A stretch of DNA of 60,549 bases, from contig JAQBYI010000017.1 in NCBI GenBank assembly GCA_027622655.1, forward strand, positions 1 through 60,549, written 5' to 3'. Below the pieces are notes generated by a model that was not told where the DNA came from, ran no database searches, and saw only the letters and a list, made by a program, of their open reading frames with translations. This document shows, piece by piece, positions 1 to 60,549 of this stretch (the first letter of the stretch is position 1; each line of letters starts with the position of its first letter). This DNA is from Gemmatimonadota bacterium. Lineage in GTDB: Bacteria; Gemmatimonadota; Gemmatimonadetes; Gemmatimonadales; Gemmatimonadaceae. The position numbers and the translations under genes are program-made.

Positions 1-108
1 CGGCCCGCTCGTTTTGCGGTCGATTCGGGCGTGGAAGCAAGCACCCGGGTCGCGCGCGTATGCAGGCGCGAATGGTCGTCTCCGGCGCCGCGCACCCGAT
101 AGTTTTCG

Positions 109-1962
109 GTGGTGACGAATCCCACGCCGAAAAAGAAGGTCAACTACTCCAACGCCTGGGCCGAAACCCGCGATCTGCTTCGGAAACACCGAGGCCAACT
201 CGCCGTTGGCCTTGGGCTCATGATCGTCAATCGGCTCGTCGGGTTCGTGCTCCCGTTCACGTCAAAGATTCTGATTGACGATGTGATCGGGAACCACCGC
301 GCCGACTTGCTCGTCCCACTCGCCCTCGCCGTGGCAGGCGCCACGGTCGTTCAGGCGGGATCGTCGTTCGCACTCTCTCAGGTGGTCAGCGTCGCTGGGC
401 AGCGCGCCATCACCGACATGCGGCGGCGCGTACAGGCCCGTGTCATGCGGCTCCCGGTGGCGTTCTTCGACTCGACTCAGAGCGGCATCCTCATCCAGCG
501 CGTCATGTCAGACGCCGAGGGCGTCCGCAACCTCGTCGGCACCGGCATCGTGCAGCTCGTCGGCAGCCTCTTCACGGCGTCGATCGCACTCGGCGTGCTC
601 TTCTGGCTCAATTGGAAGCTCACCACGTCAACACTGTTGGTGCTCTCCGTGTTCGGCGGCGTCATGGCGTACGCCTTCAAGAAGCTCCGCCCGATTTTCC
701 GTGAGCGCAGCAAGATCTACGCAGAGGTGTCGGGACGGCTCGGTCAGGCGCTTGGTGGCGCGCGCGTGGTGAAGGTCTACACGGCCGAAAAGCGCGAAGA
801 AGTGGTGTTCACCAAGGGCGCACACCGGCTGTTCCGGAACATCGCCAGCACGATCACCGGTACCTCTGCCGTCACGACCTTCGGCACGATTTTCATTGGC
901 GCCGTCGGCGTGCTGATGATCACGATCGGCGGACGCGATGCGCTGGCCGGCCGAATGACGTCCGGCGATTGGGTGATGTACGTGTTCTTCATCGCGCTCG
1001 TCACCGTTCCAGTCATGCAACTCGCGTCAATCGGCACCCAGATCACTGAAGCGTTTGCCGGACTCGACCGCATTCGGGAAATCATGCAGACGCCCACCGA
1101 GGACGCCGACGACGAGAATCGCGACCGAATGGACGACGCCAGTGGCGATATCGTGTTTGACAAAGTCTGGTTCGAATACCGGCCGGGCCTTCCGGTGCTC
1201 AAGGATGTCAGCTTCACGGCCAAAGCGGGATCGACCACGGCGCTCGTAGGATCGAGCGGCAGCGGAAAAAGCACGCTGATCTCCCTGATCATGGCGTTCG
1301 CGCATCCGCTCAAGGGGCACATCAAGGTCGGCGGGCGCGACCTCGAGAGCATCCGGCTGCGCGACTACCGCCGCCAGCTCGGCGTGGTGCTGCAGGACAA
1401 TTTCCTGTTCGACGGCACCATCGCCGACAACATCGCGTTCTCGCGCCCAGGTGCGACGCTCGACGAAATCCGGGCGGTGGCGAGCGTGGCACACTGCGAT
1501 GAGTTCATCGCAGGGTTTCCCGATGGTTACGACACGGTCGTCGGCGAACGCGGCGTCAAGCTCTCAGGCGGACAGCGTCAACGTGTGGCCATCGCGCGCG
1601 CAATTCTGGCCGACCCGCGCATCCTCATTCTCGACGAAGCCACGTCGAGTCTCGACTCGGAAGCCGAGCAGCACATTCGTGAAGGGTTGGGCGCTCTCCG
1701 GCGCGGGCGCACGACATTCGTGATTGCGCACCGGCTCTCGACCATCACGAGCGCCGATCAAATTCTCGTGCTCGAGGGCGGTGAAATCGTCGAGCACGGG
1801 CGGCACGGCGAGCTTCTCGCTCTGAACGGGCGCTACCGGCAGCTCTACGACAAGCAATACCAGGTGCAGCTCGACCAGTTCGTCAATCCGGGAGAAGACT
1901 TCACGCCCGAGCCCGAGGCGATCGCGGCGCCCAGTCGGATGCGGTCAGCCGACAGCCTCTAG
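109..1962 (+). CDS. ABC transporter, fused permease and ATP-binding protein (MsbA-like exporter)
   Basis: This is a half-transporter expected to act as a homodimer in the inner membrane and to export lipid, drug or peptide substrates. Six hydrophobic segments lie in residues about 30-320. The nucleotide-binding domain follows, with Walker A GSSGSGKST near residue 385, the signature LSGGQRQRV near 485, Walker B ILILDEATS near 505 and the switch histidine in IAHRLST near 540. The length of 617 residues is normal for MsbA/LmrA-type proteins. The start is one of two consecutive GTG codons (109 or 112) with no clear ribosome binding site. The substrate cannot be told from sequence, and the next gene on the same strand does not look functionally linked. 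Confidence 0.93.
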   Translation: MVTNPTPKKKVNYSNAWAETRDLLRKHRGQLAVGLGLMIVNRLVGFVLPFTSKILIDDVIGNHRADLLVPLALAVAGATVVQAGSSFALSQVVSVAGQRAITDMRRRVQARVMRLPVAFFDSTQSGILIQRVMSDAEGVRNLVGTGIVQLVGSLFTASIALGVLFWLNWKLTTSTLLVLSVFGGVMAYAFKKLRPIFRERSKIYAEVSGRLGQALGGARVVKVYTAEKREEVVFTKGAHRLFRNIASTITGTSAVTTFGTIFIGAVGVLMITIGGRDALAGRMTSGDWVMYVFFIALVTVPVMQLASIGTQITEAFAGLDRIREIMQTPTEDADDENRDRMDDASGDIVFDKVWFEYRPGLPVLKDVSFTAKAGSTTALVGSSGSGKSTLISLIMAFAHPLKGHIKVGGRDLESIRLRDYRRQLGVVLQDNFLFDGTIADNIAFSRPGATLDEIRAVASVAHCDEFIAGFPDGYDTVVGERGVKLSGGQRQRVAIARAILADPRILILDEATSSLDSEAEQHIREGLGALRRGRTTFVIAHRLSTITSADQILVLEGGEIVEHGRHGELLALNGRYRQLYDKQYQVQLDQFVNPGEDFTPEPEAIAAPSRMRSADSL

Positions 1963-1969
1963 AGAGAGC

Positions 1970-2422
1970 CTACGGGAGTTTCGTTCCCGAAATCTCTGAC
2001 CCGTCGCCGTTGCTCGCGCTCCATTTGCCTTTGAGCGCAGCGCCTTCGATTGTGAAGTCGAGCGTTGCATTGGCACCGTCGGGGGTCACCAGCGAAGCCT
2101 GCACGCGATTGCCCGTCACTGTAACCGACGTCAGCGGCACGGCAGGCACCTGGTCGGCATAGATCGCTCCGCCGAGACTGCCGTCAGCTTGCTTCGCGAT
2201 TTCCAACGTAACACCCACGGGCTGACCTCCGTACGCCAGCGACACGCTATAAGTCCCCGTCGCGTCGATGTCCTTCGGCTTCGGCGGCTCGGCCTTGGCC
2301 GCCATTTTCATGACGGTCGCGGCGGTTGGTGACGGCGATGAACCGGGCGCACCTGCACCGGAACCCCCGCCTGCGCACGCGGCACACAGTAGCACGGCAC
2401 CGACTGAAAGCTTGGATTGCAT
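1970..2422 (-). CDS. Small secreted lipoprotein, hypothetical
   Basis: The protein has about 150 residues. The ATG at 2422 gives a good signal peptide, MQSKLSVGAVLLCAACAGGG, with a lipobox-like cysteine at the end of the hydrophobic stretch. Upstream in-frame codons would add a non-signal N-terminus, so 2422 is preferred. After a Gly/Ser/Pro-rich linker the mature part is a small beta-rich domain (GTYSVSLAYGGQPVGVTLEI and similar strands) ending in SGTKLP. I do not recognise a named family. It is probably an outer-membrane or periplasmic lipoprotein, and is transcribed divergently from the lactate permease. Confidence 0.7.
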   Translation of the reverse strand: MQSKLSVGAVLLCAACAGGGSGAGAPGSSPSPTAATVMKMAAKAEPPKPKDIDATGTYSVSLAYGGQPVGVTLEIAKQADGSLGGAIYADQVPAVPLTSVTVTGNRVQASLVTPDGANATLDFTIEGAALKGKWSASNGDGSEISGTKLP

Positions 2423-2529
2423 GGGATCGCCGCGAGTTGGAGTTCTGGGGATAATGGCGACAACGCGTTCCGCGCGCCAATCTATGTGGCACGAATTGTC
2501 ACCGCATCCGTCGCCAACCATCATTTCCT

Positions 2530-4134
2530 GTGAACTGGTCTCAGCAATACGACCCGCTCGGGTCGCCGGTCCTCTCGACGCTTGTTGCGCTCACCCCGAT
2601 CGTTGTGTTGCTGGGCGGACTGGCATCGAACCGCGTCCGCGCGCACTGGGCGGCGCTCGCCGGCCTTGCGACTGCGGTCGCCGTGGCGGTCATCGCCCTC
2701 GGAATGCCGGCTGGACTCGCGCTTCGCTCTGCGGGCTACGGAGCAGCGTACGGGCTCTTTCCGCTCGGTTGGATCATCCTGAATACGATTTTTCTGTACC
2801 GGCTTGCCGTCGACAGCGGGACATTCGTGGTCGTTCAGCGCAGCCTTGAGTCGCTCTCAGGAGACCGCCGGATCCAGCTGGTGCTGATCGCCTTTTCGTT
2901 CGGCGCGTTCTTCGAAGGCGCTGCAGGATTCGGCACGCCCGTCGCCGTCACCGCTGCCCTCCTGGTCGGGCTCGGGTTTCCGGCCATCGAAGCCGCCGTA
3001 TTCTCGCTCATCGCGAATACGGCACCCGTAGCCTTTGGCGCGCTGGGAACGCCGCTGATCGCGCTGCAAGGAGTCACGGGCCTCGACCTGCACGAACTCT
3101 CCGCAATGGTTGGACGGCAACTTCCGTTCTTCAGCGTCCTCGTGCCATTCTGGATGATCGCCGCCTACGCCGGTTGGCGTAAAATGCTCGAGGTGTGGCC
3201 GGCGCTCGCGACGGGCGGCGTCGCGTTTGCCGTACCGCAGTACCTGATGGCCACCTATCACGGCCCGTGGCTGGTGGACATCGTGGCCGCCGTCTGTTCG
3301 ATGGCAGCGCTGGCGCTCCTGCTCAAAGTGTGGCGGCCGCCGGGCGAGGCACCGCGAAAGGCTCAGACATCAAGTGAACCCAACGGCGCCCAACGTGGCA
3401 TCGTTTGGCGCGCGTGGATGCCGTGGCTCATCCTGACCGTGCTTGTGTTCGCCTGGGGGACTCCGTGGGTGAAGGCCATGCTGAACGGCATTTCCGCGCC
3501 GGCTATCCAGGTCCCGGGCCTCCACGACGTGATCATGCGCAGTCCGCCCGTCGTTCTTGCCGACAAACCGGAAGGTGCTGTCTTCCTGTTCAACTGGATC
3601 AGCGCGAGCGGGTCGGCGATCTGTCTCGCGGCGATTATTTCCGGGTTGCTGCTCGGCTTCTCACCCCGTGCGTTGGCGAATACCTATGCCGCGACCGTGC
3701 GCCGAGTGGGGCCGTCACTGCTTACAATCGCCGCGATGCTCGCGCTCGGATTCGTGACGCGCTATTCCGGCACCGATGCGATTCTGGGGCTCGCATTCGC
3801 CCATACCGGCCCACTTTATCCGTTCTTCGGCACACTGCTCGGCTGGCTCGGCGTCGCCCTTACCGGATCAGACACGTCGAGCAACGTGCTCTTTGGCGGG
3901 CTTCAGGTGATTACCGCCCAGCAGGTCGGCGTGGACCCGACGCTCATGGCAGCCGCGAACAGCTCTGGTGGCGTGATGGGCAAGATGATTGACGCCCAAA
4001 GCATCGTCGTGGCCGGAACCGCAACGCAGACGCGGGGACAGGAAGGCGCGATTTTGCGGCGCGTGTTTTTTCACAGCATCGCCATGGCATCCCTCGTTGG
4101 CCTGCTCGTGCTCGTGCAGTCGCGTATTTTTTGA
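2530..4134 (+). CDS. lldP: L-lactate permease family transporter
   Basis: This is a polytopic inner-membrane protein of 534 residues, the usual LldP/LctP size, predicted to import L-lactate or related 2-hydroxy acids with protons. Family-typical stretches are FGAFFEGAAGFGTPVAVTAA near residue 120 and LTGSDTSSNVLFGGLQ near 445. About 12-14 hydrophobic helices are visible. The start is GTG at 2530, just downstream of the divergent lipoprotein gene. The stop overlaps the next gene's start (4131), suggesting co-transcription. No lactate dehydrogenase lies nearby, so the substrate assignment rests on the family alone. Confidence 0.9.
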   Translation: MNWSQQYDPLGSPVLSTLVALTPIVVLLGGLASNRVRAHWAALAGLATAVAVAVIALGMPAGLALRSAGYGAAYGLFPLGWIILNTIFLYRLAVDSGTFVVVQRSLESLSGDRRIQLVLIAFSFGAFFEGAAGFGTPVAVTAALLVGLGFPAIEAAVFSLIANTAPVAFGALGTPLIALQGVTGLDLHELSAMVGRQLPFFSVLVPFWMIAAYAGWRKMLEVWPALATGGVAFAVPQYLMATYHGPWLVDIVAAVCSMAALALLLKVWRPPGEAPRKAQTSSEPNGAQRGIVWRAWMPWLILTVLVFAWGTPWVKAMLNGISAPAIQVPGLHDVIMRSPPVVLADKPEGAVFLFNWISASGSAICLAAIISGLLLGFSPRALANTYAATVRRVGPSLLTIAAMLALGFVTRYSGTDAILGLAFAHTGPLYPFFGTLLGWLGVALTGSDTSSNVLFGGLQVITAQQVGVDPTLMAAANSSGGVMGKMIDAQSIVVAGTATQTRGQEGAILRRVFFHSIAMASLVGLLVLVQSRIF

Positions 4135-4955
4135 CCGTGCACTTAACGCTCGTCGGTGCGCTACGCAGTCTCGAACGCCTCCGCATGAGATCGGCATTCT
4201 ACCGGTCCTGGGAGGTGGAGCTGCGTCGCGCGCAGGATATCCCGCTCTCGGTCAGCCAGATGGACGCCCCTGAGGGCGCCGAACTGACTGAAGCGCGTGG
4301 GTATCTCATCGAGGGTATCGCAAAGGGCCGCCCGGTAGGTGTGGTCGCGAAGCTTCGTCCGGACCTGTTCCCGACATTCGACCAGTTGTTGATCAACACC
4401 GGCGAAGGGTTTGGCACGCTGCACGAATCGCTGCGTGTTTTGTCGGAGTATTACATGCGTGACCATGCACGCATGGCCCGAATACGCGGCTGGATCACGA
4501 TCCCGCTGATCGTGGGCATCATGGCGGCTTTCGTCATTCCGTATCCCTTGCTCTGGGATCGCGGCGGAGGGGCCTATTCGGCCGCCATCATTGCCGGAAT
4601 CGTGGGGATGTATGCTCTGGGCGGCATTCCAGTTTCCCTCGTCTATTCCCTCGCGAATCGATCAAAACGGGTGCAGCGACCGAGGTTTGCGTGGGCACTG
4701 GCGATGGGGCTGGAGGGCGGCCTCACGTTTGCCGGCGCGGCGCGACTCGCGGCCACGGTCTCAAACATCGTCCCGATTGGCCGTCACCTCGATGGAATAC
4801 CGGGGAAGGAACTCAAGACGATGACGCTTACCGCGATGCTCGACGGAAGCGGTGTCTGGCCGGCAATGCTCGAGCAGATCCGAAAAGCCGACGAGTCAAG
4901 CGAGTACCTCAGTACGCTTCGCGTGTTCGCGGCGAACCTCGAGTCACCGCCGTAA
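4131..4955 (+). CDS. GspF/PilC-like type II secretion F-domain membrane protein
   Basis: The sequence matches the T2SF domain layout: a helical N-terminal segment with LINTGEGFGTLHESLRVLSEYY (residues about 85-105), then a first membrane segment (ITIPLIVGIMAAFVIPYPLLW) and a second (SAAIIAGIVGMYALGGIPVSLVY), and a second cytosolic helical part. In type IV pili and type II secretion this protein is the inner-membrane platform. Here it is single-domain (274 residues against about 400 for PilC) and stands alone with no ATPase or secretin beside it. The TTG start at 4131 overlaps the permease stop; GTG at 4137 is an alternative. Whether it serves the pilin at 15.3 kb is unknown. Confidence 0.7.
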   Translation: MTVHLTLVGALRSLERLRMRSAFYRSWEVELRRAQDIPLSVSQMDAPEGAELTEARGYLIEGIAKGRPVGVVAKLRPDLFPTFDQLLINTGEGFGTLHESLRVLSEYYMRDHARMARIRGWITIPLIVGIMAAFVIPYPLLWDRGGGAYSAAIIAGIVGMYALGGIPVSLVYSLANRSKRVQRPRFAWALAMGLEGGLTFAGAARLAATVSNIVPIGRHLDGIPGKELKTMTLTAMLDGSGVWPAMLEQIRKADESSEYLSTLRVFAANLESPP

Positions 4956-4980
4956 CCGAGCCGTCGCTGTCGAGCGCGAG

Positions 4981-6018
4981 CTAGGGCCTGCCGCCCGGCT
5001 TCCACTCCGGCTTGGGCCCGTCCGACAGCAGCCGAACCGCGCGCGCAGCCGCGTTGATGACGGCGGTCATGTGGTCGAAGTCGACCTTGTCCACGTCGTC
5101 TGACGGACGGTGATAGTCGGTATGCAGGTTGAACGACGACAGCGTGTGCGCGGGAATGCCGATGCGCGCGAACGCGATGTTGTCGCTCCGCTGAAAGAAC
5201 TGCTGGTCGGGACGCTTGTCCGGCACGATCGGGATTCCCGCAGCAGCGAACCCGTCGCCCATCGTAGAGCGCTCATATCCGGTGAGCCACGCCCGCCCTG
5301 ATCCTCCGGCAAGAGAATCGGGACGCCCGATCATCTCGATCTCGAGGTTGGCAACCATTTGCGATAGCGGAATGAGCGGGTGGGCGATGTACCATCGGGT
5401 TCCCAGTAACCCTCGTTCCTCACCTATGGTCGTCATGAAGACGATGGTTCGCCTCGGCGGTGGTCCCGCGGCGATCTGACGCGCCACCTCGAGCACGGCG
5501 ACCGTACCTGACGCGTCATCGTCGGCTCCGTTGTAGATCGAGTCGCCGTTCACGGGAGTGCCGATCCCAATGTGATCGTAGTGCGCATCCACCAGAACGT
5601 GCTCGGCGGCGAGTGATGGGTCGTTTCCCCTGATAATCCCGACGACGTTCACGGCGGCGGTGTGACGCGCCGCCGGAACAGTGTCGAGGTCGGCGAGCGA
5701 CGGCAGGACGCGAAACGACTGTCGGCGGACGGGTGGACCGCCGGCGCGTCCGCCACGACCGGTAGTCGCGTCGAGTACAAGCGCGACACGTTGGAAGTAC
5801 CCACTGTCGCCCGCAGGCGCGATTCCGGCGCGCTGCATCGCATCGGCGATCAACCGAGCGGCTTTGGCGGCGCCAGGCGTTCCCGTGGCGCGCCCGGCCA
5901 TCGAGTCGTGAGCGAGCGCGGTCAGCAGACCGCGCACCTGGGCTGGTGTCAACACCGGTTGCGCGCGGAGCGACAGCGTAGCGGATATGGCGAGAATCGG
6001 GATGAGTGTCAGGCGCAT
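4981..6018 (-). CDS. Secreted M28-family zinc aminopeptidase
   Basis: This is a periplasmic or secreted metallopeptidase of 345 residues. The start at 6018 is chosen because it opens with the signal peptide MRLTLIPILAISATLSLRAQ; the open frame extends further upstream without signal or homology. M28 zinc ligands are visible: the His of AHYDHIG (about residue 143), the Asp of NGADDDASG (about 165), the Glu pair of GEERGLLG (about 200), an Asp in IEMIGRPD, and the C-terminal His in HTDYHRPSDD. The family removes N-terminal amino acids from peptides. It is transcribed divergently from the acyltransferase. Confidence 0.9.
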   Translation of the reverse strand: MRLTLIPILAISATLSLRAQPVLTPAQVRGLLTALAHDSMAGRATGTPGAAKAARLIADAMQRAGIAPAGDSGYFQRVALVLDATTGRGGRAGGPPVRRQSFRVLPSLADLDTVPAARHTAAVNVVGIIRGNDPSLAAEHVLVDAHYDHIGIGTPVNGDSIYNGADDDASGTVAVLEVARQIAAGPPPRRTIVFMTTIGEERGLLGTRWYIAHPLIPLSQMVANLEIEMIGRPDSLAGGSGRAWLTGYERSTMGDGFAAAGIPIVPDKRPDQQFFQRSDNIAFARIGIPAHTLSSFNLHTDYHRPSDDVDKVDFDHMTAVINAAARAVRLLSDGPKPEWKPGGRP

Positions 6019-6114
6019 GCGGAATGACCGGTCGGGAGTCTGGAGAGCAAGGGAGCCGCAAGGGGCCGTGTCCCCCCAGTTAAAAAGTATTCCACCGCGC
6101 CGCGCAGACCCACC

Positions 6115-6741
6115 TTGCCCCGCTTCGTGCGGTACATCAGACTGCGGCCGATGCTGCGATACGTGCCACCCATCGCCGATGCCCTGCCACGACGAGGCAA
6201 CGCGTTTTCGGCATTTGCCGGACGCCTGGCGCTGCGTGCCGCTGGCTGGCGATTCGAGGGCACGATTCCGGACGTGCCGAAACTGATGTTCGTCGTCGCG
6301 CCCCACACTTCCAACTGGGATTTCATGCTTGGCGTGACCGCGATGTTCGCACTCGGCATCCGGGTCACGTTTCTTGGAAAGGACACGCTTTTTCGCTGGC
6401 CGCTCGGTGTACTGATGCGTTGGCTGGGGGGCATTCCGGTGTACCGGCATGCACCGCGCAACGTCGTCGAGCAGACGGTCGACCATGTGAGGCAGCAAGA
6501 CCGGATCGCGCTCGGGCTCTCTCCTGAGGGCACGCGGCGAAAACTCCCCGCGTGGCGCACCGGCTTTCACTACGTCGCGCGCGGCGCGGGAATCCCCATC
6601 GTTCCGGTCGCCCTCGACTATTCGACGCGCACGATTCGCTTCTTCGCCCCGTACACGGCGGCTGACTCAGTAGAGGCCGATCATGCTGCCCTCGGCCCGC
6701 TTTTTTCTGCTCAAATGGCGCGGCACCCGGCTCAATACTGA
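6115..6741 (+). CDS. PlsC-type 1-acyl-sn-glycerol-3-phosphate acyltransferase family protein
   Basis: The catalytic block HTSNWD (H-x4-D, about residue 63) and the substrate block SPEGTRR (about residue 136) define the PlsC acyltransferase superfamily. These enzymes transfer fatty acyl groups to a phospholipid or related acceptor at the membrane. The protein has about 208 residues, on the short side. The start is uncertain: TTG at 6115 or ATG at 6151, and no strong ribosome binding site separates them. The acceptor cannot be named from sequence. Confidence 0.85.
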   Translation: MPRFVRYIRLRPMLRYVPPIADALPRRGNAFSAFAGRLALRAAGWRFEGTIPDVPKLMFVVAPHTSNWDFMLGVTAMFALGIRVTFLGKDTLFRWPLGVLMRWLGGIPVYRHAPRNVVEQTVDHVRQQDRIALGLSPEGTRRKLPAWRTGFHYVARGAGIPIVPVALDYSTRTIRFFAPYTAADSVEADHAALGPLFSAQMARHPAQY

Positions 6742-6785
6742 GCGCGCCTCTGGCGCCAACCGGGGAAACCGATGATGATGCAATC

Positions 6786-7259
6786 GTGGACAGTCGATCA
6801 CAGAGTGGCTTTCCGGTAGGTCCGATGGGCGCAACGCCGCACTTTCTGGCGCAGCGCCCCGATCACTCGCCGCCGGACACGCTCAGCGACGACGAGTTGG
6901 CGCGCGCTATCGATACGCTCCAGCGAAAGCTCCAGTCCGCCCGCCGCATGCTGGCCGTGGCCACGATCGCGAGGGGCGGATTCTACCTCCTCATTGCCGT
7001 GGCGGGGACCGCGATCCTCACCCTCGTCCCGGTACCGTTCCGCGAACTGGCCGAGGGACAGAGGGCGCTGGCCACAACGTGGGACGTCTTCGCGTGGTGG
7101 TTTGCCGTGCTCGCTCTGGCCAGTGTACTTGGCGCCACCGCCATTCAGGCAACGCGTCGGCGACGACGACGCGCACAGGGCTGGAGGTCGCGGGTGGCCG
7201 ACCTCGAACGCCGACTCGGCCACGCTCTCGACGTACAGCAGGAGCGCCGGCTCCGCTAA
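6786..7259 (+). CDS. Hypothetical two-TM membrane protein
   Basis: I do not recognise a family for these 157 residues. An N-terminal soluble part contains a short charged helix (DELARAIDTLQRKLQSARRM), followed by two hydrophobic segments (IARGGFYLLIAVAGTAILTLV and VFAWWFAVLALASVLGATAI). A strongly basic run (RRRRRRAQ) and a second amphipathic helix (VADLERRLGHAL) close the protein. The positive residues after the second helix predict both ends in the cytoplasm. The start is GTG at 6786. It lies just before the histidine kinase on the same strand and may be co-transcribed. Confidence 0.5.
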   Translation: MDSRSQSGFPVGPMGATPHFLAQRPDHSPPDTLSDDELARAIDTLQRKLQSARRMLAVATIARGGFYLLIAVAGTAILTLVPVPFRELAEGQRALATTWDVFAWWFAVLALASVLGATAIQATRRRRRRAQGWRSRVADLERRLGHALDVQQERRLR

Positions 7260-7347
7260 GCCGCGGCGTCTGGCTCCGGCGGCCGGCTGAACCGGCGGAA
7301 CCGGCGCCGATTGCCTGCGCACCCGCACAGGCACCATGTTTTAACTG

Positions 7348-7857
7348 ATGTCAAACCCCACGCGAGAGCCCGGACGACTCCGCCCGATTCGTGGCCGGCC
7401 ATTCCCAGCAGCTATGGCTGCAGCTATGGCTGCAGCTGGGGCCACTGCGGCAATTCTGGCCACGCTTGGTGGACTCAGCCTCCTCTCGATGCGTGGCATC
7501 ATGCAGCGCGACGCCGAAGAAATTGGAACGGCCGGCGCCCGCGCTGTTGCGGCCGCAATGTCACCCGCGACGTTCGACTTTCCAGCTGACGACGCCGCGG
7601 CTGCGCTGCAGCAGGACCGAACTCGACGCGCCGTCGAAGCGCTCAAGGCAGCGCTCCCCAACGCGATCACGTTCGAACTCAGCCGGGTGAGCGGCGACTC
7701 CATGTTGATCGTCGCAGATTACGTCGCGCCACCCGATCGCGATCACGTGACTGGACCGTCGCGCGCTGGGCAGAACGTAGAGGTTGCCCGCGTTGTGCTC
7801 GATGCGTGGGCAGCGGGTCGCCCGGCGATCGCGATGACCCAGTCGCGTTATGCCTAG
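7348..7857 (+). CDS. N-terminal sensor part of a hybrid histidine kinase, ended by an in-frame TAG
   Basis: This 169-residue frame has one membrane helix (about residues 20-50, including a repeated AAMAAA block) and then a periplasmic-looking region. It stops at TAG 7855-7857. The reading frame after this stop continues without a shift into the kinase at 7876 (both start positions are congruent modulo 3), and the amino acids just after the stop (ATGFQVVAPVRTTDG) look like the continuing sensor domain, which then reaches the second membrane helix. I read this as one gene cut by a nonsense codon, either a true pseudogenizing mutation or a sequencing error. Confidence 0.6.
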   Translation: MSNPTREPGRLRPIRGRPFPAAMAAAMAAAGATAAILATLGGLSLLSMRGIMQRDAEEIGTAGARAVAAAMSPATFDFPADDAAAALQQDRTRRAVEALKAALPNAITFELSRVSGDSMLIVADYVAPPDRDHVTGPSRAGQNVEVARVVLDAWAAGRPAIAMTQSRYA

Positions 7858-7875
7858 GCAACCGGCTTTCAAGTC

Positions 7876-9735
7876 GTGGCTCCCGTGCGAACCACCGACG
7901 GTGTCGTCGTCGGCGCAACGAGCGTCACTGCCGCGGCAGCGCATTACGTGCAATGGGATTCCGAGTTGAAACAGACTGTTGTAGCCGGCATTGCGATCGT
8001 TCTTGCCCTCGCCGCGCTCGCGGGCATTGGCGTGTACCGCATGGAAACGGGGCGCCGTGAGAGTGATGCTCAACTGGTCGCAGCCAGGGACGCTGCCGAA
8101 GCGACTGCCCGCTCACGAGGCGAGTTTCTCGCCAATATGAGCCACGAAATTCGGACGCCGCTCCATGGAGTGCTGGGCATGACCGAGGCGCTGCTCGCAT
8201 CGCCCCATACCGAAGCCGACCGTCGCTCGCTTTCCGTCATCAATCGGTCGGCGTCGTCGCTCCTTGGCATTCTCAACGACATTCTCGACTACTCCAAGCT
8301 CGAAGCCGGCCGCGTTGATCTCGTCAACGCGGCGTTCGATCCACGCGCGCTCGTCGACGACGTGTCGGATCTCTTTGCCGTGCGCGCAGAGGAGAAATCG
8401 CTCGACCTTGCCGTACAGGAAACGTCGCGTGCGGACCGCTGGCCCATCGGTGATGCCACTCGCATTCGACAGGTGCTGCTCAATCTCGTCGGAAACGCCG
8501 TCAAGTTCACTGAGGCAGGGAGTGTGCAGGTCGAGATCTCCACCGTGGCGATCGGCCGCAAGACAATCGCGCTTCGCATCGGTGTGCGCGACACCGGAAT
8601 CGGCATCGAGCAGGACGTCCAGGCACGCGTATTCGAACAGTTCTCGCAAGCGGAGACGTCAACGGCTCGTCGGTACGGTGGCACCGGGCTTGGCCTGACA
8701 ATCTCGCGCCAGCTCGTCGGGCTGATGGGCGGCGCGATATCGGTGACGAGCTCGCCAGGCAAGGGATCTGAGTTCGTCCTCAGCCTGCACCTTCCAGCCG
8801 CACAAATGGGCAGCGACCAACCGATCGTGCTTCCGTTCCCCGTTGGCCAGCGCGTGCTGATCTGCACGCCGCACCCGGCGACACTCGCGTCGCTCTCCGA
8901 GCTCTGCGCACGCGAGCGCCTGGTTGTCGAAGCGTGCACGACCGTAGATGACGCTCGTCGCGTTCTGGCGCGTGGCGAACGCGTAGCGGTCGCCTTCTGC
9001 GACGGATTTGGCGACGATCGCCACCCGCACCCGCTCAGCTCGTTCGACCCGCCGCTCGTGCTCCTGACGACGGTGCATCACCCGCTGAACAACTCCACGC
9101 TCTCGACGCTGGGCGCGGTTTCGCAGCTTCGGAGACCGGTACGGCAGGATCAATTTTCCGCGCTGATTGCGGATCTCGCCGCAGGTCGGCTCCAGGTGCC
9201 GCCCGCGGACAGCTCGCCGAAAGTGCCGCCGAAAGTGCCGCAGACGCACACGATTCCGATCATCGCCGAGTCGCAGAAGCCGGCAGAAATCGCCTCCGAC
9301 GCACCGCAAGTGCTGGTCGTCGATGACGTGGATCTCAACCTGCTCGTGGCACGCGCCATGCTCAGCTCGATGGGCGTGCGGGTCCTCACTGCCACTGGCG
9401 GTGAGCAAGCCCTGGAGTTGCTGAGCAAGGAGCGAATGGACCTCGTATTCATGGACTGCCATATGCCGAGCCTCGACGGCTACGAGGTCACCAGCAGCGT
9501 CAGGAGTTCGCCTGGGCCTAATCGAGACACGCCGATTGTGGCGCTCTCGGCCAGCGCGTTCGCCGAGGGTAAGGATCGGGCCATGGCGAGTGGAATGAAC
9601 GACTTCGCCACCAAGCCCATCGAACTCGACGCGCTGCGAAAAGTGCTGGCGCGCTGGACAACGGGCGCTGCTGCCGGGGTAACCGCCAGCCTGCCGGCTG
9701 GTGCGGCGATTGGCGCACCGGCGGGACCCAAGTGA
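7876..9735 (+). CDS. Hybrid sensor histidine kinase with receiver domain (C-terminal part after TAG)
   Basis: In order: a short piece of sensor domain, a membrane helix (VVAGIAIVLALAALAGIGVY, about residues 35-55), HisKA with the phospho-accepting His in NMSHEIRTPLHG (about 89), HATPase with N-box NLVGNAVKFT, G1 DTGIGI and G2 GGTGLGL, a degenerate receiver-like linker, then a receiver domain with VLVVDDVDLN, the phospho-acceptor Asp in MDCHMP (about 526) and the conserved Lys in ATKPI. Such proteins autophosphorylate and pass phosphate to their own receiver. No output regulator is adjacent. If translation really begins at GTG 7876 the protein lacks the first membrane helix and most of the sensor. 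The stop overlaps the next gene's start. Confidence 0.85.
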   Translation: MAPVRTTDGVVVGATSVTAAAAHYVQWDSELKQTVVAGIAIVLALAALAGIGVYRMETGRRESDAQLVAARDAAEATARSRGEFLANMSHEIRTPLHGVLGMTEALLASPHTEADRRSLSVINRSASSLLGILNDILDYSKLEAGRVDLVNAAFDPRALVDDVSDLFAVRAEEKSLDLAVQETSRADRWPIGDATRIRQVLLNLVGNAVKFTEAGSVQVEISTVAIGRKTIALRIGVRDTGIGIEQDVQARVFEQFSQAETSTARRYGGTGLGLTISRQLVGLMGGAISVTSSPGKGSEFVLSLHLPAAQMGSDQPIVLPFPVGQRVLICTPHPATLASLSELCARERLVVEACTTVDDARRVLARGERVAVAFCDGFGDDRHPHPLSSFDPPLVLLTTVHHPLNNSTLSTLGAVSQLRRPVRQDQFSALIADLAAGRLQVPPADSSPKVPPKVPQTHTIPIIAESQKPAEIASDAPQVLVVDDVDLNLLVARAMLSSMGVRVLTATGGEQALELLSKERMDLVFMDCHMPSLDGYEVTSSVRSSPGPNRDTPIVALSASAFAEGKDRAMASGMNDFATKPIELDALRKVLARWTTGAAAGVTASLPAGAAIGAPAGPK

Positions 9736-10763
9736 GCCCGCGCGTCGGCGGGTGGCGATCCTCGCCACTCATAGCAAACGTCCTGGTCCGTTCGCTCGTC
9801 TACTACGTGATTGCAGGTGGTATCGCGTGGCTGCTGCGCGCGTACACGCCCACAGCGTGGGGTGTGATGGGAGGGGGTGGGAGCGACCTCGGAATCTTCG
9901 GTAGTGGCGCCCCTTCGCGTGACGCGGCTGGAGACGGCGGCGCGAGCGCTCTCCCCGCTGTGGTCGCCATGGTCACGGCATTCATCACGGCGCTTCCGGT
10001 CGCGTGGATCTACACGCTCACGCGTAACAAGAAGGGGTACCAGCAGTCGGTCGTTCAGACACTGATCATCCTGCCGGTCGTCATCGCCGGCATCGTCGTA
10101 CTGGTCAAGCACTCAGTTGCGCTCGCGTTCTCGCTCGGCGGAATTGTTGCCGCCGTCCGGTTCCGAACGACGCTTGACGACACAAAGGATGCCGCAAACA
10201 TCTTCGTCGCCACCGGTATCGGTATGGCGGCGGCAGTCGCGCCGCCGGTGGCGTGGGTACTGTCCGGCTTGTACAACGTGCTCGCTGTGTTCCTTTGGCT
10301 GAGTGATTTCGGCAGAATGCCGGCTGCACTCGAGGGCAGTCGCGCGGAGAAGACTCTTGAGCGCGCGCTCGAGGTTGCGAACCGGACGGGAATGTTCGTG
10401 GCGAAGCTCGACGAGGAAGTGCTGGCGGAAATGGCGCCGGAGCAGCTCGAAGCGCTCGCCCAGCGCGCCTGGCGACAGCAAAAACGGTCCAGCGCCGACA
10501 TGAGCGACGAGGCCCGCCCCCTGCCCCAGTATCTGCTACGCATTCGCTGCACCGAGTTCGATGCAACGCGCACCGCCTGCGAGGCGCACTTCGACGGCTT
10601 GTTCGGGCGCTGGAAGTACGTGGGCAAGTCCAAGGAATCCGACGGATCACGGGTACTGGAGTACGCCGTCTCACCGCTCGAGACGGTCACTGTCGGCGTG
10701 ATCAAGGAAATCCTTCGCCGAGTACCCGGCGAGCTCGTGCAGGCCGTTGAACTGAAACAGTAG
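9732..10763 (+). CDS. DUF4956 domain-containing membrane protein
   Basis: The protein has 343 residues. The first two thirds hold four to five hydrophobic segments (LVYYVIAGGIAWLLRAY; VVAMVTAFITALPVAWIY; TLIILPVVIAGIVVLV; the GIVAAVRFRTTLDDTKDAANIF block; WVLSGLYNVLAVFLWL). The AVRFRT...D..D region is characteristic of DUF4956. A cytosolic C-terminal domain follows, ending GELVQAVELKQ. The function is not established. In other bacteria DUF4956 proteins often sit beside VTC-type polyphosphate polymerase or CotH-like proteins, and a CotH-like secreted protein is the next gene here. GTG at 9732 overlaps the kinase stop. Confidence 0.8.
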   Translation: MSPRVGGWRSSPLIANVLVRSLVYYVIAGGIAWLLRAYTPTAWGVMGGGGSDLGIFGSGAPSRDAAGDGGASALPAVVAMVTAFITALPVAWIYTLTRNKKGYQQSVVQTLIILPVVIAGIVVLVKHSVALAFSLGGIVAAVRFRTTLDDTKDAANIFVATGIGMAAAVAPPVAWVLSGLYNVLAVFLWLSDFGRMPAALEGSRAEKTLERALEVANRTGMFVAKLDEEVLAEMAPEQLEALAQRAWRQQKRSSADMSDEARPLPQYLLRIRCTEFDATRTACEAHFDGLFGRWKYVGKSKESDGSRVLEYAVSPLETVTVGVIKEILRRVPGELVQAVELKQ

Positions 10764-10817
10764 CCGACGTTGCCGATAGGCGCTCCACCCCCCGCCACTC
10801 ACCGCACCGGAGGATGC

Positions 10818-11873
10818 GTGCGCTCCAGGATGATCACGCTCGCCACGCTTGCCACGCTGGCCCTGACAGCGTCAGCAATCGCCGCGCCGTCAATTGCGCG
10901 AGCGCAACGATTGTTCCGGTCGACCGAGCCCGTCGAGCTCACGTTCACGATGTCGTTGAGGCAGTTCGTGCGCGAACGGGATTCGACGAAGCTCAACGAC
11001 TTCGGCGCCGAGATGGCGTATCGCGACTCCGCGGGGACTGAGGTCAGGATACCGGTGGAGCTTCGCGCGCGCGGTCATTTCCGGCGCCAGGCTCGTAACT
11101 GTGGGTTTCCACCGGTTCGCTGGGACGCAAAAAAACAGGACATCGAGGGGACGCTGTTTCAGGGCCTCACGCGCATGAAGATCACCACGAACTGCCGGCC
11201 GGGAAACGACGACTACGAGCAGTACGTCCTCGCCGAATACGCGATCTATCGCGCCTACCAGATCCTGAGCCCGCTCCATTTTCGCACCCGGCTCGCCCGC
11301 ATCACTTACAAGGATTCAGCGCAGGCCACGGCCGACGTGACGTCGTGGGCCATCCTCCGCGAGGACGACGACGAGATGGGGCGCGACAACAACATGCCGG
11401 TCCTCGACCAGCCGGGTGCGCTCTTCGACGACCTCGTCCAGAAACAGCTCATGACGACGACGCTGTTCGCCTACATGATCGGCAATACCGACGGGTCGAT
11501 CTCGGCGCTGCACAATATCGTGCTCCTTCGCGACACGACGTCATTCAGCATCCATCCAGTCATGTTTGACTTCGACTTTTCCGGCGTCATCAACGCGCGC
11601 TACGCCACGGCGCCGCCAAACCTCGGCATCCGGCGGGTGACCGACCGGCTGCACCGCGGGCCGTGCAAGACGGTCGAGGAGTGGAAGCCGATTTTCGAGC
11701 ATTTCCTGTCGAAGCGCGCGGCGATCGACAGCGTGTACGATGCGATCCCGCAGATGAACCCGTCCAAGGCGAAGGCGGCGAAGGATTACCTCGACGAGTT
11801 CTGGAAGATCATTGCCGATGACCGTCGTGCGAAGCGCGAGATCGCTGACCAATGCCAAAAAATCGGGATGTAG
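10818..11873 (+). CDS. Secreted CotH-kinase-like protein, hypothetical
   Basis: The GTG at 10818 gives a basic N-terminus and a signal peptide (MITLATLATLALTASAIAAP, then ARAQ). A purine-rich GGAGGA lies at 10809-10814; it is close to this GTG and far from the ATG at 10830, so the start is not certain. The mature domain has features reminiscent of CotH/spore-coat kinase folds: a GNTDGSISALHNIVLL block with Asn/Asp and a HPVMFDFDFSGVINARY block with an Asp-Phe-Asp motif. That assignment is an inference from motif spacing. DUF4956 upstream and DUF481 downstream form a same-strand trio with it, and the DUF481 frame begins inside its end. Confidence 0.6.
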   Translation: MRSRMITLATLATLALTASAIAAPSIARAQRLFRSTEPVELTFTMSLRQFVRERDSTKLNDFGAEMAYRDSAGTEVRIPVELRARGHFRRQARNCGFPPVRWDAKKQDIEGTLFQGLTRMKITTNCRPGNDDYEQYVLAEYAIYRAYQILSPLHFRTRLARITYKDSAQATADVTSWAILREDDDEMGRDNNMPVLDQPGALFDDLVQKQLMTTTLFAYMIGNTDGSISALHNIVLLRDTTSFSIHPVMFDFDFSGVINARYATAPPNLGIRRVTDRLHRGPCKTVEEWKPIFEHFLSKRAAIDSVYDAIPQMNPSKAKAAKDYLDEFWKIIADDRRAKREIADQCQKIGM

Positions 11874-11908
11874 TGACTATCACGTTCACGAAGTGGGCCG
11901 ATGTAGCC

Positions 11909-12634
11909 ATGAACCGGATTGGCGCGCTTTTCGCGCTCGGCGTGTTGCTCGCTATACCGCTCGCAGGGCAAGCGCCGGTCCCCGCGTGGACAATCGCTGG
12001 AACCGTTGACGCCGGATTCGTCAGCGCGACAGGGAATACCGATGTCACGACGATTACCCTCGGCAACAAGATTGGCGCGTCACGCGGACACTGGACCCTT
12101 CGACAATCGGCCGCCTATGTGTATGGCAAGAGCAGGGGCGTCGAGAGCGCGAATCAGCTAAGGGCGGGAACCCGCGCTGAATACGCGCTCAGCAACCGAT
12201 TCTCCGGGTTCGCCGCCGTCGTCTACGAACGCAACGCCTTCGCCGGCTTCGACCGCCGGATTGACGAACAGCTCGGTGTCCAGTGGCGGCCGATCAGCAC
12301 GGCCGCCGATAGCCTGATACTCGACGCCGGTGACCTCCTCACCCAGCAGGAGAACACCGACGGCACGAGCGAGCGATCGCCATCTGCGCGCGCAGCGCTT
12401 GGCTTCAAGCACATGTTCAAGGCCAGCACGTTTTTGACTCAGAACCTCGAATACGTGCTGAATCTTCAGGAGGAAGGCGCGTACCGCCTGAACGCGGAAA
12501 CCGCCGCCGTCGCGCCGCTGTCAACGCGCATCAGCATGAAAGTCGGCTACGTGCTCCAGTACAACAGCCGACCACCGTCGGCGTTCGGCACTACGGACCG
12601 AGTGCTGACCTCGGGTCTGCAGGTGTCGTTCTAG
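11909..12634 (+). CDS. DUF481 outer-membrane beta-barrel protein
   Basis: The ATG at 11909 yields a signal peptide (MNRIGALFALGVLLAIPLAG) and about 241 residues, after which repeated amphipathic strands run to the terminal Phe (TSGLQVSF) typical of barrels inserted by the Bam complex. GTVDAGFVSATGNTDVTTI is the recognisable DUF481 beginning (salt-induced outer-membrane protein/YdiY family). The role is unknown. It lies 36 bp downstream of the CotH-like gene and is probably in the same transcript. Confidence 0.8.
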   Translation: MNRIGALFALGVLLAIPLAGQAPVPAWTIAGTVDAGFVSATGNTDVTTITLGNKIGASRGHWTLRQSAAYVYGKSRGVESANQLRAGTRAEYALSNRFSGFAAVVYERNAFAGFDRRIDEQLGVQWRPISTAADSLILDAGDLLTQQENTDGTSERSPSARAALGFKHMFKASTFLTQNLEYVLNLQEEGAYRLNAETAAVAPLSTRISMKVGYVLQYNSRPPSAFGTTDRVLTSGLQVSF

Positions 12635-12647
12635 ACAGCTCGGATCG

Positions 12648-14978
12648 CTAAGGAACGACCCCGCCGCGCGGCCCCGCCGGCAAGTGCTCGTGGAGGTAGC
12701 GGGTCAGCAGGTTGTAGAGGTGCGTGCGCGTGTTCACGCCCTCGAAGATCCCGTGCGTCCGGTTCGGGTACTGCATCATCTGGAACGGCTTGTTCGCGGC
12801 AATCAGCTTGTTGATCAGCTGCTCCGTTCCTTGAAAGTGCACGTTGTCGTCCCCGGTCCCGTGCACCACGAGCAGGTCGCCCTTGAGGCCGTTCACGTAG
12901 TTGATCGGTGACGCGTCGAAGTACGCAGCGCTGTCGGTCTGCGGAAGCCCGACATAGCGCTCCTGATAGATCGTATCGTAGTTGTGCACGTCGGGCACCG
13001 GAGCGACCGACATCCCCATCGAGTAGACGTCAGGTGCGCGGAACATCAGGTGCAGCGTGGATGATCCTCCTCCGCTCCATCCCCACACGCCAATACGCGT
13101 GGAATCGACATACGGCCGCCGGGCAATGATGCGCGCTGCAGCGCTCTGTTCGTCAACGCGAAGTCCACCAATTCGGTTGAGCACGGCCTTTCGCCAGTCG
13201 CGTCCCTTCGGGCTCGGCGTGCCGCGCTGGTCTACGCTGGCCACGATGTACCCTTGCTGGGTGAGCATCACGTGCCAGAGCCAATCGGCCCCGCCGTACG
13301 CGTCGCGCACCGTGAGGGCCCACGGCTCGCCGTACACATGAAAGAGAATCGGGTATTTCTTGGTCGGATCGAAATCGGGCGGCTTCATCAGGTAGGCGTC
13401 GAGTTTCTGTCCGACCCCAATGTCTACCTGGAAGAATTCCATCTCACCTTGTTTCAGCTGCGCGATAGAGCGCTTGAGCGCTTCGTTGCCGGCCAGCGTC
13501 CTGGCAACTGTGTGCGATGGCAGCCGCACGAGCTCAGTGACCGACGGCGTTGCCCACGACGAGTAACTGTGAATTGCCCACTTGGCGCCCGGAGCGACAT
13601 CGTACGAGTGATCGCCGCGCGCGCCCGCGGGCGTGAGTCGCTCCGGCGCGCCGGAGCCATCGAGGCGCGTACGCCACAGGAACATCTGAGTACCGTTTTC
13701 CGGTGAGGCGTCAAAGTAGAGCCACCCGCCGGCCATGTCGATCCGCACGATCTTCATCACGTCGTAGTCGCCCTTCGTGACGAGCTGAAGCTCTCCGGCG
13801 CGGTTCACAAGCCAGGCGTGGCGCCAGCCATCGCGCTCGGTCACCCAGATGAAGCGAGAGTTATCGGCGGTCCAGTGAAGTGACGGCCCGGGGCCCCATC
13901 CGGTGTGGTCGTCATAGATGTCAATCCACGCACTGTCGCGATCCACAAGGACCGACCGGACGTTTCCGGTGGACGCCGTGGCAAACCAGAGCGTGTTGAC
14001 GTTCTGGCGGCGATTCAGCTGCTGAATGGCGAGCTCGGTGCTGTTCGCAGCCCAGTCCATTCGGGCGACGTAGTTGTTGCGCGGATCACCTGGCACCTTC
14101 ATCCACGTGGTGGCGCCGCCCGCTGAGCTCACTACGCCAATGCGGGCCGCCGAGTTCGTGGTGCCCGCCTTGGGATACTGGATCGGCGTGACGAACGAGT
14201 ACAGTGAGTCTGTGTTGTTGATCAACAAGAAATCGCGCACGCCCTTGGCGTCGAGCTGCCAGTACGCAATGCGGGAGCCGTCCGGGCTCCACCGAAATCC
14301 GTCGCGCATGCCGAGTTCTTCTTCGTAGACCCAGTCGAACGTGCCGTTGATCGTTGTGTTCGACCCGTCGGTGGTGAGCGCAACGATCGGCCCGCCGCCG
14401 GTGGGTTCCACGTAGATGTTGTGCTCGCGCAGGTAGGCCACTCGGTTGCCATCAGGCGAAAACTTTGCGAATTGCAACGTCGAGGGCTTCGTCTTCGCTG
14501 CGGCGCCACCCAACTGGCGGATTTGCCTGGTGGCGAGGTCGACGACCCAGAAATCACCTCGGGTATTCCCGCGCCAGACACGTGCACTGTTGGTGAACAC
14601 GAGGAGACGCGTGTGATCCGCGCTCCACTCGTAGTCCTCTATGTCGATCGAGACTGTGTCGCCCTGCGGGGTGAGCAGGCCGGCGTCGACTATGACCGTG
14701 GCGTTCCCGGTCGCCGCGTCCACACGCACGAGCTGCGTGCCCCTGCCGCCCGGCACAGCCTCGACCGCGGTGTACGTGCTGTCGTCGAGCCAGCGGGCCT
14801 CGCCAAAGCCCCGGCCGGCGAAGTCTCGGGTGTTGTAGATGCGCTCGACCGTTACCAGGGACGGGTCCGATCGGTCCGGTTGCCGCTGCTGCTGGGCTCC
14901 GGCCGTGGACAGCGATAGGGCGGAGATTGCGGCCACGATAGCAAGCCGCCTGCAACGCTCGGAACGCAATACGGGCAT
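12648..14978 (-). CDS. Secreted dipeptidyl-peptidase IV family serine peptidase (S9B)
   Basis: The start at ATG 14978 is chosen because it opens a signal peptide (RRLAIVAAISALSLSTAGAQ) and gives 776 residues, the usual DPP-IV size. The N-terminal two thirds is a beta-propeller; the C-terminal alpha/beta hydrolase carries the nucleophile in GWSGGG (about residue 634), the Asp in GTGDDNVHF (about 708) and the His in RTHGIF (about 740). EEELGMRDGFRW matches the Glu-Glu motif that binds the substrate N-terminus in DPP-IV. It should release Xaa-Pro dipeptides in the periplasm or outside the cell. Confidence 0.93.
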   Translation of the reverse strand: MPVLRSERCRRLAIVAAISALSLSTAGAQQQRQPDRSDPSLVTVERIYNTRDFAGRGFGEARWLDDSTYTAVEAVPGGRGTQLVRVDAATGNATVIVDAGLLTPQGDTVSIDIEDYEWSADHTRLLVFTNSARVWRGNTRGDFWVVDLATRQIRQLGGAAAKTKPSTLQFAKFSPDGNRVAYLREHNIYVEPTGGGPIVALTTDGSNTTINGTFDWVYEEELGMRDGFRWSPDGSRIAYWQLDAKGVRDFLLINNTDSLYSFVTPIQYPKAGTTNSAARIGVVSSAGGATTWMKVPGDPRNNYVARMDWAANSTELAIQQLNRRQNVNTLWFATASTGNVRSVLVDRDSAWIDIYDDHTGWGPGPSLHWTADNSRFIWVTERDGWRHAWLVNRAGELQLVTKGDYDVMKIVRIDMAGGWLYFDASPENGTQMFLWRTRLDGSGAPERLTPAGARGDHSYDVAPGAKWAIHSYSSWATPSVTELVRLPSHTVARTLAGNEALKRSIAQLKQGEMEFFQVDIGVGQKLDAYLMKPPDFDPTKKYPILFHVYGEPWALTVRDAYGGADWLWHVMLTQQGYIVASVDQRGTPSPKGRDWRKAVLNRIGGLRVDEQSAAARIIARRPYVDSTRIGVWGWSGGGSSTLHLMFRAPDVYSMGMSVAPVPDVHNYDTIYQERYVGLPQTDSAAYFDASPINYVNGLKGDLLVVHGTGDDNVHFQGTEQLINKLIAANKPFQMMQYPNRTHGIFEGVNTRTHLYNLLTRYLHEHLPAGPRGGVVP

Positions 14979-15167
14979 CAGAAAAGCCTCGCCTGACGTG
15001 TAGGAGAGAAATCCACGGAACAGCCGACAGGAACGGCCCATAGGAAGATGCTCCGCGACAAGTCCTAATATGTAGCTCCACCAACCACTGCGGGCGTGCA
15101 GCCCGACCTCAGTTGTACCCGGGCGCAGCGGATTCGCTTGTCGCGCACGAGTCGGCGGCAGCAACAC

Positions 15168-15236
15168 GGTTGTGGACCCGGTTGTGGCCCGGTTGTGGCC
15201 CGGTTGTGGCCCGGTTGTGGCCCGGTTGTGGCCCGG
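15168..15236. repeat. 11-bp tandem repeat array (unit GGTTGTGGCCC)
   Basis: One degenerate 12-base copy (15168-15179) is followed by five perfect 11-base copies from 15180 to 15234. The array lies between the pilin terminator and the start of the DPP-IV gene (minus strand), in the expected promoter/leader region of the latter. Two other intergenic arrays in the window also have an 11-bp unit. Confidence 0.95.
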
Positions 15237-15255
15237 GACGGGTAGTGGCAGTGAA

Positions 15256-15293
15256 TTGAAGAAGGCGCCTCCCACAGGAGGCGCCTTCTTCAA
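15256..15293 (-). terminator. Perfect 17-bp hairpin terminator downstream of the pilin gene
   Basis: Arms 15256-15272 (TTGAAGAAGGCGCCTCC) and 15277-15293 are exact inverted repeats with a four-base loop. Both ends are A/T-rich, so the hairpin could work in both directions, but only the minus-strand pilin gene ends nearby (15323). Confidence 0.8.
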
Positions 15294-15322
15294 TAAGCGT
15301 ATTCAGACCATTGAGGCCGAAA

Positions 15323-15694
15323 CTAGCAGACCGGCTCGCCTTCGTTCGTGGCGGTGCCGCCAACTGCGATGGCGCACGTCTTGGCCGTAGACGTATGAGA
15401 CGACGTCGCAGCCCAGCCCGTGTTCGTAACCGTGCCGATCGTGACCGTCACGCCGCTCGACGCGCGGTACGTCGTGCCCAGCGCCGTCGTGCTCGAGCCG
15501 TACGTGCTGTTGTTGTCCGAGAAGTACGCTTCCTGCGCGGTAATCAGGTTGCGCAGATCCGACTTCATCGAGGCGATGTACGCCTTTTCCTTCGTGTTCG
15601 CGAACTTCGGAATCGCGATTGCAGCAAGAATGCCGATGATGACGACCACAATCAGCAGCTCAATCAGGGTAAAGCCCTTCTTCTTTGTGCGCAT
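15323..15694 (-). CDS. Type IV pilin / pseudopilin (PilA-like)
   Basis: The 123-residue protein begins MRTKKKGFTLIELLIVVVII. It has a short basic leader, prepilin peptidase cleavage after Gly before Phe, Glu at +5 and a long hydrophobic helix. The C-terminal half is Ser/Thr/Gly-rich with two cysteines (TCAIAV and EPVC) able to form the disulfide loop seen in major pilins. A strong ribosome binding site AAAGGA precedes the ATG. A perfect terminator follows, so it is probably monocistronic and well expressed. Prepilin peptidase and assembly ATPases are not in the window; the only related gene is the distant GspF-like one. Confidence 0.92.
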   Translation of the reverse strand: MRTKKKGFTLIELLIVVVIIGILAAIAIPKFANTKEKAYIASMKSDLRNLITAQEAYFSDNNSTYGSSTTALGTTYRASSGVTVTIGTVTNTGWAATSSHTSTAKTCAIAVGGTATNEGEPVC

Positions 15695-16011
15695 GTGCCG
15701 ATCCTTTCAGAGGCTGCCGGGTCGTGAGAACGGCGATATGCCGGAGCCACGCAGACGGCGACGCGCCACGACTGTCGGCTCGCCGAAGGCTACTTGAGGC
15801 AAGTTCCGCGCTCGCCGTGCCACGTTCATAATGCCATTGCTGCCAACGACTTATGAGATGTGGAGAAATCGCGACGGCTGAATGGCTGGTGCAATACGAT
15901 GGCATCGTGGCGTTGTGCCACGCCGCTCGGACTCCGGCGGCGGCCCGGATATGGCAAGGATGGTCGCCCCACTAGACGGTTCGGGCGAGGATCGTTGACC
16001 AAAACGCAAAA
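15695..16011. other. Intergenic leader/promoter region upstream of the pilin
   Basis: About 315 bases lie between the pilin start and the tRNA-Gln terminator. I see the pilin ribosome binding site (within 15696-15710) and a short CGTGGC/GCCACG hairpin near 15906-15922. No protein-coding frame looks real, and no sigma-54-type GG-N10-GC element with correct spacing is evident. Confidence 0.5.
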
Positions 16012-16037
16012 ACGGCCGCCCCGTCGGGGGCGGCCGT
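16012..16037 (-). terminator. Terminator downstream of tRNA-Gln
   Basis: An 11-bp GC-rich hairpin, ACGGCCGCCCC/GGGGCGGCCGT with loop GTCG, is followed on the minus strand by TTTTTGCGTTTT. It sits 23 bases beyond the 3' end of the tRNA. Confidence 0.8.
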
Positions 16038-16059
16038 CCTCGTTCGTGATTGTGCTGAG

Positions 16060-16132
16060 TTGCCCCTCCTGGGATCGAACCAGGACTCTTCTGCTCCAGA
16101 GGCAGACGTGTTGCCAGTTACACCAAGGGGCA
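16060..16132 (-). tRNA. tRNA-Gln (anticodon CTG)
   Basis: The reverse complement folds as a cloverleaf. The acceptor stem TGCCCCT/AGGGGCA is fully paired. The anticodon stem TCTGC/GCAGA holds a seven-base loop CTCTGGA with CTG at positions 34-36. The T arm contains GGTTCGATCC. The discriminator is A, and CCA is not encoded. Confidence 0.95.
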
Positions 16133-16239
16133 AAGAATCGACCTTGGGGAAACGCTCCCCACGTGCTCGGCCGGTCAGGAAAAGTACCGTTCGCGGGAGA
16201 GCCAATCAAGGCGCGCCGCAATTCAATTATGTTCTACCC

Positions 16240-16767
16240 ATGACAACAGATCCGCGTTTCCCGGCAGGGAAGTTCCACGCCCCCGACTCGTACACCGACG
16301 CATCCCGCGCTGCGGCAGTCGCCGCTATCGCCGCACTCCCGGCCAACGTCCGCAAGGCGGTCTCGGGGCTGTCTGACACGCAGCTCGATACACCATACCG
16401 CGACGGTGGCTGGACGGTGCGGCAGGTAGTTCACCATCTCGCCGACTCCCACGCGAACGCTTACATCCGCATGAAGTTCGCGCGCACGGAAGACAAACCG
16501 ACCGTCAAACCGTACGACGAGGCCGTATGGGCGGAACTCCCCGACGCGAAGACCGGTGACGTCGAGTGGTCACTCTCGATACTCGATGGCATGCACGCCC
16601 GATGGTCGACGCTGCTGCGTTCCTTCTCGGCAGCAGAATTCGCTCGTGTCTGGGTCCATCCGGAGTACGGTGAACGCAATCTCGACTGGATGACCGAGAT
16701 ATACGCGTGGCACTCCCGGCATCATACGGCGCACATCACGGAACTCAGGAAGAAAAAAGACTGGTAG
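16240..16767 (+). CDS. DinB-superfamily putative metal-dependent hydrolase (YfiT-like)
   Basis: The protein has 175 residues. The histidines of VVHHLADSHANAY (about residues 62-70) and of WHSRHHTAHITELR near the C-terminus are the metal-binding positions of the YfiT/DinB four-helix fold. The ATG at 16240 is chosen because an earlier in-frame start would run through the tRNA-Gln gene. YfiT-like proteins bind a divalent metal; the substrate is not established. The stop codon TAG (16765) is the first three bases of an interspersed repeat. Confidence 0.85.
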   Translation: MTTDPRFPAGKFHAPDSYTDASRAAAVAAIAALPANVRKAVSGLSDTQLDTPYRDGGWTVRQVVHHLADSHANAYIRMKFARTEDKPTVKPYDEAVWAELPDAKTGDVEWSLSILDGMHARWSTLLRSFSAAEFARVWVHPEYGERNLDWMTEIYAWHSRHHTAHITELRKKKDW

Positions 16768-16865
16768 ACAGCAGACGGTGTACGGCTCACGGCGGTTGGT
16801 CGTGCGCATAGCCGGCAACCGTCAGCCGTCAACTGTGAGCTGTCCACTCGCCGTTGTCGTTGCCG
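16765..16865 (+). repeat. Interspersed ~95-bp repeat, copy A
   Basis: It begins TAGACAGCAGACGG and ends CCACTCGCCGTTGTCGTTG. It shares order and most bases with copies at 17213-17310 (inverted) and 18299-18392. The repeat is rich in short ACGGC/GCCGT inversions and could fold. It starts exactly at the stop codon of the YfiT-like gene. Confidence 0.8.
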
Positions 16866-16877
16866 TTAAAAGAGAAA

Positions 16878-16904
16878 CGGCCACCCGATATCGTCAGGTG
16901 GCCG
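16878..16904 (-). terminator. Probable terminator downstream of tRNA-Ala
   Basis: CGGCCACC (16878-16885) pairs with GGTGGCCG (16897-16904). On the minus strand it is followed by TTTCTCTTTTAAC. It lies 88 bases past the tRNA 3' end. Confidence 0.6.
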
Positions 16905-16991
16905 CTGGCATCACTTCGTATAAGTGCTGCCACGCTCGCCGGCATTGGAACTCTACGTCCTACCGCTCGGCGGCGGGCAATTCTGTGCGAG

Positions 16992-17064
16992 TGGAGCTGA
17001 GGGGGCTCGAACCCCTGACCTCTCCCGTGCGAGGGGAGCGCTCTCCCAGCTGAGCTACAGCCCC
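16992..17064 (-). tRNA. tRNA-Ala (anticodon CGC)
   Basis: The reverse complement begins GGGGCTGTAGCTCAGCTGGG. The anticodon stem CTCCC/GGGAG encloses the loop CTCGCAC with CGC at 34-36. The acceptor stem has the G3:U70 wobble pair that is the alanine identity element. The T arm is GGGGTTCGAGCCCC, the discriminator is A, and there is no encoded CCA. Confidence 0.96.
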
Positions 17065-17212
17065 AAAAACAAACCGGTACCGTAGCGTGCCTGGTTGCGC
17101 CGCCCGGTCGCACTCCGGACCCCTAACAACAAACCCCGCCGTAATACGCTCGGGCGGGGCCGACGTCACACACCGAGGAAGGTAGCGGCGCGACGCGGCA
17201 AGTCAAGGCCGC

Positions 17213-17310
17213 GAACGGCAACAGCGAGTGGACGGCCGACGGTGAACGGCTGACGGCTTCCGGTTGCGTGCCCGACTGACAGCAGAAAGCCGTCTACCGT
17301 AAGCTGTGCA
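17213..17310 (-). repeat. Interspersed ~95-bp repeat, copy B (inverted)
   Basis: Read on the minus strand it contains CGTCGGCCGTCCACTCGCTGTTGCCGTT, matching the end of copies A and C, and upstream GCAACCGGAAGCCGTCAGCCGTT, matching their middle. It lies in the leader of the dehydratase gene at 17330. Confidence 0.75.
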
Positions 17311-17329
17311 CCTGTCGTAGTAGTTATCA

Positions 17330-18301
17330 GTGCTCAGCGTCCTCCCCACCGCCTCCGCAGTCCGCTCCGCCGCCGAACGAATCCGCGCGCACATCGTGCG
17401 CACAACGCTCGTGCGGTCACCAACTCTGAGTGAGTTTCTTGGCGGCGACGTGTGGCTAAAGTGCGAGTGCGACCAGCACACCGGCTCCTTCAAGCTTCGC
17501 GGAGCCACAAATGTCCTCGCTTTGATGGACGAACCGACACGCGCGCGCGGCGGCGTCGCGTCGAGTGCAGGAAACCACGGTGCTGGAATCGCGGCCGCCG
17601 CTAAGGCGTTCGGAATCGACTGCACCGTCTACGTGCCGAGCGTCGCCCCGGCCGCCAAGCGCGATCGTATTTCGGCGATGGGCGCGACGGTGCACGCCAG
17701 CGCACCACACTACGACGCGGCCGAAGCGCTGGCGAAGGCGCACGCCGAACGCACCGGCGCCACGTTCGTGAATCCCTGCCTCGGACTCGACCTGCTCGCG
17801 GGCCAAGGCACGGTCGCGCTGGAAATCCTCGAGGATCTCCCGACTGTGCGCACAATCATTACGAATGTCGGTGGCGGAGGGCTCTGTGGCGGAATGGGCG
17901 GTTTCCTTTGCGAGGCCGCACCGCAGGTGACTTTGGTCGGCGCACAGAGCGAACACACCGACGCGATGGCCCGCGCACTCGCGTCGAACGCGCCGGCCGA
18001 CGATCCCCACGCGCCAACCATATGTGACGGACTCGCTGGACTGGTGGACGCCGACATGCTGGCACAGGGGCGCGCATCGCTCGCGCGCGTGGCCGTGTCA
18101 CCGGAAGCGGCCGTGGCCCATGCCGTCGCGTACGTATGGATTGAGGAAGGGATCAAGGTTGAGGGTGCGGGCGCCGCCGGCGTCGCGGCAGTGCTCTCAG
18201 GCACGGCGGGCGAAATCGAGTTTCCGCTGGTGATCGTGCTCAGCGGCGGGAACATCGACGACACGCTGCACTCTCAGATCCTGAACGACACCCGCGAGTA
18301 G
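17330..18301 (+). CDS. PLP-dependent threonine/serine dehydratase-like protein
   Basis: This 323-residue fold-type II PLP enzyme has the Schiff-base lysine in TGSFKLRGATN (about residue 55), the SAGNHGAGIA substrate loop near 80, the glycine-rich phosphate-binding loop VGGGGLCGGMGG near 182, and the C-terminal SGGNID motif. It lacks the ACT regulatory domain of biosynthetic IlvA, so it resembles catabolic threonine dehydratase or serine racemase-type proteins that deaminate hydroxy-amino acids to keto acids. Its TAG stop is the start of repeat copy C. A second, divergent homologue lies at 30176-31216. Confidence 0.87.
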   Translation: MLSVLPTASAVRSAAERIRAHIVRTTLVRSPTLSEFLGGDVWLKCECDQHTGSFKLRGATNVLALMDEPTRARGGVASSAGNHGAGIAAAAKAFGIDCTVYVPSVAPAAKRDRISAMGATVHASAPHYDAAEALAKAHAERTGATFVNPCLGLDLLAGQGTVALEILEDLPTVRTIITNVGGGGLCGGMGGFLCEAAPQVTLVGAQSEHTDAMARALASNAPADDPHAPTICDGLAGLVDADMLAQGRASLARVAVSPEAAVAHAVAYVWIEEGIKVEGAGAAGVAAVLSGTAGEIEFPLVIVLSGGNIDDTLHSQILNDTRE

Positions 18302-18392
18302 ACAGCCGACGGCTCACGGCTGTCGGTCGTGCGCACAACCGGCAGCCGTCAACCGTTAGCCGTAGGCCGTCCACTCGCTGTTGTCGTTGTAG
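18299..18392 (+). repeat. Interspersed ~95-bp repeat, copy C
   Basis: It begins TAGACAGCCGACGG at the dehydratase stop codon and runs to GTCCACTCGCTGTTGTCGTTG, ten bases before the RNase Z start. It is in the same orientation as copy A. Confidence 0.8.
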
Positions 18393-18401
18393 TTTTGTCC
18401 C

Positions 18402-19340
18402 GTGTCCCTCTCCATCACTTTCCTCGGAACGTCTGCGTCTCGGCCAACCGTCGAGCGCGGCGTCAGCGCGCTCGCAATCGTACGCGAGGGCGAGACGATG
18501 CTTGTTGATTGCGGCGAGGGCACGCAGCGCCAGATGATGCGGTACGGCGTGTCGTTCGCGATGGGCGACATTCTGTTCACCCACTTTCACACCGATCACT
18601 TCCTCGGTCTGCTCGGCCTCCTGCGCACGCTCACCCTGCAGGACCGCACCGACGTGCTTCGCATCTGGGGCCCGAAGGGACTGCAGCATATGATGAAGCG
18701 CGCCGACGGCCTCGGCGTCGAACGGCTGAGCTTCCCGCTCGAACTTCGCGAGGTCACAGCGGGCGAACCGATTCCGCGGAAGGACTACGCGATCGTGCCG
18801 TTCGCGGTTGATCACCGCGGCGCGCAGTCGGTGGGCTATGCGCTCGTCGAGGAGGAGCGCCGGGGAATCTTCAATCCCGATCTCGCCCGCGAACTCGGCA
18901 TTCCGGAAGGCCCGCTTTGGGGCCGCATTCACAAAGGCGAAGCAGTCACGCTTGACGACGGCCGCGTGATCAAGCCGGAGACTCTCGTGGGGCCCACGCG
19001 ATCGGGCCGCCGACTCGTGGTCACCGGAGATACGCGCCCGTGCCAGGCGACGATTGACGCGTCGATGGGCGCGGACCTCATCGTACACGAAGCAACGTTT
19101 GGCGACGAAGAGGCGCAGCGTGCTTCGGAAACCGGACACTCGACGGCGCGCGAAGCTGCCGAAGTTGCGGCCTCAGCTGGAGCGAAACGGCTCGCGCTTA
19201 CTCATTTCTCCGCGCGCTATTCGCGCGACACCGCGGAACTCGTGCGTCAGGCGCGCGAGCGGTTTCCGGAAACGATCGGCGCGCGCGACGGCCACGAAGT
19301 GGACATTCCGTACGCCGGTACTGAATCAGGCCAGTCGTAA
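18402..19340 (+). CDS. rnz: Ribonuclease Z
   Basis: This metallo-beta-lactamase-fold endonuclease of 312 residues matures tRNA 3' ends. LGTSASRPT at the N-terminus and the zinc motif THFHTDHFLGL (about residues 60-70) are diagnostic of RNase Z. Further ligands are in VTGDTRP and the C-terminal ALTHFSARY. It matters that neither tRNA in this window encodes CCA, since such precursors are RNase Z substrates. The start is GTG at 18402. The last 94 bases overlap, tail to tail, the end of the DUF2203 gene on the other strand. Confidence 0.95.
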   Translation: MSLSITFLGTSASRPTVERGVSALAIVREGETMLVDCGEGTQRQMMRYGVSFAMGDILFTHFHTDHFLGLLGLLRTLTLQDRTDVLRIWGPKGLQHMMKRADGLGVERLSFPLELREVTAGEPIPRKDYAIVPFAVDHRGAQSVGYALVEEERRGIFNPDLARELGIPEGPLWGRIHKGEAVTLDDGRVIKPETLVGPTRSGRRLVVTGDTRPCQATIDASMGADLIVHEATFGDEEAQRASETGHSTAREAAEVAASAGAKRLALTHFSARYSRDTAELVRQARERFPETIGARDGHEVDIPYAGTESGQS

Positions 19341-19702
19341 CTCGGCGCCACACTGCGGGGAGCCCAGAAGAGCGGCACGATCACGCCGTCCTTCTCGCTG
19401 CGGAACGCAATGAGCGTGTGTTCGAGCCGCGCGACCCGGATATCGAGGCTCGTCAGCTCACCTTGGAGATCGTCGATCTGCGCAGCCAGGGCCTGCGCTT
19501 CAGCCATGAGGCGGTCGGCGTCCGGGCTGGGCGCGTCTGCCTTGGCTCCACTCGTAGCGTACTCGAACGCCTCAACCGCGGCGCGCCAGCGCGTGTACGA
19601 CTCACCGAGGTCGTCCGCAATGCGACGAACCAGCGGAAGCGCGGCGGTCGCCTCAGCCGGCGTCCACGTGCGGCTACCCCACCAAACGCCGTCAACAGCC
19701 AT
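19247..19702 (-). CDS. DUF2203 family protein
   Basis: The protein has 151 residues. The N-terminal TWTPAEATAALPLVRRIADDL matches the DUF2203 opening. A helical hairpin with ADRLMAEAQALAAQIDDLQGEL follows, then a compact GVIVPLFW region. The family has no established function. Its C-terminal ~30 residues are encoded opposite the end of rnz and look non-homologous to the family, so the overlap tail is probably a run-on beyond the ancestral stop. It lies two bases downstream of the thioesterase gene and is likely in one operon with it. Confidence 0.75.
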   Translation of the reverse strand: MAVDGVWWGSRTWTPAEATAALPLVRRIADDLGESYTRWRAAVEAFEYATSGAKADAPSPDADRLMAEAQALAAQIDDLQGELTSLDIRVARLEHTLIAFRSEKDGVIVPLFWAPRSVAPSYDWPDSVPAYGMSTSWPSRAPIVSGNRSRA

Positions 19703-19704
19703 CG

Positions 19705-20205
19705 CTACCGGCTCCCACCACTGTCCTCGGCACCCCGCTCTTCGAGGCGGCGCCTGCGACGTTCGGCGGCCGCACGATGGCGACGGTGTTCTTCATCGGT
19801 TTCGCACACGAGTGGCGGAACTGCAGTAGGCTTCCCGTCGTCGTCGAGCGCCACGAACGTCGCGTAGCACGAGTTGGTATGGCGGCGGACGCCCGTCATG
19901 AGATTCTCGGCTTCGACGCGAATGCCGATCTCCATCGATGTCCGCCCCGCCCAGTTCACGCTGCCCTTCATAACGACCAGCTCGCCCACCATGATAGGTT
20001 CGCGAAAATCCACGCGATCAACCGATACCGTTACGCACGGCAACCGCGCGTGTCGCATCGCGCAAACTGCGGCCGTCTTGTCGAGCATGGCCAGTATCGC
20101 GCCACCGAACACGTGGCCGCGCGTGTTCTCGTCCTGAGGCATCATCAACGCCGAAGACTCGTGGCGCGACGCGCGAACGGTGTGAACTGCCGGCGATTCG
20201 TTCAT
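19705..20205 (-). CDS. Hotdog-fold acyl-CoA thioesterase (YciA/BACH type)
   Basis: The 166-residue protein has the hotdog helix block ENTRGHVFGGAILAMLDKTAAVCAMRHA, in which N-x-x-G-x-x-x-G-G-x and the Asp of MLD mark acyl-CoA thioesterases. VSVDRVDFREPIMVGELV and SCYATFVALDDDGKP follow. It hydrolyses acyl-CoA to free acid and CoA in the cytoplasm. The last 30 residues are strongly charged (RRHRAAAERRRRRLEERG). The start at 20205 lies inside the open frame of the upstream secreted protein. Confidence 0.88.
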   Translation of the reverse strand: MNESPAVHTVRASRHESSALMMPQDENTRGHVFGGAILAMLDKTAAVCAMRHARLPCVTVSVDRVDFREPIMVGELVVMKGSVNWAGRTSMEIGIRVEAENLMTGVRRHTNSCYATFVALDDDGKPTAVPPLVCETDEEHRRHRAAAERRRRRLEERGAEDSGGSR

Positions 20206-21388
20206 GGATTGGAAGATGTAAGGTTGTGAGCGCCGCGGCGAGCGTAGTGAAAAGCGATCCGGTTAGCGGCTGTCGGGGGGTGCGGACAATCTGGCGACCG
20301 CCATCGTACTCGCCCGCCTCGGAGAACGCGCGCTGCAACGCGACGCGATCGGCATTTGTGACCGTCGAGTCGAGCCAGACTACACGTTCGATGGCGGACG
20401 ATGTGCGCACTGCCGGGCTGCTGGTCACGCCGCCAACCGTGAGTGTGAGTATCCATCCCTGGTTCAGCCGATCGACGTCGGCCGTCAGCGTATCGCCACC
20501 ATACGCCCAGCGACCCGCTTCGCCCGATGCGTCCGGCAACTCCGCGGCGACCGGTGGCCACCACGACGGCGGACCGATGCGGCGCGGCGGCAGCACGATC
20601 GGATCGATGTCCGGATTCACTCCCGCGGCTGGAATGCCAAAGCGAATTGTTGGTGACTGGCCGTCGGACCCGATTGTGAAACTGCCGACATCGAACGCGA
20701 ACCCCGCGAGCGCGCGACGTGCGCGCCCGGTCGGGTCGTTCGCTACCGGCCCCGTGGCCGACAGAAGCGTGTCACGTGCACTGCGCCACGCGCGACTCCC
20801 CTCGGCGATCACCGAATCAGCGACGGCACGGCCAACGAGGTCGGCGAGCGACTGCATCGCGCCAGTCCGAACATCGATCACGCCCCTGCCGTACTGGTGC
20901 CTGTGCACCGCCGAACGCTCATCGCGCGTGTCCACATCGGTGTGGTGTTCGTACGAGAGATACGGCCCGTGGATGGCGAGAATCTCGAGGTCCGACGTCG
21001 CACGCACGGCAGCGTCGTCGTTCTCTGGTTCATCCGGAGTGAGCGGCTGCTCGCCGGCGTGCTCTCGCGCGTAATCATCCGCCATGCGCATCACGAGCGA
21101 GTCGCGATGCAGTTCGAGCGAGTCGCCCCGCACGAGATCGCGCGCAAATAAACGGTGACCGACGAAAACGGCGTCGTAGTAGGAACGGTCGTCGTCGGCG
21201 ACGTAGAGCTCGGTGAACCGCCCGTCGACCCTCGCGACGAACATCGGGACGCCCCGCGCGCGCACAGTCCCCTTGGTAGAACTGATCCAGAATGTCGAAT
21301 CGGCCGTTACCACGAGCAGATCGGCTTCGGTCGGCGGCTCAGCACGATCGCACGCGATCGTCCCCGCCGCGGCCATCGCCACCAGCAT
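20018..21388 (-). CDS. Secreted hypothetical protein (lipoprotein-like), possible DUF3298/RsiV-type region
   Basis: The ATG at 21388 gives MLVAMAAAGTIACDRAEPP, a short signal with a lipobox-like cysteine, and about 456 residues. The middle has YEHHTDVDTRDERS and RGVIDVRTGAMQSLADLVG, a layout resembling the DUF3298 domain of anti-sigma-factor-like RsiV proteins; this is a weak pattern match. The frame overlaps the same-strand thioesterase gene by 188 bases. The final ~60 residues therefore probably reflect a lost stop codon or frameshift near 20205-20230 rather than functional protein. Confidence 0.55.
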   Translation of the reverse strand: MLVAMAAAGTIACDRAEPPTEADLLVVTADSTFWISSTKGTVRARGVPMFVARVDGRFTELYVADDDRSYYDAVFVGHRLFARDLVRGDSLELHRDSLVMRMADDYAREHAGEQPLTPDEPENDDAAVRATSDLEILAIHGPYLSYEHHTDVDTRDERSAVHRHQYGRGVIDVRTGAMQSLADLVGRAVADSVIAEGSRAWRSARDTLLSATGPVANDPTGRARRALAGFAFDVGSFTIGSDGQSPTIRFGIPAAGVNPDIDPIVLPPRRIGPPSWWPPVAAELPDASGEAGRWAYGGDTLTADVDRLNQGWILTLTVGGVTSSPAVRTSSAIERVVWLDSTVTNADRVALQRAFSEAGEYDGGRQIVRTPRQPLTGSLFTTLAAALTTLHLPIHERIAGSSHRSRVAPRVFGVDDASGREHARPRVRWRDTGHARQDGRSLRDATRAVAVRNGIG

Positions 21389-21419
21389 GTAGCGCGTCAG
21401 GCACCGGGGGCCGCGCACG

Positions 21420-22637
21420 CTACTTCGCGAGCGCCGCAACGCCGGCCAGGAGTCGGTCAACTTCGTTCTCGGTCGTGTAGCAGGCGCAGCCGGCGCGCAC
21501 GAGGCCGTCAACAGCGTGCCCGAGCTGCGCGACGATCGTGCTCGCGTAAAAATCACCATGGGAAACGAAGACCCCCGAGTCGGCCAGGGCCCGCGCAACC
21601 TGCGTCGAATCGAAGCCGCGCACCGTGAACGCGGCCGTCGGAGTCCGCGGCCTGTCGGGCGGCGGACCGTAGCGCGTCACACCCGGCGTGGCGCCGAGCC
21701 CGTCCCAAAGGCGCGTGAACAGCGCGTGCGCGCGGCGGTGCAGCATCGCATACGCCGACGCGAGGCGCTGCCGACGCTGCATGCCGTCACCGAGCGAGGC
21801 GAGGAAGTCCACTGCCGCGGCCGCCCCGATGATTCCCTCGTGATTCTGTGTTCCGCTCTCGATTCGCTCACCGTCACTGTCCGGCGCCGGATCGAGCCGC
21901 GCTACGTCCATCGAGTTGAGCAGGTCGCGGCATCCGTACAGCACGCCGGTGTGCGGGCCGTAAAACTTGTACGGTGAGCAGGCGAGCAGGTCACAGCCCA
22001 GGGCGCGCACGTCCACCAAGGCGTGCGGCGCGTAGTGAACGGCGTCGACAAACGTGAGTGCGCCTACCGCGCGCGCCATTCCGGCCGCTCGCGCCACATC
22101 GCTGATGGTGCCCACGGCGTTGGACGCCGCGCCGATGGCGAGCAGCTTCGTCTCCGGGGTGATTGCCGCCTCGAGCGATGCCCAGTCGAGTTCCGCCGTA
22201 TCGAGCTTCGCCGCGACCCGTCGCACGGTGAGCCCGCGCTCCGATGCAATGCGCAGCCACGGCGCGATGTTCGCGTGATGATCGAGATCGGTGACAACGA
22301 TTTCGTCTCCCTCGCCCCAAGCCGCGCCGAGCGCACGTGCGACGTGAAGCGTGAGCGTCGTCATGTTGTTCCCGAACACAATCTCTGCGGGGCTGCACGC
22401 GAAAAAATCGGCGAACGTTTCGCGCGCCGATGCCAACATCGCATCAGTCTCGGCGCTGGACGGATACTCCCAGTGCGTGTTGGCGTTGTGGTGAAGGAGA
22501 TAGTCCGTCACCGCAGCGGCTACCTCCGTTGGCACCTGCGTGCCGCCCGGGCCGTCGAAGTACGCCACCGGCTGGCCGCCATGTGTACGGCCAAGCGCCG
22601 GAAAAGCCGCGCGAATCTGTTCGATGCTGGCGCTCAA
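21420..22637 (-). CDS. Cysteine desulfurase-like protein (class V aminotransferase)
   Basis: This PLP enzyme of 405 residues has the cofactor lysine in CSPYKFYGPHTG (about residue 224), the PLP-phosphate region GNNMTTLTLHVARAL near 90 and the Asp of FVDAVHYAPH near 197. The opening IRAAFPALGR and the FDGPGGTQVP block match the cysteine-desulfurase-like subfamily distinct from IscS/SufS. There are no SufU, SufB or IscU partners nearby, so its sulfur acceptor is unknown. The start ATG overlaps the stop of the upstream dehydrogenase (22634-22637), implying translational coupling. Confidence 0.88.
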   Translation of the reverse strand: MSASIEQIRAAFPALGRTHGGQPVAYFDGPGGTQVPTEVAAAVTDYLLHHNANTHWEYPSSAETDAMLASARETFADFFACSPAEIVFGNNMTTLTLHVARALGAAWGEGDEIVVTDLDHHANIAPWLRIASERGLTVRRVAAKLDTAELDWASLEAAITPETKLLAIGAASNAVGTISDVARAAGMARAVGALTFVDAVHYAPHALVDVRALGCDLLACSPYKFYGPHTGVLYGCRDLLNSMDVARLDPAPDSDGERIESGTQNHEGIIGAAAAVDFLASLGDGMQRRQRLASAYAMLHRRAHALFTRLWDGLGATPGVTRYGPPPDRPRTPTAAFTVRGFDSTQVARALADSGVFVSHGDFYASTIVAQLGHAVDGLVRAGCACYTTENEVDRLLAGVAALAK

Positions 22638-23524
22638 TCGATCACCTCGCCACCCATCCGCTCGATCACCCGGACAGCCTCGACGTGGTCGGCCTCCTCA
22701 CCAAGTTCACGACGGGCCATGCTCATGAGTTCCGCCGCGAGCTGAATCATTGGCGCCGGAATTTTCTGTTCGCGGAGCACACGCGCCGCGATCCCGACGT
22801 CCTTGTCAAGCAACGCAAGGCGGAACGTGCGCGGAAAGGCGCGCGTAAGCACACGCTGGGGAAAAAGGTTCTGCGAAGTGTTCGAACGCCCGCTGGATGC
22901 ATTGATCACTTCGAGCGCGACGGCCGGCTTTACGCCAGCGCGCGCGAGCGCCGCGAGTCCCTCGCCGAGGCTCCAGATGTGCACTGCGAGCATTGCCTGA
23001 TTGATTGCCTTGAGCGCGTGACCGGCCCCAACCGCGCCGCAGTGGACGATCTTCTCCGCGAACGCGTCGATCACGGCGTTTGCGCGTTCGAGCGCCTTGG
23101 CGTCGCCGCCAACCATAACGGTGAGAGTACCGATCTCCGCACCCGCAACGCCGCCCGAAACGGGCGCGTCGAGAAACGCGACGTTTTTTTTCGCGAGTCG
23201 GACGGCAATGCGTTGCGACGTCGCGGGATCGCCAGACGTGCAATCGATGAACATCGCACCATCGGCGAGACCGGCCTCGATTCCCGACGGACCGTCGAGC
23301 AGGGCCTCGACGTCGGCAGACGTTGACAGGCACGTGACGATGAAATCTGCGCCGTCAACAGCCTCGCGCGGTGTCGCAGCGTGCGTGGCGTCGTGCTCCG
23401 ACGCAAAGTCGGCCGCTTTGGCGGCCGTGCGATTCCACACGCGGAGCGAAAACTCCGGAGTGGCTAGGTGGCGAGCCATCGGGGTTCCGATGGCGCCGAG
23501 TCCGAGAAAGGCGACGACTGGCAT
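22634..23524 (-). CDS. NAD(P)-dependent 3-hydroxyisobutyrate dehydrogenase family oxidoreductase
   Basis: The 296-residue protein has a Rossmann GLGAIGTPMARHL at the N-terminus, the substrate-binding DAPVSGGVAGAEIGTLTVMVGG block at about 120, and the catalytic-lysine helix GAGHALKAINQAMLA (Lys about 170). The family reduces or oxidises beta-hydroxyacids (HIBADH, tartronate semialdehyde reductase, GLYR-type); the substrate cannot be fixed. It is the first gene of a minus-strand run that continues through the desulfurase-like gene and the secreted hypothetical. Confidence 0.9.
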   Translation of the reverse strand: MPVVAFLGLGAIGTPMARHLATPEFSLRVWNRTAAKAADFASEHDATHAATPREAVDGADFIVTCLSTSADVEALLDGPSGIEAGLADGAMFIDCTSGDPATSQRIAVRLAKKNVAFLDAPVSGGVAGAEIGTLTVMVGGDAKALERANAVIDAFAEKIVHCGAVGAGHALKAINQAMLAVHIWSLGEGLAALARAGVKPAVALEVINASSGRSNTSQNLFPQRVLTRAFPRTFRLALLDKDVGIAARVLREQKIPAPMIQLAAELMSMARRELGEEADHVEAVRVIERMGGEVID

Positions 23525-23619
23525 GGCAGGTGGGCAGAGGCGTTGCCGGCGTACGGGGCGGCGTGCAAACGCACCCGCGCGCGGCGGAATTTCGACTGCG
23601 CTTCACCTGCAAGATACGA

Positions 23620-23696
23620 GAACGGGCAGTCGGTAAGGGAGGAGGCCGGCCCCCCACCAGCACCGGCGCTCAACCCCGATTACCGACTGCCCGTTC
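23620..23696. repeat. 17-bp inverted repeat with 43-base spacer
   Basis: GAACGGGCAGTCGGTAA at 23620-23636 is the exact reverse complement of 23680-23696. It could form a stem, be a paired binding site, or be the ends of a small lost element. There is no T-run after the right arm on the plus strand. Confidence 0.85.
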
Positions 23697-23882
23697 CCTA
23701 TCCTTCGTTCTACCAGATTAGAACCCCGCATCATCGAAAAGGTTGCAACCGGTTCGGTGCGCGGAAGAGTGGAAGTCTGCCACTTTACGGACCCGGAGCG
23801 CGTCAGGTTTCGTCGCCGATTGCACCGCCGCGAGGCTCCGGGGCAGACCGGATCGCCGTAGCCGCGCCAGCCGCATGGAAGG

Positions 23883-23926
23883 CGCGTTGGGGGCGCGTTG
23901 GGGGCGCGTTGGGGGCGCGTTGGGGG
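23883..23926. repeat. 11-bp tandem repeat array (unit CGCGTTGGGGG)
   Basis: Four perfect 11-base copies lie about 115 bases upstream of the mgtE start, in its presumed promoter or 5' leader. Confidence 0.95.
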
Positions 23927-24041
23927 CGCTGCAGGGTTGTAAGCGTCACGTGGGCACGGTTACCTTCGGCTCTACTATCAAAGAGGGGCCGTTCGTTTCG
24001 CACGCCGGACGCGCCACCATGCGCGACCAGGGACGGGATTC

Positions 24042-25502
24042 ATGACGCCAGAAAAGCCGCGCAAGGTACAGCAGTCGCTCGCGGCGTTGCTGGCGCCCGA
24101 TATTCTCGACTTGCTCGAAAGCGAGCCGGGTACGGTGGCGGCCGAGACCGAGGACCTCCACCCGGCCGATTTGGCCGACGTGGTCGAGGTCCTTCCCCGC
24201 AGTCAGATCCCGGTCTTCCTCTCGGCGATTCCGGCCCAGCGCGCGGCGGCGGTACTCGAGTACCTCGAAGAGGATCTGCGCACCGACGTCCTGGAGCACA
24301 TGAGCGCCGAGCAGGCCGCGGCGCTCGTCGCGGCGATGACGCCGGACGACCGGGCCGACACGCTCGAGGACATCGAAGAGTCTCACGCCGAGAACATCGT
24401 CGAGGCGCTCCCAGCCGAGACGCGGCGCAACACGGAACAGCTGCTGCTCTATCCGCCGGAGAGCGCCGGCGGCCTGATGACGACGGAGCTGGTCTCGGTA
24501 CCGGCGAGCTACACGGTGGAGGAGACGCTACGACGTGTGCGGGAAATCGCGCGCGGCGGACGCCGCGAAGCGATGAACGTCGTTTACACGATTGACGCGA
24601 ACGGTTGCCTCGCCGGCGTGCTTTCACTCCGCGAACTGCTTGCCGCACCGGAAGGCGCCCGAATGGCGGACGTGGCGTGGTCCGAGGTGCGGAAAGTCGC
24701 CGTCACTGCCGATCGTGAGGAAGTCGCGGAACTCATCTCGGAATACGATCTCGTCGCGATACCGGTCGTGGATGAAAAGCACCGCGTTCTCGGCGTCGTG
24801 ACGTTCGACGACGTCATCGATGTAATCGAGGAAGAGCAGACCGAAGACGTGCAGAAGCTGGGCGGCATGGACGCCCTCGACCAGCCGTACATGCAGATGG
24901 GCATCGGCGCGCTGATCAAGAAGCGCGCACCATGGCTGGCGGTCCTGATTGTCCTGCAGATGTTCACCACATCGGCCTTGCAGCGCTTCGACTCGGCGCT
25001 GACTGCGCTCCCGATCCTCGTGCTCTTCATTCCGCTGGTCATGAGCGGCGGCGGAAACTCCGGATCGCAGGCGACGTCGCTGATCACGCGGGCAATGGCG
25101 CTCAAGGAAGTCGAGCTTTCCGACTGGTGGCGTGTCGCGATGCGTGAACTCCCCACCGGCCTCGTGCTCGGCGTGATTCTTGGGGCGATCGCGGCGCTCC
25201 GCATCGTGCTAGGCCAGTGGGGATTCGACCAGGGATGGGTGTTGTTCGGAGAGCCGCTCGGGTACGACTACTCGGACGACGGGCTCGCGCCGTGGGGATT
25301 GGTCGCCACCAACGTCTTCGTATCGCTGGCGGCCATCGTGACGTTCGGCTCGATGGCCGGATCGATGCTGCCGTTCGTGCTTCGCCGACTGGGATTCGAT
25401 CCCGCGAGCGCGTCGGCGCCGTTCGTTGCCACGCTCGTAGACGTCATGGGCATCATCATCTATTTCTCGGTCGCGATCGTCATCCTCGGCAAGTTCATGT
25501 GA
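24042..25502 (+). CDS. mgtE: Magnesium transporter MgtE
   Basis: The 486-residue protein has the full MgtE layout: a cytosolic helical N domain (residues about 1-130, with HPADLADVVEVLP), two CBS domains (about 135-260, with VSVPASYTVEETL and DLVAIPVVDEKHRVLGVVTFDD), a connecting helix, and five membrane helices from about 285. IPLVMSGGGNSGSQATSLITRA is the conserved pore segment, and LVDVMGIIIYF in the last helices carries the metal-selective Asp. It conducts Mg2+ inward, gated by Mg2+ bound to the N and CBS domains. A ribosome binding site GGGACGGG precedes the ATG. Confidence 0.95.
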   Translation: MTPEKPRKVQQSLAALLAPDILDLLESEPGTVAAETEDLHPADLADVVEVLPRSQIPVFLSAIPAQRAAAVLEYLEEDLRTDVLEHMSAEQAAALVAAMTPDDRADTLEDIEESHAENIVEALPAETRRNTEQLLLYPPESAGGLMTTELVSVPASYTVEETLRRVREIARGGRREAMNVVYTIDANGCLAGVLSLRELLAAPEGARMADVAWSEVRKVAVTADREEVAELISEYDLVAIPVVDEKHRVLGVVTFDDVIDVIEEEQTEDVQKLGGMDALDQPYMQMGIGALIKKRAPWLAVLIVLQMFTTSALQRFDSALTALPILVLFIPLVMSGGGNSGSQATSLITRAMALKEVELSDWWRVAMRELPTGLVLGVILGAIAALRIVLGQWGFDQGWVLFGEPLGYDYSDDGLAPWGLVATNVFVSLAAIVTFGSMAGSMLPFVLRRLGFDPASASAPFVATLVDVMGIIIYFSVAIVILGKFM

Positions 25503-25515
25503 TGCGGACGGCGCG

Positions 25516-26445
25516 ATGACGACATCCGACACAGCGCAGGCAGAATCTGCCCGGAACGCCGCGTACACCGCCGGCACGACGTTCACACTCCTCGCGGCGA
25601 TTGGCTTCGCCGCCGTCAGTACGCTCACCGCGCTCGCGATCTCCTACGGGGCGTCACTGCCGAACGTGCTCACGTGGCGCTACGTCCTCGCGTCGATCGT
25701 GCTCACCGTCTTCGTCGGTGCGCGCGGATATCAGAGGCTTCCGGCGCGCGAGATGATGAAGTTCATCGTGATCGGAGGAGGCGGTCAGGCGTTGCTCGTG
25801 GGACTCGCCCTTTCGAGCATCGCGTACATCCCGGTGGCAACGCTCGCGTTCCTTTTCTACACGTATCCGGCGTGGGTCACGCTGGTGCAGGCGGTGCGTG
25901 GCGCCGAAGCGTTCACCGCACGGCGAGGCGTTGCGCTGGCGCTGAGCTTCGCCGGTATTGTCGTTACTGTCGGCCTGCCAACCGGTGGAGGACCGGCGAG
26001 CGACTCGGGGTACTGGACCGGAGTCGCACTCGCGCTCGGCGCGGCCGTGGTCTACGGCGCGTACATCCCGACGATGATGCACCTCCAGAAGACGTATCCC
26101 GTGCCCGTCACGAGCGCACTCGCCAAGATCGGGGCGGCGGCCTGCTTCCTGGTGTGGTCCGCGAGCGATCAGTCGTTTGACTATGCCTTGTCGCAACCGG
26201 CGTGGCTTGCCATCGCGGCACTTACGATTTTCAGCACAGTACTCCCATCGGTCTTCTTTCTGAGTGGACTCATCCGTCTTGGCCCTGTACGCACGGCGAT
26301 CGTGAGCACGGTGGAACCGTTTCTCACGGCGATCATCGGCGCGGCGGTACTCGCGCAACACATCACGCCGCGCGTTTTTGGCGGCGGTGCGCTGATTGTC
26401 GCGGCCGTCCTTCTGCTGCAGTTCAGGCGCGAGCGGGTGGCGTAG
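25516..26445 (+). CDS. EamA/DMT-family transporter
   Basis: The 309-residue protein has ten hydrophobic helices arranged as two EamA repeats; the second begins near GYWTGVALALGAAVVYGAY. Proteins of this size and pattern are metabolite exporters or importers of the drug/metabolite superfamily. The substrate is not predictable. It starts 14 bases after mgtE on the same strand and could share its transcript, and it is convergent with the acyl-CoA dehydrogenase gene. Confidence 0.88.
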   Translation: MTTSDTAQAESARNAAYTAGTTFTLLAAIGFAAVSTLTALAISYGASLPNVLTWRYVLASIVLTVFVGARGYQRLPAREMMKFIVIGGGGQALLVGLALSSIAYIPVATLAFLFYTYPAWVTLVQAVRGAEAFTARRGVALALSFAGIVVTVGLPTGGGPASDSGYWTGVALALGAAVVYGAYIPTMMHLQKTYPVPVTSALAKIGAAACFLVWSASDQSFDYALSQPAWLAIAALTIFSTVLPSVFFLSGLIRLGPVRTAIVSTVEPFLTAIIGAAVLAQHITPRVFGGGALIVAAVLLLQFRRERVA

Positions 26446-26453
26446 GCCGGGCG

Positions 26454-28406
26454 CTAACCCGGAGCCACGATCTCGCCGCGCGGTTTCGCGTTGCCCGCCC
26501 GTGCCACCGCCGCGACCCCATCGTCGACAATTCCCCGCTCCAGCCACGCGTGTTTGCCCTCGAGCACGTCGACCGCTAGGCGATGCATCCGGGTGTCGTT
26601 CGGACCGTACAGCGTGCGAAAAAGTTCGGCAATCCGCGCGCGCGATTCGAGACAAAACGCGTCGGCGAGTTCGATCGCGCCTGATTGGCCATGCTTAGTA
26701 GCCAGCATGTGCGCACGCGTGCACGTGGCTCCCATCGCGTACAGCTCGGCGCCGATGTCAACGGCGCGAAAGAGCACCATCTGGCGCTTTTCCAGGCCGG
26801 GCCCGAATCGCACCATCGCGTGGAACAGTGACCTGCCGAGCCGCTTGGCCGTGCGCGCGACGAAACGCAGATGTCGCGCAAGCCGACCGAACTCGCCGAA
26901 CGTCGCCAGCGACGGCAGCCACGTCCCCGGGTACCACGTGAGATAAAACGGCGCGGCCTTGAACGCCGCGGAGATCCTCTCGCCCATTGTGGATTTTGGC
27001 GAGACGATCGGGAACGCCAACGCGAAATGCTTGTCCACCGCCTCGCGTGCGATGAAGAGCCGCATGATTTCGCTCGAACCTTCGAAAATCAGGTTGATGC
27101 GCGCGTCGCGCATCACGCGCTCGATCGGGATCGGCGGCTCGCCGCGCTCGCGCAGCGAATCCGCAGTTTCGTAACCGCGGCCGCCGCGGATCTGCAGCGC
27201 ATCATCCACCATGTGCCAGTGCGTCTCGGTGTTCCAGAGCTTGCCGATCGCGGCTTCGAGCCGAATATCTGCGCCACTTTCGTAGAGACCGGTCGTCTGC
27301 ATCGCCACCGAATCGAGCGCGAGCGTATTCGCAGCCATGCGCGCGATCTTCTGCGCGACCGCATCGTGGTACCCCACCGGCTGGCCCCACTGAACGCGCT
27401 CGCTAGCCCAGTCACGCACCCAGCGCAGCATGGCCTTCGCGCTACCGGCTACGCTTGCCGGAATCGTGAGGCGCCCGGTGTTGAGGGTCATCAGGGCGAG
27501 CTTCAATCCCTTCCCCTCGCCCCACAGAAGATTATCGGCCGGCACGCGAACGTTCGTGAACTTCATCCAGCCATTCTCGAGCGCTTTGAGCCCCATGAAG
27601 CGGCAGTGCTGCAGCACTTCCACGCCGGATGAGTCGACTTCGACCACGAATGCCGTGATCTGGCGGCGCGACTTGCCGTTCACGATCAGGTCGGGCGTGC
27701 GGGCCATAACGACCATCAGTTCCGCGCGCGTGCCGTTCGTGCACCAGAGTTTCTCGCCGTTCAGAATCCACGCCGAACCGTCTTCGGTTGGAGTGGCAGT
27801 CGTGATCATTTTTGCCGGATCGCTCCCCACGTCGGGCTCGGTCAGAGCAAATGCGGTGATCGCTCCCTTGGCGATTCGCGGAAAGAACCGGCGCTTCTGT
27901 TCGTCCGTCCCCACGAGCGAGAGCGGCTGCGGCACGCCGATGCTCTGCGAGGCGGAGACGAGCGCCGAGAGCGATCCGCACTTTGCAGAGATCAGCGCGA
28001 GGGCTTCGACGTACGAGCGAATCGACAGGCCAAGGCCGCCGTAATCCTTCGGAATCTTGATCCCGAACGCGCCGATGTCGCGTAAGTGCTGGACGTCTGT
28101 TTCGCGGATGTGGCCAGTGCGATCTACTTCGTCGGCATCGTAGTCGCGGAGAAAAGCGCGCAGTGCGTCGAGGAACGGGCCCGCGCGCTCAGCCTCGGCG
28201 GCGCTTCCTTCGGGATGCGGATGAATGCGAGAGATGTCGAACTTGCCGAGGAACAGGTCGCGCACGAAACTCGGACGCTCCCACTCAGTCTCACGGGCGC
28301 CCTCGGCGACGTCGCGTGCTTCATCGGCGCTTACAGCATTGCGCGACGACGCGTCGGCTGAGGCCGCCTGTCCGCCGGTTCGGGTTGTGTCGGTGGTGTC
28401 TGCCAT
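26454..28406 (-). CDS. Acyl-CoA dehydrogenase family protein with long C-terminal extension
   Basis: The 650-residue protein starts at ATG 28406; upstream codons add an Arg-rich tail without homology. The FAD/acyl-CoA middle domain carries FALTEPDVGSDPAKM and LNGEKLWCTNGTRAE. The C-terminal helical domain has RINLIFEGSSEIMRLFIARE with the catalytic-base Glu near residue 440. About 190 extra residues after this resemble the extension of VLCAD/ACAD9-type enzymes. It oxidises long acyl-CoA in beta-oxidation, passing electrons to ETF. No ETF or hydratase gene is adjacent. Confidence 0.9.
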   Translation of the reverse strand: MADTTDTTRTGGQAASADASSRNAVSADEARDVAEGARETEWERPSFVRDLFLGKFDISRIHPHPEGSAAEAERAGPFLDALRAFLRDYDADEVDRTGHIRETDVQHLRDIGAFGIKIPKDYGGLGLSIRSYVEALALISAKCGSLSALVSASQSIGVPQPLSLVGTDEQKRRFFPRIAKGAITAFALTEPDVGSDPAKMITTATPTEDGSAWILNGEKLWCTNGTRAELMVVMARTPDLIVNGKSRRQITAFVVEVDSSGVEVLQHCRFMGLKALENGWMKFTNVRVPADNLLWGEGKGLKLALMTLNTGRLTIPASVAGSAKAMLRWVRDWASERVQWGQPVGYHDAVAQKIARMAANTLALDSVAMQTTGLYESGADIRLEAAIGKLWNTETHWHMVDDALQIRGGRGYETADSLRERGEPPIPIERVMRDARINLIFEGSSEIMRLFIAREAVDKHFALAFPIVSPKSTMGERISAAFKAAPFYLTWYPGTWLPSLATFGEFGRLARHLRFVARTAKRLGRSLFHAMVRFGPGLEKRQMVLFRAVDIGAELYAMGATCTRAHMLATKHGQSGAIELADAFCLESRARIAELFRTLYGPNDTRMHRLAVDVLEGKHAWLERGIVDDGVAAVARAGNAKPRGEIVAPG

Positions 28407-28459
28407 AGTCAATAAAATGCGGTCGAGTGATTGCGCGCGTGACGCCGGGCAAGCGATAC

Positions 28460-29191
28460 CTAGCCGGATTGTACCTTGCGGGCGAGCACGCCGCCGCCGA
28501 TGAGTGCGATCGCGGCAAACGCGAACCATTGAAATGCGTAGTTCGCGTGCGGGCCTTCGTCGAGCACTGGCGTCTCGACGCGTGCCGGAACGGAATCAGC
28601 GCGGAGTGCGCTGTCGGACGTCTGCATCAGCAGGTATGGCGCGATGGGCGCGCCCACCAGTCGTTCCGCCGCGCGCCGGTCGAGGCGCCGAAGCGTGCGG
28701 GTAGCACTGTCGGCGCAGCCGAGTGGGATCAAATCCGCCGAATCCGACAAGCACTGATGGGGCCAGGTTTCGACATATCCCGCCACGCTGACCGTGTCGC
28801 CTTCTCGCCAGCGTGAGAGGTCGACTGTTTTGGCGTCCGGCGAATAGACCCATCCACGATTCAGCATGAGGAGCGTGTCACTCCCCGCGATTGCGAGCGG
28901 CGTTAGGACGTTCACGCCGGGAGAACCCTTTCGCATTCGGGGCGCCCATGCGATTTCGCGCGTGTACTGGAGCACGCCAGTCACCTGTACGCGCCGATAG
29001 TGTCCCACCCCGGTGTCGGCAGGCAGCACGGTCTCCGAAAGCTCGGGTTCGCTGAGCCGCGACATCAGCACGGCGTTGTAAGCCCGGCGTTCCGCGAGTC
29101 TGTCGAGCTGCCACAGTCCCAGTCGCGCGCAGCCTGCCGCCACTCCGATGGCGACGATGATCGTGGCGATGAACAAGCGGGAAACGGGCAA
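28460..29191 (-). CDS. SURF1 family cytochrome oxidase assembly protein
   Basis: The 243-residue protein has an N-terminal membrane helix (FIATIIVAIGVAAGCARLGLWQLDRL, with the SURF1 W-Q-L-x-R motif), a periplasmic domain with LLMLNRGWVYS (the R-G-W-V motif), and a C-terminal helix preceded by HANYAFQWFAFA. SURF1 supports haem insertion into cytochrome c oxidase. No oxidase subunits are encoded in the window, so it is separated from its partners. Confidence 0.9.
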   Translation of the reverse strand: MPVSRLFIATIIVAIGVAAGCARLGLWQLDRLAERRAYNAVLMSRLSEPELSETVLPADTGVGHYRRVQVTGVLQYTREIAWAPRMRKGSPGVNVLTPLAIAGSDTLLMLNRGWVYSPDAKTVDLSRWREGDTVSVAGYVETWPHQCLSDSADLIPLGCADSATRTLRRLDRRAAERLVGAPIAPYLLMQTSDSALRADSVPARVETPVLDEGPHANYAFQWFAFAAIALIGGGVLARKVQSG

Positions 29192-29254
29192 CTAGAGTCC
29201 GGGTCTTGGGCTGACATGAATCTACTCGGGCGAAACGGCCGGTTCGCTGGAGGA

Positions 29255-29280
29255 GCGCCGGAAACGGCGCCCTTTTTTTT
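29255..29280 (+). terminator. Plus-strand hairpin with T8 tract, orphan terminator
   Basis: GCGCCG-GAAA-CGGCGC (29255-29270) with a GNRA loop is followed by CC and eight T. It is oriented for a plus-strand transcript, although the flanking genes (SURF1 and DUF72) both read on the minus strand. Confidence 0.65.
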
Positions 29281-29307
29281 GTCTGTAGCGGTCGTAGTTC
29301 ACAACTC

Positions 29308-30117
29308 TCAGAACAGCCCGAGCTGCTGCGCCATCTGCTCCGGTCTGACCATCGGCAGCCCCAGCCCCTCCTGCAGCATCCGGATGGACGCAGGACTGTG
29401 CCCGGCGAAGTGATTGTTCACGTATCCGTACGCGGTCTTCACCCGCTTTGTGAGCGCGCGAAGCGTCCCGATCCAGTGCGCAAGTTCCTTGGACCGGTCC
29501 ACCTGGATGCGCGAATAGTCGATGATCGAACGGTCGGGGCCCATCCACCGCAGATACGCGAAGTCGCTCGTCGGCTCCTCCGCGAGTTTGAGCAACACGT
29601 TCCGCGGAATCCAGCGACCGTCTGAGAGAGCGAGCGCCACGCGGTGCTCCTTCAGCAGCGCCAACACGCCTTCATTGATCCAGCCTCGCTGACGGAACTC
29701 AACGGCGAAGTTCATGTCCGGCGGGAGGAGCGGCAGGAACGACGCCAGCGCCGGCAGCTCCGCCGGCCCGAAGTCCGGCCCGAGCTGCACGAGGATCGGT
29801 CCGAGCTTGGGCCCGAGCTCGCGCGACACATCGAGAAAGGCGAGCAACAAGTCGCCGGCATCGCGTAGCCGCCTCTCATGCGTGATTTCTTGCGGAAGCT
29901 TGAGCGTGAATGTGAAATGATCCGGCGTGCGCTCTGCCCAGCCACGCACGGTCTTCGCCGGCGGAATGGCGTAGAACGTAGAGTCCACCTCGACCGTGTC
30001 GAACGCTCTCGCGTACATCGAGAGGTAGCCGGGCGGGCGCGTACCGCTCGGGTAGAACGGTCCCACCCACGCGTTGTAGTTCCATCCCTGCGCTCCAAGT
30101 CGGATCATGCAAGCCAC
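29308..30117 (-). CDS. DUF72 domain-containing protein (YecE-like)
   Basis: The 269-residue protein has a TIM-barrel-like DUF72 pattern: RLGAQGWNYNAWVGPFYP near the start, FDTVEVDSTFYAIPP at about 40, FTLKLPQEITHERRL at about 75, FAVEFRQRGW at about 140 and YGYVNNHFAGHSPAS near the C-terminus. The function is not established; the fold suggests a nuclease or hydrolase. Both DUF72 and the adjacent dehydratase are on the minus strand, about 58 bases apart. Confidence 0.9.
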   Translation of the reverse strand: MACMIRLGAQGWNYNAWVGPFYPSGTRPPGYLSMYARAFDTVEVDSTFYAIPPAKTVRGWAERTPDHFTFTLKLPQEITHERRLRDAGDLLLAFLDVSRELGPKLGPILVQLGPDFGPAELPALASFLPLLPPDMNFAVEFRQRGWINEGVLALLKEHRVALALSDGRWIPRNVLLKLAEEPTSDFAYLRWMGPDRSIIDYSRIQVDRSKELAHWIGTLRALTKRVKTAYGYVNNHFAGHSPASIRMLQEGLGLPMVRPEQMAQQLGLF

Positions 30118-30175
30118 TCCTCACGCCTCACCCCGTCTCCTCGCTCGTCACTCATCGCGTCCGCCTCACTCATAA

Positions 30176-31216
30176 CTAGCCCTCCTCACCACGCAATATC
30201 CTCCGCACGACTTCTGCATCAATGTTTCCCCCGCTGACAATGCACGCCACGCGCGCCACCTCAAGCGATGCGCCGCGCACACCATTCACTCGCCCGCCGA
30301 GTGCTGCTGCAACGGTCGCGGCGCCAGCACCTTCGGCGATTACGTTCGCAGTCTCCGCCATCAGTCGCAACGCGACCGCGACCTGTGCAACCGTCACAAC
30401 CACCGTGCCGGCAATAAGCCCTGGCACCAACGGCCATATCTCGTCCGAAAGACGGTCGCTTCCCATTCCGTCAATGAAGGTCCTTGTGCGGTGCACAACG
30501 ACCGGCTTCCCGGCGGCCAGCGAAGCCGTGAGCGGTGCCGCTGTTTCGACTTCGACCGCGTAAACCTTCGTCCGGGGACTCACTTCACGCAGCGCCGCTG
30601 CGATTCCGCAGGCGAGCCCTCCCCCGCCCCACGGAACCAGCACCGCATCAAGGTCGGGGGCATCCTCGGCCAACTCGAGTCCGATCGTCCCATTGCCGGC
30701 CATCACGTGCGTGTCGGCAAATGGATGCACCATCAATCCCGTCATGCCGGGATGCGAGCGCGAAAGCATGGCGTTCCACCACGCGTCGAACGGCACCGGA
30801 ATCACCTCAGCACCGAGCGCAAGGACGGCGTCGGTCTTGGTGCGCGACGCATGCTCCGGCACGACCACGCGACACAGAATGTCGCGTTCGCGGGCACACC
30901 ATGCCACGCCCTGCGCCATGTTCCCCGCGCTCGCCGTCCAGACGCCGCCTGCAAGCTGCTCATCCGATGCGTTCGCCATCGCGTTCGCCGCGCCACGGAT
31001 TTTGAACGACCCGATTGGCTGCGTGTTCTCGAGCTTCAGATAGAGCTCGGCAGCCGGGCTGCCGCGGAGCTGGGGAATCGGGCGAGTGTCGACCGAGGGA
31101 ACCGAGCGACTTCCGGCGTCGAACCGACTGAGCTCCGTCCGCTTCGCCACCGACGCGATGCGAAGACGCGCAGCCTGAATCGCGGCTCCGGTTGGAAGAT
31201 CTATCGTCCCAGCCAT
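30176..31216 (-). CDS. PLP-dependent threonine dehydratase-like protein (second copy)
   Basis: The 346-residue protein has the cofactor lysine in IGSFKIRGAANAM (about residue 71), the substrate loop WTASAGNMAQGVAW (Met replaces the usual His of SAGNHAQG), the glycine loop PWGGGGLACG at about 170 and SGGNID at the end. The N-H to N-M change in the substrate loop and the lack of an ACT domain suggest a substrate different from biosynthetic IlvA. The first ~20 residues before the conserved core have no clear homology, so the true start may be later. Confidence 0.8.
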   Translation of the reverse strand: MAGTIDLPTGAAIQAARLRIASVAKRTELSRFDAGSRSVPSVDTRPIPQLRGSPAAELYLKLENTQPIGSFKIRGAANAMANASDEQLAGGVWTASAGNMAQGVAWCARERDILCRVVVPEHASRTKTDAVLALGAEVIPVPFDAWWNAMLSRSHPGMTGLMVHPFADTHVMAGNGTIGLELAEDAPDLDAVLVPWGGGGLACGIAAALREVSPRTKVYAVEVETAAPLTASLAAGKPVVVHRTRTFIDGMGSDRLSDEIWPLVPGLIAGTVVVTVAQVAVALRLMAETANVIAEGAGAATVAAALGGRVNGVRGASLEVARVACIVSGGNIDAEVVRRILRGEEG

Positions 31217-31278
31217 CGCGGATAGTAGCCCAATCCGCTGACGCGCAACAACTTACGCGCCCCCTGACACTCGCATAT

Positions 31279-31296
31279 CAAAATGATATTATTTTG
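31279..31296 (+). promoter_or_regulatory. AT-rich palindrome upstream of the SPFH gene, candidate operator
   Basis: CAAAATGATATTATTTTG pairs with itself at eight of nine positions and ends 25 bases before the SPFH ATG. Overlapping it is a perfect ATATCA-AAA-TGATAT (31275-31289). It is a sharply AT-rich island in GC-rich DNA, with a shape similar to Fur/Zur-family boxes. The regulator is not known. Confidence 0.5.
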
Positions 31297-31321
31297 CCAT
31301 TCCTCAACCTGAGTCAATGAC

Positions 31322-32191
31322 ATGTTCCGTGAATCCGAATACCGCGTTGCAAACGGCCTTCCGGCGCTCCTCTTTCTCCTCACGATCGTTGCGTTGGCGA
31401 TCGCGGGGCTGATCAAGGGCGGCAATGACCAAGCGGTGGTCATCGTCATCAGCTCCGTTCTGGTGCTGATCGTTGCCTCGATCATGCTCGGCGGGCTCTT
31501 CATCGTGAACCCCGGCGATGCGAAGGCCCTCGTGCTGTTCGGCGACTACCGTGGCACGGTGAAGAAAGCCGGCTTCTGGTTCGCGAACCCGTTCCTCACC
31601 AAGAAGCGAATCTCGCTCCGCGTGCGGAACTTCGAGACCGCCAAGCTCAAGGTGAACGACGGCCGAGCGAACCCGATCGAGATCGCGGCGATCGTCGTGT
31701 GGAAAGTGGTCGAGACGGCCGAGGCGCTCTTTGAAATTGACGATTACCAGAAGTACGTCCACGTGCAGAGCGAGAGCGCGGTGCGTGCCGTGGCGCAGGG
31801 GTATCCCTACGATTCCCATTCCGACGACGAACATTCGCTGTCCACGCACACGGCCGAAGTCTCGAAAGCCCTTCAGCTGGCGCTGCAGGATCGGTTGAAG
31901 CAGGCGGGCGTGGAAATTATCGAAGCTCGCATTTCCCACCTGGCGTATGCGCAGGAAATCGCGCAGGCCATGCTCCGCCGGCAGCAGGCCACGGCGATCA
32001 TCGCAGCGCGCTACAAGATCGTTGAGGGCGCTGTCGGGATGGTCGAAAACGCGCTCGAGATGCTTTCGGCCAAGAAGATCGTGCAGTTCGACGAAGAACG
32101 GAAAGCGCAGATGGTGTCGAACCTGCTCGTGGTACTCTGCTCCGAGCGGGACGCCAGCCCGATCATCAATGCCGGCTCGATCCACCAGTAA
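31322..32191 (+). CDS. SPFH domain membrane protein (stomatin/prohibitin family)
   Basis: The 289-residue protein has two N-terminal hydrophobic segments (LPALLFLLTIVALAIAGLI and AVVIVISSVLVLIVASIMLGGLFIV) followed by the SPFH domain, with VNPGDAKALVLFGDYRGTVKKAGFWFANPF and RVRNFETAKLKVNDGRANPIEI. The long helical C-terminus (ISHLAYAQEIAQAMLRRQQATAIIAARYKIVEGAVGMVE) typically oligomerises. SPFH proteins form ring-like scaffolds in the membrane. No NfeD partner is beside it; instead a ribbon-helix-helix gene follows, a pairing seen in this SPFH subgroup. Confidence 0.88.
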   Translation: MFRESEYRVANGLPALLFLLTIVALAIAGLIKGGNDQAVVIVISSVLVLIVASIMLGGLFIVNPGDAKALVLFGDYRGTVKKAGFWFANPFLTKKRISLRVRNFETAKLKVNDGRANPIEIAAIVVWKVVETAEALFEIDDYQKYVHVQSESAVRAVAQGYPYDSHSDDEHSLSTHTAEVSKALQLALQDRLKQAGVEIIEARISHLAYAQEIAQAMLRRQQATAIIAARYKIVEGAVGMVENALEMLSAKKIVQFDEERKAQMVSNLLVVLCSERDASPIINAGSIHQ

Positions 32192-32229
32192 GAAACTCCT
32201 GACCGCTACGAGAGATGACAGCGTAATTC

Positions 32230-32424
32230 ATGGCTGAGCGAAAGGCATTCCTGATTCGCGTTGACCCGGCGCTGCTGACAGCACTGCAGCGCTGGGCCGA
32301 CGACGATCTGCGCTCGCTCAATGCCCATATCGAGTATCAGCTGCGCGATGCACTGCGGCGCGCGGGACGCATGCCACAAACCACAGAGCGCGCCGATGAT
32401 GACGCGCCGAGCCAGAAGAAATGA
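32230..32424 (+). CDS. Small ribbon-helix-helix (Arc-type) protein
   Basis: The 64-residue protein contains KAFLIRVDPALLTALQRWADDD, a beta strand followed by helix alpha-1, then RSLNAHIEYQLRDALRRAG, matching the Arc/MetJ-like fold in which the strand contacts DNA. Its acidic and basic C-terminal tail (ERADDDAPSQKK) is probably disordered. It lies 38 bases after the SPFH gene and its stop overlaps the next gene's ATG (32421), so all three genes look like one operon. It may be the cluster's own regulator, acting at the palindrome upstream of the SPFH gene; this is inference. Confidence 0.75.
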   Translation: MAERKAFLIRVDPALLTALQRWADDDLRSLNAHIEYQLRDALRRAGRMPQTTERADDDAPSQKK

Positions 32425-34208
32425 TGTTCATCCACGTTCCTTCCGCGAATCCACGCAGCGGGGGCAGCGAGCACCCACCAACGGAGGCCGAGTCGGAGGC
32501 CGAGTCGGAGGCCGAGTCGGAGGCCGAGTCGGAGGCCGAGGAACAGCGACCGATCGCGCTGGCCGTCATTGCGGCGGTCGTGTCGATCTTCGCGATCGTG
32601 GCGATGCTGGTGTTGTGGTCGCGCACGGCGACCGCTCAAGGCGTATCCGCCGCCACGTCGACCCAGTCCGCCGGCGAAGACAGGGGCGGGTTCGCACTGA
32701 TCAGAGGAACCGACACGCTGGTCATCGAACGGTTCATCCGTACGTCCACAGCCCTGCAGGGAGCCCTCCGCATCCAGGGCGCTCCCCGAATCGAGTACTA
32801 CGCCACGCTCGGCGCCGGCGAAATGGTGCAGTCGTTCACACTGTCGGCGTGGGCGCCCGGCGCGGCCGACGACGCCCCACCGGCCCAGCGCATCACGATG
32901 ACCGCGCACGAAGACACCATCATTGCTCAGACGCCGAGCGGCGTGCAGCGCATTCCGTCGAAATTTGGTGCCGTACCCGTCATCAATAATTCGCTCGCGC
33001 TAACCGAGATCTTCACGCGCCGCGCGCGCGCCAGCGGCGGGAGCGGCGAGTTCCCGTGGTTCGCCGTGGCAGGTGGCGCCACGATTCCCGTGACTGTCAC
33101 GCCGAATGGCCCTGACTCTGCGCTGCTCGTTGTCGCCAACCAGCCCCACCGGCTTTCCGTTGATGCCGTCGGCCGCATCATGGGCGGATCGATCCCGTCG
33201 CAGACAATCCGGATTGCCCGACTTGGGCCCGACGCGGCGAGCGGAATGACGCTCGCACCGCCGGCCGACGTTGATGTTGTGAAGCCGGACTATTCGGCCC
33301 CGCCGGGCGCGCCTTACACGGCGGAAGAAGTCGTGGTGCACGGCCCGGCCGGTATCACGCTCGGCGGAACGCTCACACGGCCCAGCGGCTCGGGCCCCTT
33401 CCCTGCCGTCGTGACGATTTCAGGATCGGGCCAGCAGGATCGCGACGAGTTCATTCCACTCGCTGGCGGCGTGCGGCTCTTTCGCCAGATCGCCGATACG
33501 CTTTCGCGCCGCGGCATCGCTGTGTTGCGACTGGACGATCGAGGGCTCGGTGCCTCCGGCGGAAACGCGATGACCAGTACCACTGCCGACTTCGCAGACG
33601 ATACCCGCGCCGCCGTTGCGTACCTCCGCACGCGCCGCGACATCGACGGCGCGCGCATCGCGCTACTTGGCCACAGCGAAGGCGGGATGATCGCGCCGAT
33701 GGTGGCGGCCACGGATTCCAGACTCGGGGCGATCATCATTCTCGCCGGCCCGGGGTCGAAGGGGTCTGAGATCAGCAAAACGCAGAACCGCTACGCCGTC
33801 GACGCGGCGGAATCGCTCAGCCAACACGAGAAGGATTCGATCTACGCCTGGGCGGTCAAGCAGATCGACGAGACGGTGCCGACCAACCCGTGGATCAAGT
33901 TCTTCTGGTCATACGACCCCGCGCCGACGGCGCGAATGGTCAAGGCCCCCGTCCTCATCGTGCAGGGCGAAACCGACCGGCAGGTTCCCGCGGCCGAGGC
34001 CGAAAAGTTGGCGGGGTTGATTCGCGCGGGCGGCAACCGCGACGTCACCGTCCGTCTGCTGCCGAACGTGAACCACCTCTTTCTCGACGATTCGGACGGG
34101 AGTTTTTCGAACTACAACAAGCTCCCGTCAAACAAGGCCGGTCCTCAGGTGCTTGGTACGATCGCGGATTGGGCCGTGGCCAGGCTCGCGACGAAATCGA
34201 CGCCCTGA
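32421..34208 (+). CDS. Membrane-anchored alpha/beta hydrolase with EAES repeat
   Basis: The 595-residue protein starts with a cytosolic acidic repeat (EAES, four full DNA units of 12 bp at 32483-32540) before one membrane helix (IALAVIAAVVSIFAIVAMLVLW, about residues 47-68). A periplasmic beta-rich domain follows, then an alpha/beta hydrolase from about residue 310: VTISGSGQQDRDEF, LRLDDRGLGASGG, nucleophile GHSEGG, Asp in GETDRQVP and His in NVNHLF. This resembles periplasmic peptidase/esterase fusions of the dienelactone-hydrolase-like group. The start overlaps the ribbon-helix-helix stop. The substrate is unknown. Confidence 0.85.
   Translation: MMFIHVPSANPRSGGSEHPPTEAESEAESEAESEAESEAEEQRPIALAVIAAVVSIFAIVAMLVLWSRTATAQGVSAATSTQSAGEDRGGFALIRGTDTLVIERFIRTSTALQGALRIQGAPRIEYYATLGAGEMVQSFTLSAWAPGAADDAPPAQRITMTAHEDTIIAQTPSGVQRIPSKFGAVPVINNSLALTEIFTRRARASGGSGEFPWFAVAGGATIPVTVTPNGPDSALLVVANQPHRLSVDAVGRIMGGSIPSQTIRIARLGPDAASGMTLAPPADVDVVKPDYSAPPGAPYTAEEVVVHGPAGITLGGTLTRPSGSGPFPAVVTISGSGQQDRDEFIPLAGGVRLFRQIADTLSRRGIAVLRLDDRGLGASGGNAMTSTTADFADDTRAAVAYLRTRRDIDGARIALLGHSEGGMIAPMVAATDSRLGAIIILAGPGSKGSEISKTQNRYAVDAAESLSQHEKDSIYAWAVKQIDETVPTNPWIKFFWSYDPAPTARMVKAPVLIVQGETDRQVPAAEAEKLAGLIRAGGNRDVTVRLLPNVNHLFLDDSDGSFSNYNKLPSNKAGPQVLGTIADWAVARLATKSTP
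32483..32540 (+). repeat. In-frame 12-bp tandem repeat (GGAGGCCGAGTC)
   Basis: Four perfect units plus a partial fifth encode the EAES run at the N-terminus of the hydrolase. Because the unit is a multiple of three, copy-number change would alter length without breaking the frame. Confidence 0.95.
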
Positions 34209-34213
34209 GGGCT

Positions 34214-34984
34214 CTAGCGCTTTCGGCGCGCCGAACTTCGGCCGGATGCGCCCGCGCTGCGCTTCGTGTGGACGGCCGCAGCCTCGCCCTCGACCCACAC
34301 GTTTGCGGCGGCAGCCGGTGAGATCGTCCGCTGCTTCCGATCGACTGTCACGACGATCGGCCCGTCGAACGCCTCTCGCGAGACCACGCGAACGCTTGCG
34401 CCCGGCCGAATTCCGCGCGCGGCGAGGTATCGCAGCAGCGTCGCGTCGCGGTCGCTCATTCGCGAGACGCGAGCCGTAGCGCCCACTTCGAGCGAAGCGA
34501 GACTGCCGAAGCGCCGTTCATCCACCTTCCCTTCAACGGTTGGAATCGGCGCACCGTGTGGATCGGCCGTCGGATTTCCAAGGTCGTGGGCCATACGTTC
34601 AATGAGTTCGGTGCTTGCCGCGTGCTCGAGCCGCTCGGCCTCGTCGTGGACGTCATCCCACGCGAAGCCCAATCGCGAGACGAGGTAACTCTCGATGATT
34701 CGGTGGCGGCGTATGAGTTGCAGCGCCACGGCGCGCCCCGATTCCGTGAGTCGCGTGCCGCGATATCGCTCCGTGTGCACCAGTCCGAGCCGCGCAAGGC
34801 GTTGCAGCATTCCGCTCACGCTGGCCGCGGCAATACCGAGACGCGACGCCACCGCGTTGGTTCCGGCCGCAGCATCGCCCTGTTCGAGTTCGTAGATCGC
34901 TTTCAGGTAGTCTTCGGCCTGTCCCGTGAGCTCGGGAGCTTGCTGCGCGGCATGGCGTCGCCCTCCCGGTTCCGCTCTACTCAT
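34214..34984 (-). CDS. mntR: DtxR/MntR-family metal-dependent transcriptional regulator
   Basis: The 256-residue protein has a winged-helix DNA-binding domain (LTGQAEDYLKAIYELEQGD, then ASRLGIAAASVSGMLQRLARLGLV), a metal-binding dimerisation domain (RHRIIESYLVSRLGFAWDDVHDEAERLEHAAS), and a C-terminal SH3/FeoA-like domain, the longer DtxR/IdeR layout. The start at 34984 overlaps the UspA stop (ATGA), so it is translationally coupled to uspA and mntH. Such proteins bind Mn2+ or Fe2+ and then repress transporter genes. The candidate operators upstream of mntH and of the di-haem gene fit this. The metal cannot be fixed from sequence. Confidence 0.88.
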   Translation of the reverse strand: MSRAEPGGRRHAAQQAPELTGQAEDYLKAIYELEQGDAAAGTNAVASRLGIAAASVSGMLQRLARLGLVHTERYRGTRLTESGRAVALQLIRRHRIIESYLVSRLGFAWDDVHDEAERLEHAASTELIERMAHDLGNPTADPHGAPIPTVEGKVDERRFGSLASLEVGATARVSRMSDRDATLLRYLAARGIRPGASVRVVSREAFDGPIVVTVDRKQRTISPAAAANVWVEGEAAAVHTKRSAGASGRSSARRKR

Positions 34985-35418
34985 TCGTCGCCGTCCGGCC
35001 GCTGCCGAACCATCAGCACGGGCACGAGCGTGCGATGCCTGACCGCCTCCGCTACGCTGCCGAACAGGAAGTCCTTCACCCAGCGGTGTCCGTGCGTCGC
35101 CATCGCGATGAGATCGCACTTCTCGCGGTCGGCGGCTTCGGTGATTTCCTTCGTCGGGTCGCCGCTGGCGAGCACCGCGTCCACTTGCAGCCCTTCAGCG
35201 GCGAGGCGAGCGGTCGTTTCGTTCAAGTACGCTCGGTCCTTCCTCATCTCTTCCGATTCGCGCAGTTCCAGAGTCTTGAGATTGCGCGCTGCAAACCCGT
35301 CGGCGACGTGAATGAGGACGAGGCTCGCGCCATCGTGCCTCGCCAGCCGGGTTACGTGCTCCAGAATGGCGCGGTCGGTCTTCGTGTTCTCCAGCGGCAC
35401 CAGAATGCGCTTGTACAT
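34981..35418 (-). CDS. Universal stress protein (UspA family)
   Basis: The 145-residue protein has the single UspA fold: MYKRILVPLENTKTDRAILEHV at the start, ASLVLIHVADGF, and the ATP-binding signature IAMATHGHRWVKDFLFGSVAEAVRH near the end, followed by VPVLMVR. The gene sits between mntH (six bases upstream) and the DtxR-type regulator (overlapping). It is unusual that a stress protein is enclosed in a metal-transport operon; it may help adapt the transporter or respond to metal limitation. Confidence 0.92.
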   Translation of the reverse strand: MYKRILVPLENTKTDRAILEHVTRLARHDGASLVLIHVADGFAARNLKTLELRESEEMRKDRAYLNETTARLAAEGLQVDAVLASGDPTKEITEAADREKCDLIAMATHGHRWVKDFLFGSVAEAVRHRTLVPVLMVRQRPDGDE

Positions 35419-35424
35419 GGCGTT

Positions 35425-36894
35425 TTAAGTGAGCCACTCGGTGAAGGTCTGAAACAGGAGCCACGCGTTTAGCGTCACGATGACGATCGCGACGGTCCAT
35501 GCCAGCACCTTGAGCCATCCGGAGTTAACGAACTCCCCCATTTTGGCACGTTCGGACGTGAATTGCACGAGGGGGATCACGGCGAACGACAGCTGGAGCG
35601 AGAGGATCACCTGGCTGAGTACCAGCAGCTTGGCCGTTCCGCTCTCTCCATACGCGACCGAAACGATCACCGCCGGCACGATCGCGATCGCACGCGTAAT
35701 CATGCGGCGCAGCCACGGCCGGAGACGAATGTCGAGAAAACCTTCCATGACGATCTGCCCGGCAAGCGTCCCCGTAATCGTGGCATTCTGGCCGCTCGCC
35801 AGCAGTGCGAGCGCAAACACGGTGCTCGCTCCGGTAACGCCGAGCAGAGGCGTCAGAAGCTTGTGCGCATCCTGAATCTCGGCTACAGCGGTGTTTCCCG
35901 TCGTGTGGAACGTCGCAGCGGCAACGATGAGAATCGCCGCGTTGATGAACAGTGCGAACGAGAGCGCGATTGTGGAATCGATGAACGAGTAGCGCACGGC
36001 CTCGCGCTTGCCCGCGGGTGTCTCGTCGTACTTGCGAGTCTGTACGATGGACGAATGCAGATAGAGGTTGTGCGGCATGACCGTTGCGCCGAGTATGCCG
36101 ATTGCGATGTAGAGCTTCAATGGATCGCTGATGATCGACGTGGTCGGAATGAAGCCGGCGAACAGATCGGCGTAGTCCGGCTGCGAGATCATGATCTCAA
36201 AGAAAAAGCAGGCGCCGACCGTCGCCACGAGCGTAATGACGATCGCTTCGAGCATCCGGAAGCCGCGATTCTGCAGGAGCAGGATGATCATCACGTCGGC
36301 GGCGGTGATGATGATGCCCCAGGTGAGGGGAATGCCGAAGAGCAGGTTGAGCGCGATGGCCGACCCGATCACCTCAGCGAGGTCGCAGGCTGCGATGGCA
36401 ATCTCGCAGAGGACCCAGAGGCCCATCGCGACCGGTTTCGAGTAGTGGTCGCGGCACGCCTGCGCGAGATCACGTCCCGTTACGATGCCGAGTTTGGACG
36501 CGAGCCCTTGCAGCACCACCGCCATCAGGTTGGAAATGAGGATGACGGAGAGGAGCGCGTACCCGAACTGTGAGCCGCCTGCGAGATCGGTGGCCCAGTT
36601 CCCCGGATCCATGTAGCCGACGGCCACCATATACCCCGGGCCCGCGAACGCGAGCACCTTGCGCCACCAGATGGCGTGATTGACCGGGATGGTGCGATAG
36701 GCCTCGGCGAGCGACGGTGCGTTTCGGGCGCGACGCCAGCCGGTGCCCCTGCCGTGCGTCGGAATTACGCTCGACTGCGGGGCGCCGTCTGCGGAATCGT
36801 GCTCTGCGCCCGGACTGGAATCAGGCGCGACGCCTTGCTCCGGCGTGTCCGCTGAAGGATCCGAGTTCGGAGGGCCTGGCTGCATACCTTCCAT
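35425..36894 (-). CDS. mntH: Nramp-family divalent metal transporter
   Basis: The 489-residue protein has a Pro/Ser/Asp-rich cytosolic N-tail of ~70 residues, then 11 predicted helices. The metal site is seen in [11 protein letters not shown] (the DPGN of helix 1) and in [21 protein letters not shown] (the MPHN of helix 6). It imports Mn2+ or Fe2+ with protons. The longer N-tail is atypical. The predicted promoter puts transcription start on the ATG itself, so the message may be leaderless. It heads the operon mntH-usp-mntR. Confidence 0.93.
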
Positions 36895-36900
36895 AAACGT

Positions 36901-36928
36901 ATTTTAGTACGTACTAACTTTTCTGCAA
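36901..36928 (-). promoter_or_regulatory. mntH promoter with overlapping palindromic operator
   Basis: On the minus strand: TTGCAG (-35-like, 36928-36923), 16 bases, then TAAAAT (-10, 36906-36901). The perfect 14-bp palindrome TTAGTACGTACTAA (36904-36917) covers the spacer and part of the -10. The predicted start site falls at 36894, the A of the ATG. A regulator bound here would block RNA polymerase. Confidence 0.65.
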
Positions 36929-36953
36929 GGGCTCGCCAGGTCGGATCTGCGGC

Positions 36954-38189
36954 CTAGAAATACGTGGCCAGCGACAGGAGCAGAGCGGCGCGGTTGCCGA
37001 GGTTGTTGAAATCGTCGCGTACGCGGCCGCGTACGTAGTCCAGCTTCAGCACCGACTCGGCGGTCGGCCTGAAGTTCACGCCCGCCGTGAACTGGATGCG
37101 ACTGTCGCCGGGAAGGGCTGTATTGAAGTCGACAGCGTCCCAGCGGACCTTGGCCGCGAAAGTTGATGCCGGCAACGTCCGTACCAGGCCGCGTCCGAAT
37201 TCGCGGATCGCTTCCACAAAGATGCCTCGTTGACTCCCGGAATAGATGCCAGCCAGCCCCGGAGGAATCTGAACGGTCGCGCGGGCCGCCTCGCCTTGCA
37301 CTCGCGTCCCGCCAATCATCGCGTCGAAATCGACAACGGCGACGGTCGCGTTACGGCGGTCGTCCACGATCACGCCTTCCGTTTCAAAGACGTTGTATGC
37401 GCCGTGGTGCGCCGACACACCCAGCTCGAGCGCCGGGCGCGGGCTCCACGCCACGCGACCGACGAATGCCGGCGACGCGTTGTTGTCTTCGAAGTTACCG
37501 CGGCCGAGCGGAAGGCGCGTTCCGTCCTCGGCATTCGTAATCAGCCCGTCGTTGAATCCGTTGGTCGCATATACCTCGTACGTCACCCGTCCGCCGGAAC
37601 CGACGCGGAACTGGCCAAGCGCACCGAACCCGGGTTCGGAGAGTGCCACTCCGATAAGTTCGGTTGATACCAGTGGGCGATCGGTGAACTCATTGAGCGG
37701 GCTGTCGTGCGAGAGGTTGAACCGGCCGAGCGGCGAAAGAATCATCCCGGCACGGAACGCCAGCGACGGGTGAATCCGGAGGTCGATAGCCGCGAACTCG
37801 ACCTTTACTTCCTCGCCACCCTCCTCGAACTCGAGCTCGGACGCGAACCGCACGACATCGCTGACGCGCGCGCTCGCGAAGAGGTTGAAGCGTTTCGCCA
37901 CGAAACCCGACTCCTCATTGGCGCCGTCGGCACGTTCGTAACGCGCGTGCGCCTCCGCGTACCCGCCGAACGCGGTGCGCGACCCGAGTCGGTTTTCAAA
38001 CGGCTTGTCGTACACACCGCCTCGCACAAACGGCCGATCGCCCGTGTCGGCCTGCGCGCCCGTTCGCGACGTATCGCGCTGTTGTGCGGCCACCGGCGTG
38101 GCAATCAAGTGGAGCACGACCGCGCCGGTGATGACAATCGCACCCAGCGCAGCCAACCCGACGCAAACGCGAATGATGGTGCGCGTCAT
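36954..38189 (-). CDS. Outer-membrane porin-like protein (OprO/OprP-type)
   Basis: The 411-residue protein has an N-terminal signal (VCVGLAALGAIVITGAVVLHLI...TPVAAQ), then a repeating pattern of amphipathic strands (FGGYAEAHARYE, FNLFASARVSDVVRFASELEFE, LALRIHPSLAFRAGMILSPLGRFN) ending in SLATYF with the C-terminal Phe needed for Bam insertion. The general pattern matches phosphate-selective-type porins with about 16 strands. Its ATG overlaps the Rieske stop (38186-38189), so it is translated with the Rieske and di-haem proteins. What passes through it is unknown. Confidence 0.8.
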   Translation of the reverse strand: MTRTIIRVCVGLAALGAIVITGAVVLHLIATPVAAQQRDTSRTGAQADTGDRPFVRGGVYDKPFENRLGSRTAFGGYAEAHARYERADGANEESGFVAKRFNLFASARVSDVVRFASELEFEEGGEEVKVEFAAIDLRIHPSLAFRAGMILSPLGRFNLSHDSPLNEFTDRPLVSTELIGVALSEPGFGALGQFRVGSGGRVTYEVYATNGFNDGLITNAEDGTRLPLGRGNFEDNNASPAFVGRVAWSPRPALELGVSAHHGAYNVFETEGVIVDDRRNATVAVVDFDAMIGGTRVQGEAARATVQIPPGLAGIYSGSQRGIFVEAIREFGRGLVRTLPASTFAAKVRWDAVDFNTALPGDSRIQFTAGVNFRPTAESVLKLDYVRGRVRDDFNNLGNRAALLLSLATYF

Positions 38190-38608
38190 GGCGTGCCTCG
38201 CAGGTCAATCACCAGGCTCTGGCCGCTCACGGTTGCGGCGAACCGCTGCAGCGCGCGCTCGGCCGGCCCCTCAATGACGACGCCCTCACGCGTGTACTGC
38301 GACCCGTGACACGGACATTCCAGCCGGTCCCCTGCGACCTCGACTGTACAACCGCGATGCGTGCAGATCGGCGAGAGCACGACATAGCGGCGCTCCCCCG
38401 CGTGCAGCACCAGAAGTGGATCCGACATCCCGGCCACCTGGATGGCAACTGCGCCGTCGGGCCTCGCGAGTTCGGGGTGCTCATTGAGCGCGAGCGAAAC
38501 GCGGCCGTCGATAGCCGTGACTGGACGCACCATCACCGACGCGCACCCCGATATCGCGGCGCAGGCCAGTGCGCCGCCACAGACACCGACAAATCCGCGG
38601 CGGTCCAT
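38186..38608 (-). CDS. Rieske [2Fe-2S] lipoprotein
   Basis: The 140-residue protein has the cluster motifs CTHRGC and CPCHGS, giving two Cys and two His ligands. The start at 38608 (MDRRGFVGVCGGALACAAIS) gives a twin-arginine-like leader with a lipobox ISGC, so it is probably folded in the cytoplasm, exported, and lipid-anchored in the periplasm. Its size matches stand-alone Rieske proteins rather than the bc1-complex subunit. It sits between a di-haem cytochrome c and a porin, which suggests one-electron transfer in the periplasm. Confidence 0.88.
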   Translation of the reverse strand: MDRRGFVGVCGGALACAAISGCASVMVRPVTAIDGRVSLALNEHPELARPDGAVAIQVAGMSDPLLVLHAGERRYVVLSPICTHRGCTVEVAGDRLECPCHGSQYTREGVVIEGPAERALQRFAATVSGQSLVIDLRGTP

Positions 38609-38655
38609 ACCTCGCGCCTCGGCAATCAATGGGCCTGCGCCTGAGACCAGCGCCG

Positions 38656-39882
38656 TCACCGTGACTCCACGAAGTCGAGCAACGCCGCCCGCTGAGCAGC
38701 GCTCAGCGCTGCGAAGGCCGTTCGCGAGCTGAGTCCTTCGCCGGCGTGCTGGAGGATCGCCTCCTCCACGGATCGCGCCCGCCCATCGTGCATCAGGAAC
38801 GCCTGGCCGTGGAGAAACTGGCGCATCAGCCGCAGTCCCCAAAGCGGCGTCGTACGCCACTCACGTCCGGTCGCACTTCCGTCGGGGCGATTGTCCGCGA
38901 GTGCGTCACCCATGTCGTGCAGCAGCATGTCGGAATAGAGCGGCACACTCTTGTGAGCCAACGCCGACAGCTTGTGCGCGCCGGTCGTCAGCGTTGGCGT
39001 ATGACAGAGTGCGCACCCGATCGAAGTGAAGAGCGCTTCACCCTCGGCGCGCGCGGCCGTCAGCGCTCCGGCCGCCGGCGGCGCGAGTGCGCGGATGTAG
39101 TGCACGACTGCCTGAACCGTTGACGTCGGCACTTCGGGATCCGGCGCCGCATCGAGCGCGTCGATCGGTAGTCCCGACATCGGGTTCCGATTCTCGGTCG
39201 GACGGAACTCCGAAGTAATGCCGATGTCCTGATGGTACGCTTCGACAGTTTGCTCGAGCAGCGACGATGTCTGCGCCTTGCGGCCGAACCGGCCGAGTTT
39301 GAGTCCGGTGCCGGCACCCGGCTCCGACGCGGGCACATACGCGCCGGCGAACACCCAGTTCGGTCGGCCCGAAATGCCGTCGCCGTTCGCGTCATCGGGA
39401 TCGGCGAGTGCGACGATTGTCGCCTCTGGAATCGCCTCGATCAGTCCGACGCCAAACACAGGCGGCGGCAGCCGAACTGAGACCGCAACGCCCGCCGGCA
39501 CCGGTTCGGGCTGTGCACCGGGAATCGCCCTGTCCTGAATTTGCGGACCGCCGAGTTCGGAAAGAAAACCGTCGGCAGCGGAGCCGATGCGCGAGAGGGA
39601 GTTCTCGAGCCGCCCGCGCCCGTCGCCGCTATGGCACGAAGCGCAGGACACATTATTGAACACGGGCCCAAGCCCGGAGGCTGGGCTGAACCGGCGGCCG
39701 AACTCGGCGTCACCGCGAACGAACGCAGCGCGTTCGCCGGCCGTGAGGCCCTCGACCGGTGCGTCGAACGTGTCGCCCTCGCCGGGTGCGCTGGTAAGCA
39801 GGTCGGCGCACGCGAAGCTTCCCACCGCCACGGCACAGGCCAGGGCGGAGCGGGCCAGAAGGCGGATGGGCAGAGATCGCAA
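38656..39882 (-). CDS. Di-haem c-type oxidoreductase (DHOR family), lipoprotein
   Basis: The protein has about 408 residues with two haem c motifs, CASCH near residue 83 and CALCH near 297, and the conserved DHOR blocks GRPNWVF, GRFGRKAQTSSLLEQ, LYSDMLLHDMGDAL and FLMHDGRARSVEEAILQHAGE. The N-terminus is a signal with lipobox-like GSFAC. The start is unclear: the most upstream codon (GTG 39891) lies inside the operator palindrome, and TTG 39882 abuts it. Relatives are periplasmic di-haem peroxidase-like enzymes. It heads the operon DHOR-Rieske-porin. Confidence 0.82.
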   Translation of the reverse strand: MRSLPIRLLARSALACAVAVGSFACADLLTSAPGEGDTFDAPVEGLTAGERAAFVRGDAEFGRRFSPASGLGPVFNNVSCASCHSGDGRGRLENSLSRIGSAADGFLSELGGPQIQDRAIPGAQPEPVPAGVAVSVRLPPPVFGVGLIEAIPEATIVALADPDDANGDGISGRPNWVFAGAYVPASEPGAGTGLKLGRFGRKAQTSSLLEQTVEAYHQDIGITSEFRPTENRNPMSGLPIDALDAAPDPEVPTSTVQAVVHYIRALAPPAAGALTAARAEGEALFTSIGCALCHTPTLTTGAHKLSALAHKSVPLYSDMLLHDMGDALADNRPDGSATGREWRTTPLWGLRLMRQFLHGQAFLMHDGRARSVEEAILQHAGEGLSSRTAFAALSAAQRAALLDFVESR

Positions 39883-39900
39883 AGTTAGCACGTACTAACT
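39883..39900 (-). promoter_or_regulatory. Palindromic operator upstream of the DHOR-Rieske-porin operon
   Basis: AGTTAGTACGTGCTAACT (minus strand) is palindromic at eight of nine positions and matches the mntH site across AGTTAGTACGT(A/G)CTAA. It lies at the di-haem gene start and 163 bases from the divergent TonB receptor, so it could serve both. The TTAG...CTAA half-sites resemble DtxR-family boxes. Confidence 0.65.
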
Positions 39901-39940
39901 ATTGCATTCTCGTGCCCTAATATCAAGCCCCGCTGGTTCA

Positions 39941-40000
39941 TACTGCGGAACCGCGGAAAACGCGCGGAGAACTGCACGGAGACTCGCAGAGACGGCTACT
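39941..40000. repeat. Interspersed palindromic repeat, family 2
   Basis: The core TACTGCGGAACCGCGGAA is followed by an ACGGAGACTCGCAGAG tail. It is related to sequences at 45382-45408, 48650-48710 and 48847-48960. Here it separates the two divergent metal genes. Confidence 0.7.
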
Positions 40001-40062
40001 ACACCCCAGGGTGCGTACGCGAGTGCACCAACTGCGCGCGGGGATTCGCTAGTTTGACGCCT

Positions 40063-42273
40063 ATGATTCGACCCACGGTAGCCGCGTTTGCCCTCTCCGC
40101 CGGCGCGCTCTCAGCCCAGCAGACTGCCGAGTCCGTGCTTCGCGTGCGAGTGACGAGCGAATCCGCTCCGGTCGCGAGCGCGATTGTGCGTACGGGCAGC
40201 ACCGCGCAGATAACCGACGCCAGCGGAACAGCGACGCTGCGCGTGGCGCCCGGCGCAATCGTGCTGACGATTTCGCGACTGGGCTTTCGGCCTGACACCG
40301 CACGTTTCGTGCTTTCGCCCGGCGCCGACACGACTGTCGTCATCCAACTCGTTGCGGCCGTTTTCCGAGCCGAGGCCGTGGTGGTGGGCGCCACGCGCGC
40401 CGAGCGGCGGGTCGAGGACACACCCATCCGCGTCGAGATCGTGGACGAGGACGAAATCCTCGAGAAGGGCGCGATGACGCCGGGCGACATCACGATGCTC
40501 CTGAACGAGACGCCCGGGCTTCGGGTGCAGACCACATCGCCGTCGCTGGGCGGGGCCGGCGTGCGCATTCAGGGACTCCGAGGCCGGTACACTCTGCTCC
40601 TCGCTGACGGCCTTCCATTGTATGGCGGCCAGTCCGGCGGGCTTGGGCTGCTCCAGATTCCGCCGGTCGATCTGGCGCGCGCCGAGATCATCAAGGGCAC
40701 CGCGTCGGCTCTCTACGGCCCCTCGGCGCTCGGCGGCGTGATCAACCTTATCTCGCGACGCCCGGGCGACGGCCCCGAAACCGAGCTGTTGCTGAACCAG
40801 ACGTCGCGAAGCGGCACCGACGCGATCCTGTTCGCCGCCAGGCCGTTCACGCGCGAAGGATGGGGCGGCACACTCCTCGCTTCGGCGCACCGGCAGGATC
40901 GCACCGACATCGACCGCGACGGCTGGGCCGACATGCCGAAATACGAGCGCATCGTGCTGAGGCCGCGGCTCTTCTTCGATGACCGTGTAGGACGATCCCT
41001 GTTCGCCACCGCCGGCCTCACGGTCGAGGACCGGTCCGGCGGAACGATGCCGGCCAGCCTTGCGCCTGATGGATCACCATTCGCTGAAGGTCTCGGCACG
41101 GTTCGGCTCGATGCCGGCGCCAGCGCGCGACGCGTTTCTGCGCGCGGCGACATGCTCGCACTGCGCGCGTCGGTGTCGGACCAGCGCCACCGCCACCGGA
41201 TCGGCACGGTACTCGAGCGCGACGAGCATCGCACCGCGTTCGGCGAACTCTCGGCAACGCTGCCACGCGGCGCGACCACTTGGGTACTCGGCACGAGCTT
41301 CGAGCTCAACGACTACACAAATCGCGCCGCGCCAGGGTTCGGATACACACACTCCGCGCCTTCCGTGTTCGCCCAGGCCGACCACGACGTCTCTCGCTGG
41401 CTCATTCTCTCGGCAAACGCACGCGTGGATTCACACAATGAGTACGGCACGACATTCAGTCCGCGCCTGTCGGTACTCCTTCGCGCGCCCGACGGGCGTT
41501 TCGCAGACTGGAACGCCCGCGTTTCGGCGGGTGGCGGCACCTTCGCGCCCAATCCACTCACCGAGGACACCGAGGTCACCGGCCTCACCCCGCTCCGTCC
41601 ACTCGACTCGCTCTCACCCGAACGCGCGTTCGGTACATCGGTGGACATCAGCGGACTCATTTCGCTCGGGGACGACGCACGCATCGATCTCAACTTCTCG
41701 GCGTTCGCGAGCGAGGTGACCGACGCTGTCGAGGCCGTGGACGACGTCGGCACGACGGCTGCCGGCGCGCGGTTTATGCGGCTATTGAATGCGCCCTTCG
41801 CGTCGCGCACGGCCGGTGGTGAAGTGCTCGCGCGGCTGGTCGTAGGCGACGCGCGAATCACCGCGAGCTACGGATACACCGACGCCACCGAGTGGGACGC
41901 AGAGTCTGCCTCCTCGGTGGGGCGCGTCGATTCTCCGGTCATTCCTCGGCACACGGCGGGGCTGGTGGCGACGATGGAGCGCGAAGACGAGGGACGCGCC
42001 GGACTCGAGCTCTACTATGTCGGCCGGCAGCAGCTCGACGACGATCCGTATCGCACCGAGAGCCGCGCACATTTCGTCATCGGACTCCTTGTAGAGAAGG
42101 TCATGGGGCGCGCGCGGGTGTTTCTCAACGCGGAGAACCTGCTCGACGAACGGCAGACGCGATACGATCCGCTCGTGCTTCCAACGCGTGGCAGCGGCGG
42201 ACGGTGGACTACAGATGTCTGGTCGCTGCTCGAGGGGCGGACGGTGAACGGTGGAGTGCGGCTCTCGTTCTAG
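40063..42273 (+). CDS. TonB-dependent outer-membrane receptor
   Basis: The protein has about 736 residues. A signal (RPTVAAFALSAGALSAQQ) is followed by a carboxypeptidase-regulatory-like domain (VRVTSESAPVASAIVRTG...GATRAERRVED), a plug domain (PIRVEIVDEDEILEKG...IQGLRGRYTLLLADGLPLYGG) and a 22-strand-type barrel ending GGVRLSF. It imports a scarce ligand using TonB energy. Proximity to the metal operons suggests a metal chelate, but ligand specificity is not readable. The start is ATG at 40063 (an in-frame TTG lies at 40054). A TAGTTT -10-like element lies nine bases before it, again suggesting a very short leader. Confidence 0.9.
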   Translation: MIRPTVAAFALSAGALSAQQTAESVLRVRVTSESAPVASAIVRTGSTAQITDASGTATLRVAPGAIVLTISRLGFRPDTARFVLSPGADTTVVIQLVAAVFRAEAVVVGATRAERRVEDTPIRVEIVDEDEILEKGAMTPGDITMLLNETPGLRVQTTSPSLGGAGVRIQGLRGRYTLLLADGLPLYGGQSGGLGLLQIPPVDLARAEIIKGTASALYGPSALGGVINLISRRPGDGPETELLLNQTSRSGTDAILFAARPFTREGWGGTLLASAHRQDRTDIDRDGWADMPKYERIVLRPRLFFDDRVGRSLFATAGLTVEDRSGGTMPASLAPDGSPFAEGLGTVRLDAGASARRVSARGDMLALRASVSDQRHRHRIGTVLERDEHRTAFGELSATLPRGATTWVLGTSFELNDYTNRAAPGFGYTHSAPSVFAQADHDVSRWLILSANARVDSHNEYGTTFSPRLSVLLRAPDGRFADWNARVSAGGGTFAPNPLTEDTEVTGLTPLRPLDSLSPERAFGTSVDISGLISLGDDARIDLNFSAFASEVTDAVEAVDDVGTTAAGARFMRLLNAPFASRTAGGEVLARLVVGDARITASYGYTDATEWDAESASSVGRVDSPVIPRHTAGLVATMEREDEGRAGLELYYVGRQQLDDDPYRTESRAHFVIGLLVEKVMGRARVFLNAENLLDERQTRYDPLVLPTRGSGGRWTTDVWSLLEGRTVNGGVRLSF

Positions 42274-42292
42274 CAGCGCACCGCCGCCGCAC

Positions 42293-45200
42293 TTAGCGCT
42301 TCACGCGCTCGAGTTCGGCGAGCTTCGCGCGAATCTCGTCGTCGATCTTGCGCGGCCCGGGTTCAGCCCGACCCCTGATGAACAAATAGTCCTTCCACAC
42401 GCGAATCGCCCCGGCCGTGTCACCGGCGGCGAGTTTCAGGCGACCGAGGTCGCGCTGCACGGTTCCCTGTACATATGCCGTCACGTCCCAGGTTGCCGCG
42501 CGCTCAGCGGCAGCGGCGCCGCGACGCGGATCGCGCAACCGCTCCCAGCTCAGCGCCGAAATCGCGTTCAGCGCGCTCCGAAACTCAGGACCTCCGACGA
42601 TGCTCGGCCCCACGCGCATCGCCGCATCGAACGCCTCGACTGCGGCCGGGTCAGGCTGCCCCGGCGTACTCACGAGTCGCACCGCATCGGCGTACAGCTT
42701 CGCGGTCGCCGCCCACTGCAGCGAGTCGCGCCGGCCTGCAGTTGCGTCGAGCCGCGCCAACGCCGCCTGCACCAGGTCGCGATCGTTGACCCGCGCGGCC
42801 CACAGACCGATGACGAACACGGGCACGCGATCGGCGAGCGTGGGTGCTCTCGACTGCCCTGTGCCAATGGCCCGGGCACGAGCCAGCTGCCCTGCGGCCT
42901 CGGAGGCCAGCGTCGAGTCACCATCGTCAAAGAGGGCTGCCAGGACGATCCCCGTCGGATCAATCGCGAGCGGATCGGAGCCCAGCCCGGCAAGGCGGTC
43001 GTGTTCACGGCGTGCCTTGTCCGGCCTCCCTTGCGACCAGAGGGCAGCGCGCATCCCAACCATGATGTTGACCCGCTGAGCCGAACTCGTCGACCGCGAC
43101 AGCGCGACGTCGTACGCGTTGTCGCCGACCGGTGTCCCTCCCGTGAAGAATGCGACCATCATCAGCTCGTCGGCATTCATCTGGTTGAACCGGTCGCGGT
43201 ACCGGCTGATGTCCGTCGAATCGCCTCCCATTATCTGCACGGTGAGGTCGACTTCCGGCGCCTTGAGGCCAATCGAGTCGGCGACGTGTTTCATGCGCTC
43301 AATCGACGCTCCACCCTGATTCATCTGGGCCAAGTGGAGCTTCACGTAGGACAAGTCGGGGTCGAGCGCGAGCACGCGCCGAAACCCGTTCTCGGCGCGC
43401 CGGAACGCTTCATCTCTCGACAACCCCATCGCCACGCCACGATGGAAATAGTTGTCCGCGATGAGGTACCAACCTTCGGGCCGGTCGGGGACCTGCTGGA
43501 CAAGGCGCTCCCGCAGGTCGCTGACTTCGCGCAGTGAGAGTGGATGCCCGGCAAACGTCGCCGGCGTCGACATGTGCAGGACGATCGAATCGCGGGGACC
43601 CAACTTGTCGCGATGCCGGTACGCAATCGCCAGTCCGTTGGCTGCGCCCAGGTTGATCGGGCTCCAGCTCTGAGCCGTGTTGAGACCCATCGCGGCGAGC
43701 GCGAAGGTCGAGTCGAGCCCAAGTGCCGTCGAGAACGACTGATGGGCATCGAGAAACCGGCTTTCGCGCATCTGCTGCTGCCCCACCAGATACGCGCGGA
43801 GCGCCGCGGCGGGCACCGCCTGGAGCTGGCTCAGGCGGTCAGCCGACTCGCCCGCACGAAGACTCAGCAGCTGTCCCGCGAGGCGAGTCGCGAGCACCGC
43901 GATACTATCGGCCGGGCCCTTTACCTGCGCCTGCACCGGCTGGCCGCCGCTCTCGCTCGACGAAACAAGCGTCGCCGAAACGACGAGGTCGGCCCCCGCG
44001 GCGACGATGCTGCCGCGCAGGATCTGGCCGGCACCGACTTCTCTCGCGAGTGTTCGCGCTTCTTCTTCAGTCAGCCCCTGGTCGGCGCCGCCGCGCCGTT
44101 TCCACTGGGCGATGATCGTCTGAGACGCCACCGCTCGTGGGCCCGCTTCGCCGGTGAGATTCGCCTCGAGAACGTTGACGATCCCTTCCTTGAGGTACGC
44201 GTGGTCGGGGCCACCACTGTACTCGAACGGCAGCACAGCGACGACGTTCGAGTCTGGGCCGGAGCCACCACGAATCGCCTTCGCCGCGTACCAGGCCGAG
44301 ACCGCCAGCGCGAGCATGGCGACGATCGTGAGTCCCGTCACCAAACGGTTCTGGTTACGCGATGCATTGACGCGCACCCGTGTCTGCCCGGTCGGCGGAA
44401 CGCCGGCCGCGGGCGTCATCCCCATGGCCGGCGACATCCCACCGGTTGGCGTCGCAATTCGTTCGAGCTCGCTCACGACTTCTTCGGCCGACTGATACCG
44501 GTCGCCGGGCTGCTTGAGCAGGCACTTCGCAATCAGCGCGTTGAGCGCGGGCGGCACCGATTGACGCCGAACCGAAACCGCCGGCGGCACCTCGGTCACG
44601 TGCGCGGCGAGAACTTCCTGCGGCGTGCGCCGTACGAACGGCGGCTCGCCGGTGAGCATCTCGTAGCCCATCACGCCAAGCGCATAGATGTCGGCGCGGT
44701 GATCCACGTGCGGATCTGCGGCGGCCTGCTCGGGCGCCATGTACGCAGGCGTTCCGAGCGCCACCCCCAGCGTCGTGATCGCGTTGCGACCGGTGGACTC
44801 GCTGATTGCCTTGGCGACGCCGAAATCAGCGACGAGTGCGTGGCGCCCGCTCAAGAGCACGTTGTCGGGCTTGATGTCGCGGTGCACGACGCCGTTGCGG
44901 TGCGCGGTATGCAACGCGTCCGCGACTTCGCGCAGAATCCGGATCACGTCGCCGATGGGAAGTCCGCCTTCGCGCGTGATGCGCGCGCGCAGCGACTCGC
45001 CCTCGACGTACGGCATCACGTAGTAGAGGAGCCCGTCGGCAACGCCGGAATCGTGGACGGTCAGAATATGCGGGTGCTGCAGGTTGGCCGCGGTCCTGAT
45101 CTCGCGCGTGAAGCGCTCGGCGCCGAGCGTTTCCGCGAGCTCGGGCTTGAACACCTTGATCGCGACGTTCCGCTCGTGCTTGATATCGCGGGCCAGGTAC

Positions 45201-45340
45201 ACGGTTGCCGCACCGCCCTCGCCGAGTTCGCGCTCGACGAGGTACGTGTCCTTCAGGGCGTCACGGATGCGGGCAAGGACTGCGGCGCTCAGGCGGTCTC
45301 CGGGCTCGGGCGGGGGAACAGCCAATGATGGGGCAACCAT
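42293..45340 (-). CDS. Transmembrane Ser/Thr protein kinase with TolB-like and TPR region
   Basis: The 1015-residue protein has a kinase domain at residues about 30-290: glycine loop GEGGAATVYLARD, Lys in VAIKVFK (about 57), HRDIKPDN (about 152), DFGVA (about 171) and GTPAYMAPEQ. It is followed by a Pro/Gly-rich linker and a membrane helix (LVTGLTIVAMLALAVSAWYAAKAI, about 335-358). The extracytoplasmic part has a TolB-N/adenylate-cyclase-associated segment (VVAVLPFEYSGGPDHAYLKEGIVNVLE) and a long TPR-like helical array. The start is ATG 45340. It diverges from the S9 peptidase gene. Targets are unknown. Confidence 0.9.
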   Translation of the reverse strand: MVAPSLAVPPPEPGDRLSAAVLARIRDALKDTYLVERELGEGGAATVYLARDIKHERNVAIKVFKPELAETLGAERFTREIRTAANLQHPHILTVHDSGVADGLLYYVMPYVEGESLRARITREGGLPIGDVIRILREVADALHTAHRNGVVHRDIKPDNVLLSGRHALVADFGVAKAISESTGRNAITTLGVALGTPAYMAPEQAAADPHVDHRADIYALGVMGYEMLTGEPPFVRRTPQEVLAAHVTEVPPAVSVRRQSVPPALNALIAKCLLKQPGDRYQSAEEVVSELERIATPTGGMSPAMGMTPAAGVPPTGQTRVRVNASRNQNRLVTGLTIVAMLALAVSAWYAAKAIRGGSGPDSNVVAVLPFEYSGGPDHAYLKEGIVNVLEANLTGEAGPRAVASQTIIAQWKRRGGADQGLTEEEARTLAREVGAGQILRGSIVAAGADLVVSATLVSSSESGGQPVQAQVKGPADSIAVLATRLAGQLLSLRAGESADRLSQLQAVPAAALRAYLVGQQQMRESRFLDAHQSFSTALGLDSTFALAAMGLNTAQSWSPINLGAANGLAIAYRHRDKLGPRDSIVLHMSTPATFAGHPLSLREVSDLRERLVQQVPDRPEGWYLIADNYFHRGVAMGLSRDEAFRRAENGFRRVLALDPDLSYVKLHLAQMNQGGASIERMKHVADSIGLKAPEVDLTVQIMGGDSTDISRYRDRFNQMNADELMMVAFFTGGTPVGDNAYDVALSRSTSSAQRVNIMVGMRAALWSQGRPDKARREHDRLAGLGSDPLAIDPTGIVLAALFDDGDSTLASEAAGQLARARAIGTGQSRAPTLADRVPVFVIGLWAARVNDRDLVQAALARLDATAGRRDSLQWAATAKLYADAVRLVSTPGQPDPAAVEAFDAAMRVGPSIVGGPEFRSALNAISALSWERLRDPRRGAAAAERAATWDVTAYVQGTVQRDLGRLKLAAGDTAGAIRVWKDYLFIRGRAEPGPRKIDDEIRAKLAELERVKR

Positions 45341-45381
45341 TCGAGTGGGGCAAGTCCGGTGTTCGCAACGAGGGCCGGTCG

Positions 45382-45408
45382 TACTGCAGGAACCGCGGTT
45401 CCGCAGTA
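45382..45408. repeat. 27-base palindrome between kinase and peptidase genes (family 2 core)
   Basis: TACTGCAGGAACC/GCGGTTCCGCAGTA is self-complementary with one bulged base. It is the core of the repeat family also found at 39.94 and 48.65-48.96 kb, and lies in the divergent promoter region. Confidence 0.8.
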
Positions 45409-45496
45409 GTACTCTCGGCCCGGCGAGAACCCGTGCGCCTAGCCAGCGCCGGCTGCGCACGATAATCTCTGAAATCGCCTCAACCGGACCGAATCC

Positions 45497-48400
45497 ATGC
45501 GCCTGACCCATTTCGCCCGCGCGGCGTTTGCCGTGGCTATCTGCTCGACCCTCGCTGCGGCGCAGCGCGGCGGAGGCAACGCACAGAACGCAGCGAACAC
45601 CAACCCGCAAACCAACCTCCCGTACGCCGCGCCGAGCGCTGACCCGGTGTCGAAGTGGACGCCGCCGGCGTCTGTCGGTCGCCAGCTCACGCTGAACGAC
45701 CTGATTACGTGGAAGGGAGTGCGAGGCCCGCAGCTATCCAACGACGGCAAATGGTTCGCTTACATCATCGCGCCGAACGAAGGTGACGGCGAAGTGGTGG
45801 CGCGCGGAACCGCCGCGGGCGCGCAGGAAATGCGGTTCCCGATCGGCGCAGTGGCCGGCGGCGGTGGGCGCGGTGGCGCAGGCGGCGTTTCCATATCAGG
45901 AAACAACCGCTGGCTCGCGTTCAACGTGCTTCCCGGTTCAGACACAACCGGCCGAGGCGCCCGTGGCGGGCGCGGTGCTGGTGGAGCCGCGGGCGGTGCT
46001 GGCGCGGCGGCGGCTAACGCGTCGCCAAAGCTCGCCGTTGTTGATCTCACGAACGGCAGCAAGCGCGAATACGAGAGCGTTCGCGCGTTCCGTTTCGCTG
46101 GTGACAACTCCAACTGGGTCGCGATTCATCATGCGGTGTCCGGGGGTGGCGGCGCGGCTGCGGGCGGCGCTGCGGCCGGTGGACGTGGCGCTGGTGGGCG
46201 CGGTGCGGGCGGAGGCGGTGGCGCGGCGGCCTCTATGCTCGAGCTCGTTGATCTCGCCGGTAGCGGCATTCCGATGCAGATCGCAAACGTTTCCGAGTTC
46301 GAGTTCAATACGGCCGGCACGTGGGTGGCGTACGCGGTGAGCGTTCCCGACCAGATTGGCAACAGCGTCCAGTTGCGTGAGCTCGCCAGCGGCGTGACAC
46401 GCCCACTCGACGTGCAGAAAGCATCGTACCAACGCATCACGTGGGGTGATTCCAGCTCGGCGCTCGCGGCGCTTCGCGTTGTGAGAGACACGGCCGGCGG
46501 AGACGACCAGACGACCGTCGTCGCGTGGATGAACGCGGTGGCGATGAACGCCAGGCCGGTGGAGATCGGCGCGACGTCGGCGGGAGTAATGGGCGGCCTG
46601 GTCGTGAGCACTGATCGTGCTCTCCAATGGGGCGACGGACAGACGAAACTCTACTTCGGCCTTCGTGAGGCACGCCCACCGCGCGATACGCCGGCGGGCC
46701 GTGGCGGCGTACCGCCGAGCACGGCACCGGCTCCCGGTGCAGGTGCCGGTGGTCAGATCGCGGCCGCACCGCAGACCGACGCCGAAGTTCCGTCGCTCAT
46801 TCTCTGGCACTGGAAGGATCCGCGCACTCAGAGCACGCAGCAGGTGCAGGAGACGCAGGACCGCGCGTTCAGCTACCTCGCCGCGTACGACTTTGCCGGC
46901 CGGAAGGTGACAAAGCTGGCCGATGACCGCGTGCGAAACGTGTCGGTCGGCCCGAAGGACACGTGGGGCGTGGGCATCGATATCGCCGACTACGAACGCG
47001 ACCAGAGCATTCGCGGCTTCTCATACGGCGACGTCTATGCGGTGAACATCGGCACAGGCGAGCGAAAAGTCGTGCAGAAAAAGGTTCCGGGCGGCGGCGG
47101 GCGCGGCGGTGCATCGTTCTCGCCCGACAACAACAAGTTCGCCTACTACGACACGGGCGATTGGAAAGTGTACGACTTCGCCAACGGCGCGACGACGACC
47201 GTGACCAAGGGCGTGCCAGCGCAGTTCTGGAACACCGAGGACGACCACAACCAGGTTAAGCCGGGCATCGGCGGCGGATTCGTCGGCTGGTCGAGCGACG
47301 GCAACCATCTGCTGCTGCGCGACAACTGGGACGTGTGGCGCGTGCCGGTCTCGGGCACGGGCGCGCTCAACCTCACGGGCAACGGAAAGAAGGACGAGAT
47401 CCGCTATCAGGCGCGCGAGATCTTTGACCCGCGGCAGCAGGACGATGGCATTGATCTCTCCAAGCCGATCTACTTCGAGACGTACGGCGAGTGGACCAAG
47501 AAGGAAGGCCTCTCGATGGTGGACGGAATGAAGGGAGGTGCCACGCCGATCACCTTCGAAGACGCCAAGGTGGACTACCGCCGCGCGCGCGACGCGAACA
47601 CGTGGGTCTACTCACGACAGACGGTCGTGAAGTATCCCGACTGGTACGCGGCAGACGACGGCATCACGGGCGAGCGTCGGCTCACCGACGCCAACCCGCA
47701 GCAGAAGGACGTCGCCTGGTCGGCGGGCGCCGTGCTCATCAACTACACGTGCGACAACGGGCTCGGACGCAGGCAGGCTGCGCTCTTCCTCCCAGCTGGA
47801 TACGAGAAGGGGAAGAAGTACCCGACGCTGACGTACATCTACGAGAAACTCTCGCAGGGCATGCACGTCTATCCGGCACCGAACGCTACGCGCTACTCGA
47901 ACCCGGCCGTCTACACGTCGCGCGGCTACGCATTCCTCCAGCCCGACATCGCGTACAAGCTCAACGAGCCGGGCCGGTCGGCGGTCTGGTGCGTCGTGCC
48001 GGCCGTGAAGGCAGCGATTGCAGCGGGCTATGTGGACGCCGATCGCGTCGGACTGCAGGGCCACAGCTGGGGCGGCTACCAGTCGAGCTTCATCACGACA
48101 CAAACCAATATCTTCAAGACAGCCGTGGCCGGTGCACCGCTCACGGACATGACGTCGATGTTCGGTTCCATCTATTGGAACAGCGGCAACACCGATGGAT
48201 CGATCTTCATCGCGAGCCAAGGCCGTTTCACGGGCGGGCCCAACGAAGTACCTGAGGCGTACGACCGCAACTCACCGCAGAAATACGCGCAGAACCTCTC
48301 GATTCCGTTCATGATCCTGCACAACGATCGCGACGGCGCCGTCGACTTCAACCAGGGCATCACCTACTACAACCATTTGCGCACGCTCGACAAGGACGTG

Positions 48401-48628
48401 GTGCTCCTGGAGTACGTGGGCGAGAACCACGGGCTCGCACGACCGGCAAACCAGAAGGACTATGCGCTGCGCATGACGGAGTGGTTCGACACGTTCCTGC
48501 GCGACCAGCCGGCACCGGAGTGGCTCAAGGAAGGCGTGCCGCGACTCAGGATGGAAGAGCATCTCAAGGACCGGCGCGTGATGGTGGATCCGAAGGCAAC
48601 GAAGGCCGTGCCACGTATTACGCCTTAG
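45497..48628 (+). CDS. Secreted S9 (prolyl-oligopeptidase) family peptidase with Gly/Ala-rich insertions
   Basis: The 1043-residue protein has signal MRLTHFARAAFAVAICSTLA. A beta-propeller fills the first two thirds and is interrupted by four low-complexity Gly/Ala/Arg inserts (residues about 115-130, 155-175, 215-250 and 395-425). The hydrolase domain has nucleophile GLQGHSWGGYQ (about residue 857), Asp in HNDRDGAVD (about 943) and His in GENHGL (about 976). The family is normally about 650-800 residues, so the inserts explain the length. It degrades peptides outside the cytoplasm. Confidence 0.92.
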   Translation: MRLTHFARAAFAVAICSTLAAAQRGGGNAQNAANTNPQTNLPYAAPSADPVSKWTPPASVGRQLTLNDLITWKGVRGPQLSNDGKWFAYIIAPNEGDGEVVARGTAAGAQEMRFPIGAVAGGGGRGGAGGVSISGNNRWLAFNVLPGSDTTGRGARGGRGAGGAAGGAGAAAANASPKLAVVDLTNGSKREYESVRAFRFAGDNSNWVAIHHAVSGGGGAAAGGAAAGGRGAGGRGAGGGGGAAASMLELVDLAGSGIPMQIANVSEFEFNTAGTWVAYAVSVPDQIGNSVQLRELASGVTRPLDVQKASYQRITWGDSSSALAALRVVRDTAGGDDQTTVVAWMNAVAMNARPVEIGATSAGVMGGLVVSTDRALQWGDGQTKLYFGLREARPPRDTPAGRGGVPPSTAPAPGAGAGGQIAAAPQTDAEVPSLILWHWKDPRTQSTQQVQETQDRAFSYLAAYDFAGRKVTKLADDRVRNVSVGPKDTWGVGIDIADYERDQSIRGFSYGDVYAVNIGTGERKVVQKKVPGGGGRGGASFSPDNNKFAYYDTGDWKVYDFANGATTTVTKGVPAQFWNTEDDHNQVKPGIGGGFVGWSSDGNHLLLRDNWDVWRVPVSGTGALNLTGNGKKDEIRYQAREIFDPRQQDDGIDLSKPIYFETYGEWTKKEGLSMVDGMKGGATPITFEDAKVDYRRARDANTWVYSRQTVVKYPDWYAADDGITGERRLTDANPQQKDVAWSAGAVLINYTCDNGLGRRQAALFLPAGYEKGKKYPTLTYIYEKLSQGMHVYPAPNATRYSNPAVYTSRGYAFLQPDIAYKLNEPGRSAVWCVVPAVKAAIAAGYVDADRVGLQGHSWGGYQSSFITTQTNIFKTAVAGAPLTDMTSMFGSIYWNSGNTDGSIFIASQGRFTGGPNEVPEAYDRNSPQKYAQNLSIPFMILHNDRDGAVDFNQGITYYNHLRTLDKDVVLLEYVGENHGLARPANQKDYALRMTEWFDTFLRDQPAPEWLKEGVPRLRMEEHLKDRRVMVDPKATKAVPRITP

Positions 48629-48649
48629 GTTCGCTGGGGCGAATGAGTA

Positions 48650-48710
48650 TTACTGCCTAACCGCGGAAACTGAACGGAGAACTGAACGGAGATTCGCGGA
48701 GACTGCAACT
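48650..48710 (+). repeat. Family 2 repeat copy after the S9 peptidase
   Basis: TACTGCCTAACCGCGGAAACTG and then two tandem ACGGAGAACTGA/ACGGAGATTCGCGGAGACTGC blocks. It is inverted relative to the 52-bp tandem pair at 48847-48950. Confidence 0.75.
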
Positions 48711-48773
48711 GAAGGGGAACAGCAACTACAACTGCAACGGCAACATCGGTACAACTGAGAGTGCGGTTTGAGC

Positions 48774-48837
48774 TTTGGGGGAACTACCTCGACGGTTGAT
48801 TGTGGTGATTTCAACCGGTCGTTGCAGTTCCCCCAAG
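48774..48837. repeat. Long imperfect hairpin in an intergenic repeat region
   Basis: The outer stem TTGGGGGAACT (48775-48785) pairs with 48826-48836. The inner stem CGACGGTTGA (48790-48799) pairs with TCAACCGGTCG (48811-48821) with one bulge, closing an 11-base loop. The whole lies between two inverted sets of family 2 repeats. Confidence 0.75.
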
Positions 48838-48846
48838 TTTTTGCGG

Positions 48847-48950
48847 TTGCAGTATCCGCGAATCTCCGTACCCGTCCGTGAATTCCGCGGTTCCGCAGTT
48901 GCAGTATCCGCGAATCTCCGTATCCGTCCGCGGAACTCCGCGGTTTCGCT
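48847..48950 (-). repeat. Two tandem 52-bp copies of family 2 repeat
   Basis: TTGCAGTATCCGCGAATCTC begins both copies (48847 and 48899), which differ at only a few positions. The second is followed by CGGTTTCGCTGTAGTACTGA, another family 2 end. Confidence 0.85.
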
Positions 48951-48963
48951 GTAGTACTGAGCC

Positions 48964-49641
48964 CTACGCAGGTACGGAAATGGCGGCACGTCGCCGCATT
49001 GCAAGCCACACTCCCCACGCAACACTCCAGCCAAGCAGCGCGCCGAGTGTGACGTCGGAGAGGAAGTGCGCGTGCGCGAGGACGCGCGTGGCCGCGCATC
49101 CGGCCGCAAGCGGGTACCAGACCCAGCGCGCGCCGGGAAAGAGTCGCGCGAGCGCCGTCGCCGCCGCGAAGGCGACCATCGTATGGCTGCTCGGCGTCGC
49201 GAGTCCGCCCGTGGAGAACGGCTCGTCGCTCCACGCGCGAAAACCGTAGTCACCGCCGTTCGTCTCCGGTCGTTCGCGCCGAATGACGAGCTTCAGCACT
49301 TCGCACACGATTCCCGCAACCGCGGGCGCTGCGAGGAGATAGAGCGCGTCGCGTTTCGCTGCGACAGCATTCGCCGCGCGCTTGGTGAGCCAGATCGCGA
49401 GCGCGGCGATCACCCAGGTCGGGTACCATCCCATCTCGCGAAGGAACCGAGCCCAGTCCAGATCGTAAAGGTCCGCGTGATACCAGTTGTCGTACACCCA
49501 CCGGTCGCGGAGCATCGGAACGAAAAGAAAAAAAGCGACCATAGCCAGCAGCCAAGCCGTACGCACCGGGAGCCCGGCGCTCCAGATGTTCCGTTCGTCC
49601 CACCTCTCCGCAGCCGGCGTACCCGCGTTCACGTCGCTCAT
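48964..49641 (-). CDS. PAP2-superfamily membrane phosphatase
   Basis: The 225-residue protein has about six hydrophobic segments. The three phosphatase motifs are KLVIRRERP (K-x6-RP), PSSHTM (PSGH-type) and TRVLAHAHFLSD (SR-x5-H-x3-D type). Enzymes of this class dephosphorylate undecaprenyl pyrophosphate or phosphatidic acid at the periplasmic face. The ATG overlaps the NUDIX gene stop (49638-49641), so the two are translated together. Confidence 0.9.
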   Translation of the reverse strand: MSDVNAGTPAAERWDERNIWSAGLPVRTAWLLAMVAFFLFVPMLRDRWVYDNWYHADLYDLDWARFLREMGWYPTWVIAALAIWLTKRAANAVAAKRDALYLLAAPAVAGIVCEVLKLVIRRERPETNGGDYGFRAWSDEPFSTGGLATPSSHTMVAFAAATALARLFPGARWVWYPLAAGCAATRVLAHAHFLSDVTLGALLGWSVAWGVWLAMRRRAAISVPA

Positions 49642-50222
49642 TTGGCCACCTGCGCAAGCTTGTGGATGATGATTTCCGTCATGCCCCAGATCACATGCCC
49701 TTCATAATGAATGGCGTCGCGCCACATTGTGAACCCTCGCGCTGCCACGCGCGTCGAGCGCGTGTTGGCCGGATCGAAAAGCGCGTCGAGCGGCGCCCAG
49801 AAGTGGCCTGACACTTCATTGGACGCGACGATCGCACAATCTCCGTCAATCCGTGCGACGTACGGCCGCACAATCACGGGCGGGAGCACGGGCGTCCGCG
49901 GTCGAAACTCGTCGAGCGGACCAAAGAGTTCGCCGTGCGTACGAAGGTCGATCCCGGTTTCCTCACGGGTCTCGCGCACGACGGTATCGGCAAGATCGTT
50001 TTCGCCCTCGTCACGCCGGCCGCCTGGGAGTGCCACTTGGCCGCTCCACGGATCACGTTCGTGCACTGCACGCAGAATGAAGAGTACTTCCGGAGACTGG
50101 CCGCCGGCGTCGCGCAGAACGATGGCCACTGCGGCCTCCCAGAACGGCTCGTCCCGCTCTGCGTATGTCGGTTGCCGTGCGCGCACGGCCTCCGCGATGC
50201 GCGCAATGCGCGCGGCATTCAT
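49638..50222 (-). CDS. NUDIX hydrolase, CoA-pyrophosphatase (NudL) type
   Basis: The 194-residue protein has the Nudix box GGRRDEGENDLADTVVRETREETGID at about residues 66-91, with REETG intact. LFILRAVHERDPWSGQVALPGG just before it matches the UPF0035 region (LL-x3-R-x-x-x-x-x-GQ-x-x-x-PGG) of CoA diphosphatases. It cleaves CoA derivatives or nucleoside diphosphate compounds in the cytoplasm. It overlaps both neighbours by ATGA, giving a three-gene minus-strand operon of symporter, NUDIX and PAP2. Confidence 0.85.
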   Translation of the reverse strand: MNAARIARIAEAVRARQPTYAERDEPFWEAAVAIVLRDAGGQSPEVLFILRAVHERDPWSGQVALPGGRRDEGENDLADTVVRETREETGIDLRTHGELFGPLDEFRPRTPVLPPVIVRPYVARIDGDCAIVASNEVSGHFWAPLDALFDPANTRSTRVAARGFTMWRDAIHYEGHVIWGMTEIIIHKLAQVAK

Positions 50223-51478
50223 GCCGTGCTCATTCCCGGTTGCACGCGATTGCGGTCGAGCACCACCGCGGTCGCCATGTCAGCCGTGACGTTCGTCGCC
50301 GTTCGGAACATGTCGGGAATCGTGTCCACAGCCAGCAACACGCCAACACCCTCTGCGGGGAGCCCAACCGTGAGCAACACCGGGACCATCATGATGATGC
50401 TTCCACCGGGAATGCCCGGCACGCTGAAGCTCGTGGCCAAGCTGGTGAGCGCGAGCGTGGCGTACTGCGCCGGTCCCAGGTCAATGCCGTAGAGCTTGGC
50501 GATGAACATCGCGCCAATCATCATACCAATCACCGCGCCGACGCGGAACATCGTGATCATCACCGGCAGCAGGAACGAGACGATGGGCTCGCTGAGATGG
50601 AGCTTTTCGCGGGCCGCGGTGAGCATCGCGGGAAACGCCGCGAGCGACGAGCGTGCGCTGAACGCCACGGCCTGAGCCGGGAGGAGCGCGCGGGCAAACT
50701 CCATGATGGGCACGCGCCCGAGCACAGCTGCGGCCGGATACATAACGAAGAGGCAGAACGCCGTGCTCACGGCGCAGACCACCGCCATGTACGTAATGAG
50801 TGCGCCGGCGGCTGCGATGCCGATGCGCGATGCCAGCACGAACGACAGCGCAAAAACGCCGATGGGCGCGGCGACGAGCACTGCGCTCATAACCACGAGC
50901 GAGGCCTCCTGCACGGCCCGCATGATCTTGAGGAGCGCTTCGCGCCGATCGAGCGCGACCTTGGTCAGTGCCGCGCCGAGCGCGATGGAAAAAACAATCA
51001 ACGGAAGCAGCGCGCCGTCGGCTGCGGCCTTCACCGGGTTCACCGGCACCAGGTCCACGAACCACTGCCCCACGGACGGGAGTTGCTTGGCGCCCTCAAC
51101 CGCGTTCGATCCGGCCTGGGCTGCACTCGCCTGAAGCGATGCAGCGGCCGCCGGATCGATCGCGAGCTGTGCGAACACGGCCGGGCCAATCAACATCGAA
51201 AAAACGCCGGCGAGCAGAAGGAGCACAATGAACAGTACGAAGCCCTTCGCGCCGAGCACGGTGACCGTGCGCGTATCAGCGGCCCCACCGACGCCAATCA
51301 GGAGCGACGAGACAACGAGCGGGATGATGGCCATCCGAATGGCCGACACCCAGAGCGTGCCTATTGGCTGGAGGACGCCAACGAGCGTACCGGCCGTATC
51401 GGGACTGGAGGCGGTGACGGCAAGCCCGGCGCCGAGTCCGGCGATGAGCGCAACTAGAACCTTGATGGCGAGTGACAT
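50219..51478 (-). CDS. Dicarboxylate/amino acid:cation symporter (DAACS family)
   Basis: The 419-residue protein shows the GltPh-like pattern: the HP1-type serine-containing loop in LLPAQAVAFSARSSLAAFPAM, the helix 7 motif in FRVGAVIGMMIGAMFIAKLYG, and HP2-type SVPGIPGGSIIMM. The usual helix 7 NMDG is replaced by FRVGA, so cation or substrate coupling may differ. It likely imports C4-dicarboxylates, glutamate or related acids with Na+ or H+. An 11-bp repeat array lies 37 bases upstream of its start. Confidence 0.87.
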   Translation of the reverse strand: MSLAIKVLVALIAGLGAGLAVTASSPDTAGTLVGVLQPIGTLWVSAIRMAIIPLVVSSLLIGVGGAADTRTVTVLGAKGFVLFIVLLLLAGVFSMLIGPAVFAQLAIDPAAAASLQASAAQAGSNAVEGAKQLPSVGQWFVDLVPVNPVKAAADGALLPLIVFSIALGAALTKVALDRREALLKIMRAVQEASLVVMSAVLVAAPIGVFALSFVLASRIGIAAAGALITYMAVVCAVSTAFCLFVMYPAAAVLGRVPIMEFARALLPAQAVAFSARSSLAAFPAMLTAAREKLHLSEPIVSFLLPVMITMFRVGAVIGMMIGAMFIAKLYGIDLGPAQYATLALTSLATSFSVPGIPGGSIIMMVPVLLTVGLPAEGVGVLLAVDTIPDMFRTATNVTADMATAVVLDRNRVQPGMSTA

Positions 51479-51514
51479 CGACGGAAAAAGCTACGCGCGG
51501 ACCGTGAACTTGGA

Positions 51515-51558
51515 TACACCGGGGACACACCGGGGATACACCGGGGATACACCGCGGC
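51515..51558. repeat. 11-bp tandem repeat array (unit TACACCGGGGA)
   Basis: Three full copies and a partial fourth, with one C/T variant. It lies in the 137-bp divergent promoter region between the symporter and glycosyltransferase genes. Confidence 0.92.
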
Positions 51559-51615
51559 GCTCCGCAGTTCCTCCGGCTTCACCAGCAGCAGGTGGGATCA
51601 ACAGGGTTGCAAACG

Positions 51616-52851
51616 ATGCAATGGGATAGAATTCGAATGATGCCGCCCGTCTGGTTCCTCGCTGCGCTCCCCTGGATCGTGCTGCCGGCCGTGTTACTCT
51701 GGCGGGCGCGCGGGTCGGTGGAACTATCTGCATACGAGCCATTCGGCGCGACCGACTCCGCCTCGCCGCCGAGTTCGGCTTCGCAGCCCAGCAGTTCCCC
51801 GCTGGTCAGCATCATCGTTCCCGCCCGCAACGAAGCGCGCAACATCGAGGCGTGCCTCCGCTCGATTCTCTCGACCACGCTCCGTTCTATTGAAGTGATT
51901 GTCGTGGACGATCATTCGAGCGACGGAACCGGTGGGATTGCCCGGCGCATGGCGGCCGGTGATGCACGCGTCACGGTGACAGACGCGCCGCCGCTCCCGG
52001 ACGGCTGGTTCGGCAAACAGTGGGCGTGCCATTCGGCGGTACAAATTGCGCGCGGCACCATCCTGCTCTTCACCGACGCAGACACCAGGCACACGCCCGA
52101 GCTGCTCCCGCGGGCGCTGCAGGCCCTGCACGAGCGCGGCGCCGACCTGCTTAGCGTGATGGGCGCGCAGGAACTGGGCGGGTTCTGGGAGCGTCTGCTG
52201 CAGCCACAGGTTTTCACCTTCATTCTCGGGCGATACGGCAACACCGAAGCAATGAGCCGATCGAACCGGCCCGTGGACAAGATTGCCAATGGTCAGTTCT
52301 TTCTCGTGAAGCGCGCGTTGTACGACAAGTGCGGCGGGCACGAAGCCGTGCGCGATCACGTTGCCGAGGATCTGCGGATGGCACAGGAAGTTTGCCGAGC
52401 TGGTGGCGTGGTGCACTTCGTGGAGGGGCGTGAGTTCCTGAGCACGCGCATGTACGAAGGGCTCGGCGAGCTGATGCGTGGCTGGGGGAAGAACGTCTAT
52501 GCCGGCGGGCGCGATTCGCTGGAGCTCGGGGTCCTGGGCCGTGCGGTGCTGCGGATCGTGTTCCCGGTTCCGGCGCTCTGGAACGTCTGGCCCGTGGCAC
52601 TGGGCCTCGTGGCAGCGACGGGCGTACTGCCGGCGGCCGTGCTCTGGTGGGGAGTCACCTGTTACGCCGCGTCGGTACTCTTCTGGATGATGGTCAATCA
52701 CGAATTCGGCGTGCCGGTTTGGTACGCGTTTCTCTATCCAGTTGCCGCAGCGATGATGGCGTGGTTGCTTGGCGTGGCCGCGCTGCGCGGCGACCGCGTG
52801 GAATGGAAGGGACGCAAGTATCGCTCAGTGGCCGCCGGAGCGCGCCGATGA
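51616..52851 (+). CDS. Family 2 glycosyltransferase, membrane-associated (CrtQ-like)
   Basis: The protein has about 411 residues. An N-terminal hydrophobic segment (PPVWFLAALPWIVLPAVLLW) is followed by the GT-A domain (SIIVPARNEARNIEACLRSI, VVDDHSSDGT, LLFTDADTRHTP, GQFFLVKRALYDKCGGHEAV, HVAEDLRMAQE) and C-terminal membrane helices. The ED and DAD acids mark the metal and catalytic sites. Relatives transfer sugars to carotenoid or lipid acceptors. The start at 51616 is chosen over 51592 and 51637 without a decisive ribosome binding site. The HAD gene follows after seven bases. Confidence 0.85.
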   Translation: MQWDRIRMMPPVWFLAALPWIVLPAVLLWRARGSVELSAYEPFGATDSASPPSSASQPSSSPLVSIIVPARNEARNIEACLRSILSTTLRSIEVIVVDDHSSDGTGGIARRMAAGDARVTVTDAPPLPDGWFGKQWACHSAVQIARGTILLFTDADTRHTPELLPRALQALHERGADLLSVMGAQELGGFWERLLQPQVFTFILGRYGNTEAMSRSNRPVDKIANGQFFLVKRALYDKCGGHEAVRDHVAEDLRMAQEVCRAGGVVHFVEGREFLSTRMYEGLGELMRGWGKNVYAGGRDSLELGVLGRAVLRIVFPVPALWNVWPVALGLVAATGVLPAAVLWWGVTCYAASVLFWMMVNHEFGVPVWYAFLYPVAAAMMAWLLGVAALRGDRVEWKGRKYRSVAAGARR

Positions 52852-52858
52852 TACACCC

Positions 52859-53530
52859 ATGACGCGAGCGCGAAAGCTCCCCGCCCTGCTGTTCGACATG
52901 GACGGCACACTCCTCGATTCCATCGGCCTGATTGTGGAATCGGCGGTGTACGCGTTCGACGGTCGTGAGGGCCCGCGCCCTACCCGCGCCGAGTGGCAGG
53001 CGCTGATAGGCACGTCGCTCGACTCGATGCTCGGTCGCTGGGCTACCGATGAAGCCGACGCCGCGTTCCTGAAGGGGCGATACCGCAAGTTCCAGGTCGA
53101 GAACCACGACCGGTTCGTCCGTCTGTATGACGACGTGGAAAAGACGTTGCGCCAGTTTCACGCCGCCGGCCACCCGATGGCGGTAGTGAGCAGCAAGCTC
53201 GACGGCGGCATCAGGCGATCGATGGACTACTTCGGACTGACGCCGCTGTTCGATGTGATCGTTGGGATCGAGCACACGGTGCATCACAAGCCACACCCCG
53301 CGCCCGTGCTCTACGCGCTCGGGAAACTCGGTGTGGGTCCGCTGGACGCGGTGTTCATCGGCGATTCGCCGCACGACGTTGAGGCGGCGAAGGCGGCCGG
53401 GGTGCGGGTGATCGCGGTGACTTGGGGCGCGTACACGCGGGAAGAGATCGCGCCGACGGAGCCCGAGGCGTGGATTGAGCGGATGGCGGATCTCGCCGGA
53501 CTGCTCAACGGTGCAATAGAACGTCCCTGA
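52859..53530 (+). CDS. HAD-superfamily hydrolase (PpaX/Gph-like phosphatase)
   Basis: The 223-residue protein has motif I FDMDGTLLDS, motif II AVVSSKLDGG, the Lys of motif III in HHKPHPAPV and motif IV VFIGDSPHDVEAAKAAG. The helical cap between motifs I and II is of the PpaX/phosphoglycolate phosphatase type. It hydrolyses small phosphate esters or pyrophosphate in the cytoplasm. It lies seven bases after the glycosyltransferase and is probably co-transcribed. Confidence 0.9.
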   Translation: MTRARKLPALLFDMDGTLLDSIGLIVESAVYAFDGREGPRPTRAEWQALIGTSLDSMLGRWATDEADAAFLKGRYRKFQVENHDRFVRLYDDVEKTLRQFHAAGHPMAVVSSKLDGGIRRSMDYFGLTPLFDVIVGIEHTVHHKPHPAPVLYALGKLGVGPLDAVFIGDSPHDVEAAKAAGVRVIAVTWGAYTREEIAPTEPEAWIERMADLAGLLNGAIERP

Positions 53531-53581
53531 CCGCACGGATCCGGTGATGGTCGGCATCCCGCACACGCCGATCATGCGCGG

Positions 53582-55324
53582 GTGTCGTCACTTCACCGTG
53601 CAGCAGAACTCCTCGTCGGCTCGTCGACGCTCCGTGGCGCCGAGCGTGTGGCAGCATCTCTGGGCTTCGAAGCCCCGCACCCGCTCGACCGCGACGCACG
53701 CGAGCGCTTCGGGTTAGCTGACGAGGCCCGACGCGTATTCGTCGCCGGCCACGCGGGCTCGCTCCGGTGCTGCATCGTTCCGGCAACTGCTGATCAGGTT
53801 GCCCGCCAGCTTGCGGCGCGTTGTGCTGCCCGGCTCGCCGAACGAGCACCGCACGCGCTCTGGTTCATTATCGTCGTGCAGCCGGCAACCAGCACTCTGA
53901 TTCTCGCTCTGCCGCCGCAGGCGGGATCAGGCCGAGTGGCAGCGCTCGTGGTTGATACGCGCCGTGTGCAGGATTCTGACGCGGAGACGCTCGCGGCGAT
54001 GGCCGACGCGACCGCGGGCGGTGACGCGATGACGCATCAGCGTTGGCGCGAGCTCCTTGGACGCGAAGCGCTCACTGGGCGCTTCTATCGCGAACTCGAA
54101 ATTTGTGTGGACGGCCTCGCATCCTCGGCGCGCGGCGGCGCGCCCGACGCGGCCCGGCGTGAAATCGCCCTCCTGTGCACGTCGCGAATCCTGTTTCTCG
54201 CGTTTCTCGAAGCGAAGGGGTGGCTCGATGGTGACAGAGAATTCCTGCGCCACCGGTTCGACGATCGTTGCATACGCGGCGGAAATGTCCATCGCCGCCT
54301 GCTCGACCCACTGTTCTTCGGCACGCTGAACACACCGGTCAGGGCTCGGTCGGAAGCCGCGCGTTCGCTCGGACGTGTGCCGTTTCTCAACGGTGGACTG
54401 TTTGCCCGCGCTCCAGTTGAACGTCGGTGGCGCGACGCCACGCTCACCGATGACGGTATCGGTCGAGTGGTGTGCGGACTCCTCGGGCGCTACCGCGTAA
54501 CCGCTCGCGAAGAGTCCATGTCGTGGAGCGAGGCGGCCATCGATCCCGAGATGCTCGGCCGTGCATTCGAGTCACTCATGGCGACCGATGACCGTCGGCG
54601 ATCGGGCGCGTTCTTTACCCCGCTCCCGTTGATCGAGCGGGTGGCGACTGCCGGCATCGATGAATGGCTCGCGATTCGCGGAGCGTCTGTTGCCGCACGG
54701 GAAGCCGCCCGCAGCGGCGAGCCGATCGCAGAACCTGACCGGTCCGTCGTTCTGGACGGCGTCGCCGACGTGCGGGTACTTGATCCGGCATGCGGCAGCG
54801 GCGCGTTTCTCGTGCACGTACTCGAGCGACTCGCCGACCTTCGCTTCGCGGCCGGTGACCTTCGCCCTACGTCATCACGGAGACGCGATGTGCTCACGCG
54901 CTCGATCTTCGGCGTGGACGTGAACCCAATGGCCGTCTGGCTATGTGAACTGCGCCTTTGGTTGTCGATGGTCATCGACGCTGCCGATCGCGATGGGCTG
55001 GGCGTCGCCCCCCTTCCGAACCTCGACCACCACGTGCGGGTTGGCGACGCGTTGTCGGGGCCTGCGTTCGGCGCACACCCAGCATCGACGCGGGCGCCAG
55101 CCCTCGCCGATCTTCGCCGCCGCTATTCTGCCTCCGTAGGCGTACGCAAGCGATCGCTCGCCCGGCTGCTGGACGCGGAAGAGCGGCGTGAAGCGTTGGC
55201 CGACGTCGGAAGTGAACTCACCAGCCTGGCAGCGCGACGCCGCGATCTACTCGCCGCGCTTCGCGGCCGCGACCTGTTTCACGCGCGACTGACGCCATCC
55301 GCCGGCGCTCATTTACCTTCTTAA
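53582..55324 (+). CDS. Truncated Eco57I-type N6-adenine DNA methyltransferase
   Basis: The 580-residue protein has an N-terminal helical region with MLGRAFESLMATDDRRRSGAFFTPLPLIERV and the SAM-binding motif I LDPACGSGAFLVHVLERL (about residue 400), then SIFGVDVNPMAVWLCELRLWL. The frame ends SAGAHLPS just where the catalytic NPPY/F motif and target-recognition domain should come; relatives run to 1000 or more residues. The DNA after 55324 shows no continuation in any frame, so this is a breakpoint truncation. Without NPPY it should not methylate DNA. GTG is the start. Confidence 0.75.
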   Translation: MSSLHRAAELLVGSSTLRGAERVAASLGFEAPHPLDRDARERFGLADEARRVFVAGHAGSLRCCIVPATADQVARQLAARCAARLAERAPHALWFIIVVQPATSTLILALPPQAGSGRVAALVVDTRRVQDSDAETLAAMADATAGGDAMTHQRWRELLGREALTGRFYRELEICVDGLASSARGGAPDAARREIALLCTSRILFLAFLEAKGWLDGDREFLRHRFDDRCIRGGNVHRRLLDPLFFGTLNTPVRARSEAARSLGRVPFLNGGLFARAPVERRWRDATLTDDGIGRVVCGLLGRYRVTAREESMSWSEAAIDPEMLGRAFESLMATDDRRRSGAFFTPLPLIERVATAGIDEWLAIRGASVAAREAARSGEPIAEPDRSVVLDGVADVRVLDPACGSGAFLVHVLERLADLRFAAGDLRPTSSRRRDVLTRSIFGVDVNPMAVWLCELRLWLSMVIDAADRDGLGVAPLPNLDHHVRVGDALSGPAFGAHPASTRAPALADLRRRYSASVGVRKRSLARLLDAEERREALADVGSELTSLAARRRDLLAALRGRDLFHARLTPSAGAHLPS

Positions 55325-55686
55325 TGATGGTCGCTGGCTTTTATGGTTTGCAGCTTGGACCCCAGCGCTTTGCTTGGCGTACGTTGACGCGCTCTTACTA
55401 GAGCGTTTTCCTCCTCGCCAACGCGCTCCGTGAGGAGTGTTTGCCTCCTTTAGTTAGCGCGCTTTTCCTCAAGGAATAAGATGCTGAAGAACTGGGGGGC
55501 TGAGCAGCATCTTCAGACAACAGTTGATGCGCTCTCGGCACGTTAAGAGCCGATACAACCTTATACTCATCTTCTCGCTAAGGACCAGCTCTTCTTTAAA
55601 CACTGCTGAGCGCCCGTGCATGCTTTGAACATCCCTGCGAGCATCACGTGGGGCTTTACACGAAGTAGGCTCAGTTTCTCCTTCTC
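55325..55686. other. Non-coding, compositionally foreign block after the methyltransferase
   Basis: About 360 bases with many stop codons in all frames, T-rich compared with the flank. Small inverted repeats are CGCTCT/AGAGCG near 55390-55406, CTCCTC/GAGGAG near 55411-55436, and AAGATGCTG (55478-55486) with CAGCATCTT (55505-55513). I cannot assign it to a known element. Confidence 0.5.
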
Positions 55687-56477
55687 ATGGATGCTGATGT
55701 GTCAATTAAGATAAGTCGCGCAAGACGTGGAGTTGCTTCCCTTGCAGCACTTTTCCTCGCTGCCCAAGTGGTGGGCAGCCCACCAACGACGCGGAACGCC
55801 GTCGGGTATGTCCCGTTTCTAGTTGAAAGTCAGGTGATGACTCGGGGGTCAACGGTCACGCAGCAACCTTCAGCTTCGACTCCACGTTCGCACGGAGTAC
55901 ACGCACGAGCAAGGGCAGGTGGCGGAACCCTTTGATGCGACGGAACTGGGCTGCGAGCGCGTTCAGCGACGACCACGGTGACACCTGGCGGATGGGACAA
56001 GTCGTCGGGCCCGATGCCGACGAAAATAAGAGTGTGGAACTATCGGATGGCCGCCTGCTACTATCCATTCGCGCGCGACCCGTCCGCAAGGTCGCCTGGT
56101 CGTCTGATGGTGGCGCGACATGGACGGGTCTTCGTGACGAACCAGCGCTTGTTGATCCCGCCAATAATGGATCAATCATCCGCGTGCATCCCGATGCGCC
56201 GGCTGGTGCGTCTGAAGCGCGCCAACTACTCCTCAGCCACACCGAGAGTCCGGACCGCCGTGAGAATCTCGTCATCCGGATGTCGTGTGATGATGGCGCT
56301 ACGTGGCCGATGCGCCAAGTGGTGGAACCTGGACCGATCGCGTACTCCACCGTGACCCGCCTGCCGGATGGCCGCTTCGGCTTGCTCTACGAACGGGGCA
56401 GCGTTGATGCAATCGTGTACGCCTCGTTCGATCTGGCGTGGCTCGGCGGCGGCTGCCCAGCGATTCCGCCGAGATGA
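55687..56477 (+). pseudogene. Broken secreted sialidase (BNR repeats), interrupted by a transposase remnant
   Basis: The 5' piece (from 55687 or GTG 55699) encodes a signal-like RGVASLAALFLAAQVV and VGYVPFLVESQVM, resembling the N-terminus of secreted BNR sialidases. The 3' piece (about 55960-56477) has three Asp-box repeats, SDDHGDTW, SSDGGATW and SCDDGATW, and AYSTVTRLPDGRFGLLYERG with the catalytic-type Tyr. The FRIP region and most of the catalytic propeller are missing; in their place are about 105 bases that read on the minus strand as a transposase end. The pairing of the two pieces is inference; the Asp boxes are plain. Confidence 0.55.
55856..55960 (-). mobile_element. Transposase C-terminal remnant (IS256-like?)
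   Basis: The minus-strand frame reads LNALAAQFRRIKGFRHLPLLVRVLRANVESKLKVAA and stops (TGA at 55856), in the style of transposase C-termini (FRRIKGxRxLPxLV). It sits within the broken sialidase. No terminal inverted repeats were identified. Confidence 0.4.
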
Positions 56478-56801
56478 TGCAGGTTGAGACATGCGACGAC
56501 TCGCGGCTAGGACCCCACGCTCAGGCTCACGCTAACGTCACTGAGTTCGTTACTGATTATTCATGAGCCGAACCCCGCGGGGCATGTACGCGCTGCGCGT
56601 GTACCAGGCGCGCGATGGCGTATCGTCAAGGCTGTTATTTGACGCGGAACTCGGCCGGGAGCGGCTGAGAGCGGCCGCAAGTGCGCACTCCATTGAACTA
56701 CATGGCCGCAGACGCTGCAAGTTGAAGGTCGTTACTCACGGGTCAGTTCATGCGGGCTAGATTTCCCCTCTCGTTCTCATCTATCAAACCAACGACAGCC
56801 C
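56478..56801. other. Intergenic region between sialidase remnant and sulfatase
   Basis: A 65-codon frame at 56563-56760 (plus) is open but basic and without recognisable homology; I do not call it a gene. The sulfatase leader with CTCATCTATCAAACC lies at the end. Confidence 0.4.
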
Positions 56802-58325
56802 ATGCCACACCTGTCACGAAGGAAATTCATCGGAGGTCTTGCGGTCGGGGGGGTCGGCCTTGCCGCGGGCAGCTGGTATTTGCTGCGAGACGAAACAATC
56901 CCCTTTCCGGCGTCACGTGCGATCGATGAAATCGTCGGGCTCGATCAGGCTTTTACGGGCCGCCCGCCAAATATCATCCTCGTCAACTGCGATGACCTCG
57001 GATACGGTGATCTTGGGTGCTACGGGAGTACCGCGGTCAAGACCCCGCGGATCGATGCGTTAGCGCAGCAGGGTGTGCGGTTCACGGACTTCCACGCCTG
57101 CGACTCGGTCTGTACCCCTTCGCGCGCCGGGCTCCTCACCGGGCGATATCCGAAGCGGATGCGACTTGATTTTCCATTGATGCCCAGCACGGCATCGCTG
57201 AAAGTCAAACTCTTGAATCGGGCAGGATTCGTTGCTGGTGCGGCTGGAGTTATGGACATGGATTCTGAGGTCGGCGCCGAGGGGCTGGATGCCTTTGAGG
57301 TCACCATCGGAGAGGCATTGCAGCGGCGTGGGTACCGCACGGCCATAATCGGCAAGTGGCATCTTGGCGACTTTAAGAATGCTCCGCGATTTCATCCGCT
57401 CGAACATGGCTTCCAGAGTTTCTTCGGCGTGCCGCACAGCAACGACATGAGCCCCTTCCCACTGTACCGGAATCGGGAGGTGATCGAAGCCGAGATTGTG
57501 GACCGCACTAAGCTGACCGGCCTCTACACCGACGAAGCGATCCGTGTCATCGAGGCGAACAAGGGCACGCCATTCTTCCTCTATCTCGCCCATACCTACC
57601 CGCACCGACCGTTAGCCGCCTCAGCTCAGTTCAAGAATGAGTCGGACGGTGGCGCGTACGGCGATACGATCGAGGAGATTGACTGGAATATGGGCCGACT
57701 GATGGAGGCGCTGACGCGGAACGGCCTCGACAAGAACACTCTCGTGCTCTTCACCAGCGATAACGGCCCTTGGTACGATGGTAGCCCAGCTGGTTTTCGC
57801 GGGCGCAAGGGGCAGAGCTTCGAGGGCGGTCATCGAGTACCGATGATTGCCCGGTGGGAGGGGACGATTCCGCGTGGCACGGTGTGCGATGCACCGACGA
57901 TGAATATTGACACCTTCCCCACGTTTCTCTCCCTCGCCGGCATCCGGATTCCGTCGGACCGTCTGATCGATGGCGTGTCCATGGTGGATCTGTTTACGCA
58001 TCCCGCCTCGTCACCATCGACGAATCCCCGAGAGCTTTATTTCTACCACCAGGGCACGCTTGAGGGCATACGATCTGGCGATTGGAAGTTGATCCGAAGC
58101 GCCAACCACTACGTTTGGCCGATGCCGGTCAACGGGACGCTCGGTCGGCTGAGTCGACAGACCACGGGTCCGCTCCCGCTGCTGTTCAACCTGAGAACAG
58201 ATCCCGGGGAGGCGTATAACGTAGCGGGGCGATACGCGGAGCGAGTGCGGGAACTGACGGCGGTAATGCAGCGATGGGAGGCGGACCTGGTGCGCAACCC
58301 GTTTGGACTCAGCCCCGCGATCTGA
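56802..58325 (+). CDS. Tat-exported sulfatase (arylsulfatase family)
   Basis: The 507-residue protein begins with a twin-arginine signal SRRKFIGGLAVGGVGLAAGS. The sulfatase signature CTPSRAGLLTGRYPKR (Cys about residue 104, converted to formylglycine by a maturase) and metal ligands in NIILVNCDDLGYGDLG, FTSDNGPWYDG and GKWHLGD are all present, so it looks intact and active. It removes sulfate from organic esters, probably glycans, in the periplasm. It needs a formylglycine-generating enzyme, not encoded here. Together with the broken sialidase it hints at a former host-glycan or algal-polysaccharide locus. Confidence 0.9.
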   Translation: MPHLSRRKFIGGLAVGGVGLAAGSWYLLRDETIPFPASRAIDEIVGLDQAFTGRPPNIILVNCDDLGYGDLGCYGSTAVKTPRIDALAQQGVRFTDFHACDSVCTPSRAGLLTGRYPKRMRLDFPLMPSTASLKVKLLNRAGFVAGAAGVMDMDSEVGAEGLDAFEVTIGEALQRRGYRTAIIGKWHLGDFKNAPRFHPLEHGFQSFFGVPHSNDMSPFPLYRNREVIEAEIVDRTKLTGLYTDEAIRVIEANKGTPFFLYLAHTYPHRPLAASAQFKNESDGGAYGDTIEEIDWNMGRLMEALTRNGLDKNTLVLFTSDNGPWYDGSPAGFRGRKGQSFEGGHRVPMIARWEGTIPRGTVCDAPTMNIDTFPTFLSLAGIRIPSDRLIDGVSMVDLFTHPASSPSTNPRELYFYHQGTLEGIRSGDWKLIRSANHYVWPMPVNGTLGRLSRQTTGPLPLLFNLRTDPGEAYNVAGRYAERVRELTAVMQRWEADLVRNPFGLSPAI

Positions 58326-58345
58326 TTCGTATTGAAAAGCTCGGT

Positions 58346-58503
58346 CTAGCCGGCCTTGCGTTCAGCGTCCAGCGCCGCCGCCATCTCGAGCGCCTCAAGC
58401 ACTACCGTCGTCTGCAACGTGGGGCGCATCGCCCAGCCGACAACGCGGCGACTGAAGACATCGACGACAACGGCCAGATAGAGGAAGCCCGCGGCGGTCG
58501 CTA
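58346..58503 (-). mobile_element. IS3-family transposase (OrfB) fragment
   Basis: The minus strand encodes LATAAGFLYLAVVVDVFSRR followed by VVGWAM and stops at 58346. This is the DDE integrase-core region around the second catalytic Asp (L-Y-L-A-V-V-x-D-x-F-S-R-R). Both the N-terminal part and the later catalytic Glu region are missing. Confidence 0.8.
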
Positions 58504-58556
58504 GTAGTTCGCAGTTGGATCGGCAGTGTCAGATCCCGCATCGAATCCGCGAGACA

Positions 58557-58796
58557 TTAGTACGCGCCCATCGAAAAGGCCACTGAAAGGAACGATTGGT
58601 AGAAGGGCGGGCGGACACGTATGCCGCAAAGCCACGCAAGACGGTACAGCGGCGGGGCTGATGTCATCGGATTCACTCCTTGCGTCTTGAGAGAGGCCGC
58701 GATGTCAAGCATACGCTGACGATAGCTGGTGCTCATTACCAGTTTCCAAATGTTGCGAGAAGTCTGCTTCCACCGTTCCGGTCTAAGTGACCGCAA
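58557..58796 (-). pseudogene. DUF6404-like small membrane protein fragment
   Basis: The 79-codon frame includes SLKTQGVNPMTSAPPLYRLA followed by WLCGIRVRPPFYQSFLSVAFSMG, which resembles the DUF6404 pattern (APPLYRLLxxLGxxVxPPxFxSFxxxxxFMG). It ends soon after the first hydrophobic segment, whereas the family has a second one, so it looks cut. The assignment is from memory of the motif only. Confidence 0.35.
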
Positions 58797-58835
58797 GGCC
58801 GGGGCGTCCTTTTCGTGGACGATAGCGTCAGAGAA

Positions 58836-59659
58836 TCAGGCGGGACGCTTGAGACCACCTTTCTGTAGCGCCGTCATGGCCGTGGTCATCATGCCGGCCA
58901 GGTCGGAGACGTTGCTGGGGATCACCAGGGTGTTGGATAGTTTTGCCAGGTTGCCGAATTCCTTGATGTACTGCTCCGCAACCCGCAGGTTGGCGGCGTC
59001 CGAGCCGCCTGGAAGCTGCAGCTCTTGGGCGATGGCCCGCAGGCCCTCGGCGGTGGCGGTGGCGATGGACAGAATCTCTTGGGCCTGGCCTTTGGCCTCA
59101 TTGATCTTGCGCTGCATTTCCCCTTCTGAACGCAGAATCGCATCCTGACGTTCGCCTTCGGCACGATTGATGGTGGACTGGCGCAGGCCTTCAGAGGTGG
59201 CAATCGCCGCCCGCTTTTCCCGCTCCGCTGTCATCTGCGATTCCATCGCGATTTTCACCGATTGCGGCGGCAGTATGTCCTTCACCTCGTAACGCAGCAC
59301 CTTCACTCCCCAGGACTGGGCGGCCTCATCGATGGAGGCGACTACCTGGGTATTGATGGTCTCCCTCTCCTCGAAGGTTTTGTCGAGGTCGATAGCCCGT
59401 CCACCGCTACCGTGACATTGTCCTTGGTGATACAGGTCTGACTGGGGATGTCGAAGACCTCCTCCTTGAGCACGAAACGGTAGGCAATCCGGTCCAGGAA
59501 AGGAATCAGGAGATGAAAGCCGGCACTCAGGGTGTCGTTGTATTTGCCCAGGCGTTCCACAACGAACTCGCTTTTCTGGGGAACGACGACGGCGGTTTTC
59601 AGCAGAATGAAGACGACCAGGGCGGCGAGCAGGCCAACAGCAATCAATGGCGCGTTCAT
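58836..59659 (-). pseudogene. SPFH/stomatin-like protein (QmcA-type) with internal deletion
   Basis: The 5' part (59659 to about 59400) reads MNAPLIAVGLLAALVVFILL, then VVPQKSEFVVERLGKYNDTL and ITKDNVTVAVDG, after which the frame turns to nonsense (STSTKPSRRGRP) and stops. The 3' part resumes in another frame with LDKTFEERETINTQVVASIDEAAQSWGVKVLRYEVKDILPPQ and continues normally to its end at 58836. About 40 residues present in family members (the YLQVxDxxKASYGI...TTMRSEIGK stretch) are absent, so roughly 120 bases were deleted with a frame change. It pairs with NfeD upstream. The style is proteobacterial. Confidence 0.75.
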
Positions 59660-59666
59660 CGGCAGA

Positions 59667-60125
59667 TTATCCTTGGATGGAAGTGACGGATTTGACGCAA
59701 TAGACCTGCCGGGACGAATCGGCGTAGCCTACGATTTCAACAATGGCATCTGCTTCAATGCACTCCCCGGCGGTAGCATACCAGTCGGAGCCGCGGTAGC
59801 GAATCCGGCCCCGCTCTGCCGGGCTGATGGCCTTGATCACCGGAACCCGAATACCCACGGGAGAGTCATCGAAGTTGTCCCGCTGACGGCTTGAAGAGTC
59901 CCCGCGAAAGACGCGGCTCATCCATCGCCGCAGCAGCAGCAGGGAGGCCATGGAGGAAAGGAGGAAAATCAGGATCTGCTGAGTGAAGCTTGGGTCAAAC
60001 AGCAGCAGCACGGCGGAGGTCACCAGACTGCCGATGCTGAAGAAGATCAGGATTAGGCCGGGCATGGCCATTTCCAGAAAGGCCAGGGCCAGGGCCAGGA
60101 GAAACCATATCAGCCAGGGTGCCAT
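59667..60125 (-). CDS. NfeD-like membrane protein (YbbK type)
   Basis: The 152-residue protein has N-terminal hydrophobic helices (APWLIWFLLALALAFLEMAM and PGLILIFFSIGSLVTSAVLLLF) and a C-terminal OB-fold domain (GRIRYRGSDWYATAGECIEADAIVEIVG) that marks NfeD proteins. NfeD and stomatin partners are usually adjacent, as here with the SPFH pseudogene seven bases downstream; they act together in membrane quality or fluidity control. Base composition and codon use differ from the chromosome to the left. Confidence 0.85.
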   Translation of the reverse strand: MAPWLIWFLLALALAFLEMAMPGLILIFFSIGSLVTSAVLLLFDPSFTQQILIFLLSSMASLLLLRRWMSRVFRGDSSSRQRDNFDDSPVGIRVPVIKAISPAERGRIRYRGSDWYATAGECIEADAIVEIVGYADSSRQVYCVKSVTSIQG

Positions 60126-60317
60126 AATCTGCCGGAATCCTTTCTGCGTTCGGGTGGAAAGGGAAACGGGAGGTCTGTTGACGAGTCACCGGAACACGAG
60201 CCAGTGGCGATCGCTGCTACTAGGCAGGCGAGTCCTCTGGTAATCCGATGATCTCTTCGCACTGGGTCGCCTCGCGGTGTCAGCTCATCTCCGCCTAATC
60301 CTCCAGCGGGAGGTTAC

Positions 60318-60549
60318 TCACGATGAAAGTTGGAGTGGTGTCGTCTCGCGAACGTACAGACGAGTTCCATGTCGCGAAAGAGGCCTAGGGCGTTCATGCA
60401 GTAAAACGGTCAGGAGCCTGGCGCCGCCCCTCGCGCGTCCGTGCGCGCGCGGCACGTGGACGGCGAGCTTCTGATCAGCGAGAAAGACGGACCCGCGTTG
60501 GCCGCCCCATCGCACGAGGGCCGAGGGGCCGTCGCCATGGGCATAGCGC
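60318..60549 (-). mobile_element. IS256-like transposase N-terminal fragment, runs off the window
   Basis: The minus strand from 60548 reads RYAHGDGPSALVRWGGQRGS and then VFLADQKLAVHVPRAHGRAR, resembling the N-terminal region of IS256-family transposases (WGxQxGSVxLADQKxxVxVPRVR). The later part decays and ends. The region 60126-60317 between it and NfeD holds nothing I can identify. Confidence 0.5.

Follow-up and report, generated by a model that had tools for sequence, protein, structure and literature searches.

Long palindromes with 7-bp-unit cores often sit at gene stop codons and occupy many of the same gene ends in species of a Gemmatimonadaceae genus

Results

Three copies of one repeat around a dehydratase gene

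The window, by which we mean the whole 60,549-nt stretch analysed here (contig JAQBYI010000017.1, Gemmatimonadota bacterium assembly GCA_027622655.1), carries a YfiT-like gene, a tRNA-Ala gene and a PLP-dependent dehydratase gene, interspersed with three copies of a repeat, A, B and C (Table 1). A and C have the same orientation and B the opposite one, as the first-pass annotation had described: B and C are 84% complementary across 81 nt, and A and B are 73% complementary across 103 nt. The top four ungapped 81-nt matches of the C core on each strand of the window fall on A, B and C only. The annotation had put the repeat at about 95 bp. The repeat itself is real, and its palindromic interior and CCACTCGCYGTTGTCGTT end are present in the copies, but the full unit is longer, with 105 bp in C, 112 bp in B and up to 121 bp in complete copies.

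Table 1. Coordinates of the repeat copies and neighbouring genes in the window.
Feature	Position	Strand	Remarks
YfiT-like / DinB_2 gene	16240..16767	+	family search gives DinB_2
TAG stop of the YfiT-like (DinB_2) gene	16765..16767	+	most likely native
Copy A	16765..16861	+	left 16-bp end missing, arms of 7-bp units, right end intact
Terminal 16-mer of copy A	16846..16861	-	AACGACAACGGCGAGT on the minus strand; end pattern with 0 mismatches
tRNA-Ala (CGC)	16991..17064	-	between copies A and B
Copy B	17214..17325	-	inverted; between tRNA-Ala and the dehydratase start
Terminal 16-mer of copy B	17214-17229		1 mismatch; opposite end diverged
PLP-dependent dehydratase gene	17330..18301	+	family search gives PALP
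Copy C	18284..18388	+	complete palindromic element, two ends present
Ends of copy C	18284-18299 and 18373-18388		1 mismatch and exact, respectively
TAG stop of the dehydratase gene	18299..18301	+	within copy C; element end reads NDTRE in the frame of the gene
Next gene, ribonuclease Z-like (by eye)	18402..19340	+	adjoins the dehydratase gene in 15 relatives

The two TAG codons proposed as the stops of the YfiT-like and dehydratase genes are the real ones. The further claims, that the copies begin at TAG and that the repeat provides both stops, hold only in part. The left end of C, AACGACACCCGCGAG|TAG, fits the family end, starts 5' of the TAG and encodes NDTRE, which places the stop inside the element. 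Since two element-free relatives (G006 and G012) likewise read ILND at the end of the dehydratase, the first residues of this tail may be native. In copy A the left end is missing. Here, six of the ten YfiT-like proteins shown from relatives stop after the same Trp codon (TGG TAG in three, TGG TGA in two, TGG TAA in one) with no element visible by eye, so that the TAG is most likely the native stop of the gene; in the other four, the last codon is an aligned Phe or Tyr codon. Copy B does not lie at a stop.

Two tRNAs alone pass the Rfam gathering threshold in the whole window, and a relaxed search of 16750-18420 added only sub-threshold matches. Beside tRNA-Ala, a non-coding block of about 52 nt (16929-16980, TGCCACGCTCGCCGGCATTGGAACTCTACGTCCTACCGC..CGGCGGCGGGCA) is nearly identical in G004 and close in G002, while its flanking genes share only about 65-75% DNA identity. 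No Rfam family besides tRNA lies above threshold at this block, which is possibly a conserved RNA or a regulatory element. The window also holds other repeat families of 36-60 nt (ACTGAACGGAGATTCGCGGAGACTGCAACT-like; 39941-40000, 48651-48710 and 48843-48930), unlike the element in sequence, and a tandem 11-bp repeat, CCCGGTTGTGG (15166-15247), upstream of or in the N-terminal extension of the minus-strand ORF at 12648-15293.

Architecture of the element

Complete copies are palindromes of 105-121 bp, with lengths that often differ in 7-bp steps (e.g. 105, 112, 119 and 121). Each is built from a 16-bp end (AACKACAACNGCGRGT) and an arm of 7-bp units (NNACGGY), followed by the mirror image of both. 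The family consensus thus reads AACGACAACAGCGAGT edge, NNACGGY units, a GTGCGCAC-like centre, complementary units and mirror edge. By autocorrelation, all six arms of A, B and C have an identity of 0.45-0.64 at lag 7, compared with at most 0.42 at the other lags between 3 and 12, and the units are mostly in register with the 16-bp edge. The ends form terminal inverted repeats of the kind found in MITEs, with 31 matches in the own genome at up to one mismatch against a single match for the reversed pattern. At the base of the stem, which measures about 40 nt per arm, GTNG is able to pair with CNAC of the other arm. The hairpins of A, B and C fold better than shuffled sequences (z -2.2 to -2.8). 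At two other loci (L122 from 1830 and L016 before 127), the edge itself is arrayed beside elements as hexamers or longer units (CAACTG / AACGGCGACTGC), as if the edge could expand in tandem too.

Dispersal through the genome

The own genome is a 3.14-Mb draft assembly of 115 contigs, estimated at 99.67% completeness. Counting the query itself and hits on both strands, copy C finds 53 matches in it at E<=10, of which 27 at E<0.001 are spread over 18 contigs. This dispersal rules out a local duplication confined to the 1.6 kb around the dehydratase gene, and the description of the repeat as interspersed, REP- or MITE-like and tied to gene ends is borne out by dozens of copies on at least 18 contigs, with ends that coincide with stop codons. 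A search of open-licence papers, Gemmatimonad-directed queries included, returned none on this element.

A profile of 14 copies locates 43 places in 38 fetched pieces (180.7 kb, window included), a count that refers to the DNA around matches rather than to the whole genome. Genes were called with a home-made caller based on codon usage. The places are mostly extragenic palindromes in the broad REP-like sense, with two of the 43 inside genes. Two more lack one flank, and the remaining 39 have a called gene on each side, in co-directional (29), convergent (7) or divergent (3) arrangement. The 107 other gene pairs of the same pieces comprise 78 co-directional, 12 convergent and 17 divergent pairs, so the co-directional share is about equal around elements and elsewhere. 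Ordinary co-directional gaps in these pieces have a median of about 16 nt. Because orientation is ordinary and gaps are short, mere nearness to stops is weak evidence, and only exact offsets were used. Genes upstream of elements in the own genome include citrate synthase, GcvT, S7, acyl-CoA dehydrogenase and 3-hydroxyacyl-CoA dehydrogenase. Two genes of the own genome contain an in-frame half-element: a class I tRNA synthetase gene that looks IleRS-like by eye and includes LENDNSELTVDG (C59, L018:1501-1551), and a UvrA gene (C91, L021:1501-1543).

Element ends often coincide with stop codons

Of the element edges, 43 face a stop codon: 30 overlap the codon, another 8 come within 10 nt of it and 5 stand at a greater distance. 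As the profile takes in up to five flanking bases, 17 of the 30 overlaps (1-5 nt) may merely abut. Only 6 of 37 edges facing a start overlap. For a reading at base resolution, we collected 34, 23 and 13 edges from three genomes, each with at most two mismatches and a core-like arm; a few of these 70 edges are probably chance matches or tandem edge arrays. In 42 of them the stop of the upstream gene lies between -30 and +39, with three recurrent arrangements. At -1 (12/42), the gene supplies the T and the element the next two bases of TAA. At -2 (5/42), the stop reads TG|A, with its last base from the element. At +15 (7/42), TAG or TGA stands at bp 16 after GAG, giving protein tails such as NDTRE, NDKNE and NYKGE.

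The 17 of 42 stops at -1 or -2 far exceed a flat expectation (7e-16), also when stops are restricted to -12 to 0 (17/29, 1e-7). With 8 loci at sites shared between genomes dropped, 12 of 34 remain in the full range (9e-11) and, for stops at -12 to 0, 12 of 24 (8e-5). The tabulation that the first-pass annotation had suggested thus came out in favour of a link to stops. Read-through into the element is rare (4/42, at +8, +23, +30 and +39), while random landing in coding ends would be expected to cause it in most cases. Copy A falls outside these offset patterns, with its left edge gone and its TAG most likely native.

Many of the same gene ends carry elements in related species

The dehydratase and the gene after it stand together in 15 relatives; the YfiT-like gene lies further off in some. 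At the dehydratase stop, a palindrome is recognisable by eye in 9 of the 15 (G001, G002, G005, G007, G008, G009, G011, G014 and G016) and absent from 6 (G003, G004, G006, G012, G013 and G015). Protein tails at element-bearing stops include NDTRE, GNYNSG, DNYKSG and GEDKGE; those without an element include ICGL, GNFPAR and RGG, as well as NDSLTN in G012 and NDSPAS in G006. At the YfiT-like stop, G011 and G009 (L066, L067) have a second kind of palindrome made of GGAAGAT units, which indicates that several unit dialects can coexist in one genome.

The stop of the EF-Tu gene (tuf), recognised by eye, could be compared in 16 genomes (G006 and G011 missing). An element is present in this genome and in 8 of 15 relatives; six of these 8 elements start with TAAC. 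The other 7 relatives have no complete element; among them, G002 and G014 retain an ACTCGC-like right edge alone, which suggests that the element was lost there, G008 has a short piece, and G013 and G015 have another hairpin. The trmD/rplS site and that of an acetyltransferase-like gene (named by eye; no Pfam family found) give a similar picture, with gaps. Elements also stand in the tuf-rpsJ and trmD-rplS intervals, with genes named by eye.

From the site table as read by us, 8 of 17 sites in G001 share their gene end with an element of this genome (20 of 21 edge-bearing places fetched). For G010 (12 of 16 places fetched) the number is 5 of 11, or 4 of 10 without tuf, which had been added because it was already known as shared.

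Beyond the genus, the tuf stop was compared in 15 genomes of other genera. In four of them (G018, G019, G022 and G040; perhaps also G037) a palindrome of unlike sequence is seen by eye; the rest have none. In G022 the site reads TG|AACGACAACGGGTG followed by GAATCGT units, with the same kind of end. This GAATCGT type has 25 matches in G022 and none in four other genomes searched. When GTDB was scanned with a pattern of the edge followed by three units, five places came up. Gemmatimonadota MAGs account for two of them; the remaining three, one in a deltaproteobacterial MAG and two in Tychonema, are probably look-alike heptamer repeats. In one Gemmatimonadota MAG (L056:1-200), a heptamer arm is in frame in a glycosyltransferase-like reading frame (GNGKSELTADGSRLTVDGYYVAASRF; named by eye).

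Cores are genome-specific

We compared 32 cores from 7 sites that had been picked for recognisable elements; at one site (C92) two species were read from opposite ends. Cores from different sites of the same genome score a mean of 23.1 in local alignment (n=45), compared with 10.4 for cores at the same site in different species (n=75) and 10.6 for pairs sharing neither (n=361). None of 5000 label permutations reached this difference. Six same-site pairs of near relatives (G005/G007, G009/G011 and G002/G014), with scores of 16-60, were left out. In line with this, a G001 element finds 52 matches in G001 and none in 17 other genomes, and an element of the own genome finds 32 matches here, 5 weak ones in 17 same-genus relatives and 1 in 23 others. 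The unit itself, written xCGGY, has x = A in 108 of 130 cases in the own genome and x = T in 45 of 57 in G001. G010 has 21 G and 20 A, with 10 of 13 arms pure and 3 mixed.

The 16-bp ends, in turn, have a mean identity of 12.36 of 16 positions for same-site pairs, 12.63 for same-genome pairs and 11.94 for neither, and as a whole do not show a clear site-specific signature. One end variant (AAG/AAA at bases 7-9), when present here, was shared at the same site with G001 or G010 in 5 of 6 cases, and in 0 of 5 otherwise; this pattern was spotted post hoc and given no weight. Related species have similar termini at many of the same gene ends, with a core that is spelled genome-specifically.

Searches for an enzyme and for RNA structure

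The first-pass annotation had raised two origins for the repeat, a REP/MITE-like element that targets gene ends, to be checked by looking for a cognate REP-associated transposase, or a conserved 3'-UTR structure. The REP-associated transposase family (Y1_Tnp, RAYT) has no match at E<=0.01 in any of the 18 draft genus genomes, the own one included; the same search is positive in 6 of 14 control genomes. A REP element moved by a RAYT was therefore rejected. By eye, no target duplication is apparent at tuf, the dehydratase or trmD beside element-free relatives.

A covarying 3'-UTR RNA was rejected on two tests. The RNAalifold covariation term is unfavourable (+1.08), with double changes in 3 of 22 predicted pairs. 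When arms were swapped between copies, own arms proved not more complementary than swapped ones (own genome 16.9 vs 19.0, n=14; G001 19.2 vs 19.2, n=8), which speaks against pair-wise compensation. Neither test supports selection acting on individual hairpins.

Discussion

The elements are dispersed genome-wide, hold a fixed position at many stops, share sites between species and have genome-specific cores at these sites. A shared position with a genome-specific core implies either exchange between copies or repeated invasion of the same sites. We favour exchange, given the large number of shared sites and the mixed look of G010. We propose, with a probability of about one half, that the elements are non-autonomous long palindromes that reached fixation at the 3' ends of genes, in many cases right in the stop codon, before the genus diverged into its species, and that their cores have since been homogenised within each genome, a step that we infer. 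Most likely, the hairpins would provoke breaks or stalled synthesis, and repair that switches to another copy as template, or gene conversion from such a copy, could then homogenise the cores genome by genome. The 16-bp ends and 7-bp units may provide the short homology for such exchange, and slippage may add or remove 7-bp units. Gene-end sites would persist because a stop is restored by the element (T|AA, TG|A or GAG TAG/TGA), with hardly any change to the protein. The element may also affect mRNA stability or termination at these stops. Counting against homogenisation, the 16-bp ends as a whole lack a clear site signature, which leaves some probability to repeated insertion at preferred stops, and no copying enzyme was found in the search for Y1_Tnp. 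Gene orientation around elements is also about as elsewhere, and of the 43 copies two are intragenic and three stand between divergent genes. These conclusions rest on sequence data from draft assemblies, a home-made gene caller, sites chosen for recognisability and several calls by eye.

The exact placement in the stop codon could also reflect recurrent insertion, in which a mobile element targets stops or 3' ends, lineages are re-invaded by their own family after loss, and one transposase stands behind the shared ends. In line with this, the 16-bp ends are no more alike at the same site than within a genome, and unlike palindromes occupy the tuf stop in other genera. The shared sites (8/17 and 5/11) would, however, demand a strong preference for the same few genes, and Y1_Tnp is absent from the 18 genus genomes; we regard this reading as doubtful. 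Slightly less likely to us is a selected 3'-UTR structure, a hairpin that protects the upstream mRNA or modulates termination while its sequence drifts freely. It would account for the fixed place beside stops, tuf/rpsJ and trmD/rplS included, and for the better-than-shuffled folding of A, B and C. It also has a precedent in E. coli, where, in the covered parts of the study, REPs up to 15 nt from the stop stall ribosomes (PMC12306157). Own arms that fit no better than swapped ones, the unfavourable covariation and the absence or incompleteness of the element by eye at the dehydratase (6/15) and tuf (7/15) stops argue against it, and a genome-wide common unit is unexpected under independent drift.

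A dedicated enzyme that recognises the 16-bp ends at stops and rewrites the 7-bp-unit core in place is a more speculative idea, which we hold to be unlikely. If it were true, each species would spell the same gene-end palindromes in its own dialect, and G010, with ACGG and GCGG units side by side, would have been caught mid-change. REP or REPIN elements moved by a REP-associated tyrosine transposase are similarly palindromic, mostly extragenic and near gene ends, and GTNG stands at the stem base here too. This origin is improbable given the Y1_Tnp result, a stem far longer than that of tagged REPs, the paired GTNG and a core of 7-bp units. The least credible candidates are attC-like integron recombination sites. 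The ends of attC sites read RYYYAAC/GTTRRRY, and the AAC/GTT edges, the gene-end position and the species-specific families would fit. This identity was rejected since the compared sites are flanked throughout the genus by syntenic chromosomal genes and not by cassettes; in copies read by eye, the bases after the right GTT also do not fit RRRY.

Known systems are compared here as described in the covered parts of the cited papers. The nearest parallel comes from Nostoc, where the P6b stem of the tRNA-Leu(UAA) intron consists of 7-nt motifs of Class I (TDNGATT) or Class II (NNTGAGT). There, one unit class repeatedly replaced the other at the same site with the structure kept, and the origin of the classes is left open (PMC4476775). 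Our element likewise has 7-nt periodicity in both arms and a unit class that is replaced between lineages. Where each Nostoc genotype has one of two classes, it has mostly one unit type per genome. In contrast to P6b, a single site in one intron, it occupies many dispersed gene stops and has common 16-bp ends (PMC4476775).

The REP, BIME and REPIN elements of E. coli and Pseudomonas are also short non-coding palindromes in many copies, part of them near stops (PMC3116915, PMC3733652, PMC12306157), and E. coli REPs close to stops affect translation (PMC12306157). Tagged REPs are defined by an unpaired GTAG/CGTC tag at one end and a stem of 5-13 bp (PMC3733652). The element differs in its length of 105-121 bp, its arms of 7-bp units and the lack of an unpaired GTAG/CGTC tag, its GTNG being paired in a stem of about 40 nt per arm (PMC3116915, PMC3733652); no RAYT was found in the 18 genomes of its genus. 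TAACTGA heptamer repeats of Beggiatoaceae, Cyanobacteria and Bacteroidetes are intergenic 7-mers as well, and some copies overlap upstream stops, with stops in all frames. Unlike the element, they are direct repeats (one inverted case in 170 sets) mostly just upstream of starts, and the covered parts of the paper describe no conserved ends (PMC4679880). With RU elements (PMC2759123) and MITEs the element shares a non-coding nature and inverted repeats. MITEs are non-coding inverted-repeat elements of about 100 bp. Our element departs from them in that no target duplication was noticed at the sites read by eye, no partner transposase is known for it, and its cores differ between species at the same site. 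Earlier repeat work reportedly includes the small dispersed repeats of Elhai and the cyanobacterial STRR.

Short intergenic palindromes have so far mostly been followed in one genome, while here the same gene ends can be traced through a genus. The shared gene ends, similar termini and genome-specific 7-bp cores are invisible from the window alone. A position that is often shared, with a core that is genome-specific, offers a handle on how a repeat family stays uniform without a known transposase. In addition, a mobile-like element lies within stop codons and is able to lengthen proteins at their C-terminus. The genes concerned include those for EF-Tu and ribosomal proteins, where an effect on expression would be measurable.
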